A DNA stretch of 40,362 nt from Spirochaetota bacterium. Its GTDB lineage: Bacteria > Spirochaetota > Spirochaetia > Treponematales > UBA12059. The translations under genes were made by a program, and so were the position numbers. The stretch is taken from the NCBI GenBank assembly GCA_029548805.1, contig JAKPMS010000146.1:1-40362 (forward strand), in the 5' to 3' direction. Shown one piece after another: positions 1-40,362 of the stretch. Each line of letters begins with the position of its first letter. Position 1 is the stretch's first letter. The notes beneath the pieces were generated by a model that was not told where the DNA came from, ran no database searches, and was given only the letters and a program-made list of their open reading frames with translations.

Positions 1-422
1 ACGCGCTGCTGCTGCCCGCCAGACAGCTGCCCCGGATAACGTTTTTCGTAACCCACAAGGCCTACTTTGGCCAGGGATTCTTCTACAGCTTGCGGCCACC
101 CGGCTTTTGGTATATCTTTGAACTGCAGCCCATAGGCCACATTTTTATATACAGTCATATGAGGCCACAAGGCATAATTCTGGAAAACCATTCCAATATT
201 GCGCTGGTATGTAGGAAAGTCCTGAACCTCCCGCTCGCCGAACATTATTTTTCCTTCATCAGGAACATAGAATCCGGCTATAAGACGCAAAGTAGTAGTT
301 TTGCCGCAACCGGAAGGCCCAAGAAGAGTAAACAGTTCCCCGTCATTTATATGAAGGTCGACTTTGCTCAGAGCCTCAACTGATTTGAATCTTTTTGTAA
401 CCCCAGTAAGTGTTATATCCAT
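1..422 (-). CDS. ABC transporter ATP-binding protein, iron/spermidine-type (3' part cut off by the window edge)
   Basis: Reverse-strand translation from the ATG at 422: MDITLTGVTKRFKSVEALSKVDLHINDGELFTLLGPSGCGKTTTLRL...LSGGQQQR. Walker A and the signature motif are present. Open at the window edge, so absent from the ORF track. Confidence 0.9.
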   Translation of the reverse strand, partial: MDITLTGVTKRFKSVEALSKVDLHINDGELFTLLGPSGCGKTTTLRLIAGFYVPDEGKIMFGEREVQDFPTYQRNIGMVFQNYALWPHMTVYKNVAYGLQFKDIPKAGWPQAVEESLAKVGLVGYEKRYPGQLSGGQQQR

Positions 423-492
423 TCATTTTACCTCAAACCCGGAATTTAAGCGCCTTTTGGAGAATTAGCAGGCCATGCCCAAAAGTGTTTTT

Positions 493-532
493 TAATACGG
501 CCCCTAAAAGCGATTTTAGGGGCCTAGTATTA
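493..532 (-). other. Intercistronic stem-loop between the solute-binding protein gene and the ATPase gene
   Basis: Perfect 11-bp stem GGCCCCTAAAA-gcga-TTTTAGGGGCC (499-524), with outer TAATAC/GTATTA pairing (493-498/527-532). No U-tract follows on the minus strand. Confidence 0.7.
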
Positions 533-543
533 AATTGGCAGCT

Positions 544-1671
544 TTAGTATTTTGCTTTAAGTTCAGCCAATCTGGAGAAAATATTGTCCCTGAAGTATTT
601 GTTTACTTCGCTTTCCCTGCCTGCTGACAGGGCGTTGTCATAGGTATTCTCCACGGTTCCCTCAAAGTAGCTTCTGCGGCCGCCATAGAACTGGACAGCC
701 AGTTCTGCTGTGGACCCGGGGGCTCCTTCCACCCTCATGGTAGGAACAACGGGGAAAAGACCGCGGTCAATGAACAAGCGCTGCCCTTCGTCTGTCAAAA
801 GGAACTCTATAAAAGCCTTTGCAGCATTGGGGTTTTTGCAATTTTTGATTATTCCAATGGGTTCAGGAGTAACATAGGATCCGGGTGGAGCTATGAATTT
901 TATGTCCGAGCCATTAAGGAAGTTTTCAAATGCCATATAACTGGGAACGGCAAAGCCCAGGGCGTATTCGCCCTTGGCTACTACGCCAGGAACGTCACCG
1001 GATTTTGCAACAAACTGCCCGGTATAGCCGCCCAGTTTTTCCAGCCACTGCCAGCCCTTTTCCCAGCCCAGTTTTTGCAGTATGACTTCATATGTGGCAT
1101 GGCTTGAGCTGGAGTTGTCCGGAGTACACTGCGCAATTTGCCCCTTGAACTTGGGATTTGTAAGCAGGTCTTCCCAAGTTTTTGGGGGCTGAACCCTTAA
1201 GCGCCTGGTTATAAGGCCTTCGTTATAAACAATTCCGTATGGCTCTAGAGCGGTGCTGGTCCAGAAACCTTTTGGATCTTTTAGAGGCATGGGTTTTGGA
1301 GCTCCCATCTGGTTGGGTATACGGTCCAGCAGTGCTTTGGGTGCTTCGTGCTTTATAAGAAAGCCATCAGAAGCCAAGAGGTCGTAAATGACGGTTTCCC
1401 CGCCCCACAGAACATCCGCCTGGGGATTGTTGCCCCATTCCCGGATAAGACCAGCAGCCAACTGGGTACCTTTGGCCGTATAGTTGGTCTTTACATCTAT
1501 ACCGTACTTGGCTTTTGCCCATACTTTAAAGGCATCGAGCGCTGCCACACTAACAAAGCTGGCAACTGGCGTGATAAGGTTGAATTCAGCCTCGATCTTT
1601 GCCGGAGCTGCTCCTATTGTGCCTGAAGCCATCAAGATGACCACAAGGGTCAATCCCAGAAGCCTTTTCAT
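544..1671 (-). CDS. ABC transporter periplasmic substrate-binding protein (iron/Fe3+ type, family 1-like)
   Basis: 375 aa with N-terminal signal sequence; TAKGTQLAAGLIREWGNNPQADVLWGGE and KSGDVPGVVAKGEYALGFAVPSY resemble AfuA/FbpA-like binding proteins. Directly upstream of the ATPase gene on the same strand. Confidence 0.85.
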   Translation of the reverse strand: MKRLLGLTLVVILMASGTIGAAPAKIEAEFNLITPVASFVSVAALDAFKVWAKAKYGIDVKTNYTAKGTQLAAGLIREWGNNPQADVLWGGETVIYDLLASDGFLIKHEAPKALLDRIPNQMGAPKPMPLKDPKGFWTSTALEPYGIVYNEGLITRRLRVQPPKTWEDLLTNPKFKGQIAQCTPDNSSSSHATYEVILQKLGWEKGWQWLEKLGGYTGQFVAKSGDVPGVVAKGEYALGFAVPSYMAFENFLNGSDIKFIAPPGSYVTPEPIGIIKNCKNPNAAKAFIEFLLTDEGQRLFIDRGLFPVVPTMRVEGAPGSTAELAVQFYGGRRSYFEGTVENTYDNALSAGRESEVNKYFRDNIFSRLAELKAKY

Positions 1672-1886
1672 TAGGCTACCTCCTTAACAAATTAATTTAT
1701 GGTCAGATTCAGACCGTAAATTTCCAGGGGCAAGCTGGGGTAACAAAGATGTCATATTTCAATTTTTCAATATCGGGCAGTAAAAATGGCTGTTCTTCCT
1801 GTGTATCCGCCAGCTGTAAGCCAGTCTATAACCCATAAATTCACCTGTCAAGAAAAATACATTGCTTTGGAGCAGGATAGCATTAT

Positions 1887-1922
1887 GAGGACCTCTAAAA
1901 ACTGAAGTTTTTAGAGGTCCTC
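1887..1922. repeat. Perfect 17-bp inverted repeat (hairpin)
   Basis: GAGGACCTCTAAAAACT-ga-AGTTTTTAGAGGTCCTC, lying in the divergent intergenic region. Confidence 0.9.
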
Positions 1923-2113
1923 TTATCTGTATATGATAATTCAGATAAATAAACCGGATTTACCCAGTCGACAAATATCGATAAAATTTGCTATGTTACT
2001 GATATATTATAAGGCTTGCCTGCTTCTTGGCCTTAAAAGCGTTACGGCTCAACTTTAAAAATCAATAAGTTTTTTAAACTGGCCATAGTCTTTGAAAATT
2101 GAGGGAAGGAAGT

Positions 2114-2142
2114 TTGAACAAAATTAGAGATATTTTTATATA
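2114..2142 (+). promoter_or_regulatory. Candidate sigma-70-type promoter for the grd operon
   Basis: TTGAAC (2114-2119), 17-nt spacer, TATATA (2137-2142), upstream of grdX at 2189. Confidence 0.4.
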
Positions 2143-2188
2143 TAAATTATTATATACTGCGATATTTTTATTTTTTTAAGGATACAAA

Positions 2189-2578
2189 ATGCCTGTGCTT
2201 GTTGTAACAAATAATCCTATGGTTGTACAAAAACTGTCCGGAAGGTTTGAGCTGTTCTTTGATGCCGGCATGGATTACGAGGCTGTTCTTAAGTATGTAC
2301 GGGACAGGGTACACAAAGGCGCAAAATTGCTTAGTCACCCTTTGTCCGGAAGCGTAAAACCGGGCCAGACTCCATATAAAACCGTATTGCTGGAAGAAGG
2401 CGGCAATACGCTGGACCAGGCTTCTTTGCAAATAATTGAAGATACACTGGGTATGGCGGTAAAAATGCTGGCAGCAAACGGAACAGCCGGGATTGGCGAA
2501 CAGGCTGATAATGATTTTAAGCTTATTGACTATGATCTAGCAAAAAACGCATTAGACCAAATGATGCAACACAAATGA
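2189..2578 (+). CDS. grdX: GrdX-like protein of the glycine reductase cluster
   Basis: 129 aa; first gene of the glycine reductase cluster, in the position usual for GrdX; AAGGA ribosome-binding site upstream. Confidence 0.8.
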   Translation: MPVLVVTNNPMVVQKLSGRFELFFDAGMDYEAVLKYVRDRVHKGAKLLSHPLSGSVKPGQTPYKTVLLEEGGNTLDQASLQIIEDTLGMAVKMLAANGTAGIGEQADNDFKLIDYDLAKNALDQMMQHK

Positions 2579-2590
2579 CAGGGTATAAAA

Positions 2591-3535
2591 ATGAGCAATA
2601 TTTATGATGTGGTAATTATAGGAGCCGGGCCGGCTGGCCTGGCAGCAGGCATTTATGCGGCAAGGGCAAAGCTGTCCACCCTTATTTTGGAAAAAGACAG
2701 CCCCGGCGGGCAGATAGTCATTACCGAAGAGGTTGCAAACTACCCCGGCTCGGTAGAAAATGCCACCGGCCCCAGCCTTGTTGCCCGCATGCTGGAACAG
2801 TGCCGGGAGTTTGGGGCAGAACAAAAAAAAGAAGCGGTAATTTCTGTTGACTTTTCTGGCAAACTTAAAAAAATCACAAGCAGCGCGGCCACATACGAAG
2901 CCAAAGCCGTAATAGTTGCAGCCGGCGCCATACCCAGAAAAATTTGCTGCCCCGGAGAAAACGATCTAGTGGGCAAGGGCGTTTCTTATTGCGCTACCTG
3001 CGATGCGGACTTTTTTACAGACCTGGAAGTTTTTTGTATAGGCGGCGGAGACACGGCTTTGGAAGAAGCCTTGTATTTGTCAAAGTTTGCCCGCAAGGTT
3101 TCCATTGTGCACCGCAGGAACGAGTTCCGGGCTGCAAAATCCATTGTGGACAAGGTTCTTAAAAACCCTAAAATCAGCATTATTTACGACTCCGTTGTAG
3201 AAGAGCTCAAGGGTGACGGCATTCTGGAAAGCCTTAGCCTTAGGAATGTAAAAACCAACGAACTTACCGAATACAAGGCTGCGGAATGTGACGGAACCTT
3301 TGGCTGCTTTGTTTTTATAGGCTCCCTGCCGCATAGCGAATTGTTCAAAGACAGCCTCAAACTGTCAGACGACGGCTATATATGCACCGACGAAGACATG
3401 AAAACAAACATTCCAGGAGTTTTTGCCGCAGGAGACATAAGGGTAAAAAGCCTTAGGCAGGTAGTAACAGCTGCAGCTGACGGAGCTATTGCCGCAGTAC
3501 AGGCAGACAAATATATAGAAACGGCTTTCAACTGA
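2591..3535 (+). CDS. trxB: Thioredoxin reductase
   Basis: 314 aa; GAGPAGLAAGIYAARA FAD motif, CATC redox motif (YCATCDADFF), GVFAAGDIR. Confidence 0.95.
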   Translation: MSNIYDVVIIGAGPAGLAAGIYAARAKLSTLILEKDSPGGQIVITEEVANYPGSVENATGPSLVARMLEQCREFGAEQKKEAVISVDFSGKLKKITSSAATYEAKAVIVAAGAIPRKICCPGENDLVGKGVSYCATCDADFFTDLEVFCIGGGDTALEEALYLSKFARKVSIVHRRNEFRAAKSIVDKVLKNPKISIIYDSVVEELKGDGILESLSLRNVKTNELTEYKAAECDGTFGCFVFIGSLPHSELFKDSLKLSDDGYICTDEDMKTNIPGVFAAGDIRVKSLRQVVTAAADGAIAAVQADKYIETAFN

Positions 3536-3564
3536 AAGAAAGCTTAAAAAAAGGAGGTTCTTCT

Positions 3565-3885
3565 ATGATTGTCCTCGACAAAGACAATTTTGAAACAGAA
3601 GTTCTTAAAGCGGATGGCCTCGTTCTGGTGGATTATTGGAGCGAATCCTGTGTTCCTTGCAAGGCCCTTTTGCCGGATATAGAAGAAATGGCAAAGACTT
3701 ACAAAGGCAAAATAAAGTTTTGCAAGCTGGACGTAACGACTGCCAGGCGTCTGGCCATATCCCAGAAGGTGCTTGGCCTGCCTACTATAACCCTGTACAA
3801 AAGCGGCGAAAAGCTGTCGGAACTAAGCAAGGATGATGCCAGCAAGGACAGCATTCACAACATGATCAAATCGGCATTGGGCTGA
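3565..3885 (+). CDS. trxA: Thioredoxin (CVPC active site)
   Basis: 106 aa; WSESCVPCKALLPDIEEM active site and GLPTITLYKSGE; preceded by AAAGGAGG. Confidence 0.95.
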   Translation: MIVLDKDNFETEVLKADGLVLVDYWSESCVPCKALLPDIEEMAKTYKGKIKFCKLDVTTARRLAISQKVLGLPTITLYKSGEKLSELSKDDASKDSIHNMIKSALG

Positions 3886-3902
3886 TAAGGGAGGTAGTTC
3901 TT

Positions 3903-5189
3903 TTGCGTCTGGAAATAGGAGAAATACTAATCAGGGATATCCAGTTTGGAGACAGGACAAAAGTTTCCGGCGGAACCCTGTATATAAACAAAAGCGAGCT
4001 TGTAGCCAAGCTTATAGATGATGAGCATATCAAAAGCATAAGCGTGGAGCTTGCAAAACCCGGAGAAAGCACCCGCATTACTCCCGTCAAGGATGTTATA
4101 GAGCCCAGGGTCAAGGTGGACGGCCCGGGCAACATCTTTCCCGGAGTGCTTGGCAAGGTAACAACAGCAGGCTCCGGCCGCACCCATGTGCTAAAAGGCT
4201 GCGCTGTTGTAAGCTGCGGCAAAATAGTGGGCTTTCAGGAAGGCATAATTGACATGAGCGGCCCGGGAGCGGATTACACCCCCTTCTCAAAGCTGTTCAA
4301 CATTGTGCTGGTAATCGAGCCGGCGGCAGGGCTGGACCAGTACGGCTACGAAAAAGCAGCCCGTATGGCAGGCCTTAAAGCCGCCGTCTGGCTTGGAGAA
4401 GCGGGGCGCAATGTCCAGCCGGACAATATTATAAGCTATGAAACAAAATCTGTTTTGGAACAGGCTGCCGAATATCCGGACCTGCCAAAAATTGGCTATG
4501 TTTACATGCTGCAGACCCAGGGTTTGCTGCACGATACCTATGTTTACGGAGTTGACGCCAAAAAGATAGTGCCCAGCCTGCTTTATCCCACAGAAGTGAT
4601 GGACGGAGCCATACTCAGCGGCAACTGCGTATCGGCATGCGACAAGAATACTACTTATCATCATCAGAACAACCCGGTCATCACCAGCCTGTATGAAGCA
4701 CACGGCAAAGAAATAAACTTTATGGGCGTCATTATTACAAACGAAAATGTGTTCCTTGCGGACAAGGAGCGCTCATCCAACTGGACCGCAAAGCTGGCCA
4801 AATTCCTGGGCTTGGACGGAGTCATAATAAGCCAGGAAGGCTTTGGCAACCCTGACACCGACCTTATAATGAACTGCAAAAAAATAGAAAAGGAAGGTGT
4901 CAAAACTGTAATTTTGACCGACGAGTATGCCGGCCGCGACGGCGCTTCGCAGTCATTGGCAGATTCGGATCCTCTTGCAGATGCCGTGGTTACAGCAGGC
5001 AACGCAAACGAGCTTATTGTTCTGCCAAAAATGGACAGGGTAATAGGCATGCTGGATTATACGGACAAAATTGCCGGCGGCTTTTCCGGCTCTTTAAGGC
5101 CGGACGGCTCAATAGAAGCGGAAATACAGGTAATAACGGGAGCCACTAACGAACTTGGATTTAACAGGCTATCAGCCACTATGTATTAA
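3903..5189 (+). CDS. grdE: Glycine reductase complex component B, proprotein GrdE (TTG start)
   Basis: 428 aa; TTG start with GGGAGGT upstream. Contains SGN-CVSACDKNTTYHHQNNP, with Asn241-Cys242 as the proprotein cleavage/pyruvoyl site. Confidence 0.93.
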   Translation: MRLEIGEILIRDIQFGDRTKVSGGTLYINKSELVAKLIDDEHIKSISVELAKPGESTRITPVKDVIEPRVKVDGPGNIFPGVLGKVTTAGSGRTHVLKGCAVVSCGKIVGFQEGIIDMSGPGADYTPFSKLFNIVLVIEPAAGLDQYGYEKAARMAGLKAAVWLGEAGRNVQPDNIISYETKSVLEQAAEYPDLPKIGYVYMLQTQGLLHDTYVYGVDAKKIVPSLLYPTEVMDGAILSGNCVSACDKNTTYHHQNNPVITSLYEAHGKEINFMGVIITNENVFLADKERSSNWTAKLAKFLGLDGVIISQEGFGNPDTDLIMNCKKIEKEGVKTVILTDEYAGRDGASQSLADSDPLADAVVTAGNANELIVLPKMDRVIGMLDYTDKIAGGFSGSLRPDGSIEAEIQVITGATNELGFNRLSATMY

Positions 5190-5213
5190 CACACCAGAAA
5201 GGAAGCTTTAAGA

Positions 5214-5687
5214 ATGAGCATCTTGAAAAACAAGAAGGTCATCGTAATTGGTGACAGGGACGGTATTCCCGGGCCTGCCATAGAGGAATGCGTAAAGACA
5301 GAGCCATCTGCAGAGCTGGTATTCTCTGCAACCGAATGCTTTGTCTGAACTGCTGCAGGAGCCATGGATTTGGAAAACCAGAACAGGGTAAAGGATTTGA
5401 CGGAAAAATACGGGGCAGAAAATATTTTAGTAATACTTGGAGCAGCCGAAGCGGAAGCTTCCGGATTGGCTGCTGAAACTGTAAGTGCGGGAGACCCAAC
5501 ATATGCGGGAGCTCTTGCCGGAGTGGCCCTTGGGCTGCCCGCCTATCATGTTACAGAAGCCGCATTCAAAGAAGCGGTGGATCCTGCAGTCTATGATGAG
5601 CAGGTTGGCATGATGGAAATGGTGGTTGACGTTGATGCCATTGCGGAAGAGATGCAAGGCATACGCAGCCAGTTCAGCAAGTATTGA
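5214..5687 (+). CDS. grdA: Glycine reductase selenoprotein A, with Sec at the in-frame TGA 5346-5348
   Basis: Reading from the ATG at 5214 gives [62 protein letters not shown]..., in frame with ORF 5364-5687. [15 protein letters not shown] is the GrdA signature. Confidence 0.96.
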
Positions 5688-5772
5688 TACTTTTGTTTTT
5701 TTTGATCCCGTTTCTTTTTGCCCCAAAAGAAAGGGAATAAGCGTCAAGTCTTTTTAATACCAAATTCATAGC

Positions 5773-5792
5773 CGGAGCCCGGTCGGGCTCCG
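5773..5792. other. GC-rich stem-loop between grdA and grdB
   Basis: CGGAGCCCG-gt-CGGGCTCCG, 9-bp perfect stem with no U-tract on the + strand. Confidence 0.6.
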
Positions 5793-5878
5793 CAGCTTTC
5801 TGTAATTGTCTATTACAACGAAAGGAGTATTCCTCTTTTTAAGCAGCTAAAAAGCAAGTAAAAAAGGAGGAAAAGCTT

Positions 5879-7189
5879 ATGAGCAAAATAAGGGTAGTCC
5901 ATTACCTTAACCAGTTTTTTGCGGGCATTGGCGGCGAGGAAAAGGCCGACCATAAACCCGAGCTGCGCATCGGCATTGTAGGCCCGGGCATGGCTCTCAA
6001 AAAGGAATTCGGAGAAGAAGCGGAAATTGTATCCACAATCATTTGCGGAGACTCGTATTTCAACGAAAACCTGAAGGAAGCCTCGGCCCAAATCCTTAAA
6101 ATGATCAGGGAACAGAAGCCGGACATATTCATGGCCGGACCGGCTTTCAATGCCGGAAGATACGGTGCGGCATGCGGAACCATTTGCAAAATGGTCAAAG
6201 AGGAGCTTGGCATTCCCGTGCTTAGCGCAATGTATGAAGAGAATCCCGGAGTGGACATGTTCCGCAAGGATTTGTTCATTATAAAAACCGCTGACAGTGC
6301 CGCAGGCATGAGGACAGCCGCGCCGGCCATGGCAAAACTTGCCCTTAAATTGGCCAAAAAAGAAGAAATCGGCCCGCCGGAAGCGGAAGGCTACCATGTA
6401 CGCGGCATAAGAAAGAATGTTTTCCGGGACAAGCTGGGCAGCAAAAGGGCTGTGGAAATGCTGGTAAAAAAACTTAAAGGTGATGAGTTTGTTACAGAGT
6501 ATCCCATGCCGCAGTTTGACAACGTAACACCCAGCCCTGCCGTAAAAGACATGAGCAGGGCAAAGCTGGCCCTTGTCACCTCGGGCGGAATTGTGCCCAA
6601 GGGCAACCCTGACCGGATAGAGTCTTCCAGCGCATCCAAGTACGGCAAATATGACATAAGCGGCCTAGCAGCCCTTACGTCAGAAACCAGCGAAACAGCC
6701 CATGGCGGCTATGACCCGGTATATGCCAACAAGGACCCGAACAGGGTGCTTCCTGTTGACGCGCTAAGAGACATGGAAAAGTCCGGGCGCATAGGCTCGT
6801 TACATAATTATTACTATTCAACCGTGGGCAACGGAACATCCGTGGCCAACTCCAGGGCTTATGCACTGGAATTTGCGCATGAGCTCAAAAATGACGGCGT
6901 CACCGCGGTAATTCTTACCTCCACCTGAGGAACCTGTACTCGTTGCGGCGCAACGATGGTAAAAGAAATTGAACGGGCCGGTATTCCGGTGGTGCATATA
7001 TGCACAGTGGTTCCCATATCCCTAACGGTTGGAGCAAACAGGATTGTGCCGGCGGTAGCCATACCCTATCCCCTTGGCGACCCCAATCTGCCTGCAGCGG
7101 AAGAAAAAAAGCTGAGGGCCAGGCTTGTGGAAAATTGCCTAAAGGCTCTTGAAACCGAAGTAAGCAGCCAGACCGTATTTGACAATTAG
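5879..7189 (+). CDS. grdB: Glycine reductase component B selenoprotein GrdB, with Sec at the in-frame TGA 6926-6928
   Basis: ORF 5879-6928 continues in the same frame through TGA into ORF 6956-7189: ...VTAVILTST-U-GTCTRCGATMVKEIERAGIPVVHICTVVPISLTVGANRIVPAVAIPYPLGDPNLP. UGTCTRC matches the GrdB Sec context. AAAGGAGG ribosome-binding site. Confidence 0.96.
6941..6955 (+). promoter_or_regulatory. Candidate bacterial SECIS apical hairpin of grdB
   Basis: CGTTGC-GGC-GCAACG perfect 6-bp stem, beginning 13 nt after the UGA. Position fits bacterial SECIS placement. Confidence 0.55.
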
Positions 7190-7255
7190 TAGCATCCATG
7201 CTGGCCGGATAGCCCCGGCCCGCATTTTTTTAACTTAGCCCCCGGAGGATAGCTG

Positions 7256-8803
7256 ATGAGTTTTCCTGTTACAAAAGCGGCCAGCTATGTGCTTGTACAC
7301 GCGCCAGACATGATAATGCATAACGGCACTACCCAAACCGTAGAGCGCCGGATAAATCCGGACTCGGAATACCTTAAAAAACTGCCCGCCCATATAAGAA
7401 CTTACGAAGAAGTAATAAACTACGGGCCAAACCAGTGCTATATAGGCAACATGAACCCTGCCGAACTGGCAGCCCTGCCGGAGCCATGGTACCAAAACCC
7501 GGTCAAAGGAAAAAGGGATGGCCGCTTTGGAGAAATAATGCCCCAGGACGAGTTTATTGCAATGATGAAACTGGCCGATGCCTTTGAACTTGTTGTTCTG
7601 GACTCTTCGTTTGTTTCTGGCGTCAAGGCAAAAATGGGCAATAACCCCGTATTTTCCGTCAGCGACATTGACAAAATTGGCTCGGGAGAAGCTTTAGGCA
7701 AAATTTCGGAACTGATAGACAAGCACGGCGCACAAGCCCTGTTCCATAATTCCGCACTTGTGGGCTGCGTCAAAAAAGCCCATGACGTGGACGTAAACCT
7801 GGGCGCCCATGTCATGTTCGAGAACCTTGTGGCCAAAGCCTCCGGCGCACTTGCGCTAAAACAGCTTATTTTAAAAAACGGCACAGATCCCCTGAGCATA
7901 GACTATGTAATTGAATGCTCGGAAGAAGCCTGCGGTGACATGAACCAGCGCGGAGGCGGTAACTTTGCCAAAGCCGTTGCAGAAATGGCAGGCATAGACA
8001 ATGCCACAGGTTCGGACCTGCGCAGTTTTTGTGCCGCCCCTACCCATGCGCTTATAAGCGCCGCAGCCCTGGTAAAATCGGGCGTATATGAAAATGTAGC
8101 CATAGTTGCGGGGGGCAGCTCCGCAAAGCTTGGCATGAACGGCAAGGACCATGTCAAAAAAGACCTGCCAATACTGGAAGACGTAATAGGCGGCTTTGCA
8201 GTTCTGGTAAGCAAGAACGACGGCTTAAGCCCCATACTTCGCACGGACCTGGTAGGCCGGCATAATGTCGGGACTGGTTCGTCACCCCAGGCAGTAATTA
8301 CCGCCCTGATTGCAAAACCGCTGGACAAAGCCAGGCTCAAAGTCACCGATATAGACAAGTATTCCGTAGAAATGCAGAACCCGGATGTTACCAAGCCTGC
8401 AGGAGCGGGCGATGTGCCAAACGGCAACTATAAGATGATAGCGGCCATTGGTGTAAAACGGGGCGAACTGGAGCGGACAGGCATAGACGCTTTTGTAAAA
8501 GAACACGGTATGCCGGGCTGGGCACCTACCCAGGGCCATATTCCTTCCGGAGTTCCGTATATTGGCTTTGCGCTGGATGATCTTTGCAAAGGCAAGCTCA
8601 AGAGGAGCATGATAGTCGGCAAGGGCAGCCTTTTTCTTGGCCGCATGACCAACCTGTTTGACGGCGTTTCCATCATACTGGAACGCAACCCCGGCAAAGA
8701 GGAAGAGCCGGCAGCTTTGGACAAGTCGGAATTGAACAAGCTTATAGCCGAGGCCATGAAGGGCCTTGCAGCCCAGCTTTTGGGTGAACAAGGACTAGGC
8801 TGA
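7256..8803 (+). CDS. grdC: Glycine reductase component C, beta subunit
   Basis: 515 aa thiolase/KAS-III-like protein in the GrdC position (NSALVGCVKKAHDVDVNLGAHVMFENL, ECSEEACGDMNQRGGGNFAKAVAE). Confidence 0.93.
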   Translation: MSFPVTKAASYVLVHAPDMIMHNGTTQTVERRINPDSEYLKKLPAHIRTYEEVINYGPNQCYIGNMNPAELAALPEPWYQNPVKGKRDGRFGEIMPQDEFIAMMKLADAFELVVLDSSFVSGVKAKMGNNPVFSVSDIDKIGSGEALGKISELIDKHGAQALFHNSALVGCVKKAHDVDVNLGAHVMFENLVAKASGALALKQLILKNGTDPLSIDYVIECSEEACGDMNQRGGGNFAKAVAEMAGIDNATGSDLRSFCAAPTHALISAAALVKSGVYENVAIVAGGSSAKLGMNGKDHVKKDLPILEDVIGGFAVLVSKNDGLSPILRTDLVGRHNVGTGSSPQAVITALIAKPLDKARLKVTDIDKYSVEMQNPDVTKPAGAGDVPNGNYKMIAAIGVKRGELERTGIDAFVKEHGMPGWAPTQGHIPSGVPYIGFALDDLCKGKLKRSMIVGKGSLFLGRMTNLFDGVSIILERNPGKEEEPAALDKSELNKLIAEAMKGLAAQLLGEQGLG

Positions 8804-9981
8804 TGGCTAATAAAGATACAAGAGCCATACTTGGGGAAGCCTTCCTGGATATTGCAAAAGCTGTAGAGACCGGTACCTACGGCAAAAAACCGCGAATAGG
8901 CCTAGGCACCCTGGGCAGCGAGCACGGCATGGAAAACATGCTGGAAGGCGCAAAACTTGCCGGCCAAAATGGCGACTGCGACATAGTTTTAATCGGCCCA
9001 AAATGCGACGCTCCATTTGAACAAGCAATTGCGGAAAATGAAAGCCAAGCCCATAAAACAATGGAAGAAATGCTTGACAATGGCAGCCTGGACGCTGCTG
9101 TAAGCATGCATTACAGCTTTCCAATAGGAGTAGCCACTGTTGGCAGATTTGTAAGCCCAGCCAGGGGCAGGGAGGTTTTCCTTGCTTCCACCACCGGAAC
9201 TTCGTCCACAAAACGCTCGCAAGCCATGGTTCTGAATGCTGTTGGCGGCATAATTGCTGCCAAAGCCTGCGGTATAAAAAACCCAAGCCTTGGCATACTC
9301 AATGTCGACAATGCCAGAACGGTGGAACGCGCGCTACTAGATCTATCCGCTAATGGTTACACTATCAACTTTGGAGGATCCAAACGCTCCGACGGCGGTT
9401 CAATAATGCGCGGCAACGACCTGTTGACCGGATCCGCAGACGTCATGGTAACAGACTCTTTGAGCGGGAACATATTTATGAAGCTATTGAGCTCTTTTAC
9501 AAGCGGCGGCAGCTATGAAACCACAGGCTGCGGCTACGGCCCCGGGATAGGTCCGGACTACAAACGCTGTATTCTTATCCTGTCCAGGGCATCTGGCAGC
9601 CCGGTGGTAGCAGGCGCCATACGTTATGCGCTTGCACTGGCAAAGGGCAATATACAGCAGCTGGCATCGGAGGAATACGGGGCGGCAAAAGCGGCAGGGC
9701 TGGACAGAATACTAGCAAGCCTTGACAAAAACCGGGACCTGCCCGGGCAAAGCGTCATACCTGCCCCTGCCAAAGAGGTCCTGACTGGAACCATAGCCGG
9801 CATTGACATTATGGAACTGGACAGGGCAGTTGAAAGGCTGTGGGCCAACAATATTTATGCGGAAAGCGGCATGGGTTGTACCGGCCCCATAGTCATGGTA
9901 AACGACGCAAAAATTTCCGATGCTGTAGATATTTTAATAAAAGAAGGTTTTGTTTCCAAAGAAACAGCCAGATGTCAGTGA
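8803..9981 (+). CDS. grdD: Glycine reductase component C, alpha subunit
   Basis: 392 aa; phosphate acyltransferase/PlsX-like; adjacent to grdC; AESGMGCTGPIVMVNDAK. Confidence 0.92.
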   Translation: MANKDTRAILGEAFLDIAKAVETGTYGKKPRIGLGTLGSEHGMENMLEGAKLAGQNGDCDIVLIGPKCDAPFEQAIAENESQAHKTMEEMLDNGSLDAAVSMHYSFPIGVATVGRFVSPARGREVFLASTTGTSSTKRSQAMVLNAVGGIIAAKACGIKNPSLGILNVDNARTVERALLDLSANGYTINFGGSKRSDGGSIMRGNDLLTGSADVMVTDSLSGNIFMKLLSSFTSGGSYETTGCGYGPGIGPDYKRCILILSRASGSPVVAGAIRYALALAKGNIQQLASEEYGAAKAAGLDRILASLDKNRDLPGQSVIPAPAKEVLTGTIAGIDIMELDRAVERLWANNIYAESGMGCTGPIVMVNDAKISDAVDILIKEGFVSKETARCQ

Positions 9982-9996
9982 TTTTTATTGAAGCAC

Positions 9997-10035
9997 AAAA
10001 AGCCTTCTGACATTTTTGCCAGAAGGCTTTTTTTT
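9997..10035 (+). terminator. Rho-independent terminator of the grd operon (possibly bidirectional)
   Basis: AAAAAGCCTTCTG-acatttttgc-CAGAAGGCTTTTT followed by more T's. Confidence 0.9.
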
Positions 10036-10073
10036 GACTGCAATTTTTGCCAGCCCATTTTATACAGCTTTTT

Positions 10074-12134
10074 TCAGTATTTGAACTTGCCTACTTCTAT
10101 AGAAAGCTCATTGATATTTTCCTTGTTTATAATGCTCATTTCATGAACCTTTTGGACTGCAGTTGTAATTTCTGTGGTGCCAATGCCCATTTCATCCATG
10201 CTGTTGCCTATTTCAACGGTAATGGAACCAAGTTCAGCCAGGGTTTTTTCAAGTGCCATGCCGATATCCTTCATTTCTGCAGAACCAGATTGCACCTTTT
10301 GGGAAATGTCTTCCAGCTCGGCAATGGCGGTAAGTATCTGTTTGCTGCCCGCGGACTGCTCTTCCATGGCATTAAGAATGGTGGTTTCTGTTTCAACAAG
10401 GCCTTTGACAGAAGCGTCTATGGACAGCACCTTTTTTTGCACACTGTCCATGGAAGCAACTATGTTGTCAATTTTTGCTTTCATTGACTTTAATGCTTGG
10501 GCAACATTCTTGGCCTCTTTGCCGGAGGACTCGGCCAAAGACCTTACCTCATTGGCCACAACGGCAAAACCCTGCCCGGCTTCACCCGCATGAGCGGCCT
10601 CAATGGCAGCATTCATGGACAACAGGTTGGTCTGGCTGGCTATGGTCTGTATGATTCTGCTTATTTCTATAAGCGTTTCGGAATCCTTTGCCACTTTCTG
10701 AATGTCGCCCATGGCAGCCGTCAGCTCGTTTCTGCTGTGCTCGGAAGCCAAAGCCAGAGCCTCAATGCCCGCCATGTTTCTTTTTACGCTTTGGGTAACA
10801 CTCATTATGTTGGCTATCATTTCCTCGATAGCCGCAGACGACTCTGTAACACTGGATGCCTGGCTGACAATCTCGGAATCCACTTTCTCCACCACGCTGG
10901 ACATGGCTTCCATTCTGGATTTTGTGCTGGAAAGACTTTGCCCCTGAAGAGTGGTTTGCTTTTGTACGCTCTGGATATTTGCACTTATCTGATTTATTGA
11001 GGATGCGGTTTCGTCCATGTTGGCAGAAAGCTCTATACCCTGATCTGCCAACAACACGCTTTTTTCATTTATGGATATAACCAGGCTTTTTATCTTGTCC
11101 AGGGTTTTGTTGAAGTATCCGGCCATGTCGCCAATTTCGTCTGCGGATTTTACATCCAGGCTTTTGCTCAGGTCTCCCTCGCCTTCGGATATATCCCTAA
11201 GCATGGCTGCAGCCTTGTTTACGGAAGAAACCACACTGTTTATAACCAGCACTATAAAGGCACTGGACAATAGAAGCAGAAGTACAATCAGTACAGCGGC
11301 CGCCAAAAGAAAGTTAATGGCATTAAGCTGCCTGTCACGCACAAGATTTGCAATGGTATCGCTAAGTTCGTCCAGGCTGTTAATAAGGACATCTGTAAGC
11401 CTGCCTGTTTCAAGCTTGTTTGCCACATATTCGTCTATCAGGCTTTTTATTGCCACATTGGCTTCCATAGCTGCCAGAGGAAGTCCGGCAAACTCCGTAT
11501 TGGCAAGATTGGCCGAATCCCGCTTTGCTCCGTCTATCAGCAGGTCAATATAATCAATAAAATCATTTTTAATGCTCATGTCATTTTTCAATTTGTAGAA
11601 AAGCTTTTGAATCTGGACAGCGTTTACCGAATTTTCATGAGCTCCCTGCAAAACCTGACGCTGCAGAGTGGATACCGATGCCGCTCTGGATGAATCTACA
11701 AGCAGGCTTATTGTGGCTTTGATATATTCATCGGATTGGGTAATCGAGTCTTCTGTCATTTTTATCAGCCTGGTTTCTATTTCCGCGTTTTTGGATTTGA
11801 CCTGGTTAATTTTGAAATACGCGTTTTTCAGGGCGTCAAGCTGGATATTTCTGGTAAAACTTCTAAAGTTGGCTCCGCTCATCATGCTGAAAACGGATTC
11901 AAAACGCTTGTCCCTTACTATGGAGTTGAGCGGATGCAGTTGCTGTTCTTGTGAAACAAGCTGTAAAGTCTTTATATGCTCTTCAAGAATGGCAGCACTC
12001 CTGGTGTCCTGCTGGCTTTTGATGCTTAATACCGACAATCCAGAGAAAACAATGATAAAAACAAGGCTTTGAACCAGGACAGGCAGTAACAGTTTTTGTT
12101 TGAGCCTTGATCTTTTTGGTATGTTAGCTTTCAT
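10074..12134 (-). CDS. Methyl-accepting chemotaxis protein
   Basis: 686 aa; two TM segments, HAMP, and hallmark [53 protein letters not shown]. Confidence 0.95.
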
Positions 12135-12289
12135 AACAACTCCTTTATTGCTGAAATACGGAAAGCTTGCAAATACATAAAATAGGATTTATGCTATATT
12201 CAGCAATCAATCCGTAACAGCCTTCCGGAAAAATCTTGTTCGGTAAAAAAGTACACACGCTGTTTTTAATTTAATAAGGGGGACAGTAA

Positions 12290-13216
12290 ATGAGCAAGCA
12301 GATAAATACTGCACACATAATAGGTCTGGGTGCCATAGGGGGTACCTATGCATCAATTATGACCAAGCATAACAAAGCTTCGTTAAAAGTTATAGTGGAT
12401 GCAAGGCGCAAGGCTTTACTTACGGAAAAAGGCCTTACAGTAAATGGCACCAGGCATGACTTTGACTATATCTGCCCGGAAGAAGCGGACAAAGCTGCAG
12501 AACTTGTACTTATAGCGGTAAAAGCCCATCAGCTTGATGAGGCCATAGCCGCCATAAAGCCATTTGCAGGCAGGGACACTGTTATAATGTCGCTGCTAAA
12601 CGGCATTTCCAGCGAGGAAACAATAGCCCATTCTCTGGATACCGGGAAAATTCTGCATGCCTTCTGTGTTGGAATAGACGCCCTAAAAGAAGGACAAAGC
12701 ATACGTTACAGCACTTCTGGCAAAATTGTGTTTGGTGATAAAGAGCATAACAAAGCTGCGGAACTTGAAGCTGTGCGCTCCTTTTTTGACAAGACGGGGC
12801 TGCCTTACCAGATACCCAATGACATAATGCGGGAAATGTGGTGGAAATTCCTAATGAACATAGGCTTCAACCAGACTTCCGCAATATTGAGGGCACCATA
12901 CGGCGTATATAAAAATGTAAAAGAAATACGCGAGCTTATGTTTGATGCGGCATCAGAGGTTCTGCCCCTTGCCAAAAAAGAGGGAATAAATCTTACAGAA
13001 AGCGATATCCGCGCTTATTTTGACATAATTGACAAGTTCCTGCCCGAAGGAAAGACATCCATGCTGCAGGATGTAGAAGCCGGTCGCAAAACAGAAGTGG
13101 AAAGTTTTGCCATGGCGGTTATGGAGCTGGGCAAAAAACATCATATCCCTACCCCTGTAAATGCAGTATTATATAAAATGATAAGGGTTATTGAACAGAA
13201 CTATCCAAAATCATAA
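12290..13216 (+). CDS. 2-dehydropantoate 2-reductase family protein (ketopantoate reductase-like)
   Basis: 308 aa; GLGAIGGTYAS Rossmann motif, VKAHQLDEAI, MWWKFLMNIGFNQTSAI. Confidence 0.88.
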   Translation: MSKQINTAHIIGLGAIGGTYASIMTKHNKASLKVIVDARRKALLTEKGLTVNGTRHDFDYICPEEADKAAELVLIAVKAHQLDEAIAAIKPFAGRDTVIMSLLNGISSEETIAHSLDTGKILHAFCVGIDALKEGQSIRYSTSGKIVFGDKEHNKAAELEAVRSFFDKTGLPYQIPNDIMREMWWKFLMNIGFNQTSAILRAPYGVYKNVKEIRELMFDAASEVLPLAKKEGINLTESDIRAYFDIIDKFLPEGKTSMLQDVEAGRKTEVESFAMAVMELGKKHHIPTPVNAVLYKMIRVIEQNYPKS

Positions 13217-13239
13217 GCTTTTATAGCAGGGAGGATGCC

Positions 13240-13452
13240 ATGCTTTCCTTGATTGTTCTGACTGTTTTCGGTTTTTTGATGCTGATCAGCGTAATGGGAC
13301 TGCTTTCAGCCTATTTTTGCGATGCTGATACCCGGGAACGCAATCTTGAACTTATGGATTATTCCGACGAGATAGACGAAACCAGGGTTTTGAGCTGTTT
13401 TATTACGCATTATATGGCAGCCTTCGGCAATGACAGCAAGAAAAAGCGTTGA
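13240..13452 (+). CDS. Small predicted membrane protein, unknown function
   Basis: 70 aa; N-terminal TM helix; GGGAGG ribosome-binding site upstream; 24 nt after the KPR gene. Confidence 0.55.
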   Translation: MLSLIVLTVFGFLMLISVMGLLSAYFCDADTRERNLELMDYSDEIDETRVLSCFITHYMAAFGNDSKKKR

Positions 13453-13581
13453 TTGAACCAATACTGAATACCAAGAAAGAATTATCATAGCCAGGCGCTA
13501 TGTACCAAAATAGTTACGCATATAAAGCAAGCCAAATTGGTGAATTATGCTTAAAGTTTAGTACGGAAGGACAGATACATT

Positions 13582-14928
13582 TTGGATCTGGTAATTGACA
13601 ATTGGGTTCGCTTAATTCTGGATTCCCTTTATGACGGAGTATTGATAATTGACCACAACGGCATAGTCATATATATCAACCCGGCTTACACTCGCATAAC
13701 ATCTGTCCTTCCGGAAAACATATTGGGTTTTCCTTTGTCAGTAATCAGGCCAGGCAGCCACCTTACAGGAGTAATGAAGTCGGGAGAAAAGCAGCTTGCA
13801 GTCCGCAGGCAGTTCGGCTCTACAGAATACATGGTTAATATGGTGCCTATTGAGACGGACGGAAAAATCCTTGGCGGAATTTCGGTACTTAATGCCATCA
13901 GCGACGTTTACAAGTTGCTGGAAGAGCTGGATAAATCCAACAGCATAATAAAACGTTTGTCTGAAAGAATGCGGCGCATGAGCCACACTGAACACAGCTT
14001 TGACGGCATTATTTTTGGAGACTCCAAAACCCGGGATACCATAGCCTTAGGAAAAAGGGTGGCAGCCAGAAGCATGAATGTCATCATAAGCGGCGAAAGC
14101 GGCACAGGCAAGGAGCTGTATGCCCAGTCCATCCATAATGCCAGCGAACGAAGCTACCAACCCTTTTTGGCAATTAACTGTGCAGCCCTCGAACCCAATC
14201 TGCTGGAAAGCGAACTTTTTGGTTACGAAGCAGGTTCCTTTACCGGAGCCCTGAAAGGTGGAAAACAGGGGCTTTTTGAGGAGGCGGACGGAGGCAGCCT
14301 GTTTTTGGACGAAGTTGCAGAGATGGATTATCGCTTGCAGGCCAAGCTGTTAAGGGCGCTGCAAGAAAATCGTATACGCCCGCTTGGCAGTAATGTTGAA
14401 AAACCCGTGAATGTAAGAATTATTGCTGCCAGCAATAAAAACCTTGAAAAGCTTATAGAAGAAAACAGGTTCAGAAAGGACCTGTATTATCGTATTGCAG
14501 GTTTTACCCTGAACCTGCTGCCGCTCAGGGAGCGTAAAGGCGATATAGCCCCTTTGATACAAAAGTTCCTGTCAGACTACAATACAGAGCACAAGGCTGA
14601 TATAAAGCTGGATGAAGCGGCTTTGGACATACTTAAAGCTTATAGTTGGCCGGGAAATGTAAGAGAACTTAAAAACACAATTACTTATGCAGCAATTATG
14701 ACAGATGACGGGACTATTCGCGAATCCAACCTGCCCCAAAAAATGCGCATAGAAGAGTACAGGGCTGTGGAATGGCCAGAGCGTAAACTGGCTGAGCTTG
14801 TCCGGGAAACAGAAAGAAGGGCTATAAAGCTTGCCATTGAACGCCATGGCAACAATGTTGAAGGCAAACAAAAGGCTGCTGATGCCCTTGGCATATCTTT
14901 GGCAACCCTGTACAACAAATTGATATAA
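13582..14928 (+). CDS. Sigma-54-dependent transcriptional regulator (PAS-AAA+-HTH), TTG start
   Basis: 448 aa; N-terminal PAS; GESGTGKELYAQSIH Walker A; ESELFGYEAGSFTGALKGGKQGLFEEADGGSLFLDEVAEM; C-terminal Fis-type HTH. Confidence 0.95.
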   Translation: MDLVIDNWVRLILDSLYDGVLIIDHNGIVIYINPAYTRITSVLPENILGFPLSVIRPGSHLTGVMKSGEKQLAVRRQFGSTEYMVNMVPIETDGKILGGISVLNAISDVYKLLEELDKSNSIIKRLSERMRRMSHTEHSFDGIIFGDSKTRDTIALGKRVAARSMNVIISGESGTGKELYAQSIHNASERSYQPFLAINCAALEPNLLESELFGYEAGSFTGALKGGKQGLFEEADGGSLFLDEVAEMDYRLQAKLLRALQENRIRPLGSNVEKPVNVRIIAASNKNLEKLIEENRFRKDLYYRIAGFTLNLLPLRERKGDIAPLIQKFLSDYNTEHKADIKLDEAALDILKAYSWPGNVRELKNTITYAAIMTDDGTIRESNLPQKMRIEEYRAVEWPERKLAELVRETERRAIKLAIERHGNNVEGKQKAADALGISLATLYNKLI

Positions 14929-14996
14929 ACATCCTGGTTTATATAAAGATTTCTATATCAATAGAAACCCTTTCTATATTTCTTAAATTTTAGAAA
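14923..14996. promoter_or_regulatory. Cluster of palindromes, candidate activator-binding sites (UAS)
   Basis: ATATAAAC-atcctg-GTTTATAT (14923-14944), TTTCTAT-atca-ATAGAAA (14950-14967), TTTCTA-N14-TAGAAA (14971-14996). They lie about 160-240 bp upstream of the -24/-12 element. Confidence 0.5.
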
Positions 14997-15151
14997 CATT
15001 TTTTTAGTAATTGAACTTTATATAATATTTTTTGGCCAGCCTTAAAATATTTTTTTGAAAAATAACGTCTTATTTGCAAAATACTGCACAATTCATCGCC
15101 AAATGCAGCTTTTATAAATTTCTTAACAAATTTTTATTTCTCTATGTTATT

Positions 15152-15167
15152 TGGCATGCTTCTTGAA
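15152..15167 (+). promoter_or_regulatory. Sigma-54 (-24/-12) promoter
   Basis: TGGCAT-gcttc-TTGAA versus consensus TGGCAC-N5-TTGCA; follows a sigma-54 activator gene and precedes a transporter start with a GGAGG site. Confidence 0.7.
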
Positions 15168-15203
15168 TACATATTAGTAAATACTAGCAATTTGGAGGCT
15201 GTA

Positions 15204-16502
15204 ATGTTGGCATTATTTGGACTTTTGACAGTAGCGCTGCTGCTTGTTTTGGTTATGACAAAGAAGCTATCTCCCGTGATAGCCCTTATCACTGTCCCAA
15301 TTGTAATGGCCCTGATTGGCGGATTTGGTGCAGACATAAACAAGCACATTACTGACGGTATCAAGAGCATTGCCACCACCGGTGTAATGTTCATATTTGC
15401 CATTCTATTCTTTGGCATCCTGACAGATGCCGGAACTTTTGAACCTATCATTAAATTGATCCTCAAGATGGCAGGCAAAGATCCTGCCAAGATCACCCTG
15501 GGCACAGCCCTGCTGGCCATGCTTGTACACCTGGATGGCTCCGGCGCTGTAACCTTTCTGGTAGTAATTCCGGCCATGCTGCCCCTGTACGACGCACTAA
15601 AAATGAAGCGTACAACCCTTGCAACAGTAACAGCCCTGGCTGCAGGAACCATGAACATTGTTCCATGGGGCGGCCCAACCTTAAGAGCTGCAACAGCACT
15701 TAATGTACCAGTAACCGAACTGTTCAACCCCATGCTGGTTCCCATGGCTAGCGGGCTTGTCTTTGTGCTGGTAGTGGCATACATGCTCGGGCTTAAGGAG
15801 CGCAAGGCCATAGGTACTATTAATGAACAGGAAGTAGTGTTGGCAGACGCCAAGATGGATGCAGACAAGCAGGCGTTAATGAGACCCAAGCTTTTCCCGG
15901 TCAATATGCTTTTGATAGTCTTGGCCATAGTGGTTCTGATTATAGGCAAGGTTCAGCCCCATGTAGTGTTTATGATAGCTTTCAGTTTGGCCCTTGTAAT
16001 AAACTATCCCAAGGTAAAGGACCAGGCCCAGCGCATAGATGCGCATTCCAAGGCCGCATTGCTTATGGCTTCTGTCCTGTTTGCAGCCGGAGCGTTTACG
16101 GGTATTTTAAAAGGAACAGGCATGATCAAGGCCATGGCGGATACCCTTGTAAAAGCCATACCTTCTTCTCTTGGAGCGCGCTTCCCGCTGATCACCGGAA
16201 TACTGGCCATGCCATTGAGCCTTGTGTTTGACCCTGATTCCTTCTATTTTGGAGTTCTGCCCATACTGTCCAGCACAGCGTCGGAGTTTGGCGTGCAGGC
16301 TATAAGTGTGGCGCGTGCCTCCATCCTGGGACAGATGACCACTGGTTTTCCAGTATCTCCGCTAACCGGATCAACCTTCCTTCTTATAGGCCTGTCCGGT
16401 GTGGACCTGGGGGAACACCAGAAAAAGACCATACCTTTTGCTTTCCTTACAACCATAATAATGCTTGTTGTGGCAGTCCTACTTGGAAAGGTACCCCTAT
16501 GA
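15204..16502 (+). CDS. CitM-type (CitMHS family) transporter
   Basis: Multi-TM protein with CitMHS-like features (HLDGSGAVTFLVVIPAMLPLYDALKM, GTMNIVPWGGPTLRAATAL). ATG at 15204 preceded by GGAGG; the track start at 15144 lies upstream of the promoter element. Confidence 0.85.
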   Translation: MLALFGLLTVALLLVLVMTKKLSPVIALITVPIVMALIGGFGADINKHITDGIKSIATTGVMFIFAILFFGILTDAGTFEPIIKLILKMAGKDPAKITLGTALLAMLVHLDGSGAVTFLVVIPAMLPLYDALKMKRTTLATVTALAAGTMNIVPWGGPTLRAATALNVPVTELFNPMLVPMASGLVFVLVVAYMLGLKERKAIGTINEQEVVLADAKMDADKQALMRPKLFPVNMLLIVLAIVVLIIGKVQPHVVFMIAFSLALVINYPKVKDQAQRIDAHSKAALLMASVLFAAGAFTGILKGTGMIKAMADTLVKAIPSSLGARFPLITGILAMPLSLVFDPDSFYFGVLPILSSTASEFGVQAISVARASILGQMTTGFPVSPLTGSTFLLIGLSGVDLGEHQKKTIPFAFLTTIIMLVVAVLLGKVPL

Positions 16503-16536
16503 TTGCTTGTTTTATACTACAGGAGGTATTTTATAA

Positions 16537-17883
16537 ATGAAAAAAATACGTATAGGCAGTGGTGCGGGATACGCAGGAGACAGGCTTGAACCTTCACTGG
16601 AGCTTATAGAGAAGGGCAAGCTGGACTATATTGCTTATGAATGTCTGGCGGAAAGAACCATTGCAATAGCCCAGTTGGCCAAGCTAAAGGACCCTTCAAA
16701 AGGTTACAACCCTCTTCTTGAATACCGTATGAACGAGGCCTTGCCTCTTGCATTCAAGCACAAGGTCAAGATCATAACCAATATGGGAGCTGCAAACCCG
16801 GTAGCTGCGCTGGAGCTTGTGGCCAACATAGCTAAAGAAAAAGGTATCAAAGGAATTAAAATAGCAGCAGTATTTGGTGACGATGTTTTTCCAAAACTGG
16901 ACAAATACAAGGATGCTACAGTATGGGAGACAGGAAAAACCCTGGCTGAACTGAATGGCGAACTTGTATCTGCCAATGCATATCTGGGCGCAGAGGGCAT
17001 TGTAAAAGCACTGCAAGATGGTGCGGATGTTGTGATTACCGGGCGGGTTTCCGACCCAGCAATTTTCATCGCTCCGCTCATTTATGAGTTTGGCTGGAAA
17101 ATGGATGACTGGGACAAGCTGGGAAAGGCCACCCTTGTAGGGCACCTTCTTGAATGCGCCGGACAGGTTACAGGCGGATATTATGGGGACCCTGGCAAAA
17201 AAGATATCCCCGAACCCTGGAATCTGGGCTTTCCGTTGGCAGAAGTAAATGAAAACGGAGACGCTTTTATAAGCAAGGTTCCGGGCTCAGGCGGCATTGT
17301 TAGTGAAGCAAGCTGCAAAGAACAGCTTCTGTATGAAATACATGATCCATCCGGCTACATAACACCGGATTGTGTAGCGGATTTTTCACGCGTACACTTT
17401 GAGCAGGCAGGCAAAGATGTTGTCAATGTTTATGGTGCCAGCGGAAAAGCCCATACAGACTTTTTCAAGGTGAGCATAGGCTACAAAGACGGCTTTATTG
17501 GCGAAGGAGAGATGAGTTACGGAGGCCCCAATTGTATATCTCGCGCCATGCTGGCCAGGGAAATTGTGGACAAGCGCCTCAAGATTCGTAAGCTTGAATA
17601 TGATGAGCTGCGAACGGACATTATTGGAGTGGATTCGTTGTATCGCAACTCCACTTCTCCTCTGGCAAGCCAGCCAAGTGAAGTAAGGCTTTATGCGGCA
17701 GCCCGATGCAAAACCCGGGAAGAGGCCGCCAAAATAGGCAATGAAGTGGAAACGCTATATACCAACGGTCCAGCCGGAGGAGGAGGCGCCACTGCCCGTG
17801 TTTCGGAAATCATTTCTGTTGCTTCCATACTTGTACCAAGGCAGGATGTAAAGCCGGAGCTGGTAGTTAAGGAGTTAAAGTAA
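16537..17883 (+). CDS. AtuA-family (DUF1446) acyclic terpene utilization-like protein
   Basis: 448 aa; MKKIRIGSGAGYAGDRLEPSLELIEKGKLDYIAYECLAERTIAIAQ and DVVITGRVSDPAIFIAPLIYEFGW are typical of AtuA/DUF1446. Confidence 0.88.
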   Translation: MKKIRIGSGAGYAGDRLEPSLELIEKGKLDYIAYECLAERTIAIAQLAKLKDPSKGYNPLLEYRMNEALPLAFKHKVKIITNMGAANPVAALELVANIAKEKGIKGIKIAAVFGDDVFPKLDKYKDATVWETGKTLAELNGELVSANAYLGAEGIVKALQDGADVVITGRVSDPAIFIAPLIYEFGWKMDDWDKLGKATLVGHLLECAGQVTGGYYGDPGKKDIPEPWNLGFPLAEVNENGDAFISKVPGSGGIVSEASCKEQLLYEIHDPSGYITPDCVADFSRVHFEQAGKDVVNVYGASGKAHTDFFKVSIGYKDGFIGEGEMSYGGPNCISRAMLAREIVDKRLKIRKLEYDELRTDIIGVDSLYRNSTSPLASQPSEVRLYAAARCKTREEAAKIGNEVETLYTNGPAGGGGATARVSEIISVASILVPRQDVKPELVVKELK

Positions 17884-18182
17884 TGAAACTATGGGAAATT
17901 GCGCACTCGCGTACGGGCGACAAGGGTAACATTTCTAACATATCCCTGATTGTTTACAAAAAAGAGGATTATGACATGGTCAGGGCAAAAGTAACGGCTC
18001 AAGTGGTTAAAAGGCACTTTAAAGACATAGTCAAAGGTGATGTAGCGCGTTATGAACTGCCCGGGCTGGGCGCCCTAAACTTTGTAATGCAGGATGCCTT
18101 GGGCGGCGGAGTTACACGCAGCCTGGCTATGGACAAACATGGCAAATGTTTGAGCTCCTATCTGCTTGAAATAGAAATATAA
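17883..18182 (+). CDS. AtuA C-terminal-like small protein
   Basis: 99 aa; KLWEIAHSRTGDKGNISNISLIVY, the SRxGDKGN motif of the AtuA C-terminal domain; overlaps the previous gene's stop. Confidence 0.82.
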   Translation: MKLWEIAHSRTGDKGNISNISLIVYKKEDYDMVRAKVTAQVVKRHFKDIVKGDVARYELPGLGALNFVMQDALGGGVTRSLAMDKHGKCLSSYLLEIEI

Positions 18183-18200
18183 AAGCTTTTTGTTTATGCA

Positions 18201-18236
18201 AAAAACAGCCCTGTCATTAATGCGGGGCTGTTTTTT
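18201..18236. terminator. Rho-independent terminator, probably bidirectional (convergent genes)
   Basis: AAAAACAGCCC-N13-GGGCTGTTTTT followed by T. Confidence 0.88.
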
Positions 18237-18253
18237 GGTTCTCTAGCCGCTAA

Positions 18254-19438
18254 TCAGTCCAGCCTGTCCATAAAGTCTTCAAGGCTTTTTTTATCCGGAA
18301 ACATGGCCTGAAACAAGTGTTTGCCGCCGCCGCGGGCGCCCATGCTTTTAGCAAGGGGTCCAAGGCTTGTTTCTGTCAGTGATTTTTCAGCACCTTTTGG
18401 CGCTGGAGAAGCAAGAATGGCTTTGGTTTCCGGGCTGACCATAATGGCGCAGTCCCTGCCCAGGGCGGCAAGGGCTTTGGCAAGACCAAGGGCGGCATCG
18501 GAGCTTTCCGCACTGCCTTTTACAACAAGCTTTTCGCTGCCGCTTGCCAAAAGTTCGGCTTTTGAGCCGGCCCATGCTTCAGTCATGGCTGACAGGCTTT
18601 TTTCCAGCCCCTTCTGCTTTTCTTTAAGCGAGTTTATCACGCCAACCACATTGTCCTCTGATACAGCGGCTGCCAATGCGGCATCCCTAGCAATAGCGGC
18701 AAGCCGGCGCCAGTCAAGTATTGCCCTTCTGCCTGCCACAAAAAAAAGCCTGCATCCGGCCTTGTATTTTTCCGCCCGCAGTATCCTGAAAAGCACAAGC
18801 TCCCTTATGTCTTTTACATGGGTTCCGCAGCAGGCCGAGTAGTCGGAGCCGGCAATTTCCACTATTCTAAGCTCAGTGGAATCCACCGATATATCCTTTC
18901 TTAAAGGATATTTTTCTGCCTCTTCCTGGCTGCAAACATGGGTTATTACCGGCTGTCCCTTTTTTATCGTATCCAGGATTTCATCTTCTACAGCGTCAAG
19001 AAGCTTCCTGTCCGGAGCTGCAATATCCAGGTCTATTGAAGAATATGCCTGCCCCAAATGAAAAGACAGGGTGGTGGCATTAATTTTTTTTGCAAGGATG
19101 GCGGACAAAAGATGCTGGGCACTGTGTTGCTGGCTATGATCCCTTCTTCTTGCAAGGTCTAGCACGCAATCCACAATTGCCCCTTCCGCCAGAGTTGTTG
19201 CGTCTCCATCAGCGGGGATTTTAAGCCGGTGGATTACAGTATCCCCGCGTTCAACAACAGATTCAAGCTGAAAGCCGCCAAGGCTGCCCAGGTCGCATGG
19301 CTGACCGCCCCCTTCCGGGTAAAAAATGCTTGCATCCAGGGCAATTTCATAAAAGCCGTCATCGGCCAGAACGCTTGATACTATAGTTGACTTGCAGTGA
19401 TCCAATTCGGGCTGTTCATAGAAGGTTTTTCCGGTCAT
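18254..19438 (-). CDS. Alanyl-tRNA editing protein AlaX-like, long form with DHHA1-type C-terminus
   Basis: 394 aa; HSQQHSAQHLLSAIL and CCGTHVKDI zinc/editing motifs; GARGGGKHLFQA near the C-terminus. Confidence 0.9.
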   Translation of the reverse strand: MTGKTFYEQPELDHCKSTIVSSVLADDGFYEIALDASIFYPEGGGQPCDLGSLGGFQLESVVERGDTVIHRLKIPADGDATTLAEGAIVDCVLDLARRRDHSQQHSAQHLLSAILAKKINATTLSFHLGQAYSSIDLDIAAPDRKLLDAVEDEILDTIKKGQPVITHVCSQEEAEKYPLRKDISVDSTELRIVEIAGSDYSACCGTHVKDIRELVLFRILRAEKYKAGCRLFFVAGRRAILDWRRLAAIARDAALAAAVSEDNVVGVINSLKEKQKGLEKSLSAMTEAWAGSKAELLASGSEKLVVKGSAESSDAALGLAKALAALGRDCAIMVSPETKAILASPAPKGAEKSLTETSLGPLAKSMGARGGGKHLFQAMFPDKKSLEDFMDRLD

Positions 19439-19503
19439 TTTTATAAAATAACAGTATTGCGGCCCAATGGCTAGTTCTTTGGCAAACTTAGCGTATTGGC
19501 AGG

Positions 19504-20970
19504 CTAGCGGAGTCCAAAATAGAATTTTTCCAGAAAGGCGGCCCTTTCATTGGCCTTCTGCCAATACTGGCTGCGCGGATACTCATCCCTTACTTTTTTA
19601 TATGCGGCGTGCGACTTTTTTATGTCCCTGAACGGGCTGTCCTGCTCCCATGCAATACCGTAAAGATAGAAGGCTTCGTCGCTGCCAAAGGGGTAAAGGC
19701 TCAGGTATTTGTCAAGGGCGGCAATGGCAGACTGCATGCGCTTGGCGTCCAGTTCAGCCTTTGCATAAGCCAGCAGTTCGTCAGGGGTTGTTCTTATGGC
19801 ATCCAGAGCCGTGCCCCGGGCTGTCACGGCAGCGCTTTGTTCTTTATCCGCGGCAGGCTGGATGGCGCTTTCATTTGTGACACCCGCCAAACTTAAAGAC
19901 TCCGGAGGAACAGCTTTTGCCGCATCGGCCTTTGCTGCGCCGGCTTCCAAAGCCTGCCCGGCCTTGGCTTGGTCCGTACGAGAGCTTTCCGCAGACGTGG
20001 CCGCAGTCGGTGCCGCAGCCGGAGAAGCGGAAGTAACATTTATTTTTATTAACCTAGCCTCGCTGCCGCCGCTCAGCGGATTCTGCCGCTGAAAGCGCAG
20101 TACAAATTCTCCGTTTGCTTCTGGCTTAATGGCAAATACTGCTTCGTTGTTCTCAAAACGCCTTGACTGGTAGCGCATGCCGTCCTTGCCGTCTTCGTCC
20201 CCTAGGTATATCCAGCCCGAGCCGGGAAAGCGCAGCTCCAGGCTTTCTCCCCTGGCCGCATTCTTTTCTTCATGAAGCGCCGGCGCGGCTTTGGAAGCAC
20301 TTTCTACAGCAGCTACAGAAGATGGAGAAGCTGCTGGAAGCAGTTTCGCTGCTTGCGGCGCTGTTGGCGTAGCTGCTTGCGGCGCTGTTGGCGTCGCTTT
20401 TGGCGCGGGCTGCGTGGCTTGTTGCGCCGCAGGTTTAGCGGGCTGTGTGCCAAGCGCCGGCGCGGATTCGGGCGGCTTGGCAGCAGCCGGCGTTGGAGAA
20501 GCAGGCTTTGGCTGGACGGGCTCAGCATCCGCAGGCGAAGCCGGCATTGCAGCTTGTGCGTCAGCCGCCTTGGTATCAGGCAAGGCCGCGGGGGCTGGCA
20601 GATCCGGTGCAAAGGGCTCAGGAAGGGGGAATGGTCCCAAAACAGGTGCATGAACCAAAGACAGTACAGTTATGTCCGTATCCAGCAACGGGCCGGCTTC
20701 TTTTTTGAGGCTTGGTTCAGGCAATACGGCTTCTGGCTGGGCTTCGTAGAATACTCTGGCTGCTGCCTTGCCCAGAACTTCCGGCAGTAAAGTTTCCTCA
20801 TCCTTAGCGGCTTCTTCTGCCAGAAGCGCGCTTCCTTCAGACAGCTTATCCTCTGCTGCTTCGTTTAGCGGAGTTGATACGCAGGCAAACAGGGCCAAAA
20901 CCGGCAGCAACAATACAGAGCAGGGTAAGCCTGCATTTTTTTTAATCCACCGCGTTGTATATGGCCTCAA
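19504..20970 (-). CDS. Lipoprotein with a Pro/Ala-rich linker and TPR/BamD-like C-terminus
   Basis: 488 aa; signal peptide with lipobox LFAC; Pro/Ala/Gln linker; C-terminal LLAYAKAELDAKRMQSAIAALDKYLSLYPFGSDEAFYLYGIAWE. Confidence 0.75.
   Translation of the reverse strand: MRPYTTRWIKKNAGLPCSVLLLPVLALFACVSTPLNEAAEDKLSEGSALLAEEAAKDEETLLPEVLGKAAARVFYEAQPEAVLPEPSLKKEAGPLLDTDITVLSLVHAPVLGPFPLPEPFAPDLPAPAALPDTKAADAQAAMPASPADAEPVQPKPASPTPAAAKPPESAPALGTQPAKPAAQQATQPAPKATPTAPQAATPTAPQAAKLLPAASPSSVAAVESASKAAPALHEEKNAARGESLELRFPGSGWIYLGDEDGKDGMRYQSRRFENNEAVFAIKPEANGEFVLRFQRQNPLSGGSEARLIKINVTSASPAAAPTAATSAESSRTDQAKAGQALEAGAAKADAAKAVPPESLSLAGVTNESAIQPAADKEQSAAVTARGTALDAIRTTPDELLAYAKAELDAKRMQSAIAALDKYLSLYPFGSDEAFYLYGIAWEQDSPFRDIKKSHAAYKKVRDEYPRSQYWQKANERAAFLEKFYFGLR
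20351..20398. repeat. 24-bp direct tandem repeat (2 copies) in the lipoprotein linker
   Basis: GCTTGCGGCGCTGTTGGCGTAGCT / GCTTGCGGCGCTGTTGGCGTCGCT, one mismatch; encodes TPTAPQAA-type repeats. Confidence 0.85.
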
Positions 20971-21436
20971 GTTCAGCCTTCCTTTTGTTTGTCATTTCGG
21001 AAACATCGATTGCGCCAAGATCCGGCAGCATTTCGTCCAGATCCTCGTCAGTGTATAACACTCTCCTGTTTAAGGCAAATGGCCAGTCCATATTGTCTGT
21101 ATCGGGAAAAAGGAGCATTTGCGCAAGCTCTTCTTTGCTAAGCGGAAGCCCCAGCCTTTCTTCCAGACCCGAGCGGCGTTCCATCAGCGCTTCCAAGGCA
21201 GTTTTTTCGGGGATCTTTTCTGTCCTGTACCTGTATCTTCCGCGCCCGCCGATATGCATTAAAATGGCACCGGCGCATGCAAAAACAAGCAGCAAAAGCA
21301 TGACTGCAAAAGCAATTCTGAAAGGCTTTTTTTTAAAGATTTCCGGCAGTACGAAAAAAGGCAGTTTTGGGAGTTTTGGCAATCTCAATTTGGACAGAAA
21401 AGCTGCCATAATGCGCAAAAGTCCGGGGCTTTTCAT
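20942..21436 (-). CDS. Single-pass membrane protein, unknown function
   Basis: 164 aa; TM segment IAFAVMLLLLVFACAGAIL; ATGA overlap with the smc stop. Confidence 0.7.
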   Translation of the reverse strand: MKSPGLLRIMAAFLSKLRLPKLPKLPFFVLPEIFKKKPFRIAFAVMLLLLVFACAGAILMHIGGRGRYRYRTEKIPEKTALEALMERRSGLEERLGLPLSKEELAQMLLFPDTDNMDWPFALNRRVLYTDEDLDEMLPDLGAIDVSEMTNKRKAELEAIYNAVD

Positions 21437-24318
21437 GAGCTTGCTCCGGCGTTTCCGCTTTCAAGCTCCCTTCCTCCTTCGTACTCCACTTCCTCTTCCT
21501 CAAATTCGGGATAAGGATTAAAATTTGTTTGAGTGTCCCTTCGTTCAAGCCTTATGGCCACGGCTTTTGTAATGCCGGATTCCTCCATGGTAACACCCAA
21601 AAGCGCATCAGCCCCTGTTACGGTTTTTTTGTTGTGCGTAATAATTATGAACTGGCTGGTTTTTCCGAACTCCCTTAAAAGGTTTACAAAGCGGATAACA
21701 TTTTGTTCGTCCAGCGCTGCATCTATCTCGTCAAGAAAGCAGAAAGGCGACGGCCTTACCATGTAAGTTGCAAAAAGCAGGGCAATGGCTGTAAGGCTTT
21801 TTTCCCCTCCGGAAAGCAGGGATATGTTCTCAAGCTTTTTTCCGGGCGGCTGGGCAAATATCTCTATACCCGACTCAAGAACATGGTCCGGGTCGGCAAG
21901 CCTCAGCTCCCCCCTGCCCCCGCCAAAAAGGCGTCTGAACATGTTATGAAAATTTCTCTTTATCCTGTTGTACGTTTCAAGGAACATTTCCGCGCTTTCG
22001 TCCCTTATTTCGCGGGTTATGCGCACAAGGTCTTCCCTTGCCCTGGAAATGTCGGCATACTGGGAGCTTAAAAATTCATAACGCTCTTTTACCTCCGCAA
22101 ACTCTTCCGGAGCCATCAGGTTTATGGAGCCCAGGTCCCTTAGCTTCTGCTTTTTGTCCGACAGAACATCCCTCAGTTCCTGCGGGGCCATGCGCAGCTC
22201 GTACATGCGCTCCTCAAACTCCAAAAGCTCGCGCCCGTATTGTTCCCTGAAGTTGTCCTTTACGTTACGTATTTCCGTCTCGGTCTGGGCAAGGAATAGC
22301 TGCTGCTTTTCCATCTCGGTCTGCAGGCTGCCCAGTTTTTCCATCTTCTTTTTGAGCTCTTCCTGCCTCTTGCCCAGGTCGGAATTTTTTATCTCTATGT
22401 CCTTTTCCAGGCGTTCCAGCTCCCTGCTCAGTTCCCTGCCGCGTTTTTCCAGCTCCGCCAGCTCTTCATCCAGAAAGGCCAGGTTTTCTTCTGCCTCGGA
22501 CCGCTTTTTTTCTTCCAGCTCGGTCTCGTTTTCCAGTTCTTTATAGTGGGTTTCCTGGCCGCTTATTTCCCGCCTGAGCATGGAAAGGGACTCGTCCAGC
22601 GCCGCGGCCTGGGTTTGCATGCGTATCTTGTTGCCCCGTTGCTCTTCCAGGGTTTTTCTGTACTCTTCTATTTTTACCGACAATTCCCGGCTGTCATCCC
22701 TTAGTGCGGAAATTTGTCCGCGCCTTTCCGCAATGCCAGCCCGCAAGCCATCCATACGCGAGTCCACCGAGCGCTTTTTGGTCATGATTCCTTCCGGCGA
22801 CAAAAACTCGTCAATAAAGGAAGGGCTGGATTTCTTGTAGGCTTCGTAAGTGTTTTTTAACTCAATTGCCTTTTCGGCAGCTTCTGCCATTGCGGACCTG
22901 GCGGAAGAAACCAGGCTTCTGGCTTCTTCAGTTCCGTAGTCCCTTAAGCTTGCAAGGTCGTCCAGCATGGCTGCCTTGCCCGCCAGTCTGGTTCCTATAA
23001 GGGCTATCAGCGCGTCTATGCTTTCTTCAAGGTTTTTGCGTTCCCGGGACGAGTAGCCGGTTTCCTTTAGCCTTGCATCCAGTTCCGCTACTATGTCTTC
23101 CGTAATGGCGTTAAGGTCCGCCTGGGATGCGGCAAGCTCCCCGTCAAACGCCGCTATCTGCTTTTCCGCCAGCGCAATGGCTTCTTCGTTTGCAGATATC
23201 CTTTCCTCCGCCCCGCGGATGGAAGCCTCAAAATTGTTAATGTTTTTTTCTACATCCAGAATGCGGGTTTTGTGTTCCCTCAGGTTTGCGTTCTTTTCCT
23301 GTTCATCCTCGTGCAGTTCTTCTATGCGCTCAAAAAGGAGCTTTAGCTTCAGCCTGGACTGGTCAATCCTTGTTTTGGCTTCCAGAGCCCTTTGCTGCAA
23401 AAGTTTGCGTTCCTTTTCCTTGCCCACCTTTTCTACGGCAAGGCCGTATACAGTCTTTTGGGCTTCTACCAGCTTGGACTCCATGGAATTGACCACGTCT
23501 AAGTTTTCTTCCAGCGACAGGTTTATATTGTCTATCTCTTTTTTAAGGCTGTTCCTGTCTGCGCTTCTGGAAGAAAGGTCCGCGTCCCTGCGCTGCTTTT
23601 CGTTTATGAAACCCCTTAGCCTTAAAAGATGAATGTCCCTCTCGGTATTGAAAACGTCCTCTTTAATGGCTCTGTAAACAATGGTTTTTTCAGACTGGGA
23701 TTTCAGGCTGTCATGGCTGCGCTTTACCTCGGTGAGTATGCCATCGACCTGGCGCATGTTTTCTTCGGTTTTGGCAAGCTTTAGTTCGGCCTCCCTAGAA
23801 CGCATCTTGTGTTTTGTGATGCCGGCGGCTTCTTCAAACAGGTAGCGCCTTTCTTCCGGTTTGCTGGACAAAATCTGGTCTATCCTGCCCTGCTCCATTA
23901 CCGAATACGCGCTCTTGCCTATGCCTGTGTCCCAGAACAGTTCCCGCAAATCCTTAAGCTTAGCCGGCTGGTTGTTAATAAAGTATTCGCTTTCTCCGCT
24001 GCGGTACAACCTGCGCTTTATGTTTATTTCAGGGGCATCCAGGATAAGAACGCCTTTTTCGTTGCTTATGGTAAGGCTTACTTCCGCTACGTTAAGAGCC
24101 TTTCTGGACTCTGTGCCATTGAAAATTAGGTCTTCCATGGTATCAGCCCTAAGCGAGCGGGCAGACTGCTCCCCTACCACCCATTTTATGGCATCCACTA
24201 TGTTGGACTTGCCGCAGCCGTTAGGCCCCAAAAGGGCTGATATGCCTTCCGAGAAATCCAGTTTTATCCTGTCTGCGAAGCTTTTAAACCCAAAAATTTC
24301 GAGGCTTTTAAGAAACAA
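21433..24318 (-). CDS. smc: Chromosome segregation protein SMC
   Basis: 961 aa; FKSFADRIKLDFSEGISALLGPNGCGKSNIVDAIKWVVGEQSARSLR; LLSGGEKSLTAIALLFATYMVRPSPFCFLDEIDAALDEQN. Confidence 0.96.
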   Translation of the reverse strand: MFLKSLEIFGFKSFADRIKLDFSEGISALLGPNGCGKSNIVDAIKWVVGEQSARSLRADTMEDLIFNGTESRKALNVAEVSLTISNEKGVLILDAPEINIKRRLYRSGESEYFINNQPAKLKDLRELFWDTGIGKSAYSVMEQGRIDQILSSKPEERRYLFEEAAGITKHKMRSREAELKLAKTEENMRQVDGILTEVKRSHDSLKSQSEKTIVYRAIKEDVFNTERDIHLLRLRGFINEKQRRDADLSSRSADRNSLKKEIDNINLSLEENLDVVNSMESKLVEAQKTVYGLAVEKVGKEKERKLLQQRALEAKTRIDQSRLKLKLLFERIEELHEDEQEKNANLREHKTRILDVEKNINNFEASIRGAEERISANEEAIALAEKQIAAFDGELAASQADLNAITEDIVAELDARLKETGYSSRERKNLEESIDALIALIGTRLAGKAAMLDDLASLRDYGTEEARSLVSSARSAMAEAAEKAIELKNTYEAYKKSSPSFIDEFLSPEGIMTKKRSVDSRMDGLRAGIAERRGQISALRDDSRELSVKIEEYRKTLEEQRGNKIRMQTQAAALDESLSMLRREISGQETHYKELENETELEEKKRSEAEENLAFLDEELAELEKRGRELSRELERLEKDIEIKNSDLGKRQEELKKKMEKLGSLQTEMEKQQLFLAQTETEIRNVKDNFREQYGRELLEFEERMYELRMAPQELRDVLSDKKQKLRDLGSINLMAPEEFAEVKERYEFLSSQYADISRAREDLVRITREIRDESAEMFLETYNRIKRNFHNMFRRLFGGGRGELRLADPDHVLESGIEIFAQPPGKKLENISLLSGGEKSLTAIALLFATYMVRPSPFCFLDEIDAALDEQNVIRFVNLLREFGKTSQFIIITHNKKTVTGADALLGVTMEESGITKAVAIRLERRDTQTNFNPYPEFEEEEVEYEGGRELESGNAGASS

Positions 24319-24319
24319 G

Positions 24320-24994
24320 TCAGTCTTCGTCCTGCGAAACCAGAAGTTCGTAGGCAGCAGCGGGATCTGCCGCGGAAAGTATGCCTTCTCTTAGCTCGTT
24401 GGACTTTAGCTTTGCGCTGAAGTATGACAAGGTCTGAAGATAATAAGCATGCTGGTTGTAAGAGGCTGCAATCATAAAGAGTATCCTTACGGGAGCGTCA
24501 TCAAAAGCGTTAAAGTCCAGTATGTCACATTTGCTGATGCCCACAGCCACCACAAGATCGGTAACGCTGGACAGCCTTACATGGGGTATGGCTATATTGC
24601 GGCCTATGGCTGTGCTCATAAGCTCTTCCCTGCGCAAAATTTCTGCCACAAGTTCCTGTTTGTTTTTTATTTGTGGAGCCAGCGCAAGGCATTCGGCCAG
24701 GGCTATAAGGGCATCCCTCTTTTTTGGAAAGTCAAGAAACACGACGCGTTCTGGAGAAAGCACGTTTCTCATTCTGACAGGATGCAGGGTGGATATGGGC
24801 TTGTTTGAAGAAAGCCTTTCGTTAACCCAGCGCTCAATTTCGCTTTTTTTAAAGCGCCATACCGTTCCTATTTTACCAGCGGGGATTTCGCCCTTCTGGG
24901 CCCAGTCATAAACAGTTCTTTCGGAAACCCTCAGGTATTTTGCAACTTCTTCTATTGTAAGGATATCGTCATCCATAATGTTTATCCCCTGCAC
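24320..24994 (-). CDS. HTH (excisionase/MerR-type) fused to PTS EIIA (PtsN-like) domain
   Basis: 224 aa; LTIEEVAKYLRVSERTVYDWAQKGEIPAGKIGTVWRFKKSEIERWV, then AIGRNIAIPHVRLSS EIIA active-site region. Confidence 0.9.
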   Translation of the reverse strand: MQGINIMDDDILTIEEVAKYLRVSERTVYDWAQKGEIPAGKIGTVWRFKKSEIERWVNERLSSNKPISTLHPVRMRNVLSPERVVFLDFPKKRDALIALAECLALAPQIKNKQELVAEILRREELMSTAIGRNIAIPHVRLSSVTDLVVAVGISKCDILDFNAFDDAPVRILFMIAASYNQHAYYLQTLSYFSAKLKSNELREGILSAADPAAAYELLVSQDED

Positions 24995-25035
24995 GTCATG
25001 ATTTTACATTATTCTGCAAAAAAAGCTACGAAATG

Positions 25036-25644
25036 TCAAGATAATTCCAAACTATCGCAGCATTCATCTATTTCCTCCCGGCTCCATCCAAAGCCGTAAA
25101 GCAGGTACCTGGCCAATTCCGTTGTTTTGCCTTTGGCTAAAAGTGCCATGATTTGCCTTTTTATTATTTCCAGCCTTTCTGCAGTTTTATCCATGGACAA
25201 TACTTCCTCTTGCATGGCAGCCATGACAGCATGCCTGTCAAGCCCTTTTGCAGCCAGTTCGGAAGCCAGCTTTCTTGGGCCTTCTGTATGGCGCCTTAGC
25301 CTTTGCCGTATCCATGACGCCGCATAACGCTGGTCGGAAAGCAGGGCCTTTGCTTCCAGCTTTTCCAGAACCATGCTTACAGCTTTTTTGGAAAAACCCC
25401 TGGCCAGAAGCTTTTTCCCGAGGCCCATGCTGTATTGCTCCGCCCTGGCCAGGAGGGCTATGGCCCTTGCTTCCGCCTTGCCGGCTTCTACAGCCGCTTC
25501 CAGAAGTTCTGACGCAACATGACAGGGCAAAGCCTCGGGCTTAAAAGGAAGGTAAATTGACTTGAATTCAAAAAAGGAGCCGTCTTTGGAAACTGCCTTG
25601 ACAGTTCCTCCGGCTCCCTCTTCCCAGGATACGAGTATTGGCAC
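25036..25644 (-). CDS. recX: Regulatory protein RecX (start uncertain)
   Basis: RecX-like helical repeats (LLARGFSKKAVSMVLEKLEAKALLSDQRYAASWIRQRLRR). The track ORF extends to 25782 but overlaps rpsI; GTG at 25644 avoids the overlap. Confidence 0.8.
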   Translation of the reverse strand: MPILVSWEEGAGGTVKAVSKDGSFFEFKSIYLPFKPEALPCHVASELLEAAVEAGKAEARAIALLARAEQYSMGLGKKLLARGFSKKAVSMVLEKLEAKALLSDQRYAASWIRQRLRRHTEGPRKLASELAAKGLDRHAVMAAMQEEVLSMDKTAERLEIIKRQIMALLAKGKTTELARYLLYGFGWSREEIDECCDSLELS

Positions 25645-25657
25645 CAGGCCGTTGTGT

Positions 25658-26050
25658 TTAGCGCTTGGAGAACTGGAAGCGTCGGCGTGCGCCGCGCTGG
25701 CCGTACTTTTTGCGCTCCACCATTCTGGAGTCCCTTGTAAGGTAGCCGTTGTTCTTAAGCGCCATATTGGAGTCGGGATCAACCTGGCTTAAAGCCCTGG
25801 CTATGCCGTGTCTGCATGCACCAGCCTGGCCATTGGGACCGCCGCCCACAACGTTTATTATAATATCAAACTTGTTGGCGCTGGCAGTAACCGCAAGGGG
25901 CTGCTTTACAGAGCTGGCAAGCTCCGCTACAGGAAAATATTTGTCTATATCCAAAGAATTTATTGTAATTTTACCGCTGCCGTCCCTTAGATAAACACGG
26001 GCTATTGCAGTCTTGCGTCTGCCGGTTCCTATTCCTAGATTCCTTGTCAT
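25658..26050 (-). CDS. rpsI: 30S ribosomal protein S9
   Basis: 130 aa; GTGRRKTAIARVYLRDGSGKITIN...RDSRMVERKKYGQRGARRRFQFSKR. Confidence 0.98.
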   Translation of the reverse strand: MTRNLGIGTGRRKTAIARVYLRDGSGKITINSLDIDKYFPVAELASSVKQPLAVTASANKFDIIINVVGGGPNGQAGACRHGIARALSQVDPDSNMALKNNGYLTRDSRMVERKKYGQRGARRRFQFSKR

Positions 26051-26062
26051 CCTTGACCTTCC

Positions 26063-26491
26063 TTAAACTTCTATTGCACGCGGAGACTGGGCCGCATGGG
26101 GATGATTGGGGCCGGCATATACTTTAACATTTTGCGCAAGCTTTCTGCCAAGCGGCCCTTTTGGAAGCATGCCCCTTATGGCTATTTCCAGGGGATCAGC
26201 AGGGTGCCTTTCTATGAGTGCAGTAAAGTTGGTTTTTTTAAGTCCGCCTGCATAGCCGGTATGCTTGAAATATACCTTGTCATTGGCCTTGTTGCCGCTG
26301 ACTTCAATTTTGTCGGCATTAATAATAATAACATAGTCGCCGACTTCCTGATGCGGGGTGTAAGAAGCCTTGTGCTTGCCCCTTGCAAGGCTTGCAGCCT
26401 TGACGGCGACACGGCCAAGACGTTGACCCTGGGCATCAATAACAAACCAGGAGCGTTCAACTTCTGCCGGTTTAACAAATACGGTTTTCAT
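26063..26491 (-). CDS. rplM: 50S ribosomal protein L13
   Basis: 142 aa; RSWFVIDAQGQRLGRVAVKAASLARGKHKASYTPHQEVGDYVIIINADKIEVSGNK. Confidence 0.98.
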   Translation of the reverse strand: MKTVFVKPAEVERSWFVIDAQGQRLGRVAVKAASLARGKHKASYTPHQEVGDYVIIINADKIEVSGNKANDKVYFKHTGYAGGLKKTNFTALIERHPADPLEIAIRGMLPKGPLGRKLAQNVKVYAGPNHPHAAQSPRAIEV

Positions 26492-26603
26492 CTATCTATA
26501 CCTTCACCTTCGTGTAATTTGCAGCAATTATAAACAGCGAGCGGAATATTTACATATATTGCGTAATGATGTCAAGCGTATGAATAAAATACGCGCTTTG
26601 GAC

Positions 26604-26834
26604 CTAAGCCTGATTTTCTGCCTTGGCATCCTCTTCTTCTTCTTTTTTAGCCTCTATTTTATCTTTTACATCAGCTATACCTATAAAAAGGGCAATTATG
26701 CCGATAAAAGCTGCAAGAACTGGTATGGAACCCCGCAAAAAGGCTAAAACATCCTGCCACCAGCCCAAAATTCCGGGAATACAGCTAAAAACTGCAAAAG
26801 CTATGCAAAGCAAGCCTATAATAAGAGCCGTCAT
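26604..26834 (-). CDS. Small membrane protein, unknown
   Basis: 76 aa; two hydrophobic segments and an acidic/basic tail KKEEEEDAKAENQA; GGAGGT upstream of the start. Confidence 0.6.
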   Translation of the reverse strand: MTALIIGLLCIAFAVFSCIPGILGWWQDVLAFLRGSIPVLAAFIGIIALFIGIADVKDKIEAKKEEEEDAKAENQA

Positions 26835-27068
26835 GATTGTTTACCTCCAAATAAAAGTACGCAATAAAAGAATACTGCTTATACATTTTTCGTCAATACG
26901 TAGCGGCACAGTAAAAGAATCAGCCGCGCCCGCTTTCCAGGGGCTTGGCAGCAAATACAGTTTTGGCAAAAACCCTGTCCCGTATGGTATATACCAAGGC
27001 AGCTTTATACAATACAAAGTATAGAGTTGGATAATAACTAAGCTTCAGGGAAGTATGAAAGGCGAACC

Positions 27069-28889
27069 ATGATAAAGGATGGAGCTCTGGTCATTTACAA
27101 AAACAGGGCAGCAACAGCAAGGCTGGATGGAGACAAGCTGGAATTGTCTTTTCAAAAAGAGCCTTCTGTAAGGGTTAGGGAAAAGGATGTTGAACTGCTC
27201 CATGATGGACCGGTAAAAACCGTACCCGCCATCCTTGAAAGCGGCGAGTTTGAGACTGCCTGGGAAATGACAAGCGGCAGCTTTATAAGCATAAGCGAAC
27301 TGGCGGAACTGGCCTTTGGATCAGACGGCCCGGCAGAAAGACTGAGCGCCTGGACAAAATGCATGGACAGCCTGCCATTCAGACTGCAGGAAGGCCAGGT
27401 ATACGTGCTGCAGCCGGAAGAAAGAAAAGAAGAAGAGGAAAAGCGCAACAAAAAGCAGTCCGAAGGCAAGGAGCGGGCCGCTTTTATAGAAAGGGCCAAA
27501 AAAGCCGCTTTCGTGCCGGGAGACGAACGCTTTTATGGCGAGCTGGAAGCCATGGCTTACGGAAAAAGCCAAAAATCCGGAATTGCCAGGGAGTTGGGCA
27601 TAAAAGAAGAAGCAGAAGCTGCCCATGCCTGGCTGTTAAAATCCGGCCTGTGGACCAGAAAAGTAAATCCATTTGCGCTGCGCTCCGGGCATCCGCAAAA
27701 AGCCCCTCAATTTGCATTGGGTGAAGATAACGACAAAAAGCGCATCGATCTGCAGCAGCTAGAGGCCTGGGCCATAGACAGCCCATGGAGCCACGACCCT
27801 GATGACGCCCTTTCCTGGGACGGACAGTCTGTATGGGTTCATGTAGCGGACCCCGCCAGCGTAATTGTTCCGGACAGCCCCGCGGACCAGGAAGCAGCCA
27901 GGCGTTCAGGCACCTTGTACATACCAGAGGGTGCCATTCCAATGCTGCCAAAAGAGCTGCTTAGGCACTTAAGCCTGGGACTGGACAAATGCTCCAGGAC
28001 CATGTCCTTCCGGATAGAACTGAATGAAGAAGGCCTGGTAGAAAAAACGGAAGTTTTTCCCAGTTTTGTAAAAGTAAAACGCAGCACTTATGAAGAAGCG
28101 GACAAGATGCTGGACTCAGGCAGCTTAAAGGATCTGAAAACCAGGGCTGATATACGCAAAGCATATCGCAAGAAAAACGGCTCGGTGGACATAGATATTC
28201 CGGAAGTAAGCTTGTGGCTGGATGATGGCGAATGCCGTATAGCCCCGCTCAATGCCTGCAAGTCCGGCGAGCTGGTCAAGGAAATGATGGTGCTGGCCGG
28301 AGAAGCTGCCGCGCGCTGGGCTTTTGACAGGGGGCTGCCGTTTCCGTATTACAGCCAGGAAGCTCCCGGCCATCAAAACGAACTGCCGCCCGGGCTAGCC
28401 GGGGAGTTTGCCAAGCGCAGGCTCATGAAGGCCGGCATGGCCGGGGTGCAGCCCAGGGCGCACCAAGGCCTGGGAGTAAGCATGTATGCACAGGCTACCA
28501 GCCCGCTGCGCCGTTACGCAGACCTTTTGGCCCAGCAGCAAATACGGGCATGGCTGGACAAAGAAGCCGGGCTCAGCGCCAAAGGCCCCATGCTTGCGGA
28601 TGAACTTTCCATGAAGCTGGCGCTGGCAGCAGCCGGATCCATGGCCCTGCGCAAGGCGGAGCGGCAAAGCGAACTGCACTGGACCCTGGTGTGGCTGCAG
28701 GACAGGCCTGGCTGGGAAGGAGAAGGCATAGCCGTTCAGTCAGGCTCCGGAGAAACCCTTTTTTTTATCCCTTTGCTGGGTTTGGAAACCAGGATCAGGA
28801 CAGCAGGAACAGAGCTTAACAGCAGCGCCAGGCTGCGTTTCCTGCGGGCCGATATTGCAAAGCAGGAAGCTCAGTTTGCCATTGTGTAG
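27069..28889 (+). CDS. Ribonuclease II/R family (RNB domain) protein
   Basis: 606 aa; AIDSPWSHDPDDALSWDGQSVWVHVADPASVI RNB motif; YAQATSPLRRYADLLAQQQIRAWL. Confidence 0.93.
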   Translation: MIKDGALVIYKNRAATARLDGDKLELSFQKEPSVRVREKDVELLHDGPVKTVPAILESGEFETAWEMTSGSFISISELAELAFGSDGPAERLSAWTKCMDSLPFRLQEGQVYVLQPEERKEEEEKRNKKQSEGKERAAFIERAKKAAFVPGDERFYGELEAMAYGKSQKSGIARELGIKEEAEAAHAWLLKSGLWTRKVNPFALRSGHPQKAPQFALGEDNDKKRIDLQQLEAWAIDSPWSHDPDDALSWDGQSVWVHVADPASVIVPDSPADQEAARRSGTLYIPEGAIPMLPKELLRHLSLGLDKCSRTMSFRIELNEEGLVEKTEVFPSFVKVKRSTYEEADKMLDSGSLKDLKTRADIRKAYRKKNGSVDIDIPEVSLWLDDGECRIAPLNACKSGELVKEMMVLAGEAAARWAFDRGLPFPYYSQEAPGHQNELPPGLAGEFAKRRLMKAGMAGVQPRAHQGLGVSMYAQATSPLRRYADLLAQQQIRAWLDKEAGLSAKGPMLADELSMKLALAAAGSMALRKAERQSELHWTLVWLQDRPGWEGEGIAVQSGSGETLFFIPLLGLETRIRTAGTELNSSARLRFLRADIAKQEAQFAIV

Positions 28890-28924
28890 CCGCGGGTATT
28901 TAAAACAAACAATTTTATGTTATT

Positions 28925-31180
28925 ATGAAATGCATGGAACATAAAGACTACCGTCTTGCCGCCATCATGTATACAGATATAGCCGGCTTTTCTGAAAAAC
29001 TGGCCGCAGCGGACCCGGTCGCCCAAAACAATCTGCGGTTTTATAATTCTGTAATGACAGGCATGGTACAAAAATTCAACGGCTCCATAATTAAAACCGC
29101 CGGAGACGTCTTTTTGCTGGACTTTAAAAGCACTGTTTATGCCCTGTCTTGTGCAATGGATATCCAGGCGGCTTTTTATGAGTACAACACAACAAAGGCC
29201 ATAGAGCCCCTTCTTGTCAGAATAGGCATACATCTGGGGGACATTTGCTTTTATGAAGCAGACGCGCTTGGAGACGGTGTAGTTATAGCCAAAAACCTCA
29301 ATTCCATTGCAGCGCCCGGAAGCATCTGTTTTTCTGAGGATGCGTACAATCAGGTTTTGGACAAACTGGATTTCAGGGCGGAAAAACTGGACAAACTGCA
29401 TATTAAAAGCATCAACAAAGAAATACAGCCCTATGCTATAGCTAATTCCAATATGGGCTTGGATTTATACAAAAATGATATACCCACCATGGATGACATA
29501 CGAAGGGCTATTCTAGAAGAAACCCTCAGGCTGGAAAGACAGGGAAGGCAGCTAAGCCTAGAGCAAGCCATAGAGCGCTATGGCCATTACGGACCCGAGG
29601 CAAAAGAAGTTATAGCGTCCATGCTAAAAGAAGGGCTTATAAAGAAACAAAACAGCAGCAACACTTCAGAGAAGCAACAGCCAGGCGTTCCAGGAACAGC
29701 GGACATAGCCCGTGACATAGGCAGAGCTGTGGAAGGCATAGCCAAAGCCATAGAAGACAGTGTACAGGAATGGAAGAAGTACGACAAAAACCGCCATTAC
29801 AGATACAGCCATGAAAGAAGATTCAGCTATGAACACCCGCAAGAAGCATTCAGCCGCAAAGCTGGCCGGGCTGCAGAAAACTTTGCCAATAAAATCGGTG
29901 AACACATAGAAAAGGCTGCGCAAAAAAGCCAAAAAGACTTGCTAAAAGAGGAACTCAAGCGGCACGAAAAGGAGCTGGCAACGGGCAAGTGGGATAAAGA
30001 ACTGCGCAGCTCCGAACACTTCAAACCGGGGCCGGAAGAACTTGTAACAGACTTTTCTGTTTACAGGGAATCTGCAAAAGAAAAAGCCAGAAAAACAACT
30101 GCCGGTTTTGCAGGCAACCTTATTTCCTTTGTAGCCATAAATACCCTGTTATGGTATGTGAATATAAACTATACGCCGGGCTTTATGTGGGCTGCCATAG
30201 CCAGCGCCGGATGGGCTACCGGAATAGTCAGCAATTTTTTTGCAATGTTAAGGGCCAAAGCCAAATCAAAAGAAGCCGCAAAAATGCCAAAAATAGAAGG
30301 GCCAGCCCTTACTGTATATAAAAAGCTAAACAGGGTAAGGGACAGCATGGCCATGCATTTTGCAAGCACTCTGTCCGTGCCGCCCCTGCTGTTTGTCATA
30401 AACCATTTGACCAGCCCGGGCATTTTATGGGCTGCCATTCCTTCCGCCATAATGGGCTTTGGTTTTTTGGGGCATTTGATAAAGTACCCTGCTACAGTGC
30501 GCAAGCTGGAAAAGAACATGTTCGGGCTTCTTGGCCTGGACTCCTGGAAGCAATTGTTCAAAATAGGCAAGGAAAAGCGCCAGGCACCCGGAATTGGCCC
30601 CTATGCCGAATACCTGGCAGAAGCTGTTTCTGTCAGAGACGACATTGTAAAAAGCATAAAATCCGGCAAAACCGCTGCTGATTTTGGGCGGGAAATGATA
30701 CCAGTTCTGGACAAATATGTGGAACAGGTAAAAACTCTGTGCCAGGCCCTTGGAGACACGGAGCAGCTGGTTTTGGCTATCCCCATGGCTGAGTTAAAAA
30801 GGGACAGGGACAGCCTTGCAGCAAAAATGGATGCGGCAGAAAGCAAAATGCTAAAAGACGAGTATGCCCGATCTATAGAAGAAATTGACAGGCAATTAAA
30901 GGCAAGCAAAGGGCTTGCGGAGCAAAAGGAAATACTAAAGCTCAGGCTGGCTTCTTCTGTAAATGCCCTAAAACAGCTCAAGCTGGATTTGGCCAGACTG
31001 AAAGCATTGCCGGAAACAGGCGATATACCCGTAATGGAAGAAATAAGGCAAAAAGCCAAAGAACTTAATATTTATATGGACGATATTAAAAACGCATATT
31101 TTGAAGTACAGGCTGACCCATACGAAGAACTGGAGCGCAAGCTTGCACAAAAAAACATGCCGCCGTCGGATGACCGTTGA
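28925..31180 (+). CDS. Class III nucleotide cyclase homology domain + tandem 2TM-like domains + coiled coil
   Basis: 751 aa; YTDIAGFS and KTAGDVFLLDF cyclase metal motifs; two 2TM-like hairpins (TPGFMWAAIASAGWATGIVSNFF / SPGILWAAIPSAIMGFGFLGHLI); helical C-terminus. Confidence 0.8.
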   Translation: MKCMEHKDYRLAAIMYTDIAGFSEKLAAADPVAQNNLRFYNSVMTGMVQKFNGSIIKTAGDVFLLDFKSTVYALSCAMDIQAAFYEYNTTKAIEPLLVRIGIHLGDICFYEADALGDGVVIAKNLNSIAAPGSICFSEDAYNQVLDKLDFRAEKLDKLHIKSINKEIQPYAIANSNMGLDLYKNDIPTMDDIRRAILEETLRLERQGRQLSLEQAIERYGHYGPEAKEVIASMLKEGLIKKQNSSNTSEKQQPGVPGTADIARDIGRAVEGIAKAIEDSVQEWKKYDKNRHYRYSHERRFSYEHPQEAFSRKAGRAAENFANKIGEHIEKAAQKSQKDLLKEELKRHEKELATGKWDKELRSSEHFKPGPEELVTDFSVYRESAKEKARKTTAGFAGNLISFVAINTLLWYVNINYTPGFMWAAIASAGWATGIVSNFFAMLRAKAKSKEAAKMPKIEGPALTVYKKLNRVRDSMAMHFASTLSVPPLLFVINHLTSPGILWAAIPSAIMGFGFLGHLIKYPATVRKLEKNMFGLLGLDSWKQLFKIGKEKRQAPGIGPYAEYLAEAVSVRDDIVKSIKSGKTAADFGREMIPVLDKYVEQVKTLCQALGDTEQLVLAIPMAELKRDRDSLAAKMDAAESKMLKDEYARSIEEIDRQLKASKGLAEQKEILKLRLASSVNALKQLKLDLARLKALPETGDIPVMEEIRQKAKELNIYMDDIKNAYFEVQADPYEELERKLAQKNMPPSDDR

Positions 31181-31218
31181 CAATTAAAGCTAGTTGGAAT
31201 TAAGATGCCTTTTTAAAA

Positions 31219-31291
31219 GGTCCGGTAGCTCAGTGGATAGAGCGAGTGCCTCCTAAGCACTAGGTCGTGGGTTCGATTCCCGCTCGGATCA
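31219..31291 (+). tRNA. tRNA-Arg (anticodon CCU)
   Basis: Cloverleaf: GGTCCGG/TCGGATC acceptor, GCTC/GAGC D-stem, AGTGC-CTCCTAA-GCACT anticodon arm (CCT), GTGGG-TTCGATT-CCCGC T-arm. CCA not encoded. Confidence 0.95.
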
Positions 31292-32674
31292 AAACTCGTG
31301 TTTGCTCAAAGCATGCCGCCATTTGCCCTGTTTGTAATACAAAAAACCTATTATTGCAGTAATGAAATTGGATGCAAACATGGCTATCCAGATGGACAAT
31401 ACTCCAAAGCCGGTCCTAAAAGCCAAATAGTAAGCCAAAGGCACTCGTATAAACCACAGCCTTAGCACAGCCAAAGCCAGTATAATTTTTGTGTCGCCTG
31501 CTCCCTGAAAGGCACCACTCAGTGCAAAAAAGAGCCCAAAAGCCAAAAGAGAAGGACTAACCACCTGGAACATGATGGTGCCTAGGCGTATGGCTTCCGG
31601 GTCATTCACAAACAGCTTTACCAGTCCTCCGCCATAAAAATAAGCCAGGGTTAAAAGCGGTATTTCAAGGATAAGAACCAATATAAGGGCTGCATTGACC
31701 ACTGTCATGGAACTTTTTTGGTCTTTTGCCCCAAGAAAGCGGCCTACCAGGCTGGCCGTTGCCCCGGACAGGCCCTGGGTAGGTATGTCAAAAAGGTGCA
31801 TAATCCTGTTGCCCACCCCAAAAGCTGCTATGGCGGAAGTCCCAAAAAAGTTGACCACACCCTGCAGAACAGTAAAGCCAAAGGCAGACAGGCCTTGGCC
31901 CAGGCTGGCTGGCATGCCGATTTTGCCCAACAGCTTCCAGCTGTCCATATCCGGGCGCATTTTTCGCAACGCAAGCTTAAGACCGGAGCGTCCCCTTGTC
32001 ATGACTATTACAGAAAGCAGGGCGCCCACAAACTGTGACAACACAGTGGCTATTGCGGCCCCGGATACGCCCCAGCCCGGCCAGGAACCAAAGCCGTAAA
32101 TTAAAAGCGGGTCCAGAATCACGTTAAGAATTACTGCCAGCAGATGCACTTTTATGGGGCCTGCAGTGTCTCCAATGGCTGTAAAAGAAGCCTGAAAGGA
32201 AAAATAAACAAAAGAAAAAGGCAGGCCCAAAAACACTATCCTCATATATGGCAGGGCAAACACATACACTTCCTGAGGCGTGGCCAGCAATTTTAAAAGC
32301 CCGGAAGAAAGCAGGGCCCCTAAAATAGCAAGAAAAACGGACACAAAGGTCAAAAGGGAAACAGTCTGATTCATGAAATGATCAGCCTTGTTGTCGTTGC
32401 CCCTGCCTTTAGATTGCGAAATCAGGGTCATCCCCGCATTAGACAAGCCTACGCCAAAAACTGTAAGAAAAAAAACAATATTAAAGGATATGGACGGAGC
32501 TCCAACCTGGGCGGAACCCAGCTTGCCAAGAAAAAACGCATCGGTAAGATTGTAAAAAGTCTCTACTATGCTGCCTATCATTATTGGAAAAGCCAGGCGC
32601 AACAGGCTCTTCATATGGCTGGACAAACCAGGGCTGTCCTGGACTTCCAGGGCGGGTATTAAATCGTTTCGCAT
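31289..32674 (-). CDS. MATE family efflux transporter
   Basis: MRNDLIPALEVQDSPGLSSHMKSLLRLAFPIMIGSIVETFYNLTDAFFLGKLG...; track start 32893 overlaps the + strand symporter, ATG at 32674 preferred. Confidence 0.9.
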   Translation of the reverse strand: MRNDLIPALEVQDSPGLSSHMKSLLRLAFPIMIGSIVETFYNLTDAFFLGKLGSAQVGAPSISFNIVFFLTVFGVGLSNAGMTLISQSKGRGNDNKADHFMNQTVSLLTFVSVFLAILGALLSSGLLKLLATPQEVYVFALPYMRIVFLGLPFSFVYFSFQASFTAIGDTAGPIKVHLLAVILNVILDPLLIYGFGSWPGWGVSGAAIATVLSQFVGALLSVIVMTRGRSGLKLALRKMRPDMDSWKLLGKIGMPASLGQGLSAFGFTVLQGVVNFFGTSAIAAFGVGNRIMHLFDIPTQGLSGATASLVGRFLGAKDQKSSMTVVNAALILVLILEIPLLTLAYFYGGGLVKLFVNDPEAIRLGTIMFQVVSPSLLAFGLFFALSGAFQGAGDTKIILALAVLRLWFIRVPLAYYLAFRTGFGVLSIWIAMFASNFITAIIGFLYYKQGKWRHALSKHEF

Positions 32675-32772
32675 TTGAATGACACTATAGCCATATAACA
32701 AAAAAAGCTCCAGCCCCGCTTCCAAATAGCCGGCAATGCAGCTTTGGCAGCGTCTTGACGGCATAAAACCCC

Positions 32773-34014
32773 TTGGGTATGCTCGAACAAATGAAAATCT
32801 GGTTAAAATGCATAATAGCAATGGCCATTGGCCTGTTGGCGGGCTTTGTTCTGCCCTTGGGAAAAGACAGCTGGATAATAGGCTTGTCAGCAATCATGTT
32901 GAATTTCGGGCGTTATGTTCTTCTTCCATTGTTGTTCTTTTCCGCTGCCATAGCCGCTTTTGAGTTGTATGAATCAAAAACGCTGCATAAAATTATATCC
33001 AAGGCCATTTTGGCGGGTATATTGAGCATGGTTTCCCTTGGTTTTATCGGCCTGCTTGCAGCTTTTCTGTTTACCCCCGGGCGCATCCCTTTGACTGCAG
33101 ATACAGCCAGCCCTGCAGAAGCCATACCCGGGCCTTTATCCATCCTGGGACAGTTTTTTCCCAGTGACGCATTTTCGACCCTGGCCAATTTTGACTTTTT
33201 GCTTCCTGCAGTCATATTTGCAATCATACTGGGCCTGGCTTTTTCTCATGACAAAACAGCCACAAAGCCAGTAGTGGTTTTTTTTGACTCCATGTCCAGA
33301 ATCCTGTGGCAAGCAAACAGTTTTTTTGTGGAAATACAGCCCCTTGCTCTGATATTTGCCAGTACGGCAGTAAGCATAAGCATTTTCAAAACCCAGCGTA
33401 TTGCCATGTATTCATCGCTTTTTTTGACAATTGCTATTGAGACCCTTTTTGTAGTACTGGTATTCATGCCCCTGGCCCTGTGGCTGTTCAACAGAAAAGA
33501 CAATCCCTTTAAAACCATGTACGCGTTTTTGGCACCAAGCCTTATTGCTCTTGTGTCCGGCCACAGTTATGTGCAGGCAGGCGCCAGTGCAAAACACCTT
33601 AAGGAAAGCCTTGGGGTAAGGCGCAGGGCCAGTTCAATAAGCCTGCCATTGGCATTGTTTTTTGGAAAGGCCGGCACCACCATGGTGACGGCAACTGCAT
33701 TTGTTTCAGTACTAAACTCTTATTCCAATCTGGGACTTGGGTCCAATGTGTTTTTTTGGATATTGCTTATGGCTCCTCTTTACAGCCTGTTTCTGGGAGC
33801 AAAACCCGGACTGGGTCCCTTGTGTGCAGTAGCAGCCTTGTGCGGAGCATACGGCAGGGGTTTTGAATCCGGCTATATTCTTTTTATTCCGGTGGCTTTG
33901 CCGCTATCAATGCTGGCAGCATACCTGGATGCCCTTATGGCTTCATGCATAGTTTACGCGGTAGCCAACTCGGAAGGCTTAGCACAACAAAAGGATACAA
34001 GGCATTTTATCTAG
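32773..34014 (+). CDS. Dicarboxylate/amino acid:cation (Na+/H+) symporter
   Basis: 413 aa multi-TM protein; DAACS-like features (SLPLALFFGKAGTTMVTATAFVSVL). Confidence 0.85.
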   Translation: MGMLEQMKIWLKCIIAMAIGLLAGFVLPLGKDSWIIGLSAIMLNFGRYVLLPLLFFSAAIAAFELYESKTLHKIISKAILAGILSMVSLGFIGLLAAFLFTPGRIPLTADTASPAEAIPGPLSILGQFFPSDAFSTLANFDFLLPAVIFAIILGLAFSHDKTATKPVVVFFDSMSRILWQANSFFVEIQPLALIFASTAVSISIFKTQRIAMYSSLFLTIAIETLFVVLVFMPLALWLFNRKDNPFKTMYAFLAPSLIALVSGHSYVQAGASAKHLKESLGVRRRASSISLPLALFFGKAGTTMVTATAFVSVLNSYSNLGLGSNVFFWILLMAPLYSLFLGAKPGLGPLCAVAALCGAYGRGFESGYILFIPVALPLSMLAAYLDALMASCIVYAVANSEGLAQQKDTRHFI

Positions 34015-34096
34015 GCAGGCTTGCCATGAAGCGCTTGCACTATCCTTTACAACAAACAGAATTGACTTTTGCCATGAGCAAACTTAAAATCTTTTT

Positions 34097-34561
34097 ATGA
34101 AGTTGAGCAACATATTAAATGAATCCCTTGTTTCCACAGATTTAAAAGCAAAAAACAAAAGTGAAGTACTTGAAGAACTTATGGATATTCTGGTTGATGC
34201 GGGAGCCATTAAAGACAGAGATTCTGCCTTTACGTCAGTTCTGGAACGCGAGCAAAAAATATCCACAGGAATGCGCTATGGCATAGCCATACCCCATGGC
34301 AAAACAGAAAGTATAGAACATTTGGTTGCGTGCCTTGGAATTTCAAAAAACGGAATTGACTTTGAATCCATGGACGGAGAATTGTCCCGTATTTTTATAA
34401 TGACCCTGTCACCCCCTGACAAGATCGGTCCGCATCTGCAGTTTTTGGCAGAAATCAGCCAGCTTTTCAAGGACGAAAAAACAAGAAAATTGGTTATTGC
34501 GGCCGCAAACAGCGAAGAGCTTATGGATGCGATAGCTGCTTACCCCAAACCCGGCCTTTGA
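34097..34561 (+). CDS. PTS EIIA (fructose/PtsN-type) protein
   Basis: 154 aa; STGMRYGIAIPHGKTESIEHLVACLGISKNGIDF with conserved His. Confidence 0.92.
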   Translation: MKLSNILNESLVSTDLKAKNKSEVLEELMDILVDAGAIKDRDSAFTSVLEREQKISTGMRYGIAIPHGKTESIEHLVACLGISKNGIDFESMDGELSRIFIMTLSPPDKIGPHLQFLAEISQLFKDEKTRKLVIAAANSEELMDAIAAYPKPGL

Positions 34562-34591
34562 CCGCCCAGCTTCAGAAAAGCTGCCAAACAC

Positions 34592-34629
34592 AAAAAAGCC
34601 GGATAAAAAGCTGACTGCTTTTATCCGGC
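34592..34629 (-). terminator. Rho-independent terminator of groES
   Basis: GCCGGATAAAAAGC-tgact-GCTTTTATCCGGC stem; A-run at 34592-34597 is a U-tract on the minus strand. Confidence 0.85.
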
Positions 34630-34653
34630 CATGAATTCGTCCCTATGAATTCT

Positions 34654-34920
34654 TTATTCCAGAATAGCCAAAATGTCCGAGAATTTGACAATAAGATGGT
34701 CGGCTCCGTCAATTTTTATCTGGGTACCGGAATACTTGTCATACATAACTTTATCATTTTTTTTGACTTTGATTACGTCTGTATCACTGCCAATGGCAAT
34801 TACCACGCCAGTCTGTGTTTTTTCCTGGGCGGTCTGGGGAATAATGATTCCTCCAGCAGTCTTGCTGTCACCTTCCTGAACCTTGATAAGCACGCGATCA
34901 CCCAGCGGGTTTACTTTCAT
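34654..34920 (-). CDS. groES: Co-chaperonin GroES
   Basis: 88 aa; MKVNPLGDRVLIKVQEGDSKTAGGIIIPQTAQEKTQTGVVIAIG. Confidence 0.97.
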   Translation of the reverse strand: MKVNPLGDRVLIKVQEGDSKTAGGIIIPQTAQEKTQTGVVIAIGSDTDVIKVKKNDKVMYDKYSGTQIKIDGADHLIVKFSDILAILE

Positions 34921-35110
34921 CTGCTTTTCCTCCTAAAAATGATATTCAGGGGTCTCTTGCCAATAAATAAGCCGAGCATCCCCGTAATAATGGTTAAAAT
35001 TGCAAAAATAATGTACTAAAAACAGCATATAAGGGTCAAGGAATAAAGAATAGCTATGCAAAAGTGGCCAAGTGCCTGGCAATTTTGTAAATTAGTTCAT
35101 GGAGGGGAAA

Positions 35111-37006
35111 ATGTCCCAAAACAAAAATAATTGGAATCCGCAAAAACCCAAAAAACAGGGCAAAATGCCGCCCATACCACCCATGAACGGATGGAAGTTT
35201 TCTTTAAGCTACATATTTATCGCAATTATAGCCATAAGTGCATTCAACTGGCTGCTGGTAAGGTCCGACAGCTCCATTGTGGCATACAGCGACTTTAAAG
35301 CATTGGTAAATTCCGGGCAAATAGTAAGAATCGACATGGACTCAAACTATTACACAGGCTATACGGAATTGCCGCCGCAGACTGCTGACAGGCTAAGGGC
35401 CAGAAGTGCCAAAATTTACAAGGCGGTACCGGTATATGACCCAGATTTTACCAAGCTTCTGGACGAAAAAGGCGTAACCTATTCTGCCGTATCCAGAGAA
35501 GGCAATATGCTCATAAATTTTGTACTCAACTGGGTTTTGCCTTTTGGACTTATGTTCTTTCTGTGGCGCATGCTGCAAAAACGCCTTACCGGCATGGGCT
35601 CCAATGTACTTTCTGTAGGCCAGAACAAGGCCGTAATTGTAGCCGAAGGAGAAATCACCACCCGCTTTAGTGATGTAGCCGGAGTGGACGAAGCCAAAGA
35701 AGAACTGGTAGAGGTAGTAGATTTTCTAAAAAACCCTAAAAAATACACCGAGATTGGCGGAAAAATCCCAAAAGGGGTGCTGCTAGTCGGGCCTCCCGGC
35801 ACGGGCAAGACCCTTTTGGCCAAGGCGGTAGCCGGAGAAGCCGAAGTTCCGTACTTCAGGATGAGCGGCGCAGAATTTGTGGAAATGTTTGTTGGCGTGG
35901 GTGCCGCAAGGGTAAGGGACCTGTTCAAACAGGCCAGGGAAAAAGCTCCATGTATAGTGTTTATTGACGAGTTGGATGCCATAGGCAAAAGCCGAGTAAA
36001 CGGGGTCATGGGCGGCAACGACGAGCGTGAGCAGACCCTTAACCAGCTGCTCGTAGAAATGGACGGCTTTGACGCCACAAGCGGCCTTATAATACTGGCA
36101 GCCACCAACCGCCCCGACGTGCTGGACCCCGCCCTATTACGCCCGGGCCGCTTTGACCGGCAAGTGGCAGTGGACAGGCCGGACATAATAGGCAGGGAAG
36201 CCATACTGGAAATTCATTCCAAGGCTGTCAAACTGGACCATTCAGTGGACCTTAAAAAGGTGGCCAGGGCTACCCCCGGCTTTGTAGGCGCGGACCTTGC
36301 CAACGCCGTAAACGAAGCGGCCCTCCTGGCTGTAAGAGCCGGCAGAAAAAAGGTGCACCAAAGCGACTTTGAAAAAGCCATAGAAAAAATCATGACCGGC
36401 CTTGAGAAAAAAAGCCGAGTTATAAACCCGGACGAGCGGCGAGTTATAGCTTACCACGAAGCAGGACATGCCATAGTGGCAGCCCATACGCCAGGCTCGG
36501 ACCCGGTGCAAAAAGTTACAATAGTACCAAGGGGCTTTGGCGCGCTTGGCTTTACCCTGCAAGTACCTGTAGAAGACCGCTACATAGTCACGGAAGACAA
36601 ACTGATAGGCGAGATTGACGTGCTTATGGGCGGCAGGGCGGCAGAAGAGCTAAGCTTTGGCAGGGTATCCACTGGAGCCGCCAACGACATAACCCGGGCC
36701 ACAGACATAGCCAGGCGCATGATAACCGACTACGGAATGTCCGAGCGTTACAGAAACATGGCACTTACAAAGCGCGGCTCGGGCTTTATGGGCCCGCAAT
36801 CGGACGCATTTATGTCCAGGGAATACAGCGAAGACACCCAGGCATACATAGACGAAACAATTGCCGCAAAGCTTGCCGAGCGTTACAAGGCAACATTAGG
36901 CCTGCTTAAAAAACACCAAGGGCTATTGGACAAACTGGCAGAAGAGCTGCTGGAAATAGAAACCGTAGACGAAGCCAGGTTCAAGGAAATTTTGGCCAGC
37001 AACTGA
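35111..37006 (+). CDS. ftsH: ATP-dependent zinc metalloprotease FtsH
   Basis: [60 protein letters not shown]. Start at 35111 (GGAGGGG just upstream) preferred over 35099. Confidence 0.97.
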
Positions 37007-37048
37007 GCGCCTTTAAAGAACAAACCATCCTATGTTAAAATCTGTATT

Positions 37049-37104
37049 GCAAAGTGTATTATATGCTGGACAAGCGATACACTTTGCGATACGCTTAGTG
37101 TATC
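37049..37104 (+). promoter_or_regulatory. Leader/operator with two overlapping inverted repeats upstream of an amino-acid ABC transporter
   Basis: GCAAAGTGTAT (37049-37059)/ATACACTTTGC (37077-37087), 11 bp perfect; GATACACT (37076-37083)/AGTGTATC (37097-37104), 8 bp perfect, sharing the middle arm. Confidence 0.65.
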
Positions 37105-37125
37105 ACTGTTAATTAGGAGCCTGGC

Positions 37126-37977
37126 ATGAAAAAACTTTTCCGGTTCGTGTTTACGGCAGGAATAATATTGTTTCTGACAGCCAATATTCTTTCCTGCTCA
37201 AAACAAAATAAAGAAACAGCAGCCGGGGTAAGGCTTATAAGCGCGGCCCATACCCAAAACTATGTACCCTACGGCTATATTGACGAAAAAGGCCAGTCTG
37301 ACGGCTTTGAAATAGCCGTTTTAAGGGCATTAGACGAGCTTTTGCCGGAATACGAGTTCCGCTTTACTGCCACTTCTGACGAAGACCTTTTTATAGGCCT
37401 TGAGACAGGGCGCTACCAGCTTGCCACAAAGGGCGCCTGGTCCACTACAGAGCGTCGCCAGAAGTATGTATTTCCGGAAAACCCCATTGCAGCAAGCATA
37501 ATAGGCATAGCCTTTAGAAGCTCGGACAGGGACAAAATTCATGACCTGGACAGTTTTGCAAAGTACAGCGGCAAGCTGGTGCCCATATCTCCGCAAAGCG
37601 CGCAGTATGCTGTAGTAAGCGATTATAACACAAAACACCCCGACCAGCCCATCAAGTTGGTCCCGTCGGATGTATTTATAATAAACGACGCATACGCATG
37701 GATACTGGAAGGCCGCTACGACGCATTTTTTGACCTTAAGCTGTCCTTTGAGCTGAACGTTCTGAACGAAAAAGGCCCCTACCACAGCCTGTCTTCCAAG
37801 CTGGCATACGCGCCGTACAAAGGCATACCTACCTGGCCGCTTTTTGCAAAAGATGAAAAAGAGCTGGCTGCTGCCTACGACAGGGCTGTTACAAAGCTCA
37901 AGGCCGATGGTAAAATAGCGGAATTATCCATCAAATATTTTGGAGAAGACGTTTTTTCCTATGCTGACAAACCATAA
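37126..37977 (+). CDS. Amino-acid ABC transporter substrate-binding lipoprotein (family 3)
   Basis: 283 aa; signal peptide with lipobox (TANILSCSKQ); family-3 SBP features YIDEKGQSDGFEIAVLRAL. Confidence 0.9.
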   Translation: MKKLFRFVFTAGIILFLTANILSCSKQNKETAAGVRLISAAHTQNYVPYGYIDEKGQSDGFEIAVLRALDELLPEYEFRFTATSDEDLFIGLETGRYQLATKGAWSTTERRQKYVFPENPIAASIIGIAFRSSDRDKIHDLDSFAKYSGKLVPISPQSAQYAVVSDYNTKHPDQPIKLVPSDVFIINDAYAWILEGRYDAFFDLKLSFELNVLNEKGPYHSLSSKLAYAPYKGIPTWPLFAKDEKELAAAYDRAVTKLKADGKIAELSIKYFGEDVFSYADKP

Positions 37978-37998
37978 TACAAAAAGCGGCGGCCCCCT

Positions 37999-38703
37999 TT
38001 GATACGCCCGTTCAGGCCGCTTTTTATCCTGGAAGTACTGCCCAGGCTTTTGGCTTACCTGCCCGTAAGCCTGGCAGTAGCCCTTGGCACCGTATTGCTT
38101 GGCACCATATTCGGCTTTTTTCTGGCCTGGGCCAAGCTTGGAAAAATCCCTTTGCTTAAAAAAGCCTCAGAACTGTACACCTGGGTGCTGCGCTGCACTC
38201 CATCCATAGTATTGCTGTTTCTTGTATACTATGGCCTGCCCGCCTTTGTAAAAAAGTTTTTTTTGCTGGACATTAGTCAGTGGCACAGGATTTTTTATGT
38301 CATCCTTACCTTTACCCTGTTTTTTGCCGCAACCATGTCGGAGCTGCTGCGCTCCGCATATCTGGCAGTGGACAGGGGCCAAAGGGAAGCAGCGCTCAGC
38401 CATGGCCTTACTGAGTTTCAGGCTTTACGGCGCATAGTATTGCCCCAGGCAGCCCTGTCCGCCCTGCCCAACTTTACCTCATCCCTTACAGCTCTGCTAA
38501 AAGAAGGCTCCCTGGCTTATACAGTGGGGCTTGTGGACCTTTTGGGCCAGACCTCTCTTATTATTGCAAGAAACTACGGAGCCTGGGCCATAGAAAGCTA
38601 TCTTGCAGCTGCCCTTATTTATTGGGCTCTTACCGTAAGCATAGAAAAGGCTTTTAGGGCGCTGGAAAAGCATTTGGCCAGATCCAGAAAGGCTTTGGCC
38701 TGA
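37999..38703 (+). CDS. Amino-acid ABC transporter permease (TTG start)
   Basis: 234 aa; RSAYLAVDRGQREAALSHGLTEFQALRRIVLPQAALSALPNF, the EAA loop of polar amino-acid permeases. Confidence 0.9.
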   Translation: MIRPFRPLFILEVLPRLLAYLPVSLAVALGTVLLGTIFGFFLAWAKLGKIPLLKKASELYTWVLRCTPSIVLLFLVYYGLPAFVKKFFLLDISQWHRIFYVILTFTLFFAATMSELLRSAYLAVDRGQREAALSHGLTEFQALRRIVLPQAALSALPNFTSSLTALLKEGSLAYTVGLVDLLGQTSLIIARNYGAWAIESYLAAALIYWALTVSIEKAFRALEKHLARSRKALA

Positions 38704-38705
38704 GC

Positions 38706-39434
38706 ATGCTTTTAAACCCGGCTTATCTTTGGCGCGTAAGCCTGCTTGCGCTTAAAGGCCTGCCCGTTACCCTTGGTCTAAGCGTGCTTAGCCTTGCTTT
38801 TTCTGTTCCTGCCGGGTTTTTTCTTGCCATGGCGGACATATACAACATAGCCTATGTAAAAAAGCTGTCCAGACTGTACATATCTTTTGCAAGGGGCACG
38901 CCCATAATCCTGCAAATTCTGCTTGTATACAGCCTTATCCCCAGCCTTTTAAACCATATATTTACCAGTATGGGCTCGGGGCTGGACATCTTTGCCATAA
39001 GCCCTTTTTTTTATGCCTTTATTGTGTTCAGCTTTAATACCACAGCCCTTATGGCCGAGCTTATACGCTCTGCCCTCTTGACTGTAGACAGGGGTCAGCT
39101 GGAAGCAGCCTTGTCCAGCGGGCTAAGCCTTAAGCAGGCTTACAGGCGCATAGTACTGCCCCAGGCCCTTGTGGCAGCCATACCCAACATGGGCAACGCA
39201 AGTGTAAACCTTATAAAATCCACATCCCTTGCCTTTCTTATGTCTGTAAGGGACGTAACAGCCATAGCCAAAATAGAGGCTGCCGCATCTTATAATTACA
39301 TAGAAGCCTATCTTGGAGTATTTGCAATTTATCTAGTTGTATGCGGCCTTGCACAAACAGCTTTTTCTCTTGCGGAAAAACGCCTTGGCAGCTATAAAAA
39401 CCAAAGCATTGCAAAAGCCGGGAGAGTGTTCTGA
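38706..39434 (+). CDS. Amino-acid ABC transporter permease
   Basis: 242 aa; ELIRSALLTVDRGQLEAALSSGLSLKQAYRRIVLPQALVAAIPNMGN. Confidence 0.92.
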   Translation: MLLNPAYLWRVSLLALKGLPVTLGLSVLSLAFSVPAGFFLAMADIYNIAYVKKLSRLYISFARGTPIILQILLVYSLIPSLLNHIFTSMGSGLDIFAISPFFYAFIVFSFNTTALMAELIRSALLTVDRGQLEAALSSGLSLKQAYRRIVLPQALVAAIPNMGNASVNLIKSTSLAFLMSVRDVTAIAKIEAAASYNYIEAYLGVFAIYLVVCGLAQTAFSLAEKRLGSYKNQSIAKAGRVF

Positions 39435-40187
39435 ATGCTCAGTATAAAAAATCTGCATAAAAGCTTTCATCACAACGAAGTGCTCAGGGGCGTGGACCTG
39501 GAAATTAGCAAGGGCGACGTGCTAAGCATAATTGGCCCATCCGGCGCCGGCAAAACCACCCTGCTGCGCTGCATAAACTTTCTGGAACGGGCAGACAGCG
39601 GTAGCATGAACTTTGACGGCCTAATGCTGGACATGCACAAGGCCAAAAGCAAGGACATACTTTGCATAAGGCGCAGAACTGCCTTTGTGTTCCAGAACTT
39701 CAACCTGTTCAACAACAAAACGGCCCTGGAAAACGTAACAGAAGGCCTTGTAATTGCGCGCGGCATGGACAAGGAAAAGGCCCACGAAATTGGCAGAAAT
39801 GCCTTGATCAAGGTAGGCCTGTCCAAGCGCATGGACTACTACCCATCCCGCCTGTCCGGCGGGCAGCAGCAGCGCGTAGCCATAGCCCGGGCCGTGGCGG
39901 TGGACCCGGACCTCATCCTCTTTGACGAACCCACCAGCGCGCTGGACCCTGAGCTTATAGACGAAATCCTGTCCATAATGCGCCAGCTTGCTGCCGAAGG
40001 CACAACCATGGCTGTAGTAACCCACGAAATGAGCTTTGCCAGGGATATTGCAAGCCGCATGCTTTTTATGGACGAAGGCCTTATTGTGGAAAGCGGCCCC
40101 CCAAAAGAGCTGTTGGCCCACCCAAAAGAAGAAAGAACCAGACTTTTTTTAAGGCGCATACACAACCATACGGGTTTAGGGAATTAG
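39435..40187 (+). CDS. Amino-acid ABC transporter ATP-binding protein
   Basis: 250 aa; GPSGAGKTTLLRCINFLE, LSGGQQQRVAIARAVAVDPDLILFDEPTSALDPEL. Confidence 0.95.
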   Translation: MLSIKNLHKSFHHNEVLRGVDLEISKGDVLSIIGPSGAGKTTLLRCINFLERADSGSMNFDGLMLDMHKAKSKDILCIRRRTAFVFQNFNLFNNKTALENVTEGLVIARGMDKEKAHEIGRNALIKVGLSKRMDYYPSRLSGGQQQRVAIARAVAVDPDLILFDEPTSALDPELIDEILSIMRQLAAEGTTMAVVTHEMSFARDIASRMLFMDEGLIVESGPPKELLAHPKEERTRLFLRRIHNHTGLGN

Positions 40188-40205
40188 TAATTAGGGGTTA
40201 GAAAA

Positions 40206-40360
40206 TAGGAATTAGCACGCTGATAAAGCGGATTTGGGCAGATAATCGCGGATTAATACTTATAAATTTTATAGGATCTATCCGCGACCATCGGCGTTCA
40301 TCCGCGTTATCCGTGTTCTAGTCTTTTAGGAATTAGCACGCTGATAAAGCGGATTTGGGC
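40206..40360. repeat. 34-bp direct repeat pair flanking a CGCGGAT/ATCCGCG-rich segment; probable dispersed intergenic repeat
   Basis: TAGGAATTAGCACGCTGATAAAGCGGATTTGGGC at 40206-40239 and 40327-40360, identical. Between them: ATCGCGGATTAAT...ATCTATCCGCGACCATCGGCGTTCATCCGCGTTATCCGTG. Confidence 0.85.
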
Positions 40361-40362
40361 GG

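Follow-up and report, generated by a model that had tools for sequence, protein, structure and literature searches.

The closest described systems are the class III nucleotidyl cyclases (PF00211), of which the nearest solved member is 3mr7 from Silicibacter pomeroyi, followed by Rv1900c and Ma1120. The protein described here has in common with them the fold, the metal-binding Asp residues and the Lys/Asp substrate pair, whereas it lacks the transition-state Arg and Asn and carries two 2TM hairpins and a coil in the same chain. In Ma1120 the Asn position is taken by Ala and the Arg is kept, and this enzyme is active, replacement of the Ala by Asn lowering its activity (PMC4215837); Rv1900c, with His at the same position, is active as well (PMC4886424). 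In the degenerate cyclase-like proteins of mycobacteria, too, the fold is that of a cyclase and a transition-state residue departs from the standard, but these proteins keep the Arg, carry Ile in place of Asn, and belong to another architecture and another phylum (PMC4886424). As regards the membrane part, the protein resembles the PF13239 2TM family in having a two-helix membrane hairpin, which scores above the cut-off, the difference being that here the hairpin is tandem-duplicated and shares its chain with a cyclase domain and a long tail. To our knowledge, no function has been assigned to PF13239, and a literature search for cyclase-2TM fusions found no relevant paper.

The gene under study is found in the window, that is, the whole stretch of DNA analysed (40,362 nucleotides of a Spirochaetota genome), as an ORF of 751 codons at 28925-31180 (+), open throughout. 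The parts of this gene, its -10-like element and the RNB gene preceding it, all described below, lie on this same strand.

Fold and active site of the cyclase domain

Residues 5-172 (28937..29440) constitute a class III cyclase homology domain, which matches PF00211 with 45.1 bits against a cut-off of 21.9 (Pfam) and 3mr7 with an E value of 1.2e-20. The model is of high confidence across the domain, and Foldseek retrieved 3mr7 with it (E 2.8e-12, TMt 0.89), as is to be found in a class III cyclase fold. A search of NCBIfam gave no match near the cut-off. Residues were assigned by alignment to 44 family rows and to solved cyclases, the best of which was again 3mr7 (GDAVNVAARLE against GDGVVIAKNLN in the window protein). 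Both metal Asps are in place, D18 (28976..28978) and D61, and K57, at the substrate Lys position (K57 to D61, 29093..29107), and D113, at the substrate-specifying Asp position (29261..29263), are also kept. In both sets of alignments, the transition-state Asn is replaced by V120 (codon GTT, 29282..29284) and the transition-state Arg by N124 (codon AAC, 29294..29296), with K123 adjoining the lost Arg position. An alignment check of the placement of Asn and Arg found those positions occupied by precisely these two residues, so that the earlier note was right in describing metal-binding Asps that are kept and a VNxAxR motif that is lost. Since GTT and AAC are each at least two base changes away from the codons of Asn and Arg, V120 and N124 do not stem from single read errors, and this distance, together with the domain-wide pattern of change, led to the rejection of sequencing error.

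Architecture, family and gene neighbourhood

The cyclase domain is followed by a conserved unit of helices (residues 189-240, 29489..29644), seen in the model, which may be winged-helix-like and has no Pfam match, by two 2TM hairpins (residues 377-453, 30053..30283, and 460-536, 30302..30532), which together make a membrane anchor of four helices, and by a conserved helical or coiled tail (residues 541-743, 30545..31153). PF13239 is matched in two stretches with 41.2 bits (cut-off 24.8, Pfam), as it is by 35 of 38 family members, and the two hairpins are mutually homologous (hhalign prob 98.2, E 3.9e-14). In the models the tail forms helices, and neither Foldseek nor a sequence search with the C-terminal part brought up a solved relative. 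The duplicated 2TM-like unit and the long helical tail of the earlier note are thus borne out. The architecture, which it had called unusual, is so in comparison with cyclases at large, but within the Spirochaetota it is the family norm. The product, whose membrane topology is a prediction, is presumably an inner-membrane protein.

Proteins of the form cyclase-2TM-2TM-coil make up an orthologous family of Spirochaetota. Whole-protein matches occur in 59 of the 197 genomes of the order, a count which includes a few cyclase-domain-only matches, and C-terminal profile matches in 54 of 394 genomes; the few members outside the order are still within the phylum, and the named records are all of Spirochaetota, including a Gracilinema caldarium assembly. 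The window protein matches the C-terminal core profile with an E value of 3.4e-149, being itself a row of that profile, and its best identity in the C-terminal part is about 60%. A contig scan of genomes with the window protein alone gave no match, while with the family alignment (A2) matches were obtained.

Directly upstream lies a conserved neighbour, an RNase II-like (RNB) gene (27069..28889; Pfam, synteny), which in 26 of the 37 relatives aligned has the same orientation and ends 24-100 nt before the gene; genes for L13, S9 and RecX are nearby in many of them. Because of the family-wide distribution and of this RNB/L13/S9/RecX neighbourhood, the window gene is taken as an ordinary ortholog at its usual place and not as a local fusion, the architecture being a conserved family trait rather than a new fusion in the window lineage. 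A recent paralogous copy was rejected in view of the conserved synteny and of a single C-terminal match in the genome, an incomplete multi-contig assembly that has no close relative, the nearest being at ~60% in that part. A role in Pycsar defence was also considered and rejected: the PycC profile gave only 19.1 bits (E 1.4e-4), a score that could be expected of any class III domain, and no Pycsar effector was found among the neighbours of the gene.

Loss of the catalytic site and its interpretation

The motif is intact (GEGINIASRL, KTIGDA) in almost every congener. All six key residues are complete in 30 of the 43 rows of the tree and in five of the six other congeners represented there, the exception (L015) having Thr for Asn. 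When the 76 cyclase positions invariant among 28 intact orthologs were considered, the window protein was found to be changed at 19; each of the 28, left out in turn, differs at 0-2 of them. For the cyclase domain, 26% of the total length of a fixed tree falls on the window branch, at 1.35 changes per site, against 4-9% for the other parts (0.39 changes per site in the 2TM part). The cyclase domain is the slowest-evolving and most constrained part family-wide, yet the fastest on the window branch, a trend also seen in L048 (0.82 in the cyclase domain against 0.34 in the 2TM part).

Losses are not confined to this lineage. In a clade of nine orthologs the Arg is lost in all and most have lost more, several rows lacking the metal Asps, while L213 (G023:C13) has an open frame of 521 codons in which no cyclase domain was found by profile; in L015 and L048 the Asn only is changed (N to T). 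The tree needs five changes of the intact/lost label (window, L015, L048, the nine-row clade and L213), forced by its starred branches. The Asn-only changes were dropped as activity losses, since Ma1120 and Rv1900c are active without this residue (PMC4215837, PMC4886424), and the Arg or the whole domain was lost independently in three events, namely in the window lineage, in the nine-row clade and in L213. A natural series is available in one orthologous membrane protein, from intact cyclase through lost catalytic residues to a lost domain, which allows the role of a 2TM-anchored cyclase besides cAMP production to be asked about, and which cautions that not every PF00211 match should be annotated as a cyclase.

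As judged from their residues, most orthologs would make cAMP as homodimers. Having lost both transition-state residues, the Arg by R124N and the Asn by N120V, the window domain probably has little or no activity left, although it is modelled with the cyclase fold and could still form dimers. Of the two changes, R124N is the telling one, while V120 proves little, and an argument from the lost Asn taken by itself would fail before active enzymes with Ala (Ma1120, PMC4215837) or His (Rv1900c, PMC4886424) at that position. The pseudo-cyclase suggested in the earlier note is well supported: the Arg is lost though nearly all congeners keep it, 19 of the 76 invariant positions are altered, and the faster evolution is centred on the cyclase domain. 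The explanation that we favour, with moderate confidence, is that a dead or nearly dead cyclase is carried on a membrane protein in which selection keeps the 2TM-2TM-coil part and not catalysis. That part would then carry the retained function, most likely by serving as a scaffold in the membrane or as a component of signalling. In the window, a conserved membrane protein bears a cyclase domain that is probably dead, a state specific to this lineage.

The erosion of the site could also be read as the making of a selected pseudo-cyclase which binds ATP and metal and relays occupancy to the 2TM and coil parts. D18, D61, K57 and D113 are indeed kept in a domain modelled with high confidence; nevertheless, ligand and catalytic residues are kept no better (4 of 6) than the invariant positions overall (57 of 76), so there is no preferential retention, and nucleotide binding appears unneeded family-wide, given that several members of the nine-row clade have lost the metal Asps and L213 the whole domain. 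This explanation is consequently considered unlikely, and the nucleotide-binding sensor of the earlier note, as applied to the window domain, is a guess that these counts do not favour. Some weak activity is possible in view of K57, D113, both metal Asps and K123 beside the lost Arg, but a cyclase still working slowly through K123 or a non-canonical geometry is quite improbable: the active enzymes without Asn which could be called upon, Ma1120 and Rv1900c (PMC4215837, PMC4886424), keep the Arg, and here the loss of both residues coincides with a domain-wide rate rise.

Very improbable, finally, is a C1-like half of a heterodimer, in which, on the pattern of mammalian C1/C2, the window protein would supply the metal Asps and a partner the Asn and Arg. 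The window protein does have its two metal Asps and, beside it, six of the seven PF00211 matches of the genome could be considered as partners, several with complete motifs; these paralogs are distant, however (29-49 bits to the cyclase profile of the family, against 231 for the window protein), no partner gene lies nearby and the conserved neighbours are not cyclases. Returning to the favoured explanation, its extension to the whole family, whose main job would not be cAMP synthesis, is in our opinion an even bet: a 2TM-2TM-coil module would bear a detachable cyclase, catalysis having been dropped at least three times, once by deletion of the whole domain, with the gene kept. The seven PF00211 matches, together with eleven cNMP-binding matches, indicate that cAMP signalling itself probably remains in the source genome. 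In a small, unplanned comparison, genomes from the nine-row clade and from the lineage with the deletion had 1-3 PF00211 matches against 10-20 in three intact-form genomes, a low count which is not general among affected lineages (nine in G101 and seven in the source genome).

Upstream region and other genes of the window

The likely start of the gene is M4, at 28934 (gene at 28934..31180), since this is where the family N-terminus, MEQKDYRL, begins, whereas a -10-like TATTAT runs into the ATG at 28925. The latter belongs to an extended -10-like element, TGtTATTAT (28918..28926), located 7 nt 5' of the ATG at 28934, with both the TATTAT and the upstream TG kept. Just 5' of the family start, a TTGAC (-35) is present in 36 of 37 genes (alignment A1; window region 28890-28934), the window gene being the only one without it. 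Pairs of -35 and -10 scoring at least 9/12, in which 6-13 nt separate the end of the -10 from the ATG, were found in 30 of the 37 genes (shuffle mean 0.39, maximum 3), and the window gene reaches the score of 9 only through a shifted TTAAAA. From this spacing a very short or absent leader is predicted, of a sigma70-like, near-leaderless type. Among the ORFs of the gene neighbourhoods, which served as background sample (n=269), 48 have such a site, and this gene makes up most of them. The same near-leaderless type is seen inside the window itself, where TTGACG-N17/18-TATGCT (32755-32783) lies some 7 nt 5' of the ATG of a dctA-like transporter gene, whose family start is near 32791.

Elsewhere in the window, glycine/betaine reductase genes occupy 3903-7200, beginning with a PF09338 protein (3903-5189). 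The frame that follows it from 5190 has an in-frame TGA at U53, and that of GRDB (PF07355), from 5879, has one at residue 350, both likely selenocysteine. An HTH_17 domain is fused to a PTS EIIA domain at 24320-24994, and a second, plain PTS EIIA gene is found at 34097-34561.
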